This document shows, piece by piece, positions 1-58,448 of a stretch of DNA of 58,448 nucleotides (position 1 is the first letter of the stretch; every line of letters begins with the position of its first letter). Both the position numbers and the translations under genes were made by a program. The notes under the pieces are model-generated. The model was given only the letters and a program-made list of their open reading frames with translations. It was not told the origin of the DNA and searched no databases. Source of the DNA: Akkermansia muciniphila (GTDB lineage Bacteria > Verrucomicrobiota > Verrucomicrobiia > Limisphaerales > UBA9464); contig CAMDGV010000024.1 of the NCBI GenBank assembly GCA_945898055.1, forward strand, positions 1 to 58,448, written 5' to 3'.

Positions 1-12
1 CAGAGGTGCGCG

Positions 13-378
13 TCAGAGTTTGTAGGGGACACGGATGCCAGGCTCTTTCTCGGAAAAGTCCCGCGTGTTGCGCGTGACAAGAATTCTTCCCAGTTCCCTG
101 GCTGTGGCCCAGATGATCGCATCCGGCAGTTTTATGCTGTGTTGACGCCGGATTTTTACCGCCCGCTCGGCGAGTGGCACGTCAAGTGGCTGGATTTTAA
201 ATCGGGAAAGGAAATTCCTTGTGCCCGCTTCATCCTCGAGGCCCTCCGCGCCAGCCAAAACTTCCATCCATGTCACAACGCTGATGCAGATCTCCTCGTA
301 TTGTTCCAACTCGCGTTTTGCGGCGGGAACGCCGTTCAAGTAATCAACTAGGATGTTGGTGTCGAAGACGGCTTTCAT
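13..378 (-). CDS. VapC-type PIN-domain ribonuclease toxin
   Basis: PIN-domain toxin of about 121 residues, the usual VapC length; such proteins are Mg-dependent RNases that cut tRNA or rRNA when freed from their antitoxin. The N-terminal acidic residue sits in FDTNILVDYL, a second in WMEVLAG, and the C-terminal active-site part is LPDAIIWATA followed by TRNTRDF, so the catalytic acidic set appears intact. I chose the ATG at 378 rather than the one at 390 because it overlaps the stop of the upstream antitoxin gene by 4 bp (ATGA), typical of translationally coupled toxin-antitoxin operons. The RNA target cannot be told from sequence. Confidence 0.9.
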   Translation of the reverse strand: MKAVFDTNILVDYLNGVPAAKRELEQYEEICISVVTWMEVLAGAEGLEDEAGTRNFLSRFKIQPLDVPLAERAVKIRRQHSIKLPDAIIWATARELGRILVTRNTRDFSEKEPGIRVPYKL

Positions 379-611
379 CGGTTGTCCCATTCCGTGCGGA
401 TTTTATCCTCGTGTTTCAGGGCGTTGATGTTTTTCTTTTTCCAGAGGCCAAAGGCGTTTTCGCTCTTGTCGGCTTTTGATTGTTGAATGTATCCGGCCAC
501 CGCCTGACGAATGACCGCCGCTCGCGAAACCTTCTTTTGGGCGCAGATCTCCCCGAGTGCTTCCAATTGATCGTCCGGCAAATCGATGATCGTTCTCATA
601 ATAGTCATCAT
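375..611 (-). CDS. Ribbon-helix-helix (CopG-like) antitoxin
   Basis: Small 74-78 residue protein beginning with a beta strand (MRTIIDLPDD) followed by two helices, the pattern of ribbon-helix-helix DNA-binding antitoxins, and a charged C-terminal tail (residues 45-78) that would wrap the toxin. It lies directly upstream of the PIN toxin and overlaps it by 4 bp. ATG codons at 611, 608 and 599 are all possible starts; 599 gives the canonical RHH N-terminus. Upstream, the minus strand carries repeated ATGATGAC words near 603-620 that could belong to an autoregulatory operator; that part is inference. Confidence 0.85.
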   Translation of the reverse strand: MMTIMRTIIDLPDDQLEALGEICAQKKVSRAAVIRQAVAGYIQQSKADKSENAFGLWKKKNINALKHEDKIRTEWDNR

Positions 612-865
612 ACATCGTCATCATATATCACACCAGAATTCTATTATTTTTGATCGAGTGAGGACCGCCGATTAAGTTGGAACTTATAATCGACAACTGC
701 TTCCGCTGAAACCGTTGTCCTCAATAGGAACGACCATCAAAGAGAGATCCAAACGGGGCACCAAGTTAAACTTCTAAAGGGACTCGAGACCGAATTGGGC
801 GAGGTGGAGAAACCGATGAATGCTCGACTGGCCGCAAACAAAGCGCAGGTCATCAATATTTTCGG

Positions 866-1040
866 CAACATGTCGCCAAGTATTTTCGCTCGGCAAAGGT
901 GGACTTGTTGATCGGCGACTACTCGAAGGCGAAGAAGAAGGTGGGTTGGGAGCCGAAGACGAGATTTGAAGAGGTGATCAATCTGATGGTCGACGAAGAC
1001 GTCCGTCGTCTCAAGGAGCACCCCGAAGTCCGCGCCAAAC
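866..1040 (+). pseudogene. Fragment of GDP-mannose 4,6-dehydratase (gmd) C-terminus
   Basis: The plus frame encodes [18 protein letters not shown] followed by a [10 protein letters not shown] motif and an amphipathic helix ending near EDVRRLKEH. This is the C-terminal signature of GDP-mannose 4,6-dehydratase (the RPAEVDLLLGDPSKA / GWKP region), an SDR enzyme of GDP-fucose synthesis. Only about 50 residues are present; the Rossmann fold and active site are missing and no start codon fits. The reading frame runs on without homology towards 1330. I read it as a gene remnant left by recombination. No other sugar-nucleotide gene is nearby. Confidence 0.7.
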
Positions 1041-1060
1041 TCGTCGGCTGCCCCGTCGGG

Positions 1061-1525
1061 CTAAATGATCGAGTCGAGCGGTTGGGCTGGTGTGCCTTGC
1101 TTTTTCTTCACTTGTTCACACAGCAGCGCGACTGTCAAATTGTCGGGGATTTTCACAATCGCATCGCGCACTTCCTTCGTCACCCTGCGGAGGGCGCATT
1201 TGTCCTCGCTCGGGCATGCGCACTGCTCGGAGCAGCGTTCGCGCACGCAACTGACGGGTGCGAGCGAGCCTTCGATGGGTCGGACGACTCCGACGATCGT
1301 GATATTTTCTGGCCCCTCTTGCGCCGGTAACCGCCAGCGATGGCTCGCTTGCTTTCCAGCACGCCAGCGGATTTGAGGTCGTGAGGATCTGTCCAGGAAT
1401 CGCTTCTGGATGTTTTGGCGGTTCGAGTTTTTCTGGATGCGAACCACCGAATCGCCTTCGAGGTAATTCAGCCCCAGCACAATCAACGCCGGCAACGCGT
1501 AGTCACCCCGGACGGAGAGCTTTAT
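1061..1525 (-). pseudogene. Rrf2-family transcriptional regulator, frameshifted
   Basis: Pieces of one Rrf2 (IscR/CymR-like) repressor lie in two frames. The N-terminus reads KLSVRGDYALPALIVL then RQNIQKRFL; the next part is in another frame ([16 protein letters not shown]); the C-terminus returns to the first frame ([19 protein letters not shown], a cysteine cluster, then [15 protein letters not shown]). At least three single-base losses, near 1391, 1383 and 1326, are needed to join them, judged from the family pattern. The codon at the expected start (1523-1525) is ATA instead of ATG. Rrf2 proteins of this type often sit beside sulfate and cysteine genes, matching the sulfate-binding protein nearby. 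A functional protein is unlikely. Confidence 0.8.
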
Positions 1526-1542
1526 GGCAGCAAGGCTATAAT

Positions 1543-1660
1543 CCCTACTAAAAGAATCAAGAATCAGCCTGCGTTGTGTGTCTCAAGTTATTAAGCCCCT
1601 GTTAATACGGTGTTTAATCCTATTAAAAATGTCTATTGACCTAGTAGATATTAACCGTAA
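1543..1660. promoter_or_regulatory. Intergenic control region between rrf2 remnant and porin unit
   Basis: The divergent gap holds similar words CCCTACTAAAAG (about 1542-1553) and CCTATTAAAA (about 1619-1628) and an inverse-related word CTAGTAGATATT (about 1640-1651), together with an AT-rich TTGACC-containing stretch. These could be the Rrf2 operator and the promoter of the downstream unit. This is pattern reading only; no consensus was computed. Confidence 0.3.
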
Positions 1661-1681
1661 TCTCTCGCCGTCCTGCAACCA

Positions 1682-1849
1682 ATGACGACTAAGGTTATGA
1701 AATCTGAGAACTGGATCGAAGTGGTGGCCAAACAGGTGGGTAGCCTGCGGTTCGGTGTTGTGCAGATTGAGCGCACTGAAAAAGTGCGGATGGACGAGCG
1801 GACGGTCGTGGAGCTGGTGGATGGCAAGAGAGAGAAGCTGACCAGTTGA
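1682..1849 (+). CDS. DUF2292 / YezD-like small protein, internally shortened
   Basis: A 55-residue protein starting MTTKVMKSENWIEVV and containing SLRFGVVQIERTEKVR. DUF2292 (YezD) proteins have this layout and are commonly encoded with sulfate and cysteine uptake genes; in Bacillus subtilis yezD belongs to the sulfur-responsive regulon. In the family a strand of about ten residues normally separates two VVQI-like segments; here they are merged, as if a deletion had occurred between two copies of the word GTGCAGATT. The gene lies between the Rrf2 remnant and the porin on the porin strand. Biochemical function is unknown, and this copy may be non-functional. Confidence 0.7.
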   Translation: MTTKVMKSENWIEVVAKQVGSLRFGVVQIERTEKVRMDERTVVELVDGKREKLTS

Positions 1850-1919
1850 CTGGAGGCCAAATAAAATTACAGAGCAAACCGACCACACAAACGGAGGACC
1901 GCTGAACTGAAACTATCTA

Positions 1920-3347
1920 ATGCAATTCCAGCAAATAATCCTTCCAGCATTTTTAGTGGGGAGCCTCACGGTGGCGGCCAATCTGTTCGCAGACGAAGCC
2001 ACTGAAACCGTCAAAGACCTCCGTAAACCCATCGAAGAGCTAGATCAAAAAGTGCGCATCTCCGAACACAAAACTGAACTCGAGAAAGACGCCTCGACCG
2101 AGATGGCGCGGAGAGCGACTGCTGTCAGTGCGGGGACCGGGGGCTTCTCAATTCGTTCGGCGGACACGAATTTTGTGCTGAAGTTTCGCGGCTACCTTCA
2201 GGCGGACGCCCGCTACTATGCAGATGGCCCTTCCGCGGGCACTGCGAACGACACGTTCCTGCTCCGCCGAGTGCGCCCGATTCTGGAAGGGACGGTTTTC
2301 GAGAAATATGATTTCAACCTCATGCTGGATTTCGGCTCGGGGGCCACAGCGACTGCCGCGAATAACTCCTACGTCCAGAATGCATTTATAAACGCACGCT
2401 TTTTGCCGCAGTTTCAGATTCAAGCCGGCAAGTTCAAAGTGCCAGTGGACTTGGAGCGCCTCCAGTCGGGCGCGAATATGCTGTTCGTTGAACGCGGCTA
2501 TCCGACGCAACTGGCCCCAAATCGCGACGTGGGTGTTCAGCTTCAGGGCGACTTTGGTGGTGCGCCTGGGAGCAGTCTTTTCAGCTATGCTCTCGGCGCG
2601 TTCAATGGCGTCGCTGATGGCCGCAGCGGAGACATCATTACGGCGGACGCCGAGATAGATCTAGCTACTCGGCTCTTTGCTCATCCGTTTAAGAACTTGG
2701 ATGGGGAAGGGTTGCGCGGCTTGGGAATCGGCATCGCCGGCACTTACGGTGACCAAGGCGGACTCCTGCCAAGTTACACCTCGGTTGGTCAGCAACGCTT
2801 CTTCGCCTACCGCGCGAGCGCGATTTCGGCCACGGCTCCCAACACGGTGGCGAACGGCATTCACTGGCGTGTGGCGCCGCAGGGATATTATTATTATGGG
2901 CCGCTTGGACTGTTGGGCGAATACATCGTTTCCAATCAGCAGGTGCAGCAAGCAGGTGCTGGAACTGGTGCCGGTACTTTCGCGGAATTACGTCACACAG
3001 CTTGGCAAGTTGCCGCGTCTTATTTCCTGACGGGTGAGGAAAACTCCTTCCAAGCCGTCTCTCCCAAGAATCCATTCAGTCCTGCAAAGGGCGGTTGGGG
3101 GGCCTGGGAAGTTGCTGCGCGGTTCGGTGGATTTGACGTGGACGACGACGCGTTTCCGGTCTTCGCGAATCCTGCTTCATCGGCTACCGAAGCGTTCTCG
3201 TGGGGGTTCGGGTTCAACTGGCACTTGAACACGCACGTGAAAGTGAACGTGAATTATGACCAGACGGATTTCAAAGGCGGTTCCGCCATCGACCTTCTGG
3301 GAAAGGGCGAGAAAGCTGTCTTCACCCGAGCGCAGATTTCATTCTAA
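1920..3347 (+). CDS. Phosphate-selective porin O/P family outer-membrane porin
   Basis: A 475-residue exported protein: signal peptide at residues 1-24 (cleavage near LFADEAT), a short charged coiled-coil linker (about 27-65), then a beta-barrel rich in alternating hydrophobic/aromatic strands from FVLKFRGYLQADARYY to the C-terminal phenylalanine (FTRAQISF), the usual outer-membrane assembly signal. The family is Porin_O_P (OprO/OprP-like); members near sulfate-binding proteins probably carry sulfate or other oxyanions, so the substrate here is inferred from the neighbour at 3381. The ATG at 1920 has no close Shine-Dalgarno; a GGAGG lies 24 nt upstream. Length and termini look complete. Confidence 0.85.
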   Translation: MQFQQIILPAFLVGSLTVAANLFADEATETVKDLRKPIEELDQKVRISEHKTELEKDASTEMARRATAVSAGTGGFSIRSADTNFVLKFRGYLQADARYYADGPSAGTANDTFLLRRVRPILEGTVFEKYDFNLMLDFGSGATATAANNSYVQNAFINARFLPQFQIQAGKFKVPVDLERLQSGANMLFVERGYPTQLAPNRDVGVQLQGDFGGAPGSSLFSYALGAFNGVADGRSGDIITADAEIDLATRLFAHPFKNLDGEGLRGLGIGIAGTYGDQGGLLPSYTSVGQQRFFAYRASAISATAPNTVANGIHWRVAPQGYYYYGPLGLLGEYIVSNQQVQQAGAGTGAGTFAELRHTAWQVAASYFLTGEENSFQAVSPKNPFSPAKGGWGAWEVAARFGGFDVDDDAFPVFANPASSATEAFSWGFGFNWHLNTHVKVNVNYDQTDFKGGSAIDLLGKGEKAVFTRAQISF

Positions 3348-3380
3348 ATCTTCTCAATCAGGAACTAGGAACCTTCACTT

Positions 3381-4397
3381 ATAAAAAACAAACTCTCGAT
3401 TCGTTCGCTGTTTATCCTGCTGGCAACGCTGGGTCTCGGGCCGGCCGCGCTTTTGGCCAAGGACATCACGCTGCTCAACGTTTCGTATGATCCCACGCGC
3501 GAATTGTACGAAGACTTCAACCAGGCTTTCGCGAAACACTGGGAGTCCAAGACCGGCGACAAGGTTTCGATCAAGCAGTCGCACGGCGGTTCGGGCAAAC
3601 AGGCGCGCGGTGTCATCGACGGTTTACCGGCGGATGTCGTCACGCTCGGGCTCGCGTATGATGTCGATGTGCTGGCGGAGAAGGGGAGGCTGATCCCGAA
3701 GGACTGGCAGAAGCGGCTGCCGAACAACAGCGCACCCTACACGTCCACCATCGTGTTCCTCGTGCGAAAGGGAAATCCCAAGGGCATCAAGGACTGGAAC
3801 GATCTCATCAAGCCTGGCATTGCGGTTATCACCCCGAACCCGAAGACATCCGGTGGCGCGCGCTGGAACTATCTCGCCGCCTATGGCTACGAGTTGAAGC
3901 GCACGGGCAATGCGACTAAGGCGCGGGATTTTCTCAAGGCGCTCTTTAAGAACGTGCCGGTGCTCGATACCGGCGCTCGCGGCGCGACGACGACCTTTGT
4001 GCAGCGTGGCATTGGCGACGTGCTGATCGCCTGGAAGAACGAATCCATTCTTGCGATCAAAGAGCTCGGCAAAGGTGAGTTCGAACTCGTTGCACCCTCG
4101 ATCAGCATCCTGGCTGAACCGCCGGTGACGGTTGTGGATCGCGTCGTGAAGAAACGTGGAACCGAAGCCGTGGCCAAGGCGTATCTCGAATATCTCTATA
4201 CCGAGGCGGGACAGGAGATCGCCGCGAAGCATTACTATCGTCCGCGTATGAAATCCGTCGCGGCCAAGCACGCATCGTCGTTCCCGACGATCAAGCTCCT
4301 GACCATCGACGGAGATTTCGGCGGATGGTCAGCCGCCCAAGCGGCGCACTTCGGCGAAGGCGGCGCGTTCGACCAAATCTATCAATCTGGAAAATAG
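3381..4397 (+). CDS. Sulfate/thiosulfate ABC transporter substrate-binding protein (ATA at expected start)
   Basis: Periplasmic sulfate-binding protein of the Sbp/CysP family. Hallmarks are [33 protein letters not shown] and [10 protein letters not shown], and the length matches the family. A good signal peptide ([19 protein letters not shown], cleavage near LLAKD) is encoded upstream of the first conventional start (TTG at 3453). The signal-peptide frame is open back to a TAG at 3366, and the codon where ATG is expected (3381-3383) is ATA. Starting at 3453 would remove the export signal. So either ATA is used poorly, or the gene has lost its start. No CysT, CysW or CysA gene follows; the next gene begins 2 bp downstream. 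Confidence 0.8.
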
Positions 4398-4399
4398 CC

Positions 4400-5230
4400 A
4401 TGCAGACCCTATTACTGATCCATTCCTCGACGCCGTCCTCGGAGCCTCTTTCCGAGAAGCGTTCTGTAGAAGAGCTCCTCGCTCCACTGGACCGGATCGC
4501 GGAGAAGTCTCCGCACTTTCTTAGCAAGTCCTTTGGGCAGTTTGAAAACGCAGGCCGGTCTTACCGCTTGCCTCGCTATGTTTACCTAGGTCCGAAAGGG
4601 GGCGGTGACCCCATCCGCCTCGGCATCTTCGCCACGATTCACGGCGATGAACCAGAAGGTGCGCTTGCTTTGACGCGTTTTGTCAGCGCCCTCGAAGCGC
4701 AGCGTGACATCGCCGAGGGTTATGCGCTTTTCATCTATCCGGTTTGCAATCCGACCGGCTTCGAGGACAACACGCGCCATTCGCGGAGTGGCAAGGATCT
4801 AAATCGCGAGTTCTGGAAAGATTCGCCAGAACCCGAAGTGCAGTTCCTTGAGACCGAGATTTGGACTCACGCGTTTCACGGCATCATTAATCTGCACACG
4901 GACGACACGAGCGACGGACTCTACGGTTTCGTCAACGGCCAGGTGCTGTCCGAGTATCTGCTCCGCCCGGCGTTACGCGCGGCGGAGCGTATTCTGCCGG
5001 TGAACGAGCAGGGTGAGATCGATGGCTTCCCGGCGAAGGACGGCATCATCTATCAATGCTATGACGGCGTGCTTCGTTCCATTCCCGGCGTGAACCGTAC
5101 GCCGTTCGAGCTCACCTTCGAAACACCACAACGCGCACCGACGGATCTTCAGGCGGAAGCGTTCTCGGCAGCGCTGCAATCAATTGTCGTTGAGTATCGT
5201 CAGTTCATGGCGATCGCTCAGAACATTTAA
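4400..5230 (+). CDS. Succinylglutamate desuccinylase/aspartoacylase-like M14 hydrolase
   Basis: A 276-residue zinc hydrolase of the M14/AstE-AspA superfamily. Metal-binding and substrate motifs are visible: IHGDEPEGA (His and Glu ligands), NPTGFEDNTR and LNREFWKD (substrate arginines), and LHTDDTSDG (third ligand His). Members deacylate N-acyl amino acids or trim short peptides; the substrate is unknown here. I chose the ATG at 4400, immediately after the stop of the sulfate-binding gene, because an upstream alternative at 4325 would overlap that gene by 73 bp and add residues without family resemblance. Tight spacing suggests co-transcription. Confidence 0.8.
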   Translation: MQTLLLIHSSTPSSEPLSEKRSVEELLAPLDRIAEKSPHFLSKSFGQFENAGRSYRLPRYVYLGPKGGGDPIRLGIFATIHGDEPEGALALTRFVSALEAQRDIAEGYALFIYPVCNPTGFEDNTRHSRSGKDLNREFWKDSPEPEVQFLETEIWTHAFHGIINLHTDDTSDGLYGFVNGQVLSEYLLRPALRAAERILPVNEQGEIDGFPAKDGIIYQCYDGVLRSIPGVNRTPFELTFETPQRAPTDLQAEAFSAALQSIVVEYRQFMAIAQNI

Positions 5231-5604
5231 GGTGCGAATGGAAATATTGCTGCCTTCACGTGATCCACAGCCGCTGCCATCTCGGAGTTTCCCGCCGATG
5301 GCGGCCGTTATTTTTCCTACACCTGACCTGCGAAGACTGTTTTTATAGCATCGTTCTAGGGTCGAGAAAAAATTTAACGTGTTGCCGGGCTTTGGCCTGA
5401 CGCTGGGATACACGCTCGCTAACTTAAGCGTGATCGTGCTCATCCCGATCGCCTGCCTGTTCCTGCGCGTCCTATTGATAGGAAATTGCTTTTTGACGTG
5501 GAGGGGAAAAAGATATCGCCCCGAAACGAGATTCATTTCGTTGGATTCCGTCTCGCTCTCAGCCCGACTTTGCCTTCACTCTTTCCATTAGTTACAGCCA
5601 AACC
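5231..5604. other. Gene-free stretch with one dispersed repeat
   Basis: No coding pattern was recognised in these 374 bp. The right part carries one copy of the dispersed repeat described at 5475. The remainder shows no clear hairpin with a T-run and no tRNA-like fold. Confidence 0.6.
5475..5512 (+). repeat. Dispersed repeat, copy 1
   Basis: Core words TTGATAGGAAATTGC, then a T-run, GACG and GGAGGGGAAAA. The same order of words occurs at 8919 and 9516 on this strand and inverted at 57563 and 58132. Confidence 0.8.
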
Positions 5605-7566
5605 ATGAAGAATATTGTTCTTTTCATCGCGGGCCGATGCACCGCGTTGCTTGTGTTTTTGCATTCGACGCGGGCGCTGCTCGGCGCGGACGTCGTTTCG
5701 GCCAAGCAGATCGTCAATCCGTACGGGCAGACCGAGAGCACGCTGCGGTCGCTGGAGGAGAACAAGCAGAAGCAGATTCAAGCGGCGCAGACGTTGAAAG
5801 CGTTTCACGCTTTCACCTTCACCGATCGCTGGGAGGAGAGCGGTATCCGCTTTGAGCATCGTCCAGTGGATGACGGGGCCAAGGATTATAAGGCGGTTCA
5901 TTACGATCACGGCAACGGCCTGGCGGCGGCGGATGTGGACGCAGACGGCCGGCTCGACCTCTACTTCGTCAATCAATTCGGAGCGAGCCAGCTCTGGCGG
6001 AATCTAGGACGCGGGAAGTTTGAAGACATTACGGCAATAGCGGGCGTTGCGTTGGCGAACAAGGTATGCGTTGCCGCCTCGTTTGCGGACATCGACAATG
6101 ACGGTTTGCCGGACCTCTTCGTGACGACGGTGCGAATGGGTAATGTGCTGTTCAAGAATCTGGGTGGCGGCAAGTTCAAGGACATCACTGCGGAATCGGG
6201 AATTACAGTGAAGCGCGCTGCCCATTCCTCAGGCGCGATCTTTTTCGACTTTAACAAGGACGGACTGCTGGATCTGTTCGTCGCGAACGTGGGCGTGTAT
6301 ACGCGGAACGAGAAAGGTCGTGGCGGTTTCTACCTCGGACGTTCGGATGCCTTCCAAGGCTGGCAATTTCCGGCGCGCAGCGAGCAGAGCATTCTCTATC
6401 AGAATCTCGGTGGCGGAAAATTTGAGGACGTCTCGCGCAAGATGGGCCTAGAGCATAGCGGCTGGAGCGGCGATGCCACGTTCTGTGACTTGAATCAGGA
6501 CGGGTATCCGGATCTTTACGTGCCCAGCATGTCGGGCGACGACAAATATTATGAGAATGATCGCGGCCAGCGGTTCTTGGAGAAGACAGCCGCCTACTTC
6601 CCGAAAACCCCGTGGGGCGCGATGGGGGTGAAATTCTTCGACTACAATCTCGATGGCCTGATGGATCTTTACGTGACGGACATGCACTCGGACATGACTT
6701 CTCGGCAGATCAAAGCTGGCGACCAGGATTTCAGTCCGCGGTTTGAAAAGCAGAAGAGCGACGTGTGGTGCTCGGTGGAGTGGTCACTCGCCGCGTTGCA
6801 GGGTGCGACGAACAACATTCTCGGAAACGCGTTCTATCAAAACCAGGGACAGGGCAAGTTCGTCGAGGTCTCCGCCAAGGTCGGCGCGGAGACGTATTGG
6901 CCGTGGGGCGTCAGCGTCGCGGATCTCAACGCGGATGGTTACGAAGATATCTTTGTGACTGCAGGCATGGGTTATCCATTGCGATACGCCATTAATTCGC
7001 TGCTGCTGAACGAGAGCGGGCAGCGATTCGTGGACAGCGAGTTTGTGTTGGGCGTGGAGCCGCGCCAGGGCAACCGGATTGAAAAGGAATTCTTTACGCT
7101 CGATTGTTCCGGCAGCGACAAGAAGCACCCGCTTTGTCGCGGCAAGTCTGGGACGCTGACGGTGATCGGCACTACTAGCTCGCGATCGTCGGTGGCGATT
7201 GATTTGGACGATGACGGCGACCTAGATTTGGTGACCAACGAATGGAACGACCGGCCCCAAGTCTTGGTTAGCAATTTGTCGGAGAAGAAGCCGATTCATT
7301 ACCTGAAGCTGAAACTCGTCGGCACCGTTTCCAATCGCGATGGATTGGGTGCGATGGTGAAGGTTCAGTGCGGGCCGAAGACCTACACGCGCTTCCACGA
7401 CGGTAAGTCCGGTTATCTCTCGCAGAGCTCCATGCCGCTCTACTTCGGGTTGGACGCGGCGACCAAGATTGACCGAATCGAAGTGCTTTGGGCCTCTGGC
7501 AAGAAGCAATTGCTGACGGAGAAGATCCTAGTGGACGTGCCACTCACGATCACGGAAGAGCCTTGA
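5605..7566 (+). CDS. CRTAC1-type FG-GAP/VCBS repeat protein with ASPIC/UnbV C-terminus
   Basis: A 653-residue exported protein: signal peptide (residues 1-28, ending near LLGAD), then at least seven calcium-loop repeats of the form D-x-D-x-D-G-x-x-D-L (DVDADGRLDLYF, DIDNDGLPDLFV, DFNKDGLLDLFV, DLNQDGYPDLYV, DYNLDGLMDLYV, DLNADGYEDIFV, DLDDDGDLDLVT) that build a beta-propeller. The C-terminus (about 560-645) has the ASPIC/UnbV pattern (NRDGLGAMVKV, GYLSQSSMPLYFGL, IEVLWASG). Such proteins are abundant in Verrucomicrobiota and Planctomycetota and are thought to bind partners or polysaccharide at the surface; the role is not established. It converges head-on with the next gene, with stop codons adjacent. 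Confidence 0.9.
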   Translation: MKNIVLFIAGRCTALLVFLHSTRALLGADVVSAKQIVNPYGQTESTLRSLEENKQKQIQAAQTLKAFHAFTFTDRWEESGIRFEHRPVDDGAKDYKAVHYDHGNGLAAADVDADGRLDLYFVNQFGASQLWRNLGRGKFEDITAIAGVALANKVCVAASFADIDNDGLPDLFVTTVRMGNVLFKNLGGGKFKDITAESGITVKRAAHSSGAIFFDFNKDGLLDLFVANVGVYTRNEKGRGGFYLGRSDAFQGWQFPARSEQSILYQNLGGGKFEDVSRKMGLEHSGWSGDATFCDLNQDGYPDLYVPSMSGDDKYYENDRGQRFLEKTAAYFPKTPWGAMGVKFFDYNLDGLMDLYVTDMHSDMTSRQIKAGDQDFSPRFEKQKSDVWCSVEWSLAALQGATNNILGNAFYQNQGQGKFVEVSAKVGAETYWPWGVSVADLNADGYEDIFVTAGMGYPLRYAINSLLLNESGQRFVDSEFVLGVEPRQGNRIEKEFFTLDCSGSDKKHPLCRGKSGTLTVIGTTSSRSSVAIDLDDDGDLDLVTNEWNDRPQVLVSNLSEKKPIHYLKLKLVGTVSNRDGLGAMVKVQCGPKTYTRFHDGKSGYLSQSSMPLYFGLDAATKIDRIEVLWASGKKQLLTEKILVDVPLTITEEP

Positions 7567-7574
7567 TCAAGGCT
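7559..7574. terminator. Palindrome holding both convergent stop codons
   Basis: AGCCTTGATCAAGGCT is a perfect 16-bp palindrome; the TGA of the CRTAC1 gene and the TGA of the beta-helix gene are both inside it. It may act as a weak bidirectional terminator (6-bp stem, GATC loop), but the T-run is poor on both sides. Confidence 0.35.
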
Positions 7575-8724
7575 TCTTTGGCGCTGGAACGTTGGGAATG
7601 GAAACTGGGCGGTAACCGGCGTTCTGATATTCCGGCGCTTGGGGAACGAAAGCGTCGTTGAATTGCGGCGGTGGCGCATTGAGCACGTTCTCCGTCGCGG
7701 AAACGTCCCGGCGGACATCGTGAATGGTGCCGTTGATAAAGCAGCCGGAGACCTTCGCTCCGGCGTTCACCGCCAGCTGGTAGCGCGCGAAACCTTTCAG
7801 GCCAGAGTCCAACTTGTTATCCACGAAGATGCAGTTGGCGTAGCTGCTTTCGCCGCCCATGTCGTCCACGCCGTTGCGATTGCCGGTGAAGGTGCAATTC
7901 CGCAAGACCGCGCTGGATTTCCAGAAGGTTGTCACAACGCCGTTGTTGGCGAACGGTCGTTCGCCCGAGGTTTTCGCAACTGGGTCTTCGCCGGTGTTGG
8001 AGACGTTCCCGACGAACAGACAATTGATGATGCGGGCGGAGCTTCCCTCCAACAGATCAATCGCGGAGCCGGTGCCTTGCGCGCGATTTCTGAGGAACAC
8101 GCAATTCTCAATCAAGACCGAGTCCTGCTTGAATCCCTGATGTTGGACGGAGATGCCCGCGCCGCACGGGCTACTGAAGTTGTCCACGACTTCAATGTTT
8201 CGAATCGTTGGGTAGGACCGTCCGAAGACTTTGATTGCTCCGCCATCGGAGTAGAAGAAGTGGTTCTTAAGAATAGCCCGGTTCGGCTCCATTTCCCGGG
8301 TCCCATACTTCGTCACGAAGCTGTTCGCGCCGGTGATCCGAAAACCCTTCAGCACCGTATTGGAGGAAACTCCGTCGCCAAAATAGACGACATGATTGAC
8401 CACCGCTGGGAACCCGGGTTCGGAAGGAAGCGCTAGTTGCGAATTGGCGGCAGTCAGTGTGACCGGGCCGACCGCTTCGAGTCGGATGCCATCGTGCAAT
8501 TTGTTGAACCAGATCAGTGCCTGTCGCTTGCTGTTCGGTCGATATTCGCCGGCGTGAACTTTGACGACCTTAGTCGTTTTGTTGGTTGCCGCCTGTTGCA
8601 GGGCGTCCTGGATGTTGTCGCCCGGATAAACGTGATAGCCATCCTCTGACGCGGTGATGGCGGCGCCAAGTTGTAGGACAGACAGGCTAAAGAGAGCCAG
8701 GGCTTGGACTACGAAAGGCATCAT
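7567..8724 (-). CDS. Secreted right-handed parallel beta-helix protein
   Basis: A 385-residue protein with a signal peptide (residues 1-22, cleavage near GAAITAS) and a start like carbohydrate-active beta-helix proteins (YHVYPGDNIQDALQQAAT). From about 110 to 330 it shows rungs of short strands with repeated asparagine and small residues (VLKGFRITGANSF, IRNIEVVDNFSS, LIENCVFLRNRAQGTGSA, RIINCLFVGNVS, LRNCTFTGN, ANCIFVDN), typical of pectate-lyase-like folds (NosD/Beta_helix families). Catalytic residues cannot be assigned, so it may bind or cleave polysaccharide, or be purely structural. It is convergent with the CRTAC1 gene, with no bases between the stops. Confidence 0.75.
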   Translation of the reverse strand: MMPFVVQALALFSLSVLQLGAAITASEDGYHVYPGDNIQDALQQAATNKTTKVVKVHAGEYRPNSKRQALIWFNKLHDGIRLEAVGPVTLTAANSQLALPSEPGFPAVVNHVVYFGDGVSSNTVLKGFRITGANSFVTKYGTREMEPNRAILKNHFFYSDGGAIKVFGRSYPTIRNIEVVDNFSSPCGAGISVQHQGFKQDSVLIENCVFLRNRAQGTGSAIDLLEGSSARIINCLFVGNVSNTGEDPVAKTSGERPFANNGVVTTFWKSSAVLRNCTFTGNRNGVDDMGGESSYANCIFVDNKLDSGLKGFARYQLAVNAGAKVSGCFINGTIHDVRRDVSATENVLNAPPPQFNDAFVPQAPEYQNAGYRPVSIPNVPAPKKP

Positions 8725-9018
8725 TTAAAGTGGATCGTCAGCTCGCTCGGCGGAATCGCACAAGGCAATTTCGGAGTTCAACTGATAGATGGCATGAGAG
8801 CTAGGGCCGCTCGGAACAAAGTTCAAAGTAGGCCCCTCCCCATGAAAAGACATTCGAATTCTTCACCGTCTCTAAGCGTGGCATCGGACCCACCGTTGCC
8901 AGTTCTCACTGCAGTAACTGATAGGAAATTGCTTTTTTGACACGGAGGGGAAAAAGGACTCATTTTACACCACTGCACCCGCTCGACAGGGGAAAGTTTT
9001 ATTAAAAGACGATCGATC
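8725..9018. other. Gene-free stretch with dispersed repeat
   Basis: Intergenic DNA of 294 bp between two minus-strand genes. Apart from the repeat at 8919-8957, I see no coding or RNA structure. Confidence 0.5.
8919..8957 (+). repeat. Dispersed repeat, copy 2
   Basis: TGATAGGAAATTGC, a T-run, GACACGGAGGGGAAAAAGG; same family and orientation as the copy at 5475. Confidence 0.8.
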
Positions 9019-9456
9019 TCAGCATTCAAAATCAAGGGTACCGCCGATGAGCCATTGCGAAAATTCGCTTCGTAAATCATCAGGCATCGCCGGGGTTTCG
9101 GACACCAAATCCTTATATTTTAATCCAAAATATTTCTTAATTAAGGAGGGTTCTAATTCCTCGTAGAATCTTAGCCTGACGATTTGTCCCTGCTCTTCCA
9201 TTTCAATGCAAAGCTCCTCAAAAGAGCCAATCCACTGGATACAAAGAGAGGAATCACCCTCCTCGTCTTCGGAATCATCATCCTCGTTTTCGGCGGCTTC
9301 TGATTTTAGGTCAGCTACATAATTTTTGACTTCCTCTGAGGTTTTAAACCATGGAGTAAACCCATCGCCAGCTGATCCAAATCCGCCCGGAGTTATATCC
9401 TCAAGGTAGGCTGCATACATTCCATTAAGACTGGTTGGTTGCGCTTCGGAACTCAT
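9019..9456 (-). CDS. Hypothetical acidic protein
   Basis: A 145-residue protein that I do not recognise. It begins MSSEAQPTSLNGMYAAYLED, has a run of acidic residues in the middle (about 80-95, rich in E and D), and a more ordered C-terminal half with predicted strands and helices (IQWIGSFEELCIEM, IVRLRFYEELEPSLI). There is no signal peptide or membrane segment. It sits alone between two dispersed repeats. Base composition appears more AT-rich than the flanking beta-helix gene, consistent with independent acquisition. It could be an immunity-like or SMI1-like small protein, but no motif proves this. Confidence 0.55.
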   Translation of the reverse strand: MSSEAQPTSLNGMYAAYLEDITPGGFGSAGDGFTPWFKTSEEVKNYVADLKSEAAENEDDDSEDEEGDSSLCIQWIGSFEELCIEMEEQGQIVRLRFYEELEPSLIKKYFGLKYKDLVSETPAMPDDLRSEFSQWLIGGTLDFEC

Positions 9457-9515
9457 AAGAATTTGGTGGGCTGAGGGGAGGTTGGAAACTTCTTTTCTAC
9501 GAAAGTAAAATTACT

Positions 9516-9567
9516 ATTGATAGGAAATTATTGATAGGAATTTGCTTCTTTGACGCGGAGGGGAAAT
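9516..9567 (+). repeat. Dispersed repeat, copy 3, with internal duplication
   Basis: The TTGATAGGAA word occurs twice in a row (from about 9517 and 9531), followed by TTTGC, CTTTGACGCGGAGGGGAAA. Same family and orientation as the copies at 5475 and 8919; the doubled head is unique to this copy. Confidence 0.75.
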
Positions 9568-9681
9568 GCGTTGCCTTCCGAACTTCGAAGTTTGGTCTTA
9601 AGGGGGAGCACCCGCTGGCGCTTAGGGAGAGGATGACGGAGAGAAGACCTCCGTCCCTATCCATGCTCCGCTAGGCCCTTT

Positions 9682-10074
9682 TTACTCCACCGCCAGATCC
9701 AAAAGGGGCAGGGAGATGAAATGGCTGTCACGGGTCGCAAGTTCGCCTCGGCATTGATGGGCGATGGCCGCGATCCAAATGTCATTGGTGGGAATCGGCG
9801 TGCCTTGGGTCTGCAGATGTAACAAAAACTCGCTGTAAATCTCGGCTGTTCTCAATGTCACCGGCATCACCTCGACTTGAGGCTCCTTCAAAAACGCCCG
9901 CAAATTCCCTAGGTTTTGCTCAAACACGGTTCCTTTCCTGAATCCGTGAAGCAATTCGCCCAGAACGACAACAGGCAGGATAACTCGATTGGCAAGAGCA
10001 ATATTCGAATGCCAGCGCCCACTTCTTCGCCAATCACTATAGGCATTTGTGTCCAGCACAAGGTTCAGCTCCAT
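9682..10074 (-). CDS. PIN-domain toxin (VapC family)
   Basis: A 130-residue PIN-domain protein. Acidic active-site residues appear in NLVLDTNAYSDW (residues 4-15), LGELLHGF (about 38-45), PTNDIWIAAIA (about 95-105) and TRDSHF (about 114-119), the VapC arrangement of a Mg-dependent RNase. It overlaps the upstream antitoxin gene by 10 bp, so the two are translated together. Sequence and antitoxin type differ from the pair at 13-611, so this is an independent module rather than a duplicate. Confidence 0.9.
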   Translation of the reverse strand: MELNLVLDTNAYSDWRRSGRWHSNIALANRVILPVVVLGELLHGFRKGTVFEQNLGNLRAFLKEPQVEVMPVTLRTAEIYSEFLLHLQTQGTPIPTNDIWIAAIAHQCRGELATRDSHFISLPLLDLAVE

Positions 10075-10313
10075 AGCTCTCTATCCAATTTTTTCAGGTC
10101 CTTATCCAAAAATTCATCCCAACCCGGCCCAAAGTCTGAGTCTCCGGCATATGCGTCGAGGTTGGTTTTTTTGACCGGTTGAGCATCCGCGCCAAGTCCT
10201 CGGCGCAGGGCATCGAGCAGCACTTGATTCATGGATATCTTGAGGCGGGTAGCCTCTTGGCGGGCCATTTCCACCCATGCCTCATCGACCCGCCGAATCG
10301 TCACTTGTGACAT
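10065..10313 (-). CDS. Ribbon-helix-helix antitoxin partner of the PIN toxin
   Basis: An 82-residue protein starting MSQVTIRRVDEAWV, an Arc/MetJ-type beta strand and first helix, followed by helix 2 (SMNQVLLDALRRGLG) and an acidic tail (GDSDFGPGWDEFLDKD) expected to mask the toxin. I chose the ATG at 10313; an upstream start at 10382 would add 23 cysteine-rich residues without resemblance to antitoxins. Coding overlap of 10 bp with the toxin supports an operon. The complex probably represses its own promoter, as in related systems. Confidence 0.85.
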   Translation of the reverse strand: MSQVTIRRVDEAWVEMARQEATRLKISMNQVLLDALRRGLGADAQPVKKTNLDAYAGDSDFGPGWDEFLDKDLKKLDRELWS

Positions 10314-10602
10314 GTAGGCAGTTCTACACTCAAAACGCATGCAGTCAAGGCACCCAGCTCGGCAAAATACGACTCCGTCCACTGGTCCATGGCCTGCGGT
10401 GCCCGGTGCCGTGAGCGATTAGGGTTTCCAAAATACCGGCACGCGTTTCTATCACTTGAAAGAGTAAGAGGGTCTAGGTCTGAACTTTCTATTGCGGCGT
10501 TACATTGCAGACGTTCGGTTGAGAGACAGGGCCCCTTTCATTGATGGATGGCGATTGGCTTTGGACTTCAGTGAGGGTTGCCTGCTGGCGTGTTTCCCTG
10601 AT

Positions 10603-11427
10603 TCAATCGAGTAAACCTCGTTGCCGGTTAGTTTCATAGAGAAACACCGCGGTAGCGCTGGCGACGTTCAGTGAATTCATGTGGGAAGGCATCGGGATTT
10701 CAATTGTTTCGTCGCAGACATCGAGAACTGCGGTGGTTAAGCCTGGGCCTTCTGCTCCAAAAATAAGGCAGCAATCTCCCCGTAAATTGGCCCGAGAAAG
10801 CTGGGTTGAACCCGGTCGCGGATGAGCGGCCAAGCACCGGACACCGTGGGCACGTAAGTTAGAGAGAGTTTCTACCAAATGAGCCACCTGAACCACGGGT
10901 TGTTCGAAAAGGGTGCCCATCGATCCTGAAACCGCACGCCGTTGATACGGGCTACAACTGGTCTCGCTCACCACGAGAAAATGAACACCAAAGGCGGCGC
11001 AGTTGCGGACAAGAGTTCCCAGATTTTCCGCGCTGGCAATACCCTCGACTGCGACGATCAGCTTCGGGCGCGGTGAAGCTTCGAGGAGGCGTTCAAAGCT
11101 TGGCGGCGTTGGAATTTTGGCGACAGCGAGGACTCCTTGATGCAGTTGATAACCGGTGATGTCTTCGAGCAAGGTCTTCTCACCGATATACACTTGTATG
11201 TTCTCGGACCGCGCACGCAGCTTAGGTTCGAGCTGTTCAAACCATTCCGGGGTTAGCAGGACCGACAGCACCGAATAATGACTGGCGAGCAATCGGTGCA
11301 CAACCTTGACGTTGGCGGCGACGAGGACCCCAGCTCGCTCGTGTTCCTCGGGGCGCCTGAGGGTCCGATAAATCGTCAATTCGGGTGCGTCGAGACTTTG
11401 GATATTTTCGATGTGCAGTGTCGCCAC
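10603..11427 (-). CDS. SpoU/TrmH-family RNA 2'-O-methyltransferase
   Basis: A 274-residue SPOUT enzyme that uses S-adenosylmethionine to methylate ribose 2'-OH in tRNA or rRNA. The three SpoU motifs are present: NLGTLVRNCAAFG (motif 1, catalytic Arg), LIFGAEGPGL (motif 2) and IPMPSHMNSLNVASATAV (motif 3, knot and cofactor loop). Residues 15-100 form an N-terminal substrate-binding domain of the L30e-like type found in RlmB-like and TrmH-group proteins. The start is a GTG at 11427. RNA target is not predictable. The gene stands alone and marks the left boundary of the conserved part of the window. Confidence 0.88.
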   Translation of the reverse strand: MATLHIENIQSLDAPELTIYRTLRRPEEHERAGVLVAANVKVVHRLLASHYSVLSVLLTPEWFEQLEPKLRARSENIQVYIGEKTLLEDITGYQLHQGVLAVAKIPTPPSFERLLEASPRPKLIVAVEGIASAENLGTLVRNCAAFGVHFLVVSETSCSPYQRRAVSGSMGTLFEQPVVQVAHLVETLSNLRAHGVRCLAAHPRPGSTQLSRANLRGDCCLIFGAEGPGLTTAVLDVCDETIEIPMPSHMNSLNVASATAVFLYETNRQRGLLD

Positions 11428-11610
11428 TTGCGGAATAATGCCGTTGGCGAACAGAATGGGAAGCTTGGCACGCAGGGATAAATTAGATGGATGAAAAGCA
11501 GTTGGCCCAAACGAGTGAAGTTGTAGCGATCATTTTAACCTCTCCGAGTTGTCTGAATCACCCCACGCAATGAGAATAGTAGAGAAGTAGAAGGAGAATG
11601 ATGCGGGTGT

Positions 11611-11639
11611 TTGACACTTTGCCGACTCACTTCTAGCCT
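11611..11639 (+). promoter_or_regulatory. Candidate sigma-70 promoter for erpA, with near-leaderless spacing
   Basis: TTGACA (11611-11616), 17-bp spacer, TAGCCT (11634-11639). A transcript starting 6-8 bp downstream would begin at or one or two bases before the ATG at 11648. No Shine-Dalgarno precedes that ATG, which fits a leaderless message. Confidence 0.4.
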
Positions 11640-11647
11640 GACCCCCT

Positions 11648-11998
11648 ATGGAAGCTGTCGTTGCCCAAGATCCTATTGTCATCCTAACCGAGAGTGCTGC
11701 CCGTCAGATTGCCTCGATGCTGATTTCTGATTCCGAAAATGCTGGGAAATGTCTAAGAGTCTTTGTCGAAGCGGGCGGATGTTCTGGGATGCAATACGGG
11801 ATGGTTTTCGACGAGAAACGTGACGACGATCTCGCCGTGGAGGTTCAAGGGGTCGGCGTCGTGGTTGATCCGTTTTCATCCAATTATATTCGTGGCTCGG
11901 TCATCGACTTCAGCGAGGAACTGACGGGTGGTGGTTTTAAGATTAATAATCCGGTAGCTCATAGCAGCTGTGGCTGTGGTAAGTCCTTTACCGCCTGA
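11648..11998 (+). CDS. erpA: Iron-sulfur cluster carrier, HesB/IscA/ErpA family
   Basis: A 116-residue A-type carrier that receives Fe-S clusters from the scaffold and passes them to apo-enzymes. The three cysteines are in place: one in EAGGCSGMQYG (about residue 48) and two in the C-terminal SSCGCGKSF. Between them lie VVVDPFSSNYIRGSVIDF and the family signature GGGFKINNP. ErpA is the closest subtype by look (GGCSGMQYG), but IscA or a generic carrier cannot be excluded. No isc or suf gene adjoins it. Translation may be leaderless (see the promoter at 11611). Confidence 0.88.
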   Translation: MEAVVAQDPIVILTESAARQIASMLISDSENAGKCLRVFVEAGGCSGMQYGMVFDEKRDDDLAVEVQGVGVVVDPFSSNYIRGSVIDFSEELTGGGFKINNPVAHSSCGCGKSFTA

Positions 11999-12206
11999 TT
12001 TTTGGGTCTGGCCGAGGTAACCTTGTTGGCCTCTGAAGCTTTCTTTTTCACCGATGCTGTGGTTTACCTACGGCGTTTTTATGATTGGCGATCGAAAGTG
12101 TCATAAGGGAGGAGTCGTGTTGTGCAGGTAATTTGTAACAACTGAGGATTGCCCGATCGGATTAAGACAGGGTAGGTTTTGCCCACACCTACAGGTCCTT
12201 TTTCGT

Positions 12207-13358
12207 ATGGCAAAAAAACAGATTCGAATTGGTCTCATCGGCTACGGCTTTATGGGACGCGCCCACTCCAACGCCTTCGCCCAAGTTGGGCATTTTTTCC
12301 CCTCGGAACACGAACTGGTGCTCCAGGCGGTTTGCGCGCGTGACGCGGTCAAGGCGCAGGAGTTCGCCAATAAATGGGGGTATAAATCAGTCGAGACAGA
12401 CTGGAAAAAGTTGTTAGCTAGGGAGGATATCGACCTAGTGGATATAGCGGTGCCCAACAATCTTCACGCGGAGATCGCCATTGCTGCTGCCAAAGCTGGA
12501 AAGATGATTTTGTGCGAGAAGCCTTTGGGACTGAACGCGGCTGAATCGGAGAAAATGGTAAAGGCAATCCAGAAGGCGGGTGTGCCGAACATGGTGTGGT
12601 ATAATTACCGCCGTTGTCCTGCGGTGGTTCTAGCTAAACAATTCATCGATGCGGGCAAATTGGGTAAGGTTTTTCATTACCGAGCTAATTTTCTCCAAGA
12701 TTGGACGATCAACCCTGATTTACCCCAAGGCGGTGAGGCCCTGTGGCGCCTCGATATTAAGGCGGCTGGCTCCGGTGTCACCGGTGATTTGTTGGCTCAC
12801 TGCATTGATACCGCCTTGTGGCTCAATGGAGGGATTAAAGATGTCAGCGCGATGACTGAGACCTTCATTAAGGAGAGGAAACACACTTTAACTGGGAAGG
12901 TAGAGAAGGTAGGGATTGACGATGCGTGTGCCTTCCTCTGCCATTTTAATAATGGATCGCTGGGATTATTTGAGTCGACTCGGTATGCCCGTGGTCACAA
13001 GGCGTTGTATACTTTTGAAGTGAATGGGGAGAATATGAGCCTGAAGTGGGATCTCCACGATCTCCACCGGCTACAAGTGTTTGACTATAAGGATGTCGGT
13101 GCTGAACGCGGTTGGAAAAGTATCCATGTTTCTGATGGGGATCATCCGTACACCGGTAATTGGTGGGTACCCGGTTTACAATTGGGATACGAGCACAGCT
13201 TTATTCATCAGGTGGTCGAATTCATTTCTGGCTTAGAGAGTGGTAAAGGGGCGAAACCAGACTTCAAAGATGGATTAGCTACCGACTATGTGGTGGATGC
13301 TGTTTTGGCGTCGGCAAAAACCAAGAAGTGGACTAAGGTAAAGCAATTGAAGGCCTAA
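12207..13358 (+). CDS. Gfo/Idh/MocA-family NAD(P)-dependent oxidoreductase
   Basis: A 383-residue protein with an N-terminal Rossmann fold ([16 protein letters not shown], residues 9-24), the family cofactor-site motif CEKPLGLN (about residues 107-114), and a C-terminal alpha/beta domain (about 130-375) that binds the sugar or polyol. A conserved His-containing stretch ([13 protein letters not shown], about 190-202) supplies the probable catalytic histidine. Such enzymes oxidise or reduce sugars and inositols; the substrate is unknown. The gene is followed by a strong hairpin terminator at 13395 and is probably monocistronic. Confidence 0.85.
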
Positions 13359-13394
13359 AAGAACAGGGTTGAGCCGAAAAAAGTTTTTTTTATC

Positions 13395-13423
13395 CCTCCC
13401 TGATCGAGAGGTCAGGGAGGTTT
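13395..13423 (+). terminator. Intrinsic terminator after Gfo/Idh/MocA gene
   Basis: Stem CCTCCCTGA (13395-13403) pairs with TCAGGGAGG (13412-13420), 8-nt loop, then TTTCCTTT. It lies between the oxidoreductase stop and the gatB start. Confidence 0.65.
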
Positions 13424-13488
13424 CCTTTGCGACATTAGGAACTTCCGTTTGGCCTTCAGGCGAGACCCGTGTCATACCTTCTGCCGAT

Positions 13489-14928
13489 ATGGAATACGAA
13501 GCGGTCATCGGGTTGGAGACCCACGTTCAGCTCAAGACACATTCAAAGATGTGGTGCGGTTGCGCCAACATTTTTGGGTCAGATCCAAACACCAATGTGT
13601 GCCCTGTTTGTTTGGGCATGCCCGGAGTGTTGCCTGTAGCGAATGCTGAGGCCTTAAAACTAACTGTTCTCACGGGATATTTGCTTAATTGCGAGATTCC
13701 ACCCTTTGCTAAATTTGATCGTAAAAATTATTTTTACCCTGACTCGGCCAAGAACTATCAGGTGACCCAATATGACCGCCCTTCGACCGCCAAGGGATGG
13801 GTTGAGTTCGAGTTCGACGGTCCGGGTTCGGTAGATGGGATGTCGAGGGTGCGGATTACTCGAGCGCATCTGGAGGAAGATGTGGGCAAGAGTACGCACT
13901 TTGATCGTCATAGCGGTGTTGATTTTAATCGTGCTGGGGTACCTTTGTTGGAGATTGTGTCCGAACCCGATCTCAATGGACCGGAGATGACCTATGCGTA
14001 TCTCAAGGCATTAACCGATATTTTGCGGCGAGGCGGGATTAGCGATTGTGACTTGGAAAAGGGAATGTTGCGTTGTGATGTGAATGTGTCGGTCCGGCCG
14101 AAGGGGGCGACGCAGTTAGGATCCAAGATTGAGATTAAAAATATGAACACCTTCTCTGGCGTACGTCGCGCGCTTGAGTATGAGATTCCTCGGCAGATTG
14201 AGGCTGTGCGCCGAGGGGAATCGCTTCGACAAGAGACCCGTCGATGGGACGAGGTTGCGGGAATTACCGAGACGATGCGTTCAAAGGAAGATGCTCATGA
14301 CTATCGGTATTTGCCCGAGCCTGATCTTATGCCGTTTGTTCCTACGGAACCGTGGTTAGAGGAGGTTCGAGGGCGTTTGGTGGAATTACCACTGGCTCGG
14401 AAGCGTCGATTCATGGGAGAATACCTCCTTCCGTCCGGGGATGCGGAGGTTTTCCGCGACCATTTAGAATTGGGAGCTTTTTTTGAACGTGCGGCCGCCG
14501 GATACAAGAACCCCAAGGCAATCGCTAACTTGGTGATCAACAATTTGCAGGCTCACTTGGTCGAATCAGGCTTTAGCGTAACGGAGTTAAAGATGACCCC
14601 AGCAGCCGTGAGAGAACTCGTTGAGTTAGTGGAGAGTGGTAAAATTAGTTCCAAGATTGCTCAAGAAGTTTTTAGGGAAATGGCCACTAGTGGCGAGCCT
14701 CCGGCGGCGATTATCGATCGTAAAGGATGGCTACAGGTGAGTGATATTTCAGCGATCGAAGCCTTGTGCCAGGCGGCGATTGAGGCAAACTCCTCGTCGT
14801 CCGCGGACTTTCGAGCAGGAAAAGTGGCAGCACTAAATTTTCTCAAAGGACAAGTAATGAAAGTTTCAAAGGGGAAAGCGAACCCGAGTTTGGTGGGGGA
14901 GATCCTTGAGCGAAAGCTACGCGAATGA
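13489..14928 (+). CDS. gatB: Aspartyl/glutamyl-tRNA amidotransferase subunit B
   Basis: A 479-residue GatB, the kinase/transamidase subunit that converts misacylated Glu-tRNA(Gln) or Asp-tRNA(Asn) together with GatA and GatC. It begins MEYEAVIGLETHVQL, with the cysteine-rich metal/ammonia-channel region MWCGCAN and CPVCLGMPGVLPVAN, the catalytic cradle (FDRKNYFYPDSAKNYQV, LEEDVGKSTH, VSEPDL) and a C-terminal YqeY-like tRNA-binding tail from about 330. I chose the ATG at 13489; starting at 13369 would read through the terminator hairpin upstream. gatA and gatC are not in the window, so the subunits are encoded separately here. Confidence 0.97.
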   Translation: MEYEAVIGLETHVQLKTHSKMWCGCANIFGSDPNTNVCPVCLGMPGVLPVANAEALKLTVLTGYLLNCEIPPFAKFDRKNYFYPDSAKNYQVTQYDRPSTAKGWVEFEFDGPGSVDGMSRVRITRAHLEEDVGKSTHFDRHSGVDFNRAGVPLLEIVSEPDLNGPEMTYAYLKALTDILRRGGISDCDLEKGMLRCDVNVSVRPKGATQLGSKIEIKNMNTFSGVRRALEYEIPRQIEAVRRGESLRQETRRWDEVAGITETMRSKEDAHDYRYLPEPDLMPFVPTEPWLEEVRGRLVELPLARKRRFMGEYLLPSGDAEVFRDHLELGAFFERAAAGYKNPKAIANLVINNLQAHLVESGFSVTELKMTPAAVRELVELVESGKISSKIAQEVFREMATSGEPPAAIIDRKGWLQVSDISAIEALCQAAIEANSSSSADFRAGKVAALNFLKGQVMKVSKGKANPSLVGEILERKLRE

Positions 14929-14973
14929 TCCTTTTGGTGAAAATTTCTTTACTGATTTTAGAGAAGGCCCCTT

Positions 14974-15723
14974 TTGCATAATAAGATAGTTTCAGATCTG
15001 ATTTGGTTAGGGAGGGAGATGGGTCTTGAATCCCGTGATTTAGTCCTGTCAAGCGAGGGAAGCGTCTCGGCGAAGCTCGATGAATATCGGGTTTTAGTAA
15101 AAGCGAGTTCGGCCAAATTATCGACACTGGACTCGTCTCAAATTGTTGAGGTTCGGAGTGCTAATATTCAGATGTTACTAGAGCAGTCTTTTTTGGATTC
15201 GGCGGAGTTTACTGAAGGCCTTATGGAGTGCCGAATCGATCCTGATTCGGCACAGCCGAGCACTGAGATTCTTTTTCATAACTGGCTCCTGTCATTGGAG
15301 GGCGTTCAGTTTGTGGCTCATGCCCATCCGGTTGCGGTGAACCAGATACTCTGTTCGCCCTTAGCGGAGGCTTTTGCGTTACAAAGATTGACTCCCGATG
15401 AGATTGCAGCGACCGGATCGGTTTCCGTTTTTGTGCCCTATGCGGATCCGGGAGTTCCCTTAGCTCGCGAAATCAAGGCTCGTGTTTTATTGTATTTACG
15501 CCGTAGCTTTGGGCGGAGTCCCAAGGTGGTACTCTTGCAAAACCATGGGATCATCACTCTGGGTGCGACGGCGGAAAAGGCGTTGCAGACCCTGTTATTT
15601 GCGGATAAAGCGGCCCGTATTTTCCTAGGGGCGGCTCTTTTAGGAGGTCCTATTTTTATGCAACCGCATCAGGTTCAGCGATTGGAACCCTTTTCGGCAG
15701 AACCTCGGAGAGGTTTCCTGTAG
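14974..15723 (+). CDS. Class II aldolase/adducin-family protein
   Basis: A 249-residue protein of the AraD/FucA aldolase fold. Zinc ligands are in AHAHPVAVN (about residue 109) and LQNHGIITLG (about residue 189), the acidic residue is in STEILFHNW, and the glycine loop near SSEGSVSAK (residues 26-34) fits the phosphate-binding region. Members cleave sugar phosphates or act as decarboxylases or dehydratases; the substrate is not evident. The start is TTG at 14974, supported by an AGAAGG Shine-Dalgarno about 7 nt upstream. It follows gatB by 45 bp and precedes the next gene by 4 bp, suggesting one transcript. Confidence 0.8.
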   Translation: MHNKIVSDLIWLGREMGLESRDLVLSSEGSVSAKLDEYRVLVKASSAKLSTLDSSQIVEVRSANIQMLLEQSFLDSAEFTEGLMECRIDPDSAQPSTEILFHNWLLSLEGVQFVAHAHPVAVNQILCSPLAEAFALQRLTPDEIAATGSVSVFVPYADPGVPLAREIKARVLLYLRRSFGRSPKVVLLQNHGIITLGATAEKALQTLLFADKAARIFLGAALLGGPIFMQPHQVQRLEPFSAEPRRGFL

Positions 15724-15727
15724 TAGG

Positions 15728-16369
15728 GTGACTAGTAACTTTTTCAAGTTGAAAGAGCGTTTTTTTAAAGCTAAAGATATTTTTATGGTCGTTGCAAAGT
15801 TCGGGTCAATTCGAGAAGCATTTTGTGCTCGCTACCGTTGTGCGCCTCAGGACTTTGATAAGAAGCTCTTCTTTAAATCGCTCAGGTTACCTGCGCGGAT
15901 TATTTCGTGGCTCACCGGTTGGTACCGCCCCCAATCCTTTAATATCGATATCAGCTTGATCCAAGTCATTGGTGATTCACGAAGCGAATTCGAAGTGAAC
16001 AATCGATTGGCTGAATTTCAGGATTGGAACCGTTTGGACCGTAGTTTCCGCCGCAACTGGTTAAAAATCCGTGTTTCCAGCGCAAGAGTGAAAAAGGTAT
16101 TACAGTCGTTTTACCCTGAATTGATACCAGTGGTGCGAAAAACTGAGGTCATCTATGTCCCGAAATCTGAAAAAGATGGACCTAGAAGTTCAGGAGCAGT
16201 TCAGCGACGTAATCAGAAACCCGTGGTTGATGAGACTCCGACTGAGACTCCGACTGAGACTCTGGAACAAAAAGTTCTGCGGTTAACTGAGGAAAACACG
16301 GTGCTTTTGGCCATATTAAAGCGAGACGGCGAAGCGTTGGAGAAGTTTCGTGAAGGACGTCGCAATTGA
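15728..16369 (+). CDS. Hypothetical protein with C-terminal coiled coil
   Basis: A 213-residue basic protein that I do not recognise. It starts at GTG 15728, 4 bp after the aldolase gene. Residues 1-130 are rich in aromatic and basic residues (FKLKERFFKAKDIF, RYRCAPQDFDKKLFF) with helical character and no clear signal peptide. A proline/threonine linker encoded by a 12-bp tandem repeat (TPTETPTET, about residues 169-178) leads into a leucine-heptad coiled coil (LEQKVLRLTEENTVLLAIL). The layout suggests a scaffold or DNA-associated protein, but nothing proves a function. Confidence 0.65.
   Translation: MTSNFFKLKERFFKAKDIFMVVAKFGSIREAFCARYRCAPQDFDKKLFFKSLRLPARIISWLTGWYRPQSFNIDISLIQVIGDSRSEFEVNNRLAEFQDWNRLDRSFRRNWLKIRVSSARVKKVLQSFYPELIPVVRKTEVIYVPKSEKDGPRSSGAVQRRNQKPVVDETPTETPTETLEQKVLRLTEENTVLLAILKRDGEALEKFREGRRN
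16231..16262 (+). repeat. 12-bp in-frame tandem repeat
   Basis: Unit TGAGACTCCGAC, about 2.7 copies, encoding the repeat E-T-P-T within the linker of the hypothetical protein. Length polymorphism is likely at such a site. Confidence 0.85.
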
Positions 16370-16426
16370 GTCGCCGCGAAAGATTCCATCAAGCAACCGA
16401 CCCGACTCACTACTTATATTGAGTTT

Positions 16427-17308
16427 CTAGATCCAGCTCATCTGGATTTCGACGGGGAAGTGGTCACTCGGTAAACGGCCGTTTAGTGTAAAGGAGATCA
16501 CCTCAGTTGAGTGAACAACTGCCGGGCCCCGGAGGAGGATCCAATCAATACGCGCACTTTGGTGGACCGGTGTTTTGAATCCATTAAAACTGTTTAGATC
16601 CTCATTTTGGCGTGTTTTGGCCGCGTACCAAGTGTCGGTGAGTCCGGCGTCGCGGGTGAGTCGATCGTAGGCTGGATTTTGTCGGGCCACTGCATTGAAA
16701 TCCCCTAGGAGAAGAACTCTTTGGTCGGCAGGTACTTTTGCGATCCGACTTCGAATGAGTTCGGCTGCCTTTTCGCGAGCGGTTTGGAGGGCATGATCGA
16801 GGTGAGTGTTCCACAGATGGAAATCAACCCCTGTTTTTCGATCTTTAAAGTGAACCGAAGTCAACATACGCCGATTGGTATTGCCCCAAGTAGAGGAGCC
16901 TATTACGTCGGGAGTATCACTGAGCCAGAAGTGGTCGTAAGCCAAGGGGGTTAGACGTTCCTTGCGATAAAAAATGGCCATGAATTCGCCCCGACTGCCT
17001 CCATCGCGTCCGAGGCCGATCCAATCATAGTCGGGAAGGTCGGCCGCGATATCTCGAAGTTGGGAATAGAGGCCTTCTTGAGTGCCAAAGACATCAGGCG
17101 CATGACGCTGGAGGAGGGCTCGCATCGCGGGACGACGTTCCGGCCAAGAGTCAGGGCCTTTGGAATTAGCGTAGCGCAGGTTGTACGTCATGACCTTTAA
17201 ATCCGAAGCGTGTCCTTTGGTGATCGATTTTTGGATAGGTTCAGCGCCCAGAGATCCCAGTGAGGTTAGCAATGGGGCGGCGGTGAGGAACTCGCGACGG
17301 GTGGGCAC
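16427..17308 (-). CDS. Exported endonuclease/exonuclease/phosphatase-family hydrolase
   Basis: A 293-residue EEP-fold phosphodiesterase. Catalytic landmarks are MTYNLRYAN (Asn), GTQEG (Glu metal ligand), LLGDFNAV (Asp/Asn) and the terminal LPSDHFPVE (Asp-His). The N-terminus TRREFLTAAPLL resembles a Tat signal (twin Arg then hydrophobic stretch), so it is probably exported and may release phosphate or cleave nucleic acid outside the cytoplasm. The start is GTG 17308. It ends 14 bp after the MFS gene on the same strand, so the two may be co-transcribed. Sphingomyelinase-like or DNase I-like alternatives cannot be separated. Confidence 0.85.
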   Translation of the reverse strand: MPTRREFLTAAPLLTSLGSLGAEPIQKSITKGHASDLKVMTYNLRYANSKGPDSWPERRPAMRALLQRHAPDVFGTQEGLYSQLRDIAADLPDYDWIGLGRDGGSRGEFMAIFYRKERLTPLAYDHFWLSDTPDVIGSSTWGNTNRRMLTSVHFKDRKTGVDFHLWNTHLDHALQTAREKAAELIRSRIAKVPADQRVLLLGDFNAVARQNPAYDRLTRDAGLTDTWYAAKTRQNEDLNSFNGFKTPVHQSARIDWILLRGPAVVHSTEVISFTLNGRLPSDHFPVEIQMSWI

Positions 17309-17321
17309 GGATGGAGTTGAT

Positions 17322-18881
17322 TTAGTGTTTTATTTCTCGTTCCTCTTCGGGCAAATCCAGGCCCCGTGTTTCTGGGGCGAAGCAGAGAGCGATTAAGCCA
17401 ATAAGAAAAACGAAACACATGGAGGTGCCGGCATAGCGTAAGGGTTCGGTGGTGTCTTTGAAGACCTTGCCCGAGAGAAGTCCCAAGAGGGCAGGGCCAC
17501 TTGCGGCGACAAATCGCCCGACATTATAGCAGAAGCTGGTACCGGTGCTGCGGAGTCGGGTAGGAAACAGTTCAGGAAAGTAGATGGCATAGCCTCCAAA
17601 GAGAGCCAGTTGAAAGAAGCCCATCAGAGGTATTAGCCAGAAGATTTGGCTGAAATCGCGGAAGAACCAAAAGACCGAAGCGGTGGCGACCATCGCGGAG
17701 ACCAATGAGATAGCAAAGGCGGGTTTGCGCCCGAAGCGCTGGGCAACGATCCCGAAAGAATAAATACCACAGAAAGATCCAAGATTCTGCATCATAGAGG
17801 TAATGCCAGCCCAATAGGTCAGACGCCCAGGGATGAGTTTAAGATCGGTGCCATCGGCGATGAGTTTTTTTTCAAGCACCGATCGGACGAGATCGAAGCT
17901 GAAGAAACCGATGCCCCAGACCCCGATGACCCCACTTAGAGCTAAAAGAAGGCCCACCACGGCCCTTTTGCGATAGCGGAGATCACCACCACCGCCATAG
18001 ACGACCCGGAGGCCCAAAAGGAGGGAGATCAATGAGAACCCTGTAACAATGAGAGTTTTGGGCCATTGAGGGTTGCCGAGGAAGGCGATCAGGATGCCGG
18101 TCAGAAGGGTGATTCCGGCGAGCGCCGCGGGAGTACGCCAATTGGGATTACCAAAGAGTTCTCCGTAGTCTCCTAATTTTTTGGAGAGGATTGGGTCCGA
18201 CTTGGCCTTGATCCAACGCTCTGGTTCTTTGAGACCTCGGCGCACCAAGATAACCAAAAAGGCAGGAAAAGCGCCAATGACGAACATCCATCGCCAAGCC
18301 GGCCATCCGACGTATTGACTGAGGATACCTGTTTCTTCGAGTCGACCAAGAGAGATACTGGTAACTGCTGCAGCGATATTGCCGACAGTAGACAGGGCTT
18401 GGAGCAGGCTGAGAGCGCCCGTACGAGCCTTATCGGGCATGACTTCAGCGACCAGCGCGACTCCTACAGCGAATTCGCCACCGACTCCGAGGCCGGTGAG
18501 AAACCGGTAAAAGGCGAAGTCCCAGAATTGAGTAGCAAACGCACTGAGTCCGGTAAAACCAGAATAAAGAAGGATGGTGAGGAGCATGGTTTTGGCACGC
18601 CCCCAGCGGTCGCCGAGGACTCCAAAAATGAGTCCTCCCGTAGCCCAACCGAGAAGAAAAATGGATGTAGCATAGGCTCCGAATTCACTGACTTCGCTTT
18701 GCAGTGCTGGGCGGCCCAAGCCGGCTTTAAGCAACTCCTTCATGGCAGGAACTCGAGCTAGATTAAAAAGCTGTTGATCCATGCAGTCTAACAACCAACC
18801 GGCTGCTGCCACGAGGAGGACGAACCATTGGTAGCGGTTTAATAAGCGCCACCAAGCCACCGAGTTGGACTCTGTTATCAT
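17322..18881 (-). CDS. Major facilitator superfamily transporter
   Basis: A 519-residue, 12-helix MFS permease of the sugar/metabolite:H+ type. The first helix is YQWFVLLVAAAGWLLDCMDQ with the family Asp; the loop 2-3 motif is GVLGDRWGRAKTM; helix 4 is FLTGLGVGGEFAVG; and the second half has FGIVAQRFGRKPAFA. The central region (about 220-340) is longer than usual, with two extra hydrophobic stretches and the YGGGGDLRYRKR loop, an uncommon insertion. The substrate is unknown; the downstream EEP phosphatase suggests uptake of a product of phosphoester cleavage, which is inference. Confidence 0.85.
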   Translation of the reverse strand: MITESNSVAWWRLLNRYQWFVLLVAAAGWLLDCMDQQLFNLARVPAMKELLKAGLGRPALQSEVSEFGAYATSIFLLGWATGGLIFGVLGDRWGRAKTMLLTILLYSGFTGLSAFATQFWDFAFYRFLTGLGVGGEFAVGVALVAEVMPDKARTGALSLLQALSTVGNIAAAVTSISLGRLEETGILSQYVGWPAWRWMFVIGAFPAFLVILVRRGLKEPERWIKAKSDPILSKKLGDYGELFGNPNWRTPAALAGITLLTGILIAFLGNPQWPKTLIVTGFSLISLLLGLRVVYGGGGDLRYRKRAVVGLLLALSGVIGVWGIGFFSFDLVRSVLEKKLIADGTDLKLIPGRLTYWAGITSMMQNLGSFCGIYSFGIVAQRFGRKPAFAISLVSAMVATASVFWFFRDFSQIFWLIPLMGFFQLALFGGYAIYFPELFPTRLRSTGTSFCYNVGRFVAASGPALLGLLSGKVFKDTTEPLRYAGTSMCFVFLIGLIALCFAPETRGLDLPEEEREIKH

Positions 18882-18990
18882 AGAGGAAATGTGTGAGGAG
18901 AGAATGACTAGGAATATCGGTGAGCCAAGCAGGGAAGTTAGCTGTTTTAGAGTTGGTGAGCTAATTGAGCATCAGCGACGTTCGAGGGAG

Positions 18991-19167
18991 CTAGGCTTGG
19001 ACTTGGACACTTAGAATTTCCCCAGGTTCGCATTCAGCGAAGACTTCAAATGGGCGGCAGCATATTTCACAGTCAGTTGTGAAGCGCTGATCGGAGATTC
19101 CGGTGTCGATGAGCAGTTCCATGGACTGGCCACAATAAGGGCATTGGATGCGTTCACTTTGTTCCAT
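18991..19167 (-). CDS. CPXCG-motif cysteine-rich protein
   Basis: A 58-residue protein with IQCPYCGQSMELL at its start and DCEICCRPFEV in the second half, the two metal-knuckle pairs of the Cys_rich_CPXG family. Known members are small, probably zinc-binding proteins of unknown role, frequent in Verrucomicrobiota and gammaproteobacteria. ATG at 19167, TAG at 18991. It lies upstream of the MFS gene and divergent from flhF. Confidence 0.85.
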   Translation of the reverse strand: MEQSERIQCPYCGQSMELLIDTGISDQRFTTDCEICCRPFEVFAECEPGEILSVQVQA

Positions 19168-19268
19168 ACGCGGAGCATTGCTTTAGTGGAGAAGTTTGGC
19201 GAGTCAGTGAGTTAATTGTTGTACGGCTTGGATTTTCAGCTGATTTATGCTCTTTCAAGCAGATAGGA

Positions 19269-20492
19269 ATGCAGATTCACACGTTTATTGTCGATTCAGC
19301 GGCCGAAGCCGTGGGGCAAGTCCGAGCTAAGTTGGGGCCGGATGCCGTTGTTTTGAGTGTTCGCCGTCTGCCCGTCGATGGTTTTTCCAAACTGTGGAAA
19401 AAAAATCGAATCGAAGTGCTTGCTGCCGCCCCGCCTCCAGCATCGGCAGTCGAACCTGAATCAGCGAAGACCGAGAGTAATCTCAATCTATCTGTTTCTG
19501 GCTTGATTTCCTCATCCGCCGATCTTTCAGCACCAAGTTCGATCGCGAACCCACCTACATTGCCGGACCCTCTGCTTGAACTTCGGCGTGAATTATCAGA
19601 AATTCGCGTGGAGATTTCGCGTGGTCGTCATTTAGAACCAATCGTCCCGCTCGTTCGGATTTCGCCGAGCGCTGAGAGCGAGCCCGTTCTTGAATCAGAA
19701 ACTTTGATTGTGGAGGCCTTTGTGCCGCGCGGGGTCTCCTATCCCGGTAAATGGACAGTGGGACCGATTCTTGAAGCCACAGGATTGATGCCGATCCACG
19801 CTCTGAAAATCATCGAGAGACTTTGTCAGGAGCATGGAGAGACTCCACCGGGGCCTTTGGCGGCTGAGTTAGTGTTGGCAGGGCGAGCCTTGCGTGGGGA
19901 ATGGATCCTACCTTCGACTGTGCCCGCTGGGCCTTTGGCCGTGCATGTTTTCATTGGGCCACCGGGGTCCGGCAAGACGACGGCCCTTTGTAAATGGTTA
20001 GCCCAAGCGGTCTTGATTGAAGGCCAGAAAGCGGAGGTTTGGAGGTTGGACGGTGCGACCGCCAATACGGCGGAGTCGTTGAGTATTTATGGGGAGATTC
20101 TTGGGGTACAGGTAGAGCGATTTGTCCCAGTGGAACGGCCGACTGAGGGCCTCTTGTTCATTGATCTCCCTGGAGTCGCTGCTGCGGATACCGCTGGGCT
20201 TTTAGAGTTAGACTCTCGACTCAGTCGTTTGGGGCCTGCACAGATTCACTTGGTTCTTAACGTCGCCTACGAGTCGGCTGTCTTAATGGCTCAAACTCGC
20301 GCCTTTGGTGGATTAAAGGTGACCGACATTATTGCGACCCATTTGGACGAGGAATCACGCTGGGGCAAAATCTGGAATTGGGTTCTCGGCACAAACATCC
20401 CCGTTGGATGGATGAGTAGTGGGCAGAATATACCGGGTCAGTTTCGAAAGGCCGAGCCTGGAATTCTCGTTGAACGTCAATTCTCCCGTTAA
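19269..20492 (+). CDS. flhF: FlhF-like SRP-family GTPase, divergent
   Basis: A 407-residue protein with the FlhF layout: N-terminal B domain (MQIHTFIVDSAAEAV, LGPDAVVLSVRR), a variable linker (60-120), a helical N domain (about 160-215) and an SRP-type GTPase from about 220. The P-loop is GPPGSGKTTALCKWLA and the following strand LDGATANTAESLSIYGEILGV matches the DTYRIGA/EQL region. G3 is DLPG instead of DTAG, and the G4-like site reads ATHLDEESRWG instead of TKLD, so nucleotide handling may be altered. FlhF places the flagellum at the pole. It opens a block with fliA, motA and motB; the usual partner flhG is missing. Confidence 0.85.
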   Translation: MQIHTFIVDSAAEAVGQVRAKLGPDAVVLSVRRLPVDGFSKLWKKNRIEVLAAAPPPASAVEPESAKTESNLNLSVSGLISSSADLSAPSSIANPPTLPDPLLELRRELSEIRVEISRGRHLEPIVPLVRISPSAESEPVLESETLIVEAFVPRGVSYPGKWTVGPILEATGLMPIHALKIIERLCQEHGETPPGPLAAELVLAGRALRGEWILPSTVPAGPLAVHVFIGPPGSGKTTALCKWLAQAVLIEGQKAEVWRLDGATANTAESLSIYGEILGVQVERFVPVERPTEGLLFIDLPGVAAADTAGLLELDSRLSRLGPAQIHLVLNVAYESAVLMAQTRAFGGLKVTDIIATHLDEESRWGKIWNWVLGTNIPVGWMSSGQNIPGQFRKAEPGILVERQFSR

Positions 20493-20575
20493 TTAATCCC
20501 TGAGGCTAAATTTTCTAGTGCGATTTCATTGTGGCAAGGGCATTGCTTGTGTCTAAGCTAGGTGACTAGTTGACA

Positions 20576-20821
20576 ATGAAAAACTTAATGCTCTTTGGCG
20601 GATTAGTTGGATTTGTGATCAGTGCGGCGCTCGGGATTTTTCAAGAATGCTCGAGTTCAGAAATTCTGTGGAGATCCACAATCTCGGCCTCCGCTGGTGG
20701 GATGCTCTTTCGCTGGTGGTCCGCAGTTCTCGTTCGAAGTTTCCGGAGCGCTAAGTTCGAAAAATATGAGGCACTAGAAAAAGGACAATCCGTGCGATCA
20801 GTCTCCTCTGCTAAGTCTTAA
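20576..20821 (+). CDS. Small membrane protein between flhF and fliA
   Basis: An 81-residue protein, ATG at 20576. Residues 3-20 (NLMLFGGLVGFVISAALG) form one membrane helix, and a second weaker hydrophobic segment spans about 32-52 (STISASAGGMLFRWWSAVLV). The tail is basic and polar. I do not recognise a family. It occupies the position where the MinD-like FlhG is normally encoded, and its spacing suggests co-expression with fliA. Confidence 0.65.
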   Translation: MKNLMLFGGLVGFVISAALGIFQECSSSEILWRSTISASAGGMLFRWWSAVLVRSFRSAKFEKYEALEKGQSVRSVSSAKS

Positions 20822-20874
20822 TTGCCTCAGTCTAATTAGGTTTGATCGTACCTTCTTCTTTTCCCCCGAGCCCT

Positions 20875-21687
20875 ATGTCTTCATCTGAATCTGAAAGAGA
20901 CCCAACCCTTCCGGAGAACCGGCGGCGGCAAGGAAACTCGTACGCCCCCTATCAACAGACGCGTCCGGGCAGCACCAAGGAGAACGATTTAGTTCAGGAG
21001 TATTTGCCGCTCGTGAAAACGGTGGTTGGTCGGCTTGCGATGAGCTTGCCGCCTCATGTGGATGTGGAGGATCTCTACAGCGCCGGGTTGGTCGGTTTGC
21101 TGAGTGCCGTGCGGCATTTTGATCCCCAAGGCGGAGCGACCTTTGAGTCGTATGCTCGAGTCCGGATCCGTGGGACGATTTTCGATGAATTGCGCCGCAT
21201 GGATTGGGTGCCTCGATCCATTCATGAGAAAGCGCGCCGAGTTCAGGCGGTGCAAAGTCAACTAGAGCAAGAGAAAGGGGTGATGCCAAGCGATGCCGAA
21301 GTCGCCAAAGCCATGGGGTTAAGTCTAGAGGGCTACGAAGATTTGATGGTGCAAATTCGGCCAACTACCTTTGTGTGTCTCGACGCCGTTCATGGGGGGG
21401 AAGACAGCGGGGACACGACCTATCACGAGACCATATCTGATGATTCTCAACCGGACCCAGTGGATCTCGCGGCGCGGCGGGAGCTTTCCAAAGTAATTGA
21501 AAAGCGGTTGCAAGGATTTCCGGAAATGCAGCGGAAGGTATTGGCACTTTACTATTTTGAGGACATGCGACTTCGGGAAATTGCCGAAGTATTTGGGGTC
21601 ACTGAATCACGGATTTGTCAAATTCATTCACAGGCAATTATGTCACTCAGGGGATTTCTTCAAAAATACTCTCCACCACAAAATTAA
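20875..21687 (+). CDS. fliA: Flagellar sigma-28 factor
   Basis: A 270-residue FliA/WhiG sigma factor that directs RNA polymerase to late flagellar and chemotaxis promoters. Region 2 is clear (LVQEYLPLVKTVVGRL, DVEDLYSAGLVGLLSAV, FESYARVRIRGTIFDELR), then WVPRSIHEKARRVQ, region 3 (MPSDAEVAKAMGL) and the region 4 helix-turn-helix (LREIAEVFGVTESRICQIHS). I chose the ATG at 20875; a TTG at 20842 would add 11 residues. The first about 30 residues are a non-conserved polar extension. It precedes motA by 42 bp. Confidence 0.93.
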   Translation: MSSSESERDPTLPENRRRQGNSYAPYQQTRPGSTKENDLVQEYLPLVKTVVGRLAMSLPPHVDVEDLYSAGLVGLLSAVRHFDPQGGATFESYARVRIRGTIFDELRRMDWVPRSIHEKARRVQAVQSQLEQEKGVMPSDAEVAKAMGLSLEGYEDLMVQIRPTTFVCLDAVHGGEDSGDTTYHETISDDSQPDPVDLAARRELSKVIEKRLQGFPEMQRKVLALYYFEDMRLREIAEVFGVTESRICQIHSQAIMSLRGFLQKYSPPQN

Positions 21688-21729
21688 TTATTTGAGTTGG
21701 AGAATTCTATCTAAACTTAATTTAATAAG

Positions 21730-22587
21730 ATGTTAGCAATCATTGGTTCTATAATAGTCACCCTAGCTGTGATGGGAGGGTTCCTGATGGCTCACGGTGT
21801 TCTTTCAAAGTTATTTGTTCTCAGTGAGTTTGTTATTATTTTAGGGGCAGCTGGTGGGTCAATGGTCATTATGGCCCCGATGCCAGTGCTGAAAGGTTTA
21901 CTAGCACAAATTGTAGCTGTTCTTAAGCCGTCGCCTTTTACAAAAGTAGCTTATGAAGAGATGTTTAAAGCTCTGTATGAACTTTTTATTTTAGGGCGTC
22001 GCAATGGAATGATTGCTTTAGAACCCCATATTTCAGAACCTTCTGGCAGTTCAATTCTATCAAAATATCCGGCGTTCAGTAGTAATCATCATGCTGTTGA
22101 TTTACTAGTTGGAGCATTGAGACCACTCATTGATGGTAAAATTAAACCAGATCACTTAGAGAGTTTAATCAATGTGGAGCTGGCCTCGATGACAGAAGAA
22201 CATCACCAACCCATTGATGTGCTAACTCGAATAGCTGACGCAATGCCCGGATTTGGAATCGTTGCGGCTGTCCTTGGTATCATCAATACGATGGCAGCCA
22301 TCAATGGTCCACCGCAAGAAATTGGAGATCATGTGGCGGAGGCATTGGTAGGAACATTTCTTGGTATTCTTGTCTCTTATGGTTATTTGAATCCACTCTG
22401 CGTTTTGATGACACTCAATGGGCAATCAGAAATGGGCTATTTCCGAACCTTGTCGAAGGCGGTCACCGGTTTTGCAACTGGGATGGCTCCACTTATGGCA
22501 ATTGAGGTAGCGCGTCGAGGTCTTCCGAGTCATATCAAACCAACGGCAGATGAACTAGAAAACATGCTGAAGAGCGTGGGTAAGTAA
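21730..22587 (+). CDS. motA: Flagellar motor stator protein MotA
   Basis: A 285-residue stator subunit with four membrane helices: two near the N-terminus (IIGSIIVTLAVMGGFLMA; VLSEFVIILGAAGGSMVIM) and two after the cytoplasmic loop (PGFGIVAAVLGIINTMAAI; LVGTFLGILVSYGYLNPL). The conserved prolines (DAMPGFG and YLNPL) that couple ion flow to torque are present, as is the charged cytoplasmic loop around 90-160. It pairs with motB 33 bp downstream. The start follows an AATAAG weak ribosome-binding site. The gene is visibly more AT-rich than fliA just upstream. Confidence 0.95.
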   Translation: MLAIIGSIIVTLAVMGGFLMAHGVLSKLFVLSEFVIILGAAGGSMVIMAPMPVLKGLLAQIVAVLKPSPFTKVAYEEMFKALYELFILGRRNGMIALEPHISEPSGSSILSKYPAFSSNHHAVDLLVGALRPLIDGKIKPDHLESLINVELASMTEEHHQPIDVLTRIADAMPGFGIVAAVLGIINTMAAINGPPQEIGDHVAEALVGTFLGILVSYGYLNPLCVLMTLNGQSEMGYFRTLSKAVTGFATGMAPLMAIEVARRGLPSHIKPTADELENMLKSVGK

Positions 22588-22620
22588 AACGATCAACCGA
22601 AGTCGAGAATTAGGAAAAAG

Positions 22621-23376
22621 ATGGGGGGAAAAGGACATTCTGGGGGAGCATGGAAGGTGGCGTACGCTGATTTTGTTACAGCGATGATGGCCCTTTTTCT
22701 TGTGCTTTGGCTGGTGGCGCAAAAGCCAGAAATCAAGGAAGCGGTGGCCTTAAGATTCAGGAATCCCGCAGAAGCGCTCATTCGTCAAGGCACTGGGGTT
22801 TTACCAGAGAATAGAGATTCGGGAACTAAGAATTCATCGTCGGTTTATCAGGCTAATGCGGTCGTTGAATTAAAGTTGCTACGACGGATGGCCGAGGATC
22901 TTTTTAAGACTTTGCAGTCCAATCCAGAAATACCGGATGAAATGCCCATGCGGATGGATTTATTGAGTGATGGTATTCGAATTAATCTCTTTGACCGAAA
23001 TACAAAACCTTTGTTTGAAAGGGGATCCAGTGATTTGTCTGAATTTGGAGAGTGGACATTTACGACTTTAGCTTGGCAGATTGCCCGGGTTAAGGATGTT
23101 TTTTTAATTGAGCTCGAGGGGCATACTGAAAAAGATGATATATCAACAAATGCGTTAAGAGATTCTTGGGATATTTCATCTGATCGAGCGCATTCGGCAC
23201 GTCGTGTTTTACTAAAACATGATATTGAATTAGACCAAATTAGCCGGGTATCTGGTTATTCGGACAAGTCGCCTATGAAATCGGTTGATGGCAAAGAAGT
23301 CAGTGAAGATCAGAATCGCCGGGTGACTGTCATATTGCGAATGAAAGAAAAGAAAACGATTAAAATACAACCATGA
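22621..23376 (+). CDS. motB: Flagellar motor stator protein MotB
   Basis: A 251-residue stator anchor. The N-terminus GGAWKVAYADFVTAMMAL followed by FLVLWLVA contains the ion-binding aspartate (Asp17) in its single membrane helix. The C-terminal OmpA/MotB domain (about 120-245) carries the peptidoglycan-binding pattern (IELEGHTEKDD, DISSDRAHSARRVLL, RVSGYSDKSPM, QNRRVTVIL). Length is slightly short for MotB. It overlaps the next gene by 4 bp (ATGA), so the 110-residue downstream protein is probably translated with it. Confidence 0.95.
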   Translation: MGGKGHSGGAWKVAYADFVTAMMALFLVLWLVAQKPEIKEAVALRFRNPAEALIRQGTGVLPENRDSGTKNSSSVYQANAVVELKLLRRMAEDLFKTLQSNPEIPDEMPMRMDLLSDGIRINLFDRNTKPLFERGSSDLSEFGEWTFTTLAWQIARVKDVFLIELEGHTEKDDISTNALRDSWDISSDRAHSARRVLLKHDIELDQISRVSGYSDKSPMKSVDGKEVSEDQNRRVTVILRMKEKKTIKIQP

Positions 23377-23705
23377 CCCCTAATTTTAAGCCTCTTCTTT
23401 CGGGCGGGGCGCCCCAAGCTGTTTTAGCCGGTAGCGGATCAAAACCTGGGCATCAATTTGCTCCTCTGGCCTTAGATTCTGTGGTTAGTGTGACTCGACC
23501 TTTACGTTCCAGCGGGCGAAGTGAGAAGGTTGACACGAGTGAATTAAATGCATCGACGACCTCCAATCAAGGGGGGCACTCTAAAGAGCAGGGGCACAAG
23601 GCGGCGGAGATTAAGACTTTACGCAGTGGTGATAGAGTTACTCATATTGAAGTGACCTGTGGGTGCGGTGAAATCATTACACTTGAGTGCGAGTATACTA
23701 ATTAA
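23373..23705 (+). CDS. Hypothetical protein coupled to motB
   Basis: A 110-residue protein overlapping motB by 4 bp. The first 75 residues are low-complexity and probably disordered (Ser/Gly-rich). The last 35 form a compact module: IKTLRSGDRVTHIEVTCG then CGEIITLECEY, with three cysteines (C-G-C-G and E-C-E). I do not know this family. Position and coupling suggest a motility accessory, perhaps a regulator or a metal-binding partner of the stator; nothing else supports a function. Confidence 0.65.
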   Translation: MTPNFKPLLSGGAPQAVLAGSGSKPGHQFAPLALDSVVSVTRPLRSSGRSEKVDTSELNASTTSNQGGHSKEQGHKAAEIKTLRSGDRVTHIEVTCGCGEIITLECEYTN

Positions 23706-23732
23706 GACGCTCCTTTAAGCGAATACCCTGTC

Positions 23733-25271
23733 CTATTCCCATTCGATTGTTCCAGGTGGTTTGCTAGTAATATCTAGGACAACCCGATTCACGCCGCGTA
23801 CTTCATTGGTAATGCGGGTGCTGATTTTTTCTAATAGATCATAAGGTAAACGGACCCAATCGGCAGTCATACCATCCTGCGACTCGACAATTCTAAGAGC
23901 GATGGTGAAGGCGTAGGTTCGTTCGTCGCCTTGCACTCCGACACTTCGAACCGGGAGAAGGACAGCGAAGGATTGCCAAGTGCGATAGTACCAGTCGGCC
24001 GCTTTCATTTCCTCGACTACGATTCGATCGGCCTCGCGAAGGATATTGAGTTTGGAAGGGGTGAGGTCTCCGAGGCAACGCACGGCGAGCCCGGGGCCTG
24101 GGAAGGGTTGTCGAAGCACAATTTCCTTAGGCAAACCTAGTTCGGTTCCGAGAAGACGAACCTCGTCTTTAAAAAGGCATCGAAGAGGTTCTACTAGTTG
24201 GAACGACATATTCTTAGGTAATCCCCCCACATTATGGTGACTCTTGATCATGTGAGCTGGATTGCCGTCGATGGGGACAGACTCGATCACATCGGGGTAG
24301 AGGGTGCCTTGAGCAAGGAATTTTGCTTTGCCTGCTTTGCGGGTGGCTGCTTGGAAAACATCGATAAATGTTTTTCCGATAACCTTCCTTTTCTTCTCTG
24401 GATCGGTGACTCCACGTAGTTTATCGAGGAAGAGTTTAGACGCGTTTTCGTACTGGAGTCGGAGTTTGAAATTGCGACCGAAAACCTCCTGAACCACTTC
24501 CGCTTCACGGGCGCGAAGGAGTCCATTATTGACGAAGATGCAGGTTAGTTGGTCACCGATGGCTCGGTGGATGAGGGCGGCAGCAACGCTGGAATCGACC
24601 CCGCCACTAAGGCCAAGAATGACGCGTTCTGAGCCGACTTGGGCCCGAATTTCGGCGCAGGCTTGATCGACGTAATTCTTCATCGTCCAAGTGGCTGCGC
24701 AGTTACACAGACCTAAAACGAAGTTCGAGAGGATTTCCCGGCCCTTGGGGGTGTGAACAACTTCGGGATGGAATTGAATGCCGAGAAATTGTTTTTCGGC
24801 GTTTTCAATCGCCGCGTATTCGGAATTCGGGGTGGTGGCGACCGCGACAAAATTTTTCGGTAGGCGGGTTAATTTGTCGCCGTGGGAGTTCCACACCTGT
24901 AACTCAGATGGGAGGTTTTTAAAAAGGGCACAGGAAGAGTCGAGAACTGTGAGTGTTCCCTTTCCATATTCCCGTTTGCTACCCTTTTCGACTTTACCGC
25001 CTAAGAAATGCCCCATGACCTGAACGCCGTAGCAAATTCCCAGCACGGGAATCCCGAGTTTAAAGATGGCTTTATCAGGTAACGGGGCTTGGTCGGCATA
25101 GACGGAAGAGGGACCTCCAGAGAGGATAATTCCCTTTACGTTCAGCTTCCTAATCTCCTCCGCAGGTGTATCGAAGCGAAGAAGGGTCGAGTAAACATTC
25201 AACTCCCGTACACGGCGGGCGATGACTTGGGTGTATTGGGATCCAAAATCAAGGATCGCGATCTGCTCCAT
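23733..25271 (-). CDS. guaA: GMP synthase (glutamine-hydrolysing)
   Basis: A 512-residue enzyme that aminates XMP to GMP. Class I glutaminase domain: [36 protein letters not shown] (nucleophilic Cys), and the His-Glu pair in [14 protein letters not shown]-pyrophosphatase P-loop: [16 protein letters not shown]-terminal dimerisation domain: [11 protein letters not shown] to the end [14 protein letters not shown] chose the ATG at 25271 ([10 protein letters not shown]); an earlier start at 25313 adds 14 residues without homology. It converges with the motility block, leaving 27 bp between stops. Confidence 0.97.
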
Positions 25272-25356
25272 GCGTGACGATGCAGATTGGGAGGCCGAGG
25301 CAGCAAGCCGCATTTAAGAAAAGGCTGCGGATAATTAAATCGATTGGCAGGATTGA

Positions 25357-26922
25357 TTAGGGTTTGAGGAGGGCAAACTCCATTGAATCGACCAGTGCTT
25401 CCAGCGATGCCGCAATAATATTCTCACTTACCCCCACCGTTCCCCATTCTCGATGTCCGTCGGTGCTTTGGATGAGGACCCGAGTTTTCGCCCCGGTTCC
25501 GGCGATTCCGTCAAGAATTCGTACCTTGTAATCGGTGAGTGATACCTTGCGGATGCGGGGGAAAGAACGAGCGAGTGCGGCGCGCAGGGCACTATCAAGA
25601 GCTTTTACTGGACCATCCCCGTCGGCGACGGTGTGGTGAATTGTCTCACCCACTTTTACCTTGATGGTGGCTTCGCAGACAGAGTTTTGAGCTGTCCCTC
25701 TCATGGAGAGATGGTAGGCCTCGATCGAGAATAAAAGATCGGGGTTTTTATCGAGAATCCCCCGGATAAGGAGAGCCAGAGAGGCTTCGGCGGCTTCGTA
25801 TTCGAAGCCTAGGTTTTCGCGTTCCTTAATTCGAGCCGTGATCAGTTGAGTCTCGGGTTGATCATTGGTGAGTTTGAATCCGAGTTCGGCTGCTTTAACT
25901 AAGATATTCGTACGCCCAGACATATCGCTCACCAGCACTCGGCGGTGGTTGCCGATCGATTCTGGAGTGATGTGCTCGTAACTACGGGCGACTCGATCGA
26001 TCGCGTGGACATGAATACCGCCCTTGTGAGCAAAGGCGGTTTGACCCACCCAAGGCTGACGTGGGTCGTGTCGCATATTGGCGATCTGGTCGACGTATTC
26101 GGATAACTCTTTGAGTTTTGGGAGGGATTTCGAGGGAACACCACGCAAGCCCATTTTAAATTCGACCAGAGGTATAACGCTGGTGAGATTGCAGTTACCG
26201 GTACGTTCGCCGTAGCCGTTAATGACGCCTTGAATATGAGTGGCTCCGGCTTCTAGGCCGGCAATGCCATTGGCGACCCCTAGGCCGCAGTCGTTGTGGG
26301 TATGGACGCCGATTCGGGTGCTGAGTCGACCCTTGGCGGCAGCGGTGATTCTGGTGATCTCGGACGGAAGACAGCCTCCGTTGGTATCACATAAGCAAAT
26401 AACATCGGCCCCTGCTTCTTCTGCAGCCAACCAAGTCGCCATAGCATACTCGGGTGCGTCTTTAAAGCCATCGAAGCTGTGTTCAGCGTCATAAACGACA
26501 GTCTTTCCATGCGCTTTGAGGTAACGGATAGTGTCGGAAATCATAGCTAAATTTTCATCAGGGGTAACTCGCAGAACCTCAGTAACATGAAGCATCCAAG
26601 TCTTTCCGACGATGGTGATGACGGGTGTATTGGCGTCGAGGAGAAGGCGGATTTGATCGTCTTTTTCAACGGCAAGACCCTTTCGTCGGGTAAAACCGAA
26701 GCTAGCGATTTTGGCGTTTTTCCAGTGGCGTTTGGAAGCTTGCTGAAAGAATTCAAGATCCTTTGGATTGGATCCCGGCCATCCGCCCTCGATGTAGTGG
26801 ACCCCAAACTGGTCGAGGCGATCGGCGATTCGTAGTTTGTCGGTTAGTGAGAAATTGATGCCTTCACCTTGGGAACCATCGCGGAGGGTGGTGTCATAGA
26901 TTTCGATCTGTTTTGGTTTCAT
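25357..26922 (-). CDS. cimA: (R)-citramalate synthase
   Basis: A 521-residue enzyme of the LeuA/CimA family that condenses pyruvate with acetyl-CoA to citramalate, the threonine-independent entry to isoleucine. The TIM barrel begins IYDTTLRDGSQGEGI (catalytic Arg-Asp), with GVHTHNDCGLGVANGI (metal His pair) and GYGERTGNCNL. The C-terminal LeuA-type allosteric domain (about 410-515) ends EWGTVGVSENIIAAS. IEGGWPGSNPKD is typical of the CimA subgroup (TIGR00977) rather than 2-isopropylmalate synthase. The gene is preceded by a terminator and short leader ORF that look like an attenuator. Confidence 0.92.
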   Translation of the reverse strand: MKPKQIEIYDTTLRDGSQGEGINFSLTDKLRIADRLDQFGVHYIEGGWPGSNPKDLEFFQQASKRHWKNAKIASFGFTRRKGLAVEKDDQIRLLLDANTPVITIVGKTWMLHVTEVLRVTPDENLAMISDTIRYLKAHGKTVVYDAEHSFDGFKDAPEYAMATWLAAEEAGADVICLCDTNGGCLPSEITRITAAAKGRLSTRIGVHTHNDCGLGVANGIAGLEAGATHIQGVINGYGERTGNCNLTSVIPLVEFKMGLRGVPSKSLPKLKELSEYVDQIANMRHDPRQPWVGQTAFAHKGGIHVHAIDRVARSYEHITPESIGNHRRVLVSDMSGRTNILVKAAELGFKLTNDQPETQLITARIKERENLGFEYEAAEASLALLIRGILDKNPDLLFSIEAYHLSMRGTAQNSVCEATIKVKVGETIHHTVADGDGPVKALDSALRAALARSFPRIRKVSLTDYKVRILDGIAGTGAKTRVLIQSTDGHREWGTVGVSENIIAASLEALVDSMEFALLKP

Positions 26923-26969
26923 GGATGAGTAAGGCCGATTCGATAGAGAAGCAGAAGTGTCACAAAAGA

Positions 26970-27002
26970 AAAACCCCGCTCCGGCTCTCGGAACGGGGTT
27001 TT
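26970..27002 (-). terminator. Leader terminator upstream of cimA (candidate attenuator)
   Basis: Stem AAAACCCCG/CGGGGTTTT with inner pairs. On the minus strand it is followed by TTTTTCTTTT, a good T-run, while the plus-strand tail is shorter. It lies 48 bp upstream of the cimA ATG, between any upstream promoter and the gene, so it would stop cimA transcription unless antiterminated. No gene upstream on the minus strand needs it. Confidence 0.75.
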
Positions 27003-27015
27003 CAAAAAAACGCGT

Positions 27016-27108
27016 TCAACGAAGTAATCTTTGGGCAGAAATCACATTAAAAATCAACTCAAGCTGGCGAGTTGACTGGGTGGAGATGATAGGAAAGCGG
27101 ATCATCAT
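27016..27108 (-). CDS. Candidate leader peptide of cimA
   Basis: A 30-codon frame from ATG at 27108 (a second ATG follows at 27105) to TGA at 27016, ending 14 bp before the leader terminator. It encodes five Ile, four Leu and one Val, including an Ile-Ile pair at residues 7-8 and Leu-Leu at 28-29, the amino acids whose pathway starts with CimA. Inside it AGTCAACTC can pair with GAGTTGATT. No strong Shine-Dalgarno is visible. Leader peptides of this design control ilv and leu operons in enterobacteria; application here is inference. Confidence 0.45.
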   Translation of the reverse strand: MMIRFPIISTQSTRQLELIFNVISAQRLLR

Positions 27109-27194
27109 AAAATGTTGTCTGGTAGGAACTGCCAGAGAAAAGAAAGTCAGGCAAGAGTTGAGTCGAGAACTCTCTCTGGGGATGAAATATTTCT

Positions 27195-27229
27195 GTCTTT
27201 AAAAAACCTGTGTCTTTAAAAAAACCTGT
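27195..27229. repeat. Tandem duplication of 17/18 bp
   Basis: GTCTTTAAAAAACCTGT (27195-27211) is followed directly by the same unit with one more A (27212-27229). On the minus strand both copies contain GGTTTT, complementary to AAAACC of the cimA leader terminator. Confidence 0.85.
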
Positions 27230-27302
27230 TGCTCACTAGCGATCGAGCGGTAAAGATTACTTCTCCTTCGTCCTTTGGGGGACGGGGTCACGGCCTTTAA
27301 TT

Positions 27303-27403
27303 GTTCCGACGCGTGTGCGGCGGGCGGCCATACTCACTTCAAACCCGAATCCGGTTTTTCCGCCGGATGGAACCGTCAGCCGCCTTTGTGCGTGCGTCGG
27401 AAC
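27303..27403 (+). ncRNA. Structured 5' leader of rpsB (candidate S2 autoregulatory element)
   Basis: GTTCCGACGC (27303-27312) is perfectly complementary to GCGTCGGAAC (27394-27403), closing a 101-nt domain. Within it ATCCGG and CCGGAT form a second hairpin (about 27349-27367) and GC-rich segments extend the outer stem. It ends 28 nt before the rpsB ATG. Ribosomal protein S2 represses its own operon through the leader in several phyla; whether this fold serves that role is inference. Confidence 0.5.
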
Positions 27404-27431
27404 CGCAACTATTGGAAATCAGGTATAGAGC

Positions 27432-28229
27432 ATGAGCACAATCGGAATTAGAGAACTCCTCGAGGCAGGCGTTCATTTTGGGCATCAAACGCGTCGTTGG
27501 AATCCGAAGATGAAGAGGTTCATTTTCGAGGCGCGCAACGGGGTGCATGTCATTGATCTCTCGAAAACGGTCGTTCAACTACAGGAAGCCGTGGAGTTTC
27601 TTTCGTCGACGGCATCGAAGGGTGGCAACATTCTCTTTGTTGGCACTAAGAAACAGGCACAAGAAGCGGTAAAAGAAGCGGCGAAGGCCTGCGGTCAACC
27701 GTTCGTTACCGAACGTTGGTTGGGCGGCACCCTCACTAATCTGAAGACCATCAAGCGCTCCATGAAGCGCATGAAGGAAATTGAACGGATGGAGCAAGAT
27801 GGTTCCATCAACCAGTACGTGAAACAGGAACAGTCGATGATCCGTCGCGAGCATCAACGTCTCTTTAAAAACTTGGATGGTTTACGTGCAATCGAAGCTG
27901 CACCGGATGTGATGTTCGTGATCGATCTTAAGCGCGAACACAACGCCGTGTCCGAAGCCCGGCGTCTTAAGATTCCTTTGGTGGCCATCGTTGACACCAA
28001 CGCAGATCCTGATTTGGTGAATTATCCGATCGCGGGCAACGACGACGCTATTCGTTCTGTTAAGATCCTTTTACAGGTGGTCACTGAGGCGATCAATAAA
28101 GGCAGAGCGGAAGCGGACGCCCGCAAGGCGCGTCGAGTGAATCGTGAAGAAGAGGCTCCAGCAGTTGATGAGGCCCCAACTTCGGAACCTGCCCCTGCCC
28201 CTGCCCTCGAAGTAATTCCAGCAACCTAA
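27432..28229 (+). CDS. rpsB: 30S ribosomal protein S2
   Basis: A 265-residue S2, beginning IGIRELLEAGVHFGHQTRRW, with RFIFEARNGVHVIDL, VGTKKQAQEAV, RWLGGTLTNLKTIKRSM and the C-terminal part of the conserved core (PLVAIVDTNADPDLVNYPIAGNDDA, a signature read here in two halves). The last about 35 residues are an acidic, proline/alanine-rich tail (APAVDEAPTSEPAPAPAL) beyond the usual S2 end, a common variable extension. It forms the classic rpsB-tsf operon, with a structured leader upstream and a hairpin in the gap before tsf. Confidence 0.97.
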   Translation: MSTIGIRELLEAGVHFGHQTRRWNPKMKRFIFEARNGVHVIDLSKTVVQLQEAVEFLSSTASKGGNILFVGTKKQAQEAVKEAAKACGQPFVTERWLGGTLTNLKTIKRSMKRMKEIERMEQDGSINQYVKQEQSMIRREHQRLFKNLDGLRAIEAAPDVMFVIDLKREHNAVSEARRLKIPLVAIVDTNADPDLVNYPIAGNDDAIRSVKILLQVVTEAINKGRAEADARKARRVNREEEAPAVDEAPTSEPAPAPALEVIPAT

Positions 28230-28238
28230 GCTGTCTTT

Positions 28239-28286
28239 GAAAGAGGGTGACGCTGGGGCCGAGTTGGCTTCAATGTCGCCTCTTTC
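28239..28286 (+). promoter_or_regulatory. Hairpin in the rpsB-tsf gap
   Basis: GAAAGAGG then G(bulge)TGAC pairs with GTCGCCTCTTTC: about 12 pairs with one bulge and a 23-nt loop, not followed by a T-run. It could tune tsf expression, or be a processing or attenuation site between the two genes. Confidence 0.5.
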
Positions 28287-28316
28287 GAAACTCAACTTTA
28301 TATCCTGAATAGCGTC

Positions 28317-29156
28317 ATGCCAGAAATTACACCTGCACTCGTTGGACAACTCCGTGCCATGACTGGTGCGGGCTTGATGGCCTGTAAAAAGGCTCTAGAT
28401 CAAAATAAGGGCGACCTCGATGGAGCCGTCGATCTTCTGCGCAAGCAGGGGGCTGCCGCGGCTGTAAAGAAAGGAGATCGCGCCGCAAATGAAGGCCTGA
28501 TTGGTCAATTCATTACTTCGGGCGGTAAGGTTGGATGTTTGATTGAGGTTAATTGCGAGACCGATTTTGTGGCGCGTAACGACTCTTTCAAAGCCTTTGT
28601 GAGCGAATTAGTGACAAAGGCGGCGGCCCAACAGGGCGCCGATCTTGAACCCGACCGTGTGGTCGCGGTGGCACGAATCGGTGAAAACATTCAGATTCGT
28701 CGTACCCAGCGCTTGGAGGTCCAGGGGGTTGGAGGTCTAGCTGCTTACATCCACACGGGTGGGAAGGTAGGCGTTCTAGTGGAGGTAGGTGCCACTAAGG
28801 AATCAGTCGTGGGAACGGATGATTTCAAGCAGTTGCTCCGTGATATCGCCCTGCAGATCGCCGCTGGAAGTCCGGTTTCGGTGAGCCGAAACGATGTGCC
28901 TGTCGAGTTAATCAACAAGGAACGTGAAATTGCGGCTCAGTCGGATGCTTTGAAAGGCAAACCGGCGGCGGCGATGGAAAAGATTCTCGAGGGTAAGATG
29001 AATAAATATTTTGAGACGAATTGCTTGATGGAGCAAGGGTTTGTCAAGAATCCGGAACTCAAACTTGAGGACCATTTGGGTGCGGTCGGTAAGTTGTTGG
29101 GAGACGTTCTTACGGTACGCCGTTTCCTTCGGTTCCAAGTGGGCGAAGCCATCTAA
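28317..29156 (+). CDS. tsf: Translation elongation factor Ts
   Basis: A 279-residue EF-Ts, the guanine-nucleotide exchange factor for EF-Tu. The N-terminal UBA-like domain reads LVGQLRAMTGAGLMACKKAL with DLDGAVDLLRKQG; the core exchange motif is EVNCETDFVARND; a second core half follows (AYIHTGGKVGVLVEVG, DIALQIAAGSP), then the coiled-coil region with KINKYF-like EGKMNKYFETNCLMEQ. The length matches the one-and-a-half core arrangement. A strong terminator follows at 29206, ending the rpsB-tsf operon. Confidence 0.97.
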   Translation: MPEITPALVGQLRAMTGAGLMACKKALDQNKGDLDGAVDLLRKQGAAAAVKKGDRAANEGLIGQFITSGGKVGCLIEVNCETDFVARNDSFKAFVSELVTKAAAQQGADLEPDRVVAVARIGENIQIRRTQRLEVQGVGGLAAYIHTGGKVGVLVEVGATKESVVGTDDFKQLLRDIALQIAAGSPVSVSRNDVPVELINKEREIAAQSDALKGKPAAAMEKILEGKMNKYFETNCLMEQGFVKNPELKLEDHLGAVGKLLGDVLTVRRFLRFQVGEAI

Positions 29157-29205
29157 TTTTGAGCTGAGTCGATTAAATCCGTCATCGGTCTTTAGATCAA
29201 AAACA

Positions 29206-29235
29206 GAGGCATCCTTCGGGATGCCTTTTTTATTT
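29206..29235. terminator. Bidirectional intrinsic terminator after tsf
   Basis: AGGCATCC (29207-29214), TTCG tetraloop, GGATGCCT (29219-29226), then TTTTTTATTT. On the other strand the stem is followed by TCTGTTTTTG, so it probably also ends the convergent TauE gene. Confidence 0.9.
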
Positions 29236-29238
29236 AGC

Positions 29239-29985
29239 TTAATTCCAGATCAATCTTGCTGCCGCACTAAAAGCAAAGGCAATGATGCAGGTATCGAAGA
29301 TTTTTTGAGGAAGACGGTTGACGGTGGCTCGACCCAAAAAGAGTCCGGCGATCACCGCGGGGACGAGGACGACGTTCAGTCGTAGGGAATTGAGGTCGAT
29401 AAGTCCGAGATGCACGCTGAAGGGAAGTTTGAAGAGATTTAAGATTAAGAAAAACCAGGCGCTCGTTCCGATAAATGCCTGTTTTGGAAGGCCAACGGCG
29501 AGAAGGTAGAGGCCCATGACTGGCCCTGCGGCATTGGCAATCATTGTCACACCGCCGGCGAGAAAGCCGAGGCTGCTGGCAAAGATCCACGAATGGGGAA
29601 AGCGCGATTGAAGGTCGGGTCGCCAGTGACGCAGGAGTTGGAGAAGAGCGAGGGCGAGAACAACAATTCCGATGACGGGTGTGAAGTTGGAACTGCTGTA
29701 GCGTCCCATGATCCAATACCCAAGGACGACCCCTAAAAAGGCGGGAGGAAGGGTGCGGCGGACGTAGTGCCATTCGGCATGGCGTTTAAAAAGTAGGACA
29801 GCACCTGCATCGCCAACGATCAGCAAGGGTAAGACGATGCCGGTCGATTGAAGACCGGGGAAGAGTTGAGCGAAGAGGACGACATGGAGGAGGCTAATTC
29901 CTGGTAGACCCGATTTGGAGATTCCGATTCCGGTGGCCGCCAGAAAGGCCAATAGCCAGTGCGAAAGAGTCAAAGTATCACCCAC
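29239..29985 (-). CDS. TauE/SafE-family membrane exporter
   Basis: A 248-residue membrane protein with about eight helices and the two-fold TauE/SafE repeat. The first half starts LSHWLLAFLAATGIGISKSGLPG, with the family's glycine-rich first-helix pattern. The second half has FLAGGVTMIANAAGPVMGLYL, the matching repeat motif. Family members move sulfite, sulfoacetate or other organosulfonates/anions, but substrate cannot be predicted. The start is GTG at 29985. It converges with tsf and is separated from it by the shared terminator. Confidence 0.85.
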   Translation of the reverse strand: MGDTLTLSHWLLAFLAATGIGISKSGLPGISLLHVVLFAQLFPGLQSTGIVLPLLIVGDAGAVLLFKRHAEWHYVRRTLPPAFLGVVLGYWIMGRYSSSNFTPVIGIVVLALALLQLLRHWRPDLQSRFPHSWIFASSLGFLAGGVTMIANAAGPVMGLYLLAVGLPKQAFIGTSAWFFLILNLFKLPFSVHLGLIDLNSLRLNVVLVPAVIAGLFLGRATVNRLPQKIFDTCIIAFAFSAAARLIWN

Positions 29986-30062
29986 GATGAGGCGAGTCTC
30001 TCACTGGGACGGATTTGGGACAAGGCAGCGCTTTCGAACAGCGAGTGAACTCAGTCTCGACG

Positions 30063-30440
30063 ATGTGGGGCCAGCTTGGCATCGTTGGGCGAATGAGAGA
30101 TTCCATTTTGAATGCAGGTGAAAAGGTTCATGTAATTCATCGGAGACATTTTGATTCTGAGCCCCATCGGCACTTTGTTGGCACAGTGAATGAATATGAG
30201 GACGGAGTTGTGCGGATGACCGGGCATGTTTTTGCGGTGGACCCCACGACTTTTCAGTTTGTCCGTAGGCCAGAGATTCGAACGAGGGTCGTGTCCGTGG
30301 TCAGTGGTGAGGTCATTGTTAATGTGTTACCTCCCTCCGTTGATTTAGCGAAAGTGGTCTATCGGGTTGAAGGAACTTCGGTACGAGTGAGCGATGGGAG
30401 CGCGTGGTATTTAGACATTAGTGAAGTGGGTTGGCGTTGA
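30063..30440 (+). CDS. Hypothetical protein
   Basis: A protein of 125 residues from ATG 30063 (115 from ATG 30093, the alternative start). No signal peptide or membrane helix. It is mostly beta-strand with repeated charged turns (EKVHVIHRRHFDSEPHRHF, GTVNEYEDGVVRMTGHVFAVD, RTRVVSVVSGEVIVNVLP, VYRVEGTSVRVSDGSAWYLDIS), suggesting a small beta-barrel. I do not recognise a family. It is divergent from the TauE gene, with no obvious operon partner. Confidence 0.6.
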   Translation: MWGQLGIVGRMRDSILNAGEKVHVIHRRHFDSEPHRHFVGTVNEYEDGVVRMTGHVFAVDPTTFQFVRRPEIRTRVVSVVSGEVIVNVLPPSVDLAKVVYRVEGTSVRVSDGSAWYLDISEVGWR

Positions 30441-30826
30441 TTCTAAGCCACTTTCCGGATGGGCTTTAGTGGGGGTCTTCAGGGCTTTTTGTTCGTTCGT
30501 TAAAGGCCCCAGAGATCGACCCTACTTTCTCGCCTAGTCAAAATTTTAAAGTCCGGCGACGTCGAGTTTATGAATATTGATTAAGAGAAGCCGAGTGCTT
30601 ATCGAAACGGAAAGTTTTTTTTGCTAGGGTAGCAGAAACGCCTTGAGGGAGCTCATTAAGAAGTGGAGCGATTTTTTTTGAAAAACCCATTGCGGACTGG
30701 AGGGTAAAACAGGTTCAATTCGTCTCCCGTTTGTCTGGGTTCGTCCCGGAATGGTTTCGGCGGCTCTTAAAGAGGCGTCGGAGAGCAGTCTGAAAGCCGC
30801 TTGTGCGATAGTGTTCAAGGGGCCAG
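30441..30826. other. Gene-free stretch upstream of rpsU
   Basis: About 390 bp with A/T-rich runs and no recognisable protein, tRNA or rRNA. A TTGATT-17 bp-TATCGA arrangement near 30575-30605 could be a promoter for rpsU, but it is weak. Short palindromic words are present without a T-run. Confidence 0.4.
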
Positions 30827-30850
30827 ATGCGGGAAGGAGCTGAACGTGAA

Positions 30851-31048
30851 GTGAGCGAAGTTAAACTGAAGAAGGGTGAGCCCGTGGATCGCGCGCTGCG
30901 CCGCCTGAAGAAGAAGGTGGACCGCGAGAACACACTGCGTGATGTCCGTATGAAACGGACTTATGAGAAGCCCAGTGAAGTCAAACGCCGTAAGCTGAAA
31001 GTCTCGCGATTCTCTGCGATGCTATCCGCGCGGTATGCTGACCAGTAA
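30851..31048 (+). CDS. rpsU: 30S ribosomal protein S21
   Basis: A 65-residue basic protein: SEVKLKKGEPVDRALRRLKK followed by KVDRENTLRDVRMKRTYEKP and the basic SEVKRRKLKVSRFSAML tail, the S21 pattern. S21 helps the small subunit pair with the mRNA leader. I chose the GTG at 30851 because it restores the normal family N-terminus and has AAGGAG at 30834-30839, 11 nt upstream; an in-frame ATG at 30827 would add eight foreign residues. It is followed by a strong terminator and seems monocistronic. Confidence 0.93.
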   Translation: MSEVKLKKGEPVDRALRRLKKKVDRENTLRDVRMKRTYEKPSEVKRRKLKVSRFSAMLSARYADQ

Positions 31049-31087
31049 CAGTCGATTTTTGATCGATTCGATTTTTGTTTTCAACGA

Positions 31088-31132
31088 GGTCGGATGACAT
31101 CTCATTGCGATGCATCCGGCCCTTTTTTATAT
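31088..31132 (+). terminator. Intrinsic terminator after rpsU
   Basis: GGTCGGATG (31088-31096) pairs with CATCCGGCC (31113-31121, one G-T), followed by TTTTTTATATTT. Confidence 0.88.
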
Positions 31133-31183
31133 TTCCTCGGATCTTACTTTAGTTACCCTGTTGCAACTTTTTGTTGAACGGCA

Positions 31184-32122
31184 ATGTACTCACTTTCTTC
31201 CTGTTGGAATTCGGGGCGTCATCAAGATGGCGCCGAAATGCTTCGTGAAATCCGCGATTTAGGCTTTGAGTATGCTGAATTGAGCCATGGGATTCGGGTT
31301 AGTCTGGTGCCTGGGATTATTTCGGCGGTGGAATCGGGAATGATTAAAATTAGCACTCTGCATAATTTTTGTCCATTGCCCATGGGGGTGAATCATCCAG
31401 CGCCGAATCTTTTTAAATTTTCTGCTCCAGAGAAACGTGAGCGAGACTTGGCTTGGAAGCATTCCATCAAGACACTAGAAACGGCGGAGCGCTTGGGAGC
31501 AAAGTTGGTCGTGCTCCACAGTGGCGAGGTCAATTTAGCGGGACTTTTTGGAAATCCGAATTTTCAGGATAAGCTGGAGGCAATGGCAGCGGCAGGGCAG
31601 ATAGGGAGTCCTAAGTACCAGAAGGTGATGAACGATCTCGAGCAGCGGCGGGAGTCTCGAAAGGAGGAATCGATGAGCCTGTCTCTCGAATTTATCAATC
31701 GATTAGCTGGCGTTGCGCAGGAAAAAGGACTCTTGCTAGGAATTGAGAATCGGGAGGGAGTTCATGAGATTCCCTTTGATCATGATCTACCTTTTTTCCT
31801 CAAGCGATTGCCACCGAATGTTCGGTATTGGCACGATTGCGGTCACGCTCAGATCAAGCATCAGTTGGGTTTCATTGATCATCGGATGCATCTGGAGACT
31901 CTCTCCGAACGATTGGGCGGACTGCATGTTCACGATGTAGTTTTGACGCCTGAGGGCGCCCATGATCACGCCCCTCCGGGTGCGGGGATTATTCAATATG
32001 CAGATCTCAAGCCCTTTGTCAGGCCCGAACACATCAAAGTGATTGAGCTTAATCCAGGCGTGAAACCGGAGGATGTGACCCGCGGTTTTGACTATATTCG
32101 ATCCGTCTGGGGAGATCAGTGA
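31184..32122 (+). CDS. Sugar phosphate isomerase/epimerase-like TIM-barrel protein
   Basis: A 312-residue protein of the AP endonuclease 2/xylose isomerase-like family. Visible features: GFEYAELSHGIRVSLV (early strand), ISTLHNFCPLP, ERLGAKLVVLHSGEVN (metal ligand His), LLLGIENREGVHEIPF (Glu ligand), YWHDCGHAQIKHQLG (Asp-His) and GGLHVHDVVLTPEGAHDHAPPG (His pair near the C-terminal metal site), then VIELNPGVKPEDV. These are the divalent-metal residues of the superfamily. The actual substrate is unknown. It precedes the flippase gene by about 20 bp and could be co-expressed. Confidence 0.82.
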   Translation: MYSLSSCWNSGRHQDGAEMLREIRDLGFEYAELSHGIRVSLVPGIISAVESGMIKISTLHNFCPLPMGVNHPAPNLFKFSAPEKRERDLAWKHSIKTLETAERLGAKLVVLHSGEVNLAGLFGNPNFQDKLEAMAAAGQIGSPKYQKVMNDLEQRRESRKEESMSLSLEFINRLAGVAQEKGLLLGIENREGVHEIPFDHDLPFFLKRLPPNVRYWHDCGHAQIKHQLGFIDHRMHLETLSERLGGLHVHDVVLTPEGAHDHAPPGAGIIQYADLKPFVRPEHIKVIELNPGVKPEDVTRGFDYIRSVWGDQ

Positions 32123-32141
32123 CAGTCTTTAGGGGGCGAGT

Positions 32142-33245
32142 ATGAACCGCAGAAACTTTGGCCAACTGGCTCGTTTAGCGGTTTGTTGTTTGCTGCTGAT
32201 CGTGATTTTCCATGCCATCTTTTGTAATGAAGCCCAGTTAGCCCTCGCCGACGAGGGTCGAACCGGAGACTGGGACCGAATGTCGTCGTGGCAGCGTCGA
32301 CACTATGCCTGGACTCAAGGTCCATGGATGTTGATTCAAACGGTGCGGCGATTGGATCCTGTCCGCCTAACCTCGGCGTTTGCTCTTTGCGGAATTTTGA
32401 TTTTTCTGGGAGGGCTACGTTGGCGAGAAGCCCTGCGGGTGCAGGGACTAGTTCTCTCGCTCATGGAGATTACTCGGATTTCGTTTGTGGCTCATTTTTT
32501 CAATGCCTTTCTCTTAGGATCGACAGGAGGCGATGTCTGGAAAGCGTATGCGGTTGCGCGCTTAACTCATCATAAAAAGGCGGAGGCTGCGCTGACCGTT
32601 TTTGTGGATCGACTTGTCGGTATTTTGGCGTTGCTTCTTTTCGCCCTTTTATTTGCGATTCTGAATCGAGATTTTTTTGTGCGATTCCGTCTGTATTATG
32701 GGGTTGGATTAGCCATTTTAGGGATGTTATTGGTCGCCAGTGTGGCGGTGGGCATTGGGCTTTTCACCGACTTGCTCGGATCCAGCAGTCGCTTGGGGCG
32801 TCTGGCGATACGCTTTCCTTGGATGGAAGGACCGGTCCGTGCATTGGCGGCGTGTCGTTTGTTTGGCCGAGATATTCGGTTTTTAGTGCTCAGCTCTTTG
32901 CTCTCTCTTTTGATTAATTTAGCGATTGTTGGCACCTTTGTTTCGCTGGCGATGGGACTAGGACTTCACTTGCCAAGTTTGCTGCTTTGGTTTGTGGTGC
33001 CAGCAGTCGTTTGCTTGTCTGCCTTGCCCATCACCCCGAGTGGGTTGGGTGTTCGCGAGAGTCTTTTTGTGTACTTATTGACAGTCGAGTTCCCAGGAAT
33101 GGCGGTTAAGCATTCTGAGGCACTGACCCTTTCTCTGCTAGGTTACTCAATGAATCTGGCTTGGAGCGCCCTTGGGGGGCTTATTTATTTAACTGTTCGT
33201 AAGGGAATACCCGTCTCGGATGCGGCCACGAAACCTCCAGTTTGA
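32142..33245 (+). CDS. UPF0104-family flippase-like integral membrane protein
   Basis: A 367-residue membrane protein with about eight helices. The motif HFFNAFLLGSTGGDVWKAY (about residues 117-135), the charged FVDRLVGILALL segment and PITPSGLGVRESLFVYLL (about 290-307) are typical of the LPG-synthase transmembrane/UPF0104 (AglD-like) family. Members are thought to flip or transfer lipid-linked groups; no aminoacyl-transferase domain is attached here. The ATG at 32142 has a GGGGGCG sequence 5-10 nt upstream. It is followed by the lipoprotein gene after 44 bp. Confidence 0.82.
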   Translation: MNRRNFGQLARLAVCCLLLIVIFHAIFCNEAQLALADEGRTGDWDRMSSWQRRHYAWTQGPWMLIQTVRRLDPVRLTSAFALCGILIFLGGLRWREALRVQGLVLSLMEITRISFVAHFFNAFLLGSTGGDVWKAYAVARLTHHKKAEAALTVFVDRLVGILALLLFALLFAILNRDFFVRFRLYYGVGLAILGMLLVASVAVGIGLFTDLLGSSSRLGRLAIRFPWMEGPVRALAACRLFGRDIRFLVLSSLLSLLINLAIVGTFVSLAMGLGLHLPSLLLWFVVPAVVCLSALPITPSGLGVRESLFVYLLTVEFPGMAVKHSEALTLSLLGYSMNLAWSALGGLIYLTVRKGIPVSDAATKPPV

Positions 33246-33289
33246 CGATGGACGCTTGCACGTTTGCCGCGTGAAGCCAAAGTCTCAGT

Positions 33290-34408
33290 ATGCGTGTTGT
33301 GTTTAGCCGGGTCGCCGCGGTTTTGGCGATGTCCTCTCTTTTGATGTCAGGGTGTCGCAAAGACGATGTCCGTGTTTATCAAGCACCCAAAGATTTAGAG
33401 ACACCTCCGTCGTCCTCCCCATCGCCTGCATCGGTTCCCATCGAGAGAGAGGTTGCAAAGTCAGATTCCAAGCCGAAAGGCCCCCCTTGGACGGTGCCGA
33501 GTGGTTGGGTTGAGCAGGCGACCTCCGGGATGCGAGTGGCGAGCTATTTGGTAAAGGCGACAGATGGACGGGCAGCGGATATTTCGGTGGTGGCCTTAGA
33601 AGGGGTCGCAGGGGGCGAACTTTCTAATGTTAACCGATGGCGCGAACAGATTGGACTGGGTGCGGTCACGGAAGAGCAGTTGGCCGGTTTGCGGACGACG
33701 GTTCCTGCTGGGGGGAGGCAGGTTGTTTTTTATGAAATGGCCGGTGAAAAGCCGGTGTTAGACGGTAAGTATAAGGCGCGAACGTTGGCGTCAATTTTGC
33801 CTGCGGGTGCAATGACGGTATTCTTCAAGATGACCGGGGAGGAAGCTCTGGTGGCGTTGGAAAAGACTAGATTTCTAGCTTGGATACGCTCAGTTGAAAC
33901 GGGAGATGGCCCATCTGAGACCGAAGTTGAAACACCGGTGGCCGCGGCGAACGCCTCAGCGGCTCCTTCGACACAAGCACCGCTAGCGTCGACAGATTCT
34001 TCGGTTCTTCCTCACTGGAGTGTACCGAGCGGTTGGAAGGATGGGGGATCGCGACCGATGCGGTTAGCTTCTTTTGAAATTTCCAATGCAGAAGGCATCG
34101 GGGATATTTCGATAAGTTCCCTGAGCGGTGACGGTGGAGGGTTGCTGGCAAATGTGAATCGATGGCGTGGGCAAGCGGGATTAGCCACCATTGATGAGGC
34201 CACTTTAAAACTGGAATCTGGGACAATCCGCACGGCCGACGGCGCGACTGGTTTTTTGGTGGACTTAAAAGGGACAGAGAAGCGGATTCTTGCGGTCATT
34301 ATTCCACACCGGGGAAGCTCGTGGTTTATTAAACTGACGGGTCCAACCGAGTTAATAACTAAAGAACGTGCGAAGTTTGATGCTTTTGTTCAATCTATCC
34401 GCTTTTGA
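33290..34408 (+). CDS. Lipoprotein with two copies of a beta-rich domain
   Basis: A 372-residue lipoprotein: signal peptide with lipobox LLMSGC (Cys22), a proline/serine-rich linker (30-65), then two homologous domains. Domain 1 (about 67-200) starts PWTVPSGWVEQATSGMRVAS; domain 2 (about 245-372) starts HWSVPSGWKDGGSRPMRLAS. Both continue with a D-I-S-V/I strand, LSNVNRWREQIGL / LANVNRWRGQAGL and a C-terminal strand with FFKMTG / FIKLTG. I do not know a function. The gene sits just upstream of resB and ccsA, so it may act in cytochrome c assembly or merely share a transcript. Confidence 0.75.
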   Translation: MRVVFSRVAAVLAMSSLLMSGCRKDDVRVYQAPKDLETPPSSSPSPASVPIEREVAKSDSKPKGPPWTVPSGWVEQATSGMRVASYLVKATDGRAADISVVALEGVAGGELSNVNRWREQIGLGAVTEEQLAGLRTTVPAGGRQVVFYEMAGEKPVLDGKYKARTLASILPAGAMTVFFKMTGEEALVALEKTRFLAWIRSVETGDGPSETEVETPVAAANASAAPSTQAPLASTDSSVLPHWSVPSGWKDGGSRPMRLASFEISNAEGIGDISISSLSGDGGGLLANVNRWRGQAGLATIDEATLKLESGTIRTADGATGFLVDLKGTEKRILAVIIPHRGSSWFIKLTGPTELITKERAKFDAFVQSIRF

Positions 34409-34480
34409 TCCTTGGTTAGCCTACATAGTCCCATTAAATAGTGAACAGCCGATGCCTTCGATGACGTCGGATTACGACTG

Positions 34481-35647
34481 ATGCTGAAGACTCTAACTCA
34501 ATTTCTGTCCTCGCTGCGATTAACCGTGGTATTGCTAGCGTGTGCAATCGCCGTCGTGTTCTTTGGGACACTTGGTCAGACCAGTGACGGTTTGTATGTC
34601 GCCCAGCAGCGGTATTTTCGCAGCTGGTTTTCTTACTGGACCCCGCATGACGCGACATTCCCTTGGATCCCACTCCCTGGAGGTTATTTGGTGGGGACAC
34701 TTTTACTGGCCAACTTAACGGTGGCACATGTGACCCGGTTCAAATGGAGTTGGAACAAGAGCGGGATTTTCATGACTCACATTGGGATTATTTTACTATT
34801 AGTGGGGCAATTATTAACGGACATGTTGGCGCGCGAGAGCGTGATGAGTTTTCGTGAAGGGGAGAGTCGGAACTACTCAGAATCGTCGATGGATTTTGAG
34901 TTGGCTTTTCTACAAGACAGCGGAAGTAATCAATTAGATCAAGTCATCGCCTTTCCAGCAAACTTGATTAAATCTGGGACCGAGCTTCAGCATCCTTTGT
35001 TACCCTTTTCGATCCGGGTACGGGAGGCCTTTGAGAATGCAACCGTGCGTGTCCGAGGACCGATGGTGGACTCAAATCGCCCGCCCGCATCGACGCAGGG
35101 GGCGGGTAGAAGTATGATCATCGAATCGAGTGCGGCAAAACGAGGGATGGACGATCGAAATGTGCCTGGATCTGTGTTAGAGATGATCGATGGAGGGCGA
35201 TCGATGGGGACATGGCTAGGGTCTGGAATTCTGCGAGCGCAGCAGATTGAGACAGCGAGTGGGACGTGGCGTATGGAATTGCGACCTGTCCGAGAGTACA
35301 AGCCGTTTGCTCTGACCTTGATCAAGACCACCCACGAGGTTTATCCAGGGACAGAAAAGCCGAAGAATTTTCAGAGTCGTGTGCGGATCCAGAACCTAGA
35401 CTCTCGTGAGGATAGAGAAGTGGATATTTACATGAACAATCCCTTGCGCTATTCGGGATACACTTTTTTTCAATTTCAAATGGGACGAGAGCAACTGGAG
35501 CAAGGGGGGCGAGGAACGAGTGCCCTGCAAGTTGTACAGAACCCGTCGTGGATAGCGCCCTATTTGGGGTGTATCATTGTCGGACTCGGGTTGCTCGTGC
35601 AGTTCGGGATTCATCTAGGTAAGTTTATTTCCCGCCGGAAGGCCTAA
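34481..35647 (+). CDS. resB: ResB-family cytochrome c biogenesis protein
   Basis: A 388-residue Ccs1/ResB protein of cytochrome c system II, which with CcsA forms the heme lyase that attaches heme to apocytochromes outside the membrane. The first helices are FLSSLRLTVVLLACAIAVV with the family motif FFGTLGQTSDGLYVAQQRYF; then SKGGHIGIILLLVG-like FMTHIGIILLLVGQLL; a periplasmic beta-rich domain (about 130-345) follows, and a final helix ILGLLVQF-like region ends the protein. It overlaps nothing and precedes ccsA by 14 bp. Confidence 0.88.
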   Translation: MLKTLTQFLSSLRLTVVLLACAIAVVFFGTLGQTSDGLYVAQQRYFRSWFSYWTPHDATFPWIPLPGGYLVGTLLLANLTVAHVTRFKWSWNKSGIFMTHIGIILLLVGQLLTDMLARESVMSFREGESRNYSESSMDFELAFLQDSGSNQLDQVIAFPANLIKSGTELQHPLLPFSIRVREAFENATVRVRGPMVDSNRPPASTQGAGRSMIIESSAAKRGMDDRNVPGSVLEMIDGGRSMGTWLGSGILRAQQIETASGTWRMELRPVREYKPFALTLIKTTHEVYPGTEKPKNFQSRVRIQNLDSREDREVDIYMNNPLRYSGYTFFQFQMGREQLEQGGRGTSALQVVQNPSWIAPYLGCIIVGLGLLVQFGIHLGKFISRRKA

Positions 35648-35661
35648 ATTCTTTTTACACC

Positions 35662-37644
35662 ATGAAACGCTGGTTCCCTCCTCTTCTTACTGTGGTTTTC
35701 GTCCTATGGATTCTAAGTGCCTTGATGCCCAAGAAAGAATCTTCTTATTCTATCAATGGGTTTGGGCGTCTCCCAGTGGTGTTTAACGGGCGAGTTCAAC
35801 CGGTCGATTCCTTGGCGCGGAATTCGTTAACTCAAATCAGGGAAAAGGATACGGCCAACTTGGAACCGTGGAAGTCGTGGTATCAAGCGCCTAAAATTCT
35901 GAGTGCGACCGAATGGCTATTGACCGTGATGACCCGACCGGAAGTGGCCGACGGATGGAAGGTTTTCCGTTTGGATCACCCGGAGTTGAAGGCATTATTA
36001 AAATTGCCGGAAGCAGATCCAACGCGAAACGAAGATGGAAAACATTTTGCTTGGGCCCAGTTTGGCGAGTCAGGCTTCAAGTTGATTGAAGACGAGCATC
36101 GGCGGATTCGGGAGACAAAAAAAGACGCTTCTCAGCGGACGACTTTCGATAGTGCTATCTTGGAGGCTCACGAGGCGTTAACCCTGTACTTGCGACTCAA
36201 AAATACCGTTCATCCGCAGGATACGGCTGAGTTCGGCCGGGAAATTGGCGACTACACTCGAGCCGTACCCGCCGGCGTCACGGCGTTTAGGAACCGCATG
36301 ATCGGTTCTGGCGTTGTGGAAACCAATGCTTTGACGGCCTTATTTGATTTTGCCGAGCGGTATTTTGTGACAGTTCGGATGGATACACCTTTATTGATTC
36401 CGCCGGCCTCGGGTGGGGAGGTTGGGGAATGGTCTCGAATGGGAGAGGCTCTTTTGGATTCGAGCGTGGGTGCTCCCTTGTTGAGGCATTTGATGCATCG
36501 CGACCCCAAGGAAGCTTTGGCGCCGGAGCGTGTTAGTGCATTGATTGGGTCGGCAGGAACACGCCCATTGAATCCGGCGGTGCCTCTTTGGGCGAAGATG
36601 GCCGATGCGTTTCGTTTGGAGCAGTCCGTAGAGTTCAACCAAGCGGTGGCGACTTACACTGGGTACCTGCAATCTTTGAGACTTGACCGGGCCCTTTCCA
36701 AAGCAAGTTCTGAGCAAGCCTTTAATCGATTTGCTCCTTTTTCTAAGGCCGCAGCGATTTACATTGTTGCCTTCCTCTTCGGGTGCGGCTTTTGGTTTAA
36801 CTTTGCTGAGTGGAGTCGTCGCACCTCCCTACAACTTGTTTTGCTCGCCTTCGTCGTTCACACGGTAGGACTGATTTTTCGGATGTGGCTCGAAGGCCGT
36901 CCTCCGGTCACTAACCTTTACAGTTCAGCCATTTTTATTGGATGGGGTGCGGTAGGGTTGGGACTTATTCTGGAGGGGTTCTGGAAGAATGCCATCGGAC
37001 TGGCCGTTGCGACCGTCATTGGATTTGCCACTCAAGTTGTCGCACATAATTTGGCCTTGAGCGGCGATACCATGGTCATGATGGAAGCGGTGCTCGATAC
37101 CAATTTTTGGTTGGCGACACACGTGGTGATTGTGACCTTGGGATATGCCTCCACTTTTGTGGCCGGCTTTTTGGCGATTCTTTATGTGATATTGGGAGTT
37201 GGAACACGGGTTTTGACTTCAACCATGGGGCGTAGTATGGCCCGGATGGTTTATGGAATTCTCTGCTTTGCCACCCTCTTCAGTTTTGTCGGGACAGTCT
37301 TGGGGGGTATCTGGGCGGATCAATCTTGGGGCAGATTCTGGGGTTGGGATCCGAAAGAAAACGGAGCTTTGATTATTGTCCTGTGGAACGCTTTGATTCT
37401 GCATGCGCGTTGGGGCGGGATGGTTAAGGAGCGAGGCATTATGAACCTAGCAATTGTAGGGAACGTGGTGACCTGCTGGTCTTGGTTTGGGACGAACCTC
37501 CTCGGTATCGGATTGCACAGTTACGGGTTTATGAGTGGGGCTTTCACAGCTTTGATGGTGTTCGTCGCTACCCAAGCCATTTTAATCGGGCTTGGATCCT
37601 TGCCCCAGTCCATGTGGCGCAGCTTTCGCGGCTTAAAGTCCTGA
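35662..37644 (+). CDS. ccsA: CcsA/ResC-family cytochrome c biogenesis protein
   Basis: A 660-residue protein: N-terminal helix and periplasmic region (1-350, including SINGFGRLPVVFNGRVQPVDS), then a multi-helix CcsA domain with the heme-handling tryptophan-rich segment WADQSWGRFWGWDPKENG and external histidines in FWLATHVVIVTLGYAS and GIGLHSYGFMSG. This is the heme exporter and lyase half of system II, working with ResB. The long N-terminal extension is typical of Bacteroidota/Verrucomicrobiota-type CcsA. Immediately downstream of resB, same operon. Confidence 0.9.
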   Translation: MKRWFPPLLTVVFVLWILSALMPKKESSYSINGFGRLPVVFNGRVQPVDSLARNSLTQIREKDTANLEPWKSWYQAPKILSATEWLLTVMTRPEVADGWKVFRLDHPELKALLKLPEADPTRNEDGKHFAWAQFGESGFKLIEDEHRRIRETKKDASQRTTFDSAILEAHEALTLYLRLKNTVHPQDTAEFGREIGDYTRAVPAGVTAFRNRMIGSGVVETNALTALFDFAERYFVTVRMDTPLLIPPASGGEVGEWSRMGEALLDSSVGAPLLRHLMHRDPKEALAPERVSALIGSAGTRPLNPAVPLWAKMADAFRLEQSVEFNQAVATYTGYLQSLRLDRALSKASSEQAFNRFAPFSKAAAIYIVAFLFGCGFWFNFAEWSRRTSLQLVLLAFVVHTVGLIFRMWLEGRPPVTNLYSSAIFIGWGAVGLGLILEGFWKNAIGLAVATVIGFATQVVAHNLALSGDTMVMMEAVLDTNFWLATHVVIVTLGYASTFVAGFLAILYVILGVGTRVLTSTMGRSMARMVYGILCFATLFSFVGTVLGGIWADQSWGRFWGWDPKENGALIIVLWNALILHARWGGMVKERGIMNLAIVGNVVTCWSWFGTNLLGIGLHSYGFMSGAFTALMVFVATQAILIGLGSLPQSMWRSFRGLKS

Positions 37645-37676
37645 CCGTTCAGACCTGAGATGAGTTAGTCGGGTTG

Positions 37677-38963
37677 CTAATTTGCAGGGCCGAAGGGCGG
37701 GGCACCGTCTCCAGCCCAGTTATTGAGAGCACGATCATCAGACCGCGATTGAGGTTCAGTCTGGAGGCATTGGAGCGCCTCCCCGATGAAATAAAGAGAG
37801 CCGGTTAGCGCGACAAAGGGGTCTGATGCTGCGGCCCGAAGTGCGGCAGATACCGAGTGACAAACCCGCACCGCTCGGTTGGAGCCCGCTTCGCGTAAGA
37901 CCTCGCGTAATTCCTCGGGGGTGACCGTCCGATCACTCGAGACAGGGGCAACGATGAAGCGGGCGGCCAGTGGGGCGAGTGCCAAAATCATTTCTTGCCA
38001 CGCTTTATCACGGAGCATTCCGACGATGAGGGTGGGATGTTGGCCTGGAAAGTCGCTGATTAAAGCGGCTTTGAAGGCAGCGATCCCATCAGGATTATGG
38101 GCACCGTCGAGTAATAAAATTTGTCCGCCGCGATCAATCCGTTGCATCCGCCCCGCCCAAGTGGTGTTTGCTAATCCCGACGCGATTTGGTCGTCTGTTA
38201 CTGGGAGGATTGCTCTGAGGAGACGGCAAGTAGCCGCAGCGAGGGTGGCATTTACGCGCTGATGCGGTCCGGAAAGTGATACTGGAAAAGTGAGTTGTTG
38301 AAGAGCCGAGTGACCGATCACGACACAATGAGAATCCAGTTCATGGGCGCGATATTCAATAATCGCCAAGGCATCTGGAGCAGTAGCCGAGGTGAGAACT
38401 GGGATGCTTGGTTTGATAATCCCTGCTTTTTCAAAAGCGATTTGGCCGAGGGTTGTACCGAGCACATTTTTATGATCGAGACCGATATTGGTGATGAGTG
38501 ACGCGAGAGGGTTGACGATATTGGTTGCATCAAGTCGCCCACCTAAACCCGTTTCCCAGATCACCAAATCAACCCTTTCTTGAGCAAACCACAGCAGAGC
38601 CATTACGGTGGTAAATTCAAAAAAAGTGGGGGAGAGATCCGCTGGCATCGAGTCGCAGAGAGTTGTGACAAGGCGAGCGAGAACGTCATCAGGAAGGTGT
38701 TGGCGATCGATCTGAATTCGTTCACCGAAGTGGACTAAATGAGGTGAGGTGTAGAGGCCGGTTCGGTAACCGGCGCCGCGATAGATTTGTTCGAGGAAGG
38801 CGCAGGTGGAGCCTTTTCCATTGGTTCCAGCGACGTGAATAAAGCGGAGATTCTTTTCAGGATGGCCCACTGCAGCGGCGAGTCGGCGAGTGGTTTCCAA
38901 CCCAGGTTGGAAACCAAAAAGCTGTAGTGATTGGAGGAAGTTGAGGGCCTCGGTAAGAGTCAC
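37677..38963 (-). CDS. folC: Folylpolyglutamate/dihydrofolate synthase
   Basis: A Mur-ligase-family enzyme that adds glutamate to folates (and to dihydropteroate). The ATP loop is FIHVAGTNGKGSTCAFLEQI, followed by TGLYTSPHLVHFGERI, the Mg/substrate site FFEFTTVMALLWFA, ETGLGGRLDATNIV, and GRMQRIDRGGQILLLDGAHNP in the C-terminal domain. The GTG at 38963 gives the normal family N-terminus; the frame stays open to an ATG at 39128, which would add 55 residues and overlap the upstream gene by 49 bp. Start choice is therefore uncertain, the identity not. Confidence 0.9.
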   Translation of the reverse strand: MTLTEALNFLQSLQLFGFQPGLETTRRLAAAVGHPEKNLRFIHVAGTNGKGSTCAFLEQIYRGAGYRTGLYTSPHLVHFGERIQIDRQHLPDDVLARLVTTLCDSMPADLSPTFFEFTTVMALLWFAQERVDLVIWETGLGGRLDATNIVNPLASLITNIGLDHKNVLGTTLGQIAFEKAGIIKPSIPVLTSATAPDALAIIEYRAHELDSHCVVIGHSALQQLTFPVSLSGPHQRVNATLAAATCRLLRAILPVTDDQIASGLANTTWAGRMQRIDRGGQILLLDGAHNPDGIAAFKAALISDFPGQHPTLIVGMLRDKAWQEMILALAPLAARFIVAPVSSDRTVTPEELREVLREAGSNRAVRVCHSVSAALRAAASDPFVALTGSLYFIGEALQCLQTEPQSRSDDRALNNWAGDGAPPFGPAN

Positions 38964-39079
38964 AAGTAGAAGTAAGGGTAGGGTTAGAAGTGTCTTGGGC
39001 CAAGGACGGTGAGCGACTGGGTCTGTCGAATTTATCAATCCAAGCCCAGTTCTCCGGTTAGTTGGTTGGGCTAGCCCGC

Positions 39080-39520
39080 TTATTTCGCTGGCGGTAACTT
39101 GCAAGACTGCCATGCCAGAAAACGCCATCCGCTCTTTTCTTGACGCCAGACCGCCAAGAAACTGAGGACGCTATCCATTTCACCCGTTGCTGTAATGGCT
39201 TTAATATGGGCGCGACCGGTCATTAGGGCGATACTAGGTGCCGGGAAGGTGATGTTCTGTTCCTCGTAAGAGTATCCGACATACTTTGTTTTACTGGTGG
39301 TTAAAATATCAATCAGTGAGGCTTTGGTGTCCACGACACCATTTGAGTGTGCATAGCGTAGTTCATCGGAAAAGACAGAATTTAGAGCTTCGCGATTCGG
39401 ATTTTGCATAGCTGCAACCCGTGCTTTATCCGCCGCTCGAATTGCAGCTAGGTTGAGAGTCTCATCGGCAAGAGTCTGAAGGGTTAAAAGGAGTGCGACG
39501 GCGGTCAGGAATGATTTCAT
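39080..39520 (-). CDS. Exported SnoaL-like (DUF4440) protein
   Basis: A 146-residue protein with a signal peptide (residues 1-18, cleavage near TLADE), then an NTF2-like alpha+beta cone: AAIRAADKARVAAMQNP, LNSVFSDELRYAHSNG, FLAVWRQEKSGWRFLAWQ. DUF4440 members bind or transform small molecules; catalytic residues are not evident. It sits just upstream of folC with a short overlap if folC uses its upstream ATG, but metabolic linkage is unclear. Confidence 0.8.
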   Translation of the reverse strand: MKSFLTAVALLLTLQTLADETLNLAAIRAADKARVAAMQNPNREALNSVFSDELRYAHSNGVVDTKASLIDILTTSKTKYVGYSYEEQNITFPAPSIALMTGRAHIKAITATGEMDSVLSFLAVWRQEKSGWRFLAWQSCKLPPAK

Positions 39521-39797
39521 TTGGAAACTAGGTGTGAGCTTGAGGTGCTTTATTTAATCTCTCTGAGGTAATAGGGATTTACCCTTCAAGCCAGACCTAG
39601 ACTAAAGCGGCGGTAAAGGTAAAAAGGGGGACTGGTTTTTACAGTGGTGATTCGGTAAAGTTTTTTAATTTTTAAAATTCAACCTTCCGAGGGTTGGTGG
39701 TGCGGGTTGAAGCTGAATTTTTACCGGGGCACGATGAGGTGCTTTCCTTCCAAGATTTTTCGGTATAAAATCATCTCTCGGTCATCTATTCGTGCGC

Positions 39798-41051
39798 ATG
39801 ATTTCCTACGCTCCTTCTTTCAGCGCTAATGGGCGCCAGTACTCGCCACCCCCCCGTTTGATTGCCGTCCTTTGTTTGGATGGCAGTGCTGATGAGTATC
39901 TGGATGCGGCACTGGCGCGCGGTCGGATGCCGCATTTGCACCGGATTTCTTCCCTTGGTTATAGGGGGATGGCTCGAGCTCAGATGCCGACCTTCACCAA
40001 CGTTAATAATACGTCGATTGTTACCGGCGTACCCCCATCGGTGCATGGCATTGGGGGCAATTTTTTTTTCGACACAACGATTGGGCAGGAGGTAATGATG
40101 AATTCCGCCCGATATTTACGGGTGCCGACTTTATTTTCAGCGGCGCAAGCTGCGGGGCGTCGGGTGGCGGTGGTGACGGCTAAGGAGAAGTTAAGGGATA
40201 TTTTTGCCAGCGGATTGATTGAGCAAGGAGGGATTGCTTTTTCCACAGAAAAGGCGCGGGAAGCGGTGATGAGTACCCACGGAATCTCGGATGTTGAGGC
40301 GTTGGCGGGGCCGACACCGGAGATTTATTCCGGGGATGCGTCGATCTATGTTCTTCGAGCGGGAGTGCGATTAGCACAAGAGGGACGTTCAGATTTTCTT
40401 TATCTTAGCACGACCGACTACATGCAGCATAAGTACGCACCAGAAGCACCAGAGATCCTCGATTTCTATGCGGCGCTTGATGTTGAGTTGGGGAAACTTT
40501 TGGCATTGGGAGCCGTGGTTGGGCTGACGGCTGACCATGGAATGAATGATAAGTTGAGTGCAGATGGGACCCCCAATGTGGTTTATCTCGAATCGGAATT
40601 GGATCGGCGATTTGGGAGCGGTTTTCGGGTTATTTTACCCATCACTGATCCGTATGTGATTCATCACGGAGCTTTGGGTTCTTTTGCTCAGGTGCATATT
40701 CCAACGGGGATCGACGTGAGGGCGGTGATGAGTGAGATTGCTGCATTACCTGGAATTACTGAGGTTTATACTCGAGATGTCGCGGCTCGATTGATGGGTT
40801 TGCCTCTCGATCGAATGGGAGACGTGGTGGTGGTATCGGGCCGAGATGCGGTGATTGGTCGGACGCCAGAGTATCATGATTTAAAAGCCCTCAATGGGGG
40901 GTTGCGATCTCACGGAGGTCGATACGAGGAGATGGTGCCCTTGGTAATAAGTGATCCCCTGACGCCTGCCTACCTCGCTCGGGTGAGAGGTGATATTCGG
41001 AACTTTGATATTTTCGATCTTGTTTGCAATGGGACAGAGGTGGGGCGGTGA
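39798..41051 (+). CDS. phnA: Phosphonoacetate hydrolase
   Basis: A 417-residue alkaline-phosphatase-superfamily enzyme that splits phosphonoacetate into acetate and phosphate. Visible are PRLIAVLCLDGSADEYL (first metal Asp), TFTNVNNTSIVTGVPPSVHG (catalytic Thr and Asn), YLSTTDYMQHKYAPEA (Asp-His metal pair), GLTADHGMNDK (Asp-His) and the C-terminal LNGGLRSHGGRYEEMVPL. These fit PhnA of the AEP-PhnWAY pathway. I chose ATG 39798; a GTG at 39792 is possible. The -10-like TATAAA at 39764 lies 34 bp upstream. The stop overlaps the start of the next gene. Confidence 0.92.
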   Translation: MISYAPSFSANGRQYSPPPRLIAVLCLDGSADEYLDAALARGRMPHLHRISSLGYRGMARAQMPTFTNVNNTSIVTGVPPSVHGIGGNFFFDTTIGQEVMMNSARYLRVPTLFSAAQAAGRRVAVVTAKEKLRDIFASGLIEQGGIAFSTEKAREAVMSTHGISDVEALAGPTPEIYSGDASIYVLRAGVRLAQEGRSDFLYLSTTDYMQHKYAPEAPEILDFYAALDVELGKLLALGAVVGLTADHGMNDKLSADGTPNVVYLESELDRRFGSGFRVILPITDPYVIHHGALGSFAQVHIPTGIDVRAVMSEIAALPGITEVYTRDVAARLMGLPLDRMGDVVVVSGRDAVIGRTPEYHDLKALNGGLRSHGGRYEEMVPLVISDPLTPAYLARVRGDIRNFDIFDLVCNGTEVGR

Positions 41052-42370
41052 GGGTGACCGGAGTGAGGGAGGGGTCTCAAGGGGACTGGGCGGGGAGGGC
41101 ACTTCGTTGTTTTCCGGGGGGCTCAAATGGAGAGTACGGAATTCCTGAGAATCAAATTCCGGTGCTTGAACGGGGTTTAGGGGCACGCGTTTGGGATACG
41201 GAGGGTGGGGAGTTTTTAGATTTTACGATGGCTTGGGGTTCTGCACTTGGAGGGCATGCCCACCCCAAGCTGTTGGAAGCAGCGGCGCGGGCTGGGCGGG
41301 ATGGTATTAACTTTGCGGCGGTGAATCGGCGTTCGGTGGAACTGGCCGAACGAATTATGTCGCTGAGTCGGTGTGCTGAGCGCATCCGATTTGTGGCCTC
41401 TGGGACGGAAGCCACGCTTTTGTGTCTACGGGTGGCGCATGCGGCAACGGGGCGTCGTAAGGTGGTTCGTTTTGAGGGTGCCTATCACGGTCAGCACCCG
41501 GTAGGTATTGCTGGGATGATTGCGGGGCGTCCGTCGGCCTTACCTTTGTGCGATCCTACTGGGGCGGGAGCACCTTGGGTGGAGAACGATGTTTTGGTGG
41601 CTCCTTACAATGATCTTGCTGTGACTGAATCAATTTTATCCGCTGCCGCAGGTGATATCGCAGCGGTGATTATTGAACCCTTGCATCGGTGTTTGTCGCC
41701 CGCGCCCGGTTTTCTGGAAGGCTTGAGAGCGGTCACCCGTCGGTTGGGAATTGTTCTTATCTTCGACGAAGTGGTGACAGGGTTCCGCCTCGCCGCAGGC
41801 GGTGCGCAGGAGTATTATGGAGTGATTCCGGACTTAGTGGCTTATGGAAAAGGGTTAGGTGGAGGATTTCCGATCGGGGCTTATGCGGGGCGAGCAGATC
41901 TGATGGAAGCCGTTTCTGAGCATCGATTGCCTCGGGCCGATTACGCTTGGTCCGCTTCAACTACCGGTGGCAATCCCATTTCTTGCGCTGCGGCCTTAGC
42001 TATGTTGGATCTGCTGGCTGAATCTCGTGTTTATGAGCATCTCCACGAGATGGGGCGTCGTTTCAGAAATGGAATGAAAGCCATCCTAGCAGACCAATCA
42101 GTGGCAGGGCAGGTACTAGGTGACGGACCCTTGGGGCAAGTTGCCTTTTCAAGTGTGCCGGTGGTGAATCAGCAGACGTGGCTAGCCAGTGACCGAGCGC
42201 GGGGGCGTCGGTTGATGTTATCCCTGTTGCGACGCGGCGTCTTTTTGAATCCGATGGGGACCAAGATGTATTTGTCGCTTGCGCACGACACGTCGGAATT
42301 GGTTGGATTTTTTGATCGGTTTGCGGAGGCTTTGTCCGATTCTGACAGCGAGAGGGGAGTCCTTTCCTGA
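41048..42370 (+). CDS. Class III PLP-dependent aminotransferase-like enzyme in phosphonate operon
   Basis: A class III (GSA/ornithine-type) PLP enzyme of about 440 residues: ALRCFPGGSNGEYGIPENQIP, then WDTEGGEFLDFTMAWGS, GTEATLLCLRVAHAATGR, FEGAYHGQHPVG, the cofactor Asp in FDEVVTGFRL and the Schiff-base Lys in AYGKGLGGGFPIGAYAG. It sits between phosphonoacetate hydrolase and a phosphonoacetaldehyde dehydrogenase-like gene and overlaps phnA by 4 bp (GTGA at 41048). No phnW (class V) is present. So it either transaminates 2-aminoethylphosphonate or acts like PbfA, the (R)-1-hydroxy-2-aminoethylphosphonate ammonia-lyase, which is also annotated as class III. Sequence alone cannot decide. A later GTG start cannot be excluded. 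Confidence 0.8.
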   Translation: MRVTGVREGSQGDWAGRALRCFPGGSNGEYGIPENQIPVLERGLGARVWDTEGGEFLDFTMAWGSALGGHAHPKLLEAAARAGRDGINFAAVNRRSVELAERIMSLSRCAERIRFVASGTEATLLCLRVAHAATGRRKVVRFEGAYHGQHPVGIAGMIAGRPSALPLCDPTGAGAPWVENDVLVAPYNDLAVTESILSAAAGDIAAVIIEPLHRCLSPAPGFLEGLRAVTRRLGIVLIFDEVVTGFRLAAGGAQEYYGVIPDLVAYGKGLGGGFPIGAYAGRADLMEAVSEHRLPRADYAWSASTTGGNPISCAAALAMLDLLAESRVYEHLHEMGRRFRNGMKAILADQSVAGQVLGDGPLGQVAFSSVPVVNQQTWLASDRARGRRLMLSLLRRGVFLNPMGTKMYLSLAHDTSELVGFFDRFAEALSDSDSERGVLS

Positions 42371-42371
42371 G

Positions 42372-43796
42372 ATGATTACTATGATTTCTCTGACCAGTTT
42401 ATTGGCCGGTTGCCCGATTGAAGGTACTCCGCTCTTGATTGTTCGTAACCCCTATGACGGCAGTTGTGTTGGCGAGGTAACCACAGCGACTCGGGAGCAT
42501 GCTGAAGCGGCGATAGCGGCAGCGGTTGCTTTCCGAGACACGCCGAGTCGGTATCGTCGGTCGGCCATCTTGGAATCAGCTCGAACGGCGTTGGAGTTAA
42601 GGCGCGAGGAATTTGCGAGAACGATTACTTTAGAAACAGGGTTAGCGTTGCGAGAATCGCGTTATGAGGTAGGGCGGACGCTGGATGTGCTGCGATTTGC
42701 GTCGATGGAAGCATTACGAGACGACGGCCAGATTTTTTCCTGTGATATTTCTGAGCAAGGGAAAGCGCGAAAAATTTTTACCACTCGCGAACCGTTGCGC
42801 TGTGCGGTAGCAGTGACCCCGTTCAATCACCCTTTGAATCAGGTAGCCCACAAAGTAGGGCCAGCGATAGCGGCGGGGACGCCAATGGTTTTAAAGCCAT
42901 CAGAGAAGACCCCATTGACGGCCCTAAAGTTTGCCGGGTTATTGAGTGAAGCGGGATTACCGGGGCCGATGTTGAGTGTGTTACTTGGGCCGACCCACGC
43001 TGTGGCAGAAGTCCTGGTAGGGCATCCCGACGTGGAAGTGGTGGCCTTTACTGGAAGCGTGCCGGTGGGGAAACGGATAGCGTCGACAGCTGGGTATAAG
43101 AAGTTGGTTTTAGAATTGGGCGGCAATGATCCCTTGATTGTGTTGGAGGATGCTGACTTAGATTTGGCAGTGACCTTAGCTGCGGAAGGGAGTTATCGAA
43201 ACTCAGGCCAACGGTGCACGGCAGTGAAGCGGATTTTGGTGCAGGACAGCATTGCCGAAGAATTCACTCGGCGTTTCGTCGAGAAGACCCGGGAGTATAT
43301 TTGTGGGGATCCCATGGATGAAGCGACCCGAGTGGGAACAGTGATTGACGAAGCATCGGCGCGGAGTCTAGAGGCCGTGGTCTTAGAAGCGGTGGCAGCC
43401 GGCGCCAAGGTTCTGATTGGAGGGACTCGACGCGGGGCATTAATGGAGCCCACCGTTTTGATTGATGTGCCGCGCGACTGCCGGATGGTGGTGAGCGAGA
43501 GTTTTGGACCCTTAGCCCCGATTATGAAGATTCGGGATTTGGACGATGCGATGGTGGTGGCTAACTCGACGGCTTACGGACTGAGTTCGGGGGTAGTGAC
43601 CACCCATTTGCAGAATGCTTTGAAGGCCATTCGAGGATTGCGTTGTGGAACAGTAAACATCAACGAGGTGCCCGGATTCCGGGTTGAGAGCAGTCCTTTT
43701 GGGGGTATCAAGGACAGTGGCTTGGGGATAAAAGAAGGGGTGATCGAATCGATCAAAGGTTACACCTATGTGAAGACTTTTAGTCTACCTTGGTAA
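42372..43796 (+). CDS. phnY: Phosphonoacetaldehyde dehydrogenase-like ALDH
   Basis: A 474-residue aldehyde dehydrogenase. Catalytic Cys is in NSGQRCTAVKR and the general base Glu in LVLELGGNDPL; NAD site motifs are VTPFNHPLNQVAHKVGPA, LKPSEKTPLTA and FTGSVPVGKRIA; the tail is SPFGGIKDSGLGIKEG. The Q-R-C-T-A-V-K-R form of the active site is typical of PhnY, which oxidises phosphonoacetaldehyde to phosphonoacetate, the substrate of the first gene of the operon. Start ATG 42372 has AGAGGGGAG 12 nt upstream; ATG 42381 is an alternative. Confidence 0.87.
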   Translation: MITMISLTSLLAGCPIEGTPLLIVRNPYDGSCVGEVTTATREHAEAAIAAAVAFRDTPSRYRRSAILESARTALELRREEFARTITLETGLALRESRYEVGRTLDVLRFASMEALRDDGQIFSCDISEQGKARKIFTTREPLRCAVAVTPFNHPLNQVAHKVGPAIAAGTPMVLKPSEKTPLTALKFAGLLSEAGLPGPMLSVLLGPTHAVAEVLVGHPDVEVVAFTGSVPVGKRIASTAGYKKLVLELGGNDPLIVLEDADLDLAVTLAAEGSYRNSGQRCTAVKRILVQDSIAEEFTRRFVEKTREYICGDPMDEATRVGTVIDEASARSLEAVVLEAVAAGAKVLIGGTRRGALMEPTVLIDVPRDCRMVVSESFGPLAPIMKIRDLDDAMVVANSTAYGLSSGVVTTHLQNALKAIRGLRCGTVNINEVPGFRVESSPFGGIKDSGLGIKEGVIESIKGYTYVKTFSLPW

Positions 43797-43842
43797 GACA
43801 GGGGGGAAGGTGGCTTTGCTGCTATTCCCGAATAAGTGAAAG

Positions 43843-43881
43843 AAAAACCACCGCACAACTCAGAGAAGTGCGGTGGTTTTT
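43843..43881. terminator. Strong bidirectional terminator between phnY and aceE
   Basis: AAAAACCACCGCAC (43843-43856) is fully complementary to GTGCGGTGGTTTTT (43868-43881), 14 bp, with 11-nt loop. Each strand ends in a T5 run, serving both convergent genes. Confidence 0.92.
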
Positions 43882-43907
43882 GATTTCTGGGAAGGGAAGA
43901 ATCTTTA

Positions 43908-46610
43908 CTAGACGCAGACGCCGAACCGTTTTTCGGGATCGACACCGAGATCGCAGATGGCCTGAGCGACCACCGATTTTGGGAGAAGACCCTCGAGAGA
44001 TAGTTTGTAGAGGGTAGCAATGGTGGTGCATTCGCCATCGATCTCGAAGAATCGACGGAGCGCTGATCGAACCTCGCTACGACCGAATCCGTCGCAACCC
44101 AAGGTCATTAGGCCACCGGGAATCCAAGGAGCGATCTGGTCTGCTACCAGTTTGAGATTGTCGCTAACCGCGATCCAAGGTCCGGCCTCTTTTTCCACTG
44201 TTTGTTCGAGGAAACTGATCCGAGGCACTTCCGTGGGGTGGAGCATATTCCAGCGTTTAGCTTCCTGAGCTTCGGAGCGGAGTCGTTTGAAGCTGGTGAC
44301 ACTCCAGACATCGGCACTAACGCCATACTGTTCGAGGAGTTCCTGAGCCTTAAGCGCTTGCTGAAGGATGGCTCCCGAACCGAGCAATTGAACGGAGTGT
44401 TTCAAGCCTGATTTACCCTGCTTGAATTTGTACATACCGCGGAGGATACCTTCGACAACTGCAGGATGCTCAGGAAGGGGTGGGTGGGCGTAGTCCTCAT
44501 TATGGACCGAGACATAGTAGAAAATATCTTCGCCATCGGCGTACATTCGTTTGAGACCGTCGCAGACGATCACGGCCAATTCGTAACCGAAGGCAGGCTC
44601 GTAGGACATGAGATTGGGCACAGAACCAGCGATCAGATGGCTATGAGCATCTTGATGTTGGAGGCCTTCCCCGTTGAGAGTGGTGCGACCAGAGGTAGCA
44701 CCGATCATGAAACCGCGGCAGCGAGAATCCCCGGCTAACCAGATTTGATCGCCGACTCGTTGAAATCCGAACATCGAGTAGTAGATGTAGAAGGGGATCA
44801 TCGGCACGCCGTAGGTGACATTAGAAGTGCCAGCGGCGATGAAGTCGGCCATCGAACCCGCTTCATTAATTCCTTCTTCGAGGAGTTGGCCGTCTTTTTT
44901 CTCGATGTATGGAGTGGTTGCGTTGTCCTCCGTCTTAGTGCCTGGATTATAAAGTTGACCGCGCGAACTATAGATACCGACCTGACTAAAGAGGCCTTCC
45001 ATACCGAAGGTACGGGCTTCGTCGGGAACGATGGGGACAATAAATTTACCGATATTACGGTCGCGGAGGAGGGATCCGATGAGCACCACATAGGCTTTGG
45101 TAGTGGAAGCGGCGGAGAGAGCGGTGCCTAGAACAACATTCCGGAAGGCGTCGTCGGTGTGCTTGGGTGTGACAAGCTTTTGAGCGCGATCGATGCGAAC
45201 AGGATTGAATCCATTGAGAGCTTTGCGCCGTTCCATTAGGTATTGGATTTCGGCACTTTCCTGAGGTGGCCGATAGAAAGGAAGATCAGCAATGACCTCA
45301 TCTTCGAGCGGAATGGAGAAACGTTCGCGGAAGTGCCGAATATCACGTTCGGCGAGTTTTTTGAGGCCGTGGGTTGGGTTTTTGCCTTCACCGGCTTCGC
45401 CGGTGCCATAGCCCTTGACAGTTTTGGCAAGGACGACCGTTGGGCGGCCATTGCGTTGAGTGGCTTTGTGATAAGCGGCGTAGACTTTGCGAGGATCATG
45501 ACCGCCTCGGGTTAGTTTCTTGAGTTGGTCATCAGAGAGATGAGAGACCAAGTCCAGCAGAGGGGGATATTTTCCGAAGAAATTCTTCCGAATAAAAGCG
45601 CCGCTTTCGACCACATACTGTTGGTACTCGCCATCGACGACCTCATTCATACGGCGTGCGAGGAGACCGGTCTCATCTTTGGCGAGGAGTTTATCCCAAT
45701 CGCTACCCCAAACGACCTTGATGACATTCCAACCAGCGCCACGGAATTGGCCTTCGAGATCTTGGATAACCTTACCATTGCCACGGACCGGTCCATCGAG
45801 ACGTTGGAGGTTGCAATTAATGACCCAGACAAGGTTATCGAGCTGTTCGCGACCGGCGACCCCGATAGCGCCATGGGTTTCCGGTTCATCGGATTCTCCA
45901 TCTCCGATGAAAGCCCAGACCATGGGGTCGTGGCCTTGGGGAACCATCTTCCGTGCCTGAAGGTAGCGACTGAAGCGAGCTTGATAGATCGAGTGAATGG
46001 GGCCAAGGCCCATGGAGACCGTGGGGAAAATCCAAAAATCCGGCATTAAGAAAGGATGCGGATATGAGCTAAGCCCGGGATGTTCCTGAAGTTCTTGGCG
46101 AAAGTTTTTGAGATGTTTTTCGTTGAGTCGATACTCGAGATAAGCTCTGGAATAATTCCCCGGAGACGCATGACCTTGGAAGTAGATCATGTCGGCTGTT
46201 TTGCCATCGGCACCACCGCGAAAGAAATGATTAAAGCCGACTTCGTAGAGAGTTGCGAGGGACGCGAACGTGGCGATGTGACCGCCGACATTCGTTGTTT
46301 TATTTGCCTTGGCCACCATCGCCATTGCGTTCCATCGGACATGGGCGCGGATGAGTCGTTCCATTTCCAAATCGCCAGGATAGTCGGGTTGGTCGGCCAC
46401 CGATATGGTATTCAGGTACGGCGTGGTAGTGACATCAGGAACCTGGTATCCTTTGTCGCGGAGTCCTTGGATGAGGCGTGCCACAAGGCTACGGGCTTCC
46501 TCGGGTGACTTACCCGTCAGCGCCAATTCGAGCAGAGCTTCGAAGGATTCTGCGTAACGTGTCAGTTGGGATTCGGCATTTGTGCCGTTAGAGAAACCAG
46601 TTGTATTCAA
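43908..46610 (-). CDS. aceE: Pyruvate dehydrogenase E1 component, homodimeric
   Basis: A 900-residue thiamine-diphosphate enzyme of the homodimeric AceE type, converting pyruvate to acetyl-lipoyl-E2. Marks are HVRWNAMAMVAKANK, VGGHIATFASLATLYEVGF (catalytic His), the TPP motif WAFIGDGESDEPETHGA to VWVINCNLQRLDGPVRGNGKV (GDG...N split), VVLAKTVKGYGTG, PIVPDEARTFGMEGLFSQVG and DVWSVTSFKRLRSEA. The start is TTG 46610; no ATG or GTG nearby fits better. aceF and lpd are not adjacent. Shares a terminator with the phosphonate operon. Confidence 0.95.
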   Translation of the reverse strand: MNTTGFSNGTNAESQLTRYAESFEALLELALTGKSPEEARSLVARLIQGLRDKGYQVPDVTTTPYLNTISVADQPDYPGDLEMERLIRAHVRWNAMAMVAKANKTTNVGGHIATFASLATLYEVGFNHFFRGGADGKTADMIYFQGHASPGNYSRAYLEYRLNEKHLKNFRQELQEHPGLSSYPHPFLMPDFWIFPTVSMGLGPIHSIYQARFSRYLQARKMVPQGHDPMVWAFIGDGESDEPETHGAIGVAGREQLDNLVWVINCNLQRLDGPVRGNGKVIQDLEGQFRGAGWNVIKVVWGSDWDKLLAKDETGLLARRMNEVVDGEYQQYVVESGAFIRKNFFGKYPPLLDLVSHLSDDQLKKLTRGGHDPRKVYAAYHKATQRNGRPTVVLAKTVKGYGTGEAGEGKNPTHGLKKLAERDIRHFRERFSIPLEDEVIADLPFYRPPQESAEIQYLMERRKALNGFNPVRIDRAQKLVTPKHTDDAFRNVVLGTALSAASTTKAYVVLIGSLLRDRNIGKFIVPIVPDEARTFGMEGLFSQVGIYSSRGQLYNPGTKTEDNATTPYIEKKDGQLLEEGINEAGSMADFIAAGTSNVTYGVPMIPFYIYYSMFGFQRVGDQIWLAGDSRCRGFMIGATSGRTTLNGEGLQHQDAHSHLIAGSVPNLMSYEPAFGYELAVIVCDGLKRMYADGEDIFYYVSVHNEDYAHPPLPEHPAVVEGILRGMYKFKQGKSGLKHSVQLLGSGAILQQALKAQELLEQYGVSADVWSVTSFKRLRSEAQEAKRWNMLHPTEVPRISFLEQTVEKEAGPWIAVSDNLKLVADQIAPWIPGGLMTLGCDGFGRSEVRSALRRFFEIDGECTTIATLYKLSLEGLLPKSVVAQAICDLGVDPEKRFGVCV

Positions 46611-46726
46611 GGTCAGGGTGCCAACAGTAGGCGTGGAGAGTTTAATCCTTCGTGATGCGATGCCAAGTACCCGATTTAGGATTCAATCAATTCGACTGTT
46701 TCTTAGAAGGAGCAATGATGAGCAAA

Positions 46727-48031
46727 TTAGGGAGAAATTCGGTCGGTACGGAGGTAAGCTTGCAGTGCTTCAGGTATCCGAATTGATCCATCTTCCTGCT
46801 GATGAGTTTCCACCAGTGCGACGAACAGTCGGGCAAGCGCCGTTCCTGATCCGTTTAAAATGTGGGGAAGAAGATTATGGCCGTCCGCTTCCCGTTTGTA
46901 GCGCATATTCATCCGACGGGACTGGTAGTCTTCGCAGTTGGAGCAACTAGAGACTTCGAGGTAGGTCCCTTGGCCGGGGGCCCAGACTTCAATGTCGTAA
47001 GTTTTAGCGGCAGCGAAGCCCATATCGCCGGTGCATAGATTGATAACGCGATATTGAAGTCCGAGACGTTGGAGAACGGTCTCGGCATGGACGACCATCG
47101 ATTCTAGTTCGTCGTAGCTGCGATCGGGGTGAACAATTTTAATTAACTCGACCTTATCAAATTGGTGGATCCGGATCATACCACGAGTTCCCAAACCAGC
47201 AGCACCGGCTTCAGCGCGGAAGCAAGGTGAATAGGCCACGTAACGAATCGGTAGTTGTTTTTCAGCGAGAATTTCTTCGCGATGAATATTAGCGACCGGC
47301 GCTTCGGCGGTGGGGATCAGGTAGAGTTTGCCAAGAGTAGAACCATCAAGACCTTCCTGAACAGCATAGGCTTGGTCGCGGAACTTTGGGAATTGCCCCA
47401 CCCCGATCATACAATGTTCGCCGACAATATAGGGAGGAGCGACCTCCGTGTAGCCATGTTCCTCAGTGTGAAGATCGAGGAGGAATTGAATGAGAGCCCG
47501 TTCGAGACGTGCCCCCCATCCGGTGTAGAGAAGAAAACCAGAACCACTTAATTTTGTGCCCCGAGCGAAATCAACCAGCTTGAGTTTCTCGCAGAGTTCG
47601 ATGTGATTGAGCGGATTAAAAGTAAAATGAGGGCGGGTGCCGTGAACTCGGATTTCCGGGTTGTCAGCCGCGTCTTTGCCGAGAGCGACGCTAGCATGGG
47701 GCAGGTTAGGAAGAGTGAGGAGCAGAGCGTTTCGAGCCTCTTCGGCTTCGGCGGCGAGACGGTCCATCTCAGTGATGCGATCGCCGAGGGTTCGGACCTC
47801 AGCCTTGCGCGCTTCGGCTTCTTCGAGTTTTTTTTGGCCCATCAGCGATCCGATCTCCTTTGAGGCACTGTTTCGGCGCGCCTTGAGTTGCTCTGTTTCA
47901 GCGAGAGCCGCCCGTCGACGCTCGTCCAGAATGAGCACTTCGGTTAGTTTCGCACCCTCATCTCCGTGCCGGGTGGCGAGACGTTCGCGGACAAAGTCCG
48001 GACGATCCCGTAGTAACTTCATATCGAGCAT
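46727..48031 (-). CDS. serS: Seryl-tRNA synthetase
   Basis: A 434-residue class II aminoacyl-tRNA synthetase. N-terminal tRNA-binding coiled coil (MLDMKLLRDRPDFVRERL to about 110, with AETEQLKARRNSASKEIG); motif 2 at the substrate site (PCFRAEAGAAGLGTRGMIRIHQFDKVELI, read in two parts), motif 1 region (LDLHTEEHGYTEVAPPYIV) and motif 3 (LNGSGTALARLFVALVE). All needed active-site residues appear present. It lies upstream of aceE on the same strand with a 116-bp gap. Confidence 0.97.
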   Translation of the reverse strand: MLDMKLLRDRPDFVRERLATRHGDEGAKLTEVLILDERRRAALAETEQLKARRNSASKEIGSLMGQKKLEEAEARKAEVRTLGDRITEMDRLAAEAEEARNALLLTLPNLPHASVALGKDAADNPEIRVHGTRPHFTFNPLNHIELCEKLKLVDFARGTKLSGSGFLLYTGWGARLERALIQFLLDLHTEEHGYTEVAPPYIVGEHCMIGVGQFPKFRDQAYAVQEGLDGSTLGKLYLIPTAEAPVANIHREEILAEKQLPIRYVAYSPCFRAEAGAAGLGTRGMIRIHQFDKVELIKIVHPDRSYDELESMVVHAETVLQRLGLQYRVINLCTGDMGFAAAKTYDIEVWAPGQGTYLEVSSCSNCEDYQSRRMNMRYKREADGHNLLPHILNGSGTALARLFVALVETHQQEDGSIRIPEALQAYLRTDRISP

Positions 48032-48279
48032 GGGCGTAGTGTACGAAAGGATGTTGTCCGATGAGAAAGGAATTTCTATGAGGAGTGTAAAAAGGAGAAA
48101 CTTATGGCGTAGCTAATCCTCGCCGGTTGGCACCGATTTTCAGCAATATATGGGCGATTTAAAGGCCTTTCCAGCAAGGGTTCAGGCTCAGTCGACCGGA
48201 TTTGGATCCGGCGTAGTGATGAAAGAGGCTGATTGGCTCAAGGGAAGGAGCCATCCGTTAAATGTGGCGAGCCAAGTGA

Positions 48280-49311
48280 TCAGAGGGTTGTCTTTTTTGG
48301 GCGAAGTCGACCGAAGAGTGTTTCGTAGCCGTGGCACAGGGAGCAGAGGGCGACGGGATAGCTGATCAGGATTCCGAGGCAACAAGCAAACCACCCCAAG
48401 TTGCCGAGCACAGTCAGGAATAAGACGAAGAAAAAAGTAAGTAAGAACTGTTTACTGACGACTTTACGACTGAGTTGGAGAGCAGGCCAAAAGTCATATC
48501 CTTTATCGGCGACCAGCGGCAGAGCGAAAATCCAGAGAGTATAAAAGACCGACGTCAGAAGCAGTGTCCCGATGAGCAGAAGGATCCAGAAAAAGAGAGC
48601 CCCGGCACCAATAATACCAATGGCGGAGAGGGCGCTGAACATTTCACCCGGACTCGGACGGATTGAACCGATGAGGGCTCCACCAACCAAGGGCATGATC
48701 AAGCCGATAATGAGTGGGAGGGCGGTAACTAAATTGAGAAGTGATGGAATGAGGTTAACCATCATAAATTGAAAAAAGCGGAGGCGGAAGGCGGCGAAAA
48801 CGAGGTCAATTTCTGTGGAACCGGTGCGAATTTGCCTCAAGTAAAGGAGGTGTAAGCCGCCAAAAAGAGGGCCCACGAGTAGGAGTTGGAGGAGTAATCC
48901 AAGAAATGGAATCGAGCCAATTCCAACAAGCAGAAGACCACACAACAGAGTGCCACCCAACAGAGTGCCGGGGTTTTTGAAAAAGGTCGTCCAGCCTTGG
49001 CTCAGTATTTGACCGATGCCGAGAGTGGGGACCGCGGCCAACAGTTGTTCTTCGGAAATCCACCCGTCCGACGTCGACTCCGGTATGACGAGAGAGTTTG
49101 GAAGGGGAGGTAGGTCTGAGAAAGAGGCGACCGGGGAAGGGAGGGGGGGTAGGAGTGACGGAACCGCTGCAGAGAGCGGAGCCCATTCGGGCATGCCGCT
49201 TTTCCAAAGCCGCGTTTCGGAGTTGATCGTTTGCGCTTCGAGAAGATTTCGGAGTTGATCTTCGGAGACAGGACCCTTGGGTTCGCCTTTGAATTCGTAG
49301 AACCAGATCAT
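48280..49311 (-). CDS. GYF-domain multi-pass membrane protein
   Basis: A 343-residue protein. Residues 1-55 form a GYF_2 (DUF4339) domain (WFYEFKGEPKGPVSEDQL, TRLWKSGMPEWAPL), a small module that in bacteria often joins membrane domains. A proline-rich linker leads to a region with five or six hydrophobic helices (LLGGTLLCGLLLVGIGSI, PLIIGLIMPLVGGALIG, FFVLFLTVLGNLGWF) resembling DUF975-like membrane proteins. Function unknown; a sensory or envelope-organising role is only a guess. Confidence 0.75.
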   Translation of the reverse strand: MIWFYEFKGEPKGPVSEDQLRNLLEAQTINSETRLWKSGMPEWAPLSAAVPSLLPPLPSPVASFSDLPPLPNSLVIPESTSDGWISEEQLLAAVPTLGIGQILSQGWTTFFKNPGTLLGGTLLCGLLLVGIGSIPFLGLLLQLLLVGPLFGGLHLLYLRQIRTGSTEIDLVFAAFRLRFFQFMMVNLIPSLLNLVTALPLIIGLIMPLVGGALIGSIRPSPGEMFSALSAIGIIGAGALFFWILLLIGTLLLTSVFYTLWIFALPLVADKGYDFWPALQLSRKVVSKQFLLTFFFVLFLTVLGNLGWFACCLGILISYPVALCSLCHGYETLFGRLRPKKTTL

Positions 49312-49392
49312 GGGAGAATCAATTTGACCGATCGGGTGAGGATCAACTTACTGCGCCGTTCACTACTAGGAAAAACGAAGACTGTTTTCAGT

Positions 49393-51606
49393 CTATTTTA
49401 GAGCGTCGCGCATCGCCTTAAACCAATCACCGCCGGCTTCTTTTTCCACCTTTCGCGCCGCAGCGACCTCCATATCCTCCACACACTCGGTCGGCAACTC
49501 TTGGAGGAAGGCAGAGGGTTGGCAGGGCATCACCTGATTATAACGGCGCCGACCTCGGCAATGACTTATGCGCAATGTTTCTTGAGCCCGAGTAATACCC
49601 ACATAAAACAGGCGACGTTCCTCATCGAGAGTGCCCTCAATTTTACTCCGAGCATGAGGCAGGAGGCCCTCCTCGACGCCGACAATATGGACATGCGGGA
49701 ACTCCAATCCTTTAGCTGCGTGCAGGGTGATGAGAATGACTTGGTCGCCTTTTTCCTCGCGATCTTCTTCGCGTTCCCGATCGAGAGTTAGGTCGGCCAG
49801 AAACTCATCCAGCCTGTCCATCGGTTTGCCGGTGTAGGAAGGAGGAATTGTGGGGAGAAGTAATTGGCTGACGACAGGTGGGGCAGGTCGAACCATTTCG
49901 TCGAGCAATCCGCTGGGATCATCTTCGTTGATATGAAACGAGCGGCTTGTTGGCTTGGCTGCCTTCCCTGAGGTAGCGTCGCGACGTGCGCGGCGTGCCT
50001 TGGCTGAGTCTTCGCCATCAAGTTCATCGAGCAATTCCATGACGTTGCGCACTCGATTATCGGCCGCTTCAGCGTCCTTTTCACCTCGTCGCAGATCTTC
50101 CAAATAGCCGGTTTCATTGAGCCAAGCTTCGGCCCAAGAGGTTAGGTTAACTGGGGAAGTAACCAAGACTGGGGCGCGAGTTATTTCGATCCATCGGACG
50201 AAGGCAGAAATGGCGTCACGAGTCCGTTGCTGGAAGGAGGCAAGGACATCGGTATGTCGCATGATAGTGAATACACTCGCGGAGCGTTCACTACTGAAGG
50301 CCAAAAGACGCTCCATAGTAACATCACTCAGGCCCCGAGCCGGTTTATTGGCAATGCGCAGAAGGCTGATATCGTCATTGGGATTGACGAAGGTTTTGAG
50401 GTAGGCAAGGACGTCTTTGATTTCGGTGCGGTCGAAGAAACTTTGTCCTCCGATCAGGTGGTAACGGATACGTGCCTTGCGAAGGGCGGTTTCGATGGGA
50501 CGAGCTTGGAGATTGGTCCGATAGAGAATTGCCTGTTTGCCCCAGCTTATATTTTGAGCAACACGATCGTATTCAATATTTTCGGAGACCGTCCGCGCCT
50601 CTTCATCGTCGGTGTCGAAGGTATAGAGAGAGATTTTGGAGCCATCGCCTTTAGCGGACCAAAGAGTCTTACCGCGACGCCGTGTATTTCGGCGGATGAC
50701 TTCATTGGCAGCACGGAGGATTGTATTGGTTGAGCGGTAGTTTTGTTCGAGCTTAATAACCTTGACCTCGGGGAAGTGTTTTTCGAGGTCGAGAATGTTG
50801 GCAATTTGTGCCCCCCGCCAACCATAAATGGATTGATCATCGTCACCCACGACGCAGAGGTTACGAGATTTGGCAGTCAGATGATTGACCAGTTCGAACT
50901 GGCTGGCGTTGGTGTCTTGGTATTCGTCGACCATGACATAGCGATACTTACGGCGGCAGGAATCGAGAGATTCAGGGTGCTCACGAAAGAGCCGAAGAGT
51001 GAGCAGGATGAGGTCGTCGAAATCGACTGCATTACAGGCATGGAGGGCACTCTCGTATTTCTTGGCGACATGTTCGGCCAGAGCGCGAACCGAAGGATCT
51101 CCGAAGGAACCGTCAGCCCCTCCGTTCTTAAACTTACTGAGCATGGTCAAAATCGCGGACGGGTCCGTTTTCTCGCCTTTAGCTGAAATTTGGCTGAGAA
51201 TTTTACGCATAGCCGCTAATTGATCCGCTTCGTCGTAGATAACAAAATTCTTCTTATAGCCAATTTTCTCGATATGTTGCCTTAAGATACGAACGCAGAG
51301 GGAGTGGAAAGTGCAGAGGGTAGGACGTTCGGTGAAAGGATCTTCGGGTGCTCCGGGATCTTTTCGAGTGCGAGGGGTTCGAGGGATCAGGCCATTGACC
51401 CGTTGGAGCATTTCTCGAGCGGCCTTATTCGTAAAAGTGACCGATAAAATGTGACCCGGAGCGATCCCGTTTTCGATCATGTGAGCGATTCGGCAGGTGA
51501 GGGTGCGGGTCTTACCTGTCCCAGCGCCGGCGAGGATGAGGACCGGACCGTCGTGGGTAACGACGGCTTCGCGTTGTTGAGGATTGAGGGAACCCAGGTC
51601 GAACAT
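49393..51606 (-). CDS. UvrD/PcrA/Rep-family DNA helicase
   Basis: A 737-residue superfamily 1A 3'-5' helicase. Motif Q/I: LNPQQREAVVTHDGP and LAGAGTGKTRTLTCRIA; Ia: VTFTNKAAREML; II: VMVDEYQDTNASQFELV; III: VVGDDDQSIYGWRGAQI; IV: LEQNYRSTNTILRAAN; V: VILITLHAAKGLEFPHVHI; VI: RRLFYVGITRAQETL. It acts in repair and replication-fork restart (PcrA/UvrD role). An insertion rich in Glu/Lys around residues 540-620 (EDSAKARRARRDAT) separates the second RecA domain parts, longer than in standard UvrD. C-terminal tail after 710 is short. Confidence 0.93.
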   Translation of the reverse strand: MFDLGSLNPQQREAVVTHDGPVLILAGAGTGKTRTLTCRIAHMIENGIAPGHILSVTFTNKAAREMLQRVNGLIPRTPRTRKDPGAPEDPFTERPTLCTFHSLCVRILRQHIEKIGYKKNFVIYDEADQLAAMRKILSQISAKGEKTDPSAILTMLSKFKNGGADGSFGDPSVRALAEHVAKKYESALHACNAVDFDDLILLTLRLFREHPESLDSCRRKYRYVMVDEYQDTNASQFELVNHLTAKSRNLCVVGDDDQSIYGWRGAQIANILDLEKHFPEVKVIKLEQNYRSTNTILRAANEVIRRNTRRRGKTLWSAKGDGSKISLYTFDTDDEEARTVSENIEYDRVAQNISWGKQAILYRTNLQARPIETALRKARIRYHLIGGQSFFDRTEIKDVLAYLKTFVNPNDDISLLRIANKPARGLSDVTMERLLAFSSERSASVFTIMRHTDVLASFQQRTRDAISAFVRWIEITRAPVLVTSPVNLTSWAEAWLNETGYLEDLRRGEKDAEAADNRVRNVMELLDELDGEDSAKARRARRDATSGKAAKPTSRSFHINEDDPSGLLDEMVRPAPPVVSQLLLPTIPPSYTGKPMDRLDEFLADLTLDREREEDREEKGDQVILITLHAAKGLEFPHVHIVGVEEGLLPHARSKIEGTLDEERRLFYVGITRAQETLRISHCRGRRRYNQVMPCQPSAFLQELPTECVEDMEVAAARKVEKEAGGDWFKAMRDALK

Positions 51607-51768
51607 GGGGCGAGGATGATGGTCAGGTGGGCGAAGGGGTCAAGGGGCAGGTTTTCGGGGAAAGGTATTTCCTTTTTAGACATGCGACGAATCGAGGGCG
51701 AGAACGGTTGAGCGCTTGTTCCACAAATCGCCTTTGTTTAGGTTATCCGATGAGGCACACTGTTGGCC

Positions 51769-53826
51769 ATGGCAGGTCTCATCGCGATAGTTGGTCGTCC
51801 GAACGTAGGTAAGTCGGCATTGTTTAACCGTATTGTCGGTCGCCGGATTGCGATTGTTCATGATCAACCTGGAGTTACCCGCGACCGAATCAGCGCGGAA
51901 GGGGATTGGAGTGGTCATCCCTTTACCTTGGTGGACACAGGAGGGATTGGATTAGTCCGCGGCGAAAAAGCAACCGACGTCATTACAGCTGCGGCCCTTG
52001 AGCAGGTAGATCTAGCCTTGGATGCGGCGGATGTGATTGTGTTTGTGGTGAATGTACAGGAGGGAATTGTGCCCTTGGACGACGAGGTTGCCAAGAAATT
52101 GCGAGGCACACGGAAGCCGGTCTTGGTGGCAGTCAATAAGTCAGACAATTATGCTGCGACTAATGATGCTGGTGAGTTCAGTTCACTCGGTTTTAATGAG
52201 ATATTTCCCGTCTCAGCCATTCACGGCGGTGGGATTAATTCCTTGATGGAAGCGGCTTTGGAACATCTTCCGAAACTAAAGCGATCAGAGGCTAAGCAGG
52301 CTGCGGAAGAAGCCTCTGGGGAGGGCGAAGTCGGGGTCGATGGCGAACCTGCTCCAAGACGTCCGCGAGGGCCGATGCGGTTAGCGATTGTTGGGCGGCC
52401 TAACGTTGGAAAATCCTCGATCATTAATGCATTAACAGGTTCGGCCCGAGTCATTGTCAGTCCGATACCTGGGACGACCCGCGATGCGATTGACGTTCCC
52501 TTCGAGGTGGACACGGAGGGAGTGCGCGAGCGGTTCGTGTTGGTGGATACTGCGGGCGTGCGGAAATCTCGGCGGGTGGATGATTCGGTCGAATTTTATT
52601 CAGTCAATCGGACCAAGGAAGCGATTGCCCGATCGGATATTGCGGTGTTGGTGATTGATGCGGTCAACGGAATTACCGAGCAGGACAAGAAAATTGCTGA
52701 TGTGATTGTGGCAGCACGACGGTCCTGCATTGTCGTAGTGAACAAGTGGGATTTGGTTGCTGAAGATGTCCGTAAAGCGCGGGAGGAAGAGATGGTTTCC
52801 CGCGAAGAAAAGGTCCGAGATCGCGATGATCGAAAGAAGCGTTTGACGACGTTATCAGATTTCGGGCAATGGGTCCAAGAGCGGTTGTTTTTCTTGGATT
52901 ATGCACCCGTCATTTTCACCTCAGCAAAGGATGGATTTCAATTGGATCGATTATTGGAAGCGGTCCGTTACGTGGCGGCTCAATTAGGGCAAAAGATTCC
53001 CACGGCGATTCTGAATCGGAAACTGAATGATGCGATTGAGCGCCGCCAACCGGTAAGCCATATGGGGCATCGATTGAAGTTCTATTATGCGACCCAAGTG
53101 CAGCAAGCTCCGCCGACTTTTCTCCTCTTTGTCAATCGAGATGAATTGTTTAGTCCGGCGTACATGAAGTATCTGCAAGGAGAATTGCGGGCGGCCTTTG
53201 GTTATGAAGGTTGTCCGATTATTCTTGCGCCGAAAGCACGTCCGAAAACGATCGAATCGGTCCGCCGAGTTAAGAAACATCCTTTTGCCCCGGCTGAAGA
53301 ACGTGATGCGCGCGATGTTCGTGATCGCTCTAGCGTCCGGCGTGGATCGATGAACAAGGGGCGCCCCCTAGGTCGGAAACCATCCAAGTCTGGCAAAGTC
53401 CAAAAATCCAGCGCGGAACATCCCCCTAGAGGCTTGGGTCGGGCGTATCCCTATCCGCCACGAAAAGAAGCAAACGAGGCCTCACTTGCGGGTGAAAAAC
53501 CCGGTGTTAAGCCATCTATTCGGTCGGTTACCCGACCCGATCCACGGCCAACAACTCGGCCCGGAGTGCGATCGAATTCGAAGCCAACAGGCAAACCGGG
53601 GGCACGACCGGGGGCAACGGGTGCTAGGGCAGGAGGGAGATCGTCCGGTCGTCCGATGTCATTTGCGTCGCAACCGCCATCGGCAGACCGAGACCGCCCC
53701 ACTTCGGTTGCTGCGACAACTGCCGGCGCTGGTCAGCGCCCACTCAACCGCGCACCGAAAAAGAAATCGGCTCGTAAAGGGGGGATTTCCGGTCGCAAAG
53801 CGGCAAATGCGCGGCGGTTTCGTTAG
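51769..53826 (+). CDS. der: Double-GTPase Der (EngA) with long basic C-terminal tail
   Basis: A 685-residue Der, needed for 50S ribosome assembly. First G domain: AIVGRPNVGKSALFNRI, DTGG, NKSD; second: AIVGRPNVGKSSIINAL, DTAG, NKWD; KH-like domain to about 505. The remaining about 180 residues are a low-complexity tail rich in Arg, Pro, Gly, Ser and Lys (for example KGRPLGRKPSKSGK, RPTTRPGVRSNSKPTGKPG), far beyond the normal length of 440-500. Start ATG 51769 is preferred to TTG 51763. The tail may add RNA binding. The helicase gene is divergent. Confidence 0.95.
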   Translation: MAGLIAIVGRPNVGKSALFNRIVGRRIAIVHDQPGVTRDRISAEGDWSGHPFTLVDTGGIGLVRGEKATDVITAAALEQVDLALDAADVIVFVVNVQEGIVPLDDEVAKKLRGTRKPVLVAVNKSDNYAATNDAGEFSSLGFNEIFPVSAIHGGGINSLMEAALEHLPKLKRSEAKQAAEEASGEGEVGVDGEPAPRRPRGPMRLAIVGRPNVGKSSIINALTGSARVIVSPIPGTTRDAIDVPFEVDTEGVRERFVLVDTAGVRKSRRVDDSVEFYSVNRTKEAIARSDIAVLVIDAVNGITEQDKKIADVIVAARRSCIVVVNKWDLVAEDVRKAREEEMVSREEKVRDRDDRKKRLTTLSDFGQWVQERLFFLDYAPVIFTSAKDGFQLDRLLEAVRYVAAQLGQKIPTAILNRKLNDAIERRQPVSHMGHRLKFYYATQVQQAPPTFLLFVNRDELFSPAYMKYLQGELRAAFGYEGCPIILAPKARPKTIESVRRVKKHPFAPAEERDARDVRDRSSVRRGSMNKGRPLGRKPSKSGKVQKSSAEHPPRGLGRAYPYPPRKEANEASLAGEKPGVKPSIRSVTRPDPRPTTRPGVRSNSKPTGKPGARPGATGARAGGRSSGRPMSFASQPPSADRDRPTSVAATTAGAGQRPLNRAPKKKSARKGGISGRKAANARRFR

Positions 53827-53858
53827 TCGATCAATTAACTGAATCAGTGATTGATGCT

Positions 53859-53888
53859 AAAATGTCACCCAAAGTGGGGTGACATTTT
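53859..53888 (+). terminator. Intrinsic terminator after der
   Basis: AAAATGTCACCC (53859-53870) pairs with GGGTGACATTTT (53877-53888), 12 bp with 6-nt loop, followed by GTGTTTCGCTTTT. Confidence 0.85.
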
Positions 53889-53987
53889 GTGTTTCGCTTT
53901 TAGAGTTTGGGGTAGCTTAATTCGAGGAAACGCGTCTCCAGTTTCTGAAGATAAAACAGCGCAAGCGGGTTTCGGTAGAATCAGGTT

Positions 53988-55751
53988 ATGACGAAAAATT
54001 TGGCTTTTAATTTTGTTCGAAGAATTGCCGCACGGCTTTTGATTCTCTCTTTGCTTCTTCAGTCGTTGATTTCTGTCCGGGCAGCGACGCCGAGGTCGAT
54101 CCCTGATTTTGCTTTGCTCGATTTGCAGGGGCGACAATTTGAACTTCATCGTGCTCCGGGTAAAGCCGTCGTCCTTTTCTTTACCGGGGTGGGATGCCCG
54201 ATTGCTCGAAAAAACGCCCGGAAGTTAAAGGCCCTTTCGGATCAATTCCGAACCAATGGGATTTCTTTCTGGGTTATCAATACCTATGCAGATGATTCGG
54301 TGCGTGCAGCGCAGCGCGAAGTAATGGAACTAAACCTTCGCGGACTAACCTATCTACGCGATCCGAATCAGGGAGTGGCTCAGTCACTCAATGTGGAACG
54401 AACTGCGGAGGCGGTCGTGGTTCGATTATCGGATCACAAGGTTTTGTACCAAGGAGCGATTGATGACCAATTTACCGAAGGGAAGGAACGTCCTGCTGCC
54501 CTAACTCCCTTTCTTGAGACAGCTTTGAAAGAGTTTCTTGCGGGTCAACCGGTGAGCGTCAGTCGGACGGCCTCGCATGGCTGTCGGATTACTTTTACGA
54601 CGGTCGCGGAGGCAGAAACCCCTCCAGATTACGCCAGAATTGCTGGAATTTTGCGGGATAATTGTGTGACCTGCCATCGAGAAGGGGGAATTGGACCGTG
54701 GGCAATGAGCGATTATGGGCAGGTGCGGAATATGTCTCGAATGATTGAGGAGGTGATTTTGACTCGCCGGATGCCTCCTTATGGCGCCGATCCAGAGGTG
54801 GGCCACTTTGCCAATGCTCATCGATTGACACGCGAAGAAATACAGGGGCTCTTACGCTGGATTTCTGCTGGATCCCCACGGGGTGAGGGACCGGATCCAT
54901 TGGAAGTGGCTTCGTCGACGGCGACAGGCAGGGAGAGCGAATGGCCGATGGGCAAACCGGATTTACTGTTGAAATTGCCCAAGGCACAGGAGGTGCCCGC
55001 GGTCGGAGTTTTGGAGTATCGTCACCTGGTTATTCCGACTCAATTAACCAATGAGATTTGGTTAGCTGGGGTCGATATTCGACCGAGTAATCGTCGGATT
55101 GTGCACCATGCCATTCTCTATGCTCGGTGGCCTGGATGTCCCGATGATGGCACAGGGAATGGGGTTCACGTGTTTGGATGGGCCCCAGGATCGACGCCGG
55201 CGAGTTATCCGGAGGGCGTTGGTAAGCGATTTCCGGCAGGGACTGAATTTACCCTTGAGATGCATTACACGACGATGGGATCACCTCAGACCGATCAAAC
55301 AGAAGTGGCCTTTTATTTAAGGTCAGGGCCGCAAGTGCGGAATGCTGAGACGAGGAATGCGGTAGAGTATCAGATTCATATTCCGTCTGGGGACGACGAG
55401 GCGCGTCATTTAGCGACCTATGCCTTTCCGAAAGCGGCGACGGTTTACAGTCTAGCTCCTCACATGCACGTGCGAGGCAAGTGGATGAAGTTCGAAATCC
55501 TGTTTCCAGATGGTCGTAGGCAGTTGTTATTGAGCGTCCCCCATTACGATTTCAAATGGCAGAGAACCTATCGTTTAGCTCAACCGTTGAAAGTGCCAGC
55601 GGGAGCTTGGATGTTGGTGACAGGCGCGTTTGATAATTCTGAAGGGAATCCAGCCAATCCGGATTGGACTCGCAGCGTCTCCTTTGGATTACAATCTTGG
55701 GAGGAGATGTTTATCGGTTTTTTTGACGCAGCTGATGAACCGATAGGATGA
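53988..55751 (+). CDS. Exported redoxin/cytochrome/monooxygenase-like fusion protein
   Basis: A 587-residue exported protein with a signal peptide (residues 1-33). Residues 35-180 are a thioredoxin-fold redoxin (IPDFALLDLQGRQFEL, VLFFTGVGCPIARKNAR with a single Cys rather than CXXC). Residues 215-290 contain NCVTCHREGG (heme c-type CXXCH) and MPPYGADPEVGHF. From about 330 a copper type II ascorbate-dependent monooxygenase-like fold follows (RRIVHHAILYARW, FTLEMHYTTMG, YSLAPHMHVRGKWMKFEI). Such redoxin plus cytochrome plus Cu-monooxygenase-like proteins are found in Planctomycetota and Verrucomicrobiota; the reaction is unknown. It stands alone between der and the HDOD gene. Confidence 0.85.
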   Translation: MTKNLAFNFVRRIAARLLILSLLLQSLISVRAATPRSIPDFALLDLQGRQFELHRAPGKAVVLFFTGVGCPIARKNARKLKALSDQFRTNGISFWVINTYADDSVRAAQREVMELNLRGLTYLRDPNQGVAQSLNVERTAEAVVVRLSDHKVLYQGAIDDQFTEGKERPAALTPFLETALKEFLAGQPVSVSRTASHGCRITFTTVAEAETPPDYARIAGILRDNCVTCHREGGIGPWAMSDYGQVRNMSRMIEEVILTRRMPPYGADPEVGHFANAHRLTREEIQGLLRWISAGSPRGEGPDPLEVASSTATGRESEWPMGKPDLLLKLPKAQEVPAVGVLEYRHLVIPTQLTNEIWLAGVDIRPSNRRIVHHAILYARWPGCPDDGTGNGVHVFGWAPGSTPASYPEGVGKRFPAGTEFTLEMHYTTMGSPQTDQTEVAFYLRSGPQVRNAETRNAVEYQIHIPSGDDEARHLATYAFPKAATVYSLAPHMHVRGKWMKFEILFPDGRRQLLLSVPHYDFKWQRTYRLAQPLKVPAGAWMLVTGAFDNSEGNPANPDWTRSVSFGLQSWEEMFIGFFDAADEPIG

Positions 55752-55798
55752 GTTATCACCGCGTCAACCTGGTGAAGGTTCGGTGGGTGGCTATTGAG

Positions 55799-56923
55799 TT
55801 AAGAGACAATTAAGCGGAGCAAGAGACGTTCAACGACAGGAGACAGAATCAGTTCTGGCAAGGGATTCAGAGGTAAGACATCGAGGAAAGGTTGGAGATG
55901 AAACAATTCCGGACAGGTTTTATCACGAAGATTGATTTGGCTTTGGCGTCTAATTTGTTTTTGAACGATACCTTCGGCCATCCAAATGCAGAGGTAGCAA
56001 AGAGCTTGATGCGACTGTGCGAGTGACGGATGGGTGACGGCCGGTGTAAAAGGGAGACGCTGGATATCGCCAACAGACTCGATCAGTGCGGGTGGGAGGT
56101 TCCAGCGTTGCATCAGTAACTGGCTAGCGATCCCAGAATGGATACCAAAAGCACCTTGTTCCACCTTGGTTCGTTCAACTATATTAAGAGATCGGTTAGA
56201 AACAGCTGATTTTGGTGGGAGAAGCTGGAGCATAGCCAAATTGCCCAGTGATGAAAGAATGGTTTGTGTCGTTAAGGCACTTGGTTCAGCAAAATCGAGA
56301 TGGGTTGAAAGATGGAGGCAAAGCTCTGCGGCGATGGCACTGACGTGGAAGACTTCGCGAGCCTGAACGATAAGCGCATCGCTTTTACGACTTAAGGATT
56401 GCTCCATGGCGAATTGCAAAGCCAAGGAGCGTACGGTGAACATCCCTAGATAGGTAATAGCGTGTTCGATATCGGATATGGGAGTGGTGAGGCCATAAAA
56501 CGCTGAATTCAATCGACCGATTATTTTGGCGGTGAGTTGAGGTTCGTGGGCGACGAGTTTGACGAGTTTCTCATGAGCGTCAGCTCCGTGAAAATCGACC
56601 AGTAGTAACTGTTGAGCCGTTGGCGAGGGAAGGCCAATTCGGTTAAGGGCGAGTTGCAGGGATTGCTTTTTTGTCTCATCGAGATCAGAAAATTCCGCCA
56701 GCTTAAAATCTCGCAAGGATTCAGGAAGTTGAGTGGGTGAAAGGGGGAGTGGTTCGATGGGAACAGGGACTTCTGGGATCGGCTCCGGCTTAACTTGAGT
56801 ATTGTTCGATTCTGGGGCCTCGGAGGGAGTGTTTTGATCGCTAGCAGACGATCCTTTCGAGAGACGAAAGACGAGTAAAAGCCCCCCTAAAAGCGCTAAA
56901 AATACAAGTAATGTGATCCACAT
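55799..56923 (-). CDS. Membrane-anchored HDOD-domain protein
   Basis: A 374-residue protein: one N-terminal membrane helix (MWITLLVFLALLGGLLLVF), a proline-rich linker (30-75), then an HDOD domain (about 85-300) with LVAHEPQLTAKIIGRLN, DIEHAITYLGMFTVRSLALQFAM and HVSAIAAELCLHLS. HDOD lacks the HD metal pair and acts in signalling, often with GGDEF or chemotaxis systems. No partner domain is present, so it is probably an adaptor near the membrane. It is convergent with the fusion gene. Confidence 0.85.
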   Translation of the reverse strand: MWITLLVFLALLGGLLLVFRLSKGSSASDQNTPSEAPESNNTQVKPEPIPEVPVPIEPLPLSPTQLPESLRDFKLAEFSDLDETKKQSLQLALNRIGLPSPTAQQLLLVDFHGADAHEKLVKLVAHEPQLTAKIIGRLNSAFYGLTTPISDIEHAITYLGMFTVRSLALQFAMEQSLSRKSDALIVQAREVFHVSAIAAELCLHLSTHLDFAEPSALTTQTILSSLGNLAMLQLLPPKSAVSNRSLNIVERTKVEQGAFGIHSGIASQLLMQRWNLPPALIESVGDIQRLPFTPAVTHPSLAQSHQALCYLCIWMAEGIVQKQIRRQSQINLRDKTCPELFHLQPFLDVLPLNPLPELILSPVVERLLLRLIVS

Positions 56924-57525
56924 AATATTTATTACTCAACTCGGCCCGAACGAATTGTCTCAAGAGGAGGAGATTACTGCCACAGCAAATTCAAAGGTTT
57001 GAAGAGTTCGCTTCGATGGTGCTCAGTTTTTTAAACAGACAGCGTTGATTTGTCTGATGGCTTTTGGCGGATTTGCTCAAGAGAGAAGTGCGGGACCACT
57101 TCATCTGGCCTGAGCTACTGGCCTTGGGCACGCTGGGATTGGTTTTTTGACTGAGTAAAGTTTCGATCACTCCCCATAATTCCGAAGTCATGGCCGTCGC
57201 AAAGGCACCCTCCGAATCCAGCCTGCCTGACCGTGTCGTGGTCCGTCTGATCGAGGCGCAAGAGCGCGAGGAGCCTGGCCGTCGGCTCCACAGGGTCGTC
57301 AACAACGCCCGCCCCCCCGGCATCTCTGGCCGAGCACGAGGCCATGAAGGCTGGCCCCTGCTCCATTTCCAGCCCCGGATCTCCGCAGCCTCTACCAGGG
57401 CAGGCTATCTATTCCTCGGTAGGAAGGGGTGAACTATGGGTCAGGCTCTGTACGCCAAGACGCAAAGGATTCAAGGGAGAGTGAAAAGAAATAAATAGCC
57501 TGCCCCTTAGTTTTGCCCCTTCCCC
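56924..57525. other. Gene-free, repeat-rich stretch before IS21 remnants
   Basis: No intact coding pattern is recognised. Several frames are open on both strands (for example 56991-57323 minus, 57190-57432 plus) but lack any family motif. The right part contains a composite-repeat fragment (57449-57512) and an inverted copy of the short repeat near 57398. Confidence 0.4.
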
Positions 57526-57562
57526 CTTTGCGTCCCCGCGTCTTTGCGTGAGACCTCATCCG

Positions 57563-57598
57563 CCCTTTTCCCTCCTCGTTAAAAAGCAATTTCCTGTC
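57563..57598 (-). repeat. Dispersed repeat, copy 4 (inverted)
   Basis: Reverse complement of the words found at 5475: CCTTTTCCCTCCTCGTT, AAAAAGCAATTTCCTGTC. Part of the composite unit. Confidence 0.75.
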
Positions 57599-57688
57599 CG
57601 TTGAATCTCACGCCCGCTTCGCTCAAGACGCCAAGACGCAAAGGATTCAAGGGAGATTGAAGAGCAATAAATAGCCTGCCCCATAGTT

Positions 57689-58012
57689 TTGGCCCTCTTG
57701 GCGGCTAAAGCGGCGCTCAAGCTCACGACCTTGCTCCAGCGGTTGGACCGCTACCGCGTCGTAATCCTCGACGACATCGGATACGTCCAACAGAGCCGCG
57801 AAGAAATGGAAGTACTTTTCACCTTCCTGGCCGAACGTTACGAGCGACGCAGCGTGATGATCAGTAGCAATCTGGTCTTCTCTAAGTGGGACCAGATCTT
57901 CAAGGACCCTCTCACCACCATGGCCGCTGTCGATCGTCTCGTACATCACGCCCACATCTTGGAGTTCGACAACCAAAGCATCCGCGCTACCGAGGCCAAG
58001 AGACACAGATAG
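57689..58012 (+). pseudogene. IS21-type IstB ATPase, N-terminally truncated
   Basis: About 107 residues of the transposition helper ATPase IstB: LLAAKAALKLTTLLQRLDRY, Walker B RVVILDDIGYVQQSREEMEVL, sensor-like ERYERRSVMISSNLVFS, FKDPLTTMAAVDRLVHHAHIL. The N-terminal half, with the Walker A loop, is absent, so it cannot work. Its stop (58010-58012) lies inside a short repeat (ATAGCCTGCCCC), so the C-terminus has also been cut by a repeat. No istA transposase is in the window. Confidence 0.85.
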
Positions 58013-58131
58013 CCTGCCCCTTAGAGAGAAACAGATAGCCTGCCCCATAGTTTTGCCCCAGAGAAATAAATAGCCTGCCCCATAGTTTTGCCCCCCCTTT
58101 GCGTCTCCGCGTCTTTGCGTGAGACCTCATC

Positions 58132-58172
58132 CGCCCTTTCCCCTCCTCGTTAAAAAGCAATCTCCTATCAGT
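58132..58172 (-). repeat. Dispersed repeat, copy 5 (inverted)
   Basis: CCCTTTCCCCTCCTCGTTAA, AAAGCAATCTCCTATCAGT; reading the other strand gives ACTGATAGGAGATTGC, almost identical to the head of copy 2 at 8917. Confidence 0.75.
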
Positions 58173-58249
58173 ATCTCACGCCCGCTTCGCTCTAGACGCC
58201 AAGACGCAAAGGATTCAAGGGAGAGAAACAGATAGCCTGCCCCATAGTT

Positions 58250-58448
58250 TGCTCTCTCTTGGCGGCTAAAGCGGCGCTCAAGCTCACGACCTTGCTCCAA
58301 CGGTTGGACCGCTACCGCGTCGTAATCCTCGACGACATCGGATACGTCCAACAGAGCCGCGAAGAAATGGAAGTACTTTTCACCTTCCTGGCCGAACGTT
58401 ACGAGCGACGCAGCGTGATGATCAGTAGCAATCTGGTCTTCTCTAAGT
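58250..58448 (+). pseudogene. Second IstB fragment, running off the window
   Basis: Same sequence as the fragment at 57689 apart from isolated changes (for example CCAACGG for CCAGCGG), truncated at the same N-terminal point. It contains the Walker B ILDDIGY and SSNLVFSK. The window ends before its stop. Confidence 0.85.

Follow-up and report, generated by a model that had tools for sequence, protein, structure and literature searches.

PbfA belongs to the class III PLP enzymes, carries an aminotransferase annotation and is encoded by an additional gene of phnWX and phnWAY clusters (PMC8154272). A further ancillary enzyme, the HAEP racemase PbfF, belongs to the 2-hydroxyacid-dehydrogenase family and has been reported from alphaproteobacteria only (PMC12366243), and the TIGR03364 FAD oxidases are reportedly the family of PbfD1 (PMC10590968). 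The ancillary AEP-cluster enzymes PbfA, PbfB-D and PbfF each pointed to a natural phosphonate that is used as a phosphorus source (PMC8154272, PMC10590968, PMC12366243).

Here we analyze an operon from Akkermansia muciniphila in which another class III PLP enzyme, which we call PLP1, is encoded between phnA and phnY. Like PbfA, PLP1 is an extra gene product of phosphonate clusters and probably feeds phosphonoacetaldehyde (PAA) formation too. In contrast to PbfA, which sits on the GABA-transaminase branch, PLP1 sits on the glutamate-semialdehyde-aminomutase branch, and the two share ~31% identity over the aligned part. PbfF is of an unrelated family; should S-HAEP be the substrate of PLP1, both enzymes would work on one compound. 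The AEP:pyruvate transaminase PhnW resembles PLP1 in being a PLP enzyme of the same gene sets, but PhnW, a class V enzyme, is of the TIGR02326/TIGR03301 family, whereas PLP1 belongs to PF00202 and co-occurs with PhnW.

A three-gene phosphonate operon

The window, the whole 58,448-nucleotide stretch of DNA that was analyzed, holds a real phosphonate operon, phnA-PLP1-phnY (Table 1). The sequence-only reading of this DNA had described three overlapping or adjacent phosphonate genes closed by a strong terminator, and family models, gene spacing and RNA folding bear this out. All three genes are complete and lie on one strand. PhnA belongs to its family at 482.5 bits (TIGR02335 curated cut-off 407.55), PhnY by a narrow margin (646.3 bits; TIGR03250 curated cut-off 635.65), and PLP1 is an aminotransferase class III member at 196.2 bits against the PF00202 gathering cut-off of 30.5. 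The phnA stop and the GTG start of PLP1 share 4 bp (GTGA, 41048-41051), and a gap of 1 bp separates PLP1 from phnY. The hairpin at the operon end has 14 pairs, an 11-nt loop and a U-run; the folding energy of the 53-nt stretch is -24.5 kcal/mol (z -5.96; 0/200 shuffles equally good), and the structure may be shared with the convergent gene at 43908-46610. It is missing from a simple consensus terminator scan, which permits loops of up to 8 nt and found fewer terminator-like sites (2) than the shuffled mean (6.2).

Table 1. Features of the phosphonate operon in the window
Feature	Position	Strand	Basis
phnA, phosphonoacetate hydrolase, 417 aa	39798..41051	+	TIGR02335 equivalog; Pfam PF01663
PLP1, class III PLP enzyme, 440 aa, GTG start	41048..42370	+	PF00202; PLP lysine K268
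phnY, phosphonoacetaldehyde dehydrogenase, 474 aa	42372..43796	+	TIGR03250 equivalog
Intrinsic-terminator-like hairpin, operon end	43843..43881	+	RNA fold

Inspection by eye revealed no transporter or regulator genes within ~5 kb on either side, as had been claimed; the neighbors resemble cytochrome c biogenesis genes, folC, pyruvate dehydrogenase E1 and serS. The window's own genome gave 0 matches to PepM (AEP biosynthesis) and no PhnX over the cut-off.

Placement of PLP1 among class III enzymes

Judged by sequence, PLP1 is a distinct class III PLP family whose members share at least 46% identity and come from Verrucomicrobiota, Planctomycetota, Alpha-, Gamma- and deltaproteobacteria and Nitrospinota. 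It forms a separate clade (SH-aLRT 99) in a 115-row tree that excludes L088 (broken extraction), L094 (contig end), L013 (the window itself), six near-copies (L019, L055, L059, L060, L081, L090) and the 197-aa L044 piece; the first three are also excluded from residue counts. K268, R214 and K406 are conserved in all 52 aligned rows, Glu29 and Trp301 are among the clade-specific residues, and the predicted structure has a mean pLDDT of 91.4. We rejected R214 and K406 as phosphonate-specific binders, as both are kept in the sister group (9/9) and in a Thermomicrobium homologue. No phn genes were seen beside the latter, and its phosphodiesterase-family neighbor was rejected as PhnA (no family match at 1e-30). 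The neighbors of four sister-group loci, inspected by eye, gave no clue to function. A further sister-group row (L108) shares a contig with the L080 PLP1. In the literature searched we found no description of a glutamate-semialdehyde-type enzyme in phosphonate clusters, and the short names turned up in unrelated senses only.

The best family scores of PLP1 are to glutamate-semialdehyde aminomutase (HemL) models, both below cut-off (302.4 against 527.3 for TIGR00713 and 317.8 against 398 for NF000818). HemL has the same fold (3l44: VIA Z 50.3, rmsd 1.9, 410 aligned) at ~34-40% identity, but falls in another clade, and Glu29 and Trp301 set PLP1 apart. The column of the conserved active-site Glu (Glu399 of E. 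coli HemL) holds Lys in 52/52 PLP1 rows versus Glu in 21/21 HemL rows (20 matches from the class at 35-41%, labelled by similarity, plus E. coli HemL). The HemL loop with Arg24 is changed too: the column of this Arg (E. coli numbering) mostly has G, N, D or A as the commonest residues in PLP1, in a part of the alignment that is uncertain. PLP1 as HemL was therefore rejected on its sub-cut-off scores, separate clade and replaced Glu. The sequence-only reading was thus right to see in PLP1 a class III enzyme distinct from both HemL and PhnW.

The beta-amino-acid omega-transaminases 6k8h, 2yku and 4ao9 share the fold group of PLP1 (Z 48.8 to 44.3) and have beta-amino substrates similar to AEP, but are 30-33% identical to PLP1, and we know of no phosphonate context for them. 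A signature motif has been described for these enzymes (PMC10589169). Most of the solved structures listed as relatives belong to transaminases or aminomutases rather than lyases, which weighs against the lyase chemistry proposed below; the fold comparison itself tells nothing about the function of PLP1.

PLP1 is also distant from PbfA. The PbfA model NF049939 (cut-off 525 bits) is outside the best 25 of 69 listed families for PLP1, the 25th scoring 122.2 bits, versus 690-710 bits for true PbfA neighbors. In the tree PbfA and GabT lie opposite the PLP1 clade (99), the PbfA group including enzymes of L091, which is not PbfA by the model, and L088, its close relative. PLP1 as PbfA was rejected: it is far under the model, on the far side of the tree, and phnW, pbfA and PLP1 occur together in 8/52 loci. 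The suggestion that PLP1 might act on hydroxy-AEP as a PbfA finds no support in a family this distant that co-occurs with true PbfA.

PLP1 loci and genomes

Gene maps of the relatives were made by similarity-weighted gene calling and tblastn; the locus tally excludes L048 (copy of L069), and the set of 51 genomes excludes L061, L069 (= G116) and L103 (same genome as L081). A phnA, phnY, phnW, pbfA, phnX or PhnX-like gene is held by 36/52 PLP1 loci, in 30 of them within 300 bp. The other 16 have no known phosphonate gene, where several contigs are short and one locus (L087) has PhnX just beyond its end. We found phnY on 21 loci, and a minimal phnA-PLP1-phnY set, with neither phnW nor pbfA on the locus, in 15. 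By family model, L085 and L093 carry aldehyde dehydrogenases other than PhnY (238 and 232 bits on TIGR03250, cut-off 636). In verrucomicrobial loci phnA and phnY stay neighbors of PLP1 from 91% down to 64% identity. An FAD oxidase with a GcvT part (c16) is next to PLP1 in both L072 and L075 and in the same locus in L084. A relative of c16 (48%) adjoins a pair in Shinella made up of pbfA and a 2-hydroxyacid-dehydrogenase-like gene, whose identity as PbfF we infer. This PbfF candidate has no match in the PLP1 loci, which is weak evidence for the reading we favor below, because PbfF has been reported only from alphaproteobacteria and the Shinella assignment is itself provisional.

Of the 51 PLP1 genomes, 41 have PhnA (above its cut-off in 40), and 3 of the 10 that lack it have an above-cut-off PhnX, so that 44/51 have a PAA sink (PhnA or PhnX); 5/51 have neither at the thresholds used. 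PbfA is present with PLP1 in 29/51 genomes, with pbfA on the same stretch in 11/52 loci, and has no match (E<=1e-140) in 22/51, the window's own genome included. A role as mere HAEP racemase was rejected on these 22 genomes. In a class sample (n=236), PhnA occurs in 8/10 PLP1-positive genomes vs 14/226 others, PhnW in 8/10 vs 15/226 and PbfA in 7/10 vs 6/226, counts that ignore shared descent.

The sequence-only reading had PhnW absent and replaced by PLP1. The absence holds for the operon and not for the genome, where a true phnW lies on contig C81 (TIGR02326 451.8 bits, cut-off 400.8); the matches to TIGR03301 and TIGR02326 in this genome do not include the window's PLP1. The reading had named a co-regulated phnW elsewhere as evidence against itself, and half of this, the gene, is there. 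Replacement was rejected, given this gene, PhnW over cut-off in 36/51 PLP1 genomes, and phnW side by side with PLP1 in two relatives (L047 and L074), whose genes run phnW-PLP1-phnA-phnY-pbfA on a single strand.

A proposed function for PLP1

From family placement and gene context, we tentatively favor PLP1 as an ancillary enzyme that converts some aminophosphonate, neither AEP nor R-HAEP, to PAA, with S-HAEP the leading candidate, in line with the earlier suggestion that the pathway might start from another aminophosphonate. PLP1 would bind PLP via K268 and take a primary-amine phosphonate other than AEP (the substrate of PhnW) or R-HAEP (that of PbfA). Its product would be PAA, because PLP1 goes with two different PAA sinks: PhnY oxidizes PAA to phosphonoacetate, which PhnA splits to acetate and phosphate, and in planctomycetes PhnX would take PAA instead. 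PLP1 adjoins PhnX in Pirellula (L089) and lies ~8 kb from it in Lacipirellula, both of which have no PhnW. By parsimony, the eight loci that combine phnW, pbfA and PLP1 point to a third substrate, and the 15 minimal loci suggest that PLP1 alone delivers PAA. S-HAEP and elimination chemistry are a guess, arrived at by striking out the other members of a short list of aminophosphonates known as PAA sources. S-HAEP would be deaminated with loss of water and ammonia, making PLP1 the stereo-complement of PbfA, with the job that the racemase PbfF and PbfA do together in some alphaproteobacteria. The narrower claim that PLP1 is a dedicated S-HAEP ammonia-lyase, independently evolved on the glutamate-semialdehyde-aminomutase branch with opposite handedness to PbfA, and with Glu29 as candidate acid for hydroxyl loss, is rather unlikely to hold in full.

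The main rival, somewhat unlikely in our view, makes PLP1 another AEP transaminase, not homologous to PhnW and using an acceptor that is not pyruvate; it would duplicate PhnW in genomes that have both and sustain the pathway in those that lack PhnW. AEP is beta-alanine's phosphonate analogue, and several solved relatives (6k8h, 2yku, 4ao9) are beta-amino-acid transaminases. PhnW is missing (E<=1e-60) from 12/51 PLP1 genomes, including the finished Lacipirellula chromosome. Genomes without a PhnW match also hold the phnA-PLP1-phnY sets of L054-L056 and, in L091, a PLP1 accompanied by sub-cut-off relatives of AEP transporter components (the L088 locus is similar). However, the PhnW-less Pirellula cluster carries a TIGR03364 oxidase, and 7 of the 12 genomes have PbfA. 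PhnW exceeds its cut-off in most PLP1 genomes and shares an operon with PLP1 in L047 and L074. Within the class sample, 8/13 PhnA+ PhnW+ genomes have PLP1 vs 0/9 PhnA+ PhnW- genomes, all nine of which lie outside the window's order.

We consider it improbable that PLP1 acts on yet another aminophosphonate (for example phosphonoalanine or the demethylated product of c16) or is an aminomutase acting before PhnW or PbfA; c16 beside PLP1 hints at N-methylated substrates upstream, and glutamate-semialdehyde aminomutase is among the closest relatives by fold, but the minimal operons have neither phnW nor pbfA on the locus. That PLP1 is a functional PbfA (R-HAEP ammonia-lyase) of independent origin would fit the 22 genomes that have no PbfA match, and is made very improbable by true PbfA in 29 others, sometimes on the same stretch. 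A HemL of the usual kind, or a bystander gene that came into the operon by drift, would account for the best family scores and is hardly credible given the sub-cut-off values, the separate clade, the Lys in place of Glu, the lack of Arg among the commonest residues in the loop-Arg column and the retention of phnA and phnY beside PLP1; moreover, the window's own genome has further class III genes, one of them (C28) HemL-like by similarity.

The PLP1 family matches no known enzyme of the phosphonate pathway and may open a further natural phosphonate to cells; another recurrent family of this kind implies one more such phosphonate, or a known one handled by a second chemistry. If PLP1 is an S-HAEP lyase, the five-gene operons with PhnW, PbfA and PLP1 would allow the use of AEP and of both HAEP enantiomers with no need for PbfF. 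Automatic annotation of PLP1 is likely to mislead, because family models put it nearest glutamate-semialdehyde aminomutase. Record titles indicate that PLP1 comes mostly from metagenome-assembled genomes of lakes, ponds and the sea.

The window operon and a phnW gene elsewhere in its genome

The sequence-only reading of the window described a phosphonate operon in which a class III PLP enzyme (PF00202; here PLP1) replaces an absent PhnW. The three genes phnA, PLP1 and phnY indeed lie on one strand exactly where that reading had placed them. The closing terminator was also recovered, as a stretch that folds at -24.5 kcal/mol (z -5.96); it is missing from the output of a simple consensus terminator scan because its loop is 11 nt. 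Consistent with the same reading, the ORF list, inspected by eye, has no transporter or regulator gene adjoining the operon.

Features of the window operon and of related loci
Feature	Position	Strand	Remark
phnA	39798-41051	+	passes its equivalog cut-off
PLP1, class III PLP enzyme	41048-42370	+	GTG start within phnA stop
phnY	42372-43796	+	passes its equivalog cut-off, narrowly
terminator-like hairpin, 14 pairs and U-run	46 bp 3' of phnY		RNA fold
phnW, contig C81	L012:2629-3774
c16, FAD oxidase with GcvT part	L072:3354-5876
~270-aa HAHNDYEH...VEAD protein	L045, L049, L050, L069, L071, L089; Lacipirellula L171:16531-17322	- (L171 copy)

The claimed absence of PhnW did not survive the whole-genome search that the same reading had called for. 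In the source genome (4.63 Mb in 136 contigs; 95% complete), a profile search found one gene, on contig C81, exceeding the cut-offs of both TIGR02326 and TIGR03301. This sole phnW is solitary, apart from other recognised phosphonate genes; its neighbours, by eye, are a pgsA-like gene and one for a secreted protein. The genome has no PhnX over cut-off and no PEP mutase match, and its recognised sink for phosphonoacetaldehyde (PAA) is therefore PhnY-PhnA.

PLP1 is distinct from HemL and PbfA

The top curated matches of PLP1 are models of glutamate-1-semialdehyde 2,1-aminomutase (HemL), both under cut-off (317.8 against 398 and 302.4 against 527.3 bits), and the PbfA model is not within the best 25 of 69 matching families. 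The two PbfA neighbours of PLP1 that were tested, in L047 and L085, score 710 and 690 (cut-off 525). In a quick maximum-likelihood tree of 115 proteins, all 46 PLP1 rows formed a single group (support 99), with HemL on another branch and PbfA grouped with E. coli GabT across the tree. We rejected HemL on its model scores and separate branch; PbfA, an identity offered in the sequence-only reading together with the proposal of such a tree, was rejected on its model rank and distant placement.

The nearest group comprises ten proteins (36-40% identity) from Chloroflexota, Acetobacteraceae, a Pseudomonas and a Rhodobacteraceae assembly, and four of its loci, viewed by eye, have no phosphonate genes. 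On one contig of a Rhodobacteraceae assembly (JAPOVX010000187.1; L080 and L108), PLP1 and a long-branched protein of this sister group lie ~20 kb apart or less. When 52 PLP1 rows were aligned with 21 HemL rows, the position of HemL Glu399 was Lys406 in 52/52 PLP1 rows, among which Arg214, Glu29, Trp301 and Ser304 are invariant. Arg214 and Lys406 also occur in 9/9 sister-group rows; Glu29, Trp301 and Ser304 occur in 0/9. The AlphaFold model of PLP1 is confident (mean pLDDT 91.4) and its nearest folds (Z 50 to 44) are glutamate-semialdehyde aminomutases, an omega-transaminase, PctV and beta-transaminases; the predicted fold does not reveal the reaction.

PLP1 occurs together with PhnW

Scanning genomes of 84,980 species gave 78 loci, a non-exhaustive yield because short peptide patterns were used. 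Proteins of at least 46% identity to PLP1 occur in Verrucomicrobiota, Alpha- and Gammaproteobacteria, Planctomycetota, Nitrospinota and bacteria labelled deltaproteobacteria or Desulfobacteraceae. The next match in the scan list is at 40%, and a separately found Thermomicrobium plasmid protein (42-43%) falls inside this gap. Three loci from assemblies titled Akkermansia muciniphila (L056, L061, L064) carry PLP1 operons near-identical to operons in Verrucomicrobia from ponds and lakes, and the organism label looks doubtful.

Among 51 PLP1 genomes, where absences are soft because many are metagenome assemblies, PhnW was over cut-off in 36 (39 at E<=1e-60), PbfA was present in 29 and PhnA in 41 (over cut-off in 40), and PhnX was over cut-off in 6 (10 at E<=1e-30). 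PhnA or PhnX exceeded its cut-off in 44/51; two genomes (G269, G272) had a weak PhnX-like match alone, and five (G116, G177, G260, G267, G276) had neither at the thresholds used. G116 does show a partial PhnX-like HAD match and, close to its pbfA, a TIGR03364 oxidase.

In a sample of 236 genomes from the window's class, PLP1 (at least 66% identity; next matches at most 41%) was found in 10, PhnA in 22, PhnW in 23 and PbfA in 13. Genomes with and without PLP1 differed in PhnA (8/10 vs 14/226; Fisher p 6e-8), PhnW (8/10 vs 15/226; p 9e-8) and PbfA (7/10 vs 6/226; p 3e-8), and within the window's order (42 genomes) p was 1.5e-4, 5e-3 and 5e-3, respectively, all values ignoring shared descent. PLP1 was present in 8/13 genomes with both PhnA and PhnW vs 0/9 with PhnA and no PhnW, a comparison absent at order level, where the latter number zero. 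Thus PLP1 joins the PhnW pathway instead of substituting for it, at least in the window's class, and replacement of PhnW is not borne out.

Phosphonate genes surrounding PLP1

By tblastn at 52 loci (one copy dropped, several contigs short), PLP1 was found with phnA (24), phnY (21), phnW (13), pbfA (11), phnX (2) or a PhnX-like HAD gene (2); dehydrogenase matches at L085 and L093 fall short of the phnY model and are excluded from its count. At least one of these six genes was present at 36/52 loci, in 30 within 300 bp, and none at 16, several contigs being short. Fifteen loci have phnA and phnY with neither phnW nor pbfA on the locus itself. The most informative gene order is that of L047 and L074, phnW-PLP1-phnA-phnY-pbfA, all on the same strand. 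Nitrospinota L092 reads pbfA, phnX, phnW, PLP1 on mixed strands. In Pirellula L089, PLP1 converges with phnX (335 bits, cut-off 220). Next come a FAD oxidase of TIGR03364 (446, cut-off 285), the family of PbfD1 according to PMC10590968, and an oxygenase of the Phn-HD type (224, cut-off 214.6). Lacipirellula has this order with an insert of ~8 kb (PhnX by model, the remainder by resemblance).

In Verrucomicrobiota, pbfA clusters with phnY and phnA in L047 (pbfA by model), L049, L050 and L074, whereas PMC12366243 restricts this combination to Proteobacteria. Freshwater Verrucomicrobia carry phnA, as a passage of PMC5615132 reports. We found no account of a PLP1-like enzyme in the open-access papers searched, nor in the parts read of PMC8154272, PMC12366243, PMC10590968, PMC8316502, PMC10574752 and PMC5615132.

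A candidate substrate for PLP1

PLP1 occurs with two PAA sinks (PhnY-PhnA and PhnX) and beside three known PAA makers (PhnW, PbfA and a PbfD-type oxidase). The simplest reading of these gene associations is that PLP1 would make PAA from a further substrate, one that those three refuse. A rival is that PLP1 may be a second transaminase for AEP, the PhnW substrate, which is favoured by chemistry and by the 12/51 PLP1 genomes without PhnW.

For a PAA maker acting on a further substrate, the S form of hydroxy-AEP (S-HAEP) is a candidate. PbfA leaves S-HAEP untouched (PMC8154272, in part), and some alphaproteobacteria solve this with the HAEP racemase PbfF (PMC12366243, in part). The PbfF candidate of Shinella had no match in the PLP1 loci compared, a weak negative. 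The oxidase c16 is next to PLP1 in L072 and L075 and shares its locus in L084; in Shinella L175, two c16 relatives flank pbfA and the PbfF-like gene, one of them at 48% identity. On these grounds S-HAEP is our first guess, with Glu29 as a candidate acid. The oxidase c16 is perhaps an N-demethylase for methylated aminophosphonates.

Deltaproteobacterial clusters L088 and L091 hold PLP1, a PRK06062-type class III enzyme, a PhnX-like HAD hydrolase, a SauS-like acylating aldehyde dehydrogenase, a citrate-synthase-like protein and relatives of AEP transporters (assigned by similarity in L088 and by family models in L091, where most scores are under cut-off). At the thresholds used, their genomes lack PhnW, PhnA and PbfA. 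A protein of ~270 aa, probably secreted and glycerophosphodiesterase-like by eye, recurs in clusters of PLP1 and phn genes; neither Pfam nor NCBIfam gives a match for its L071 copy, and the protein might release phosphonate from lipids.
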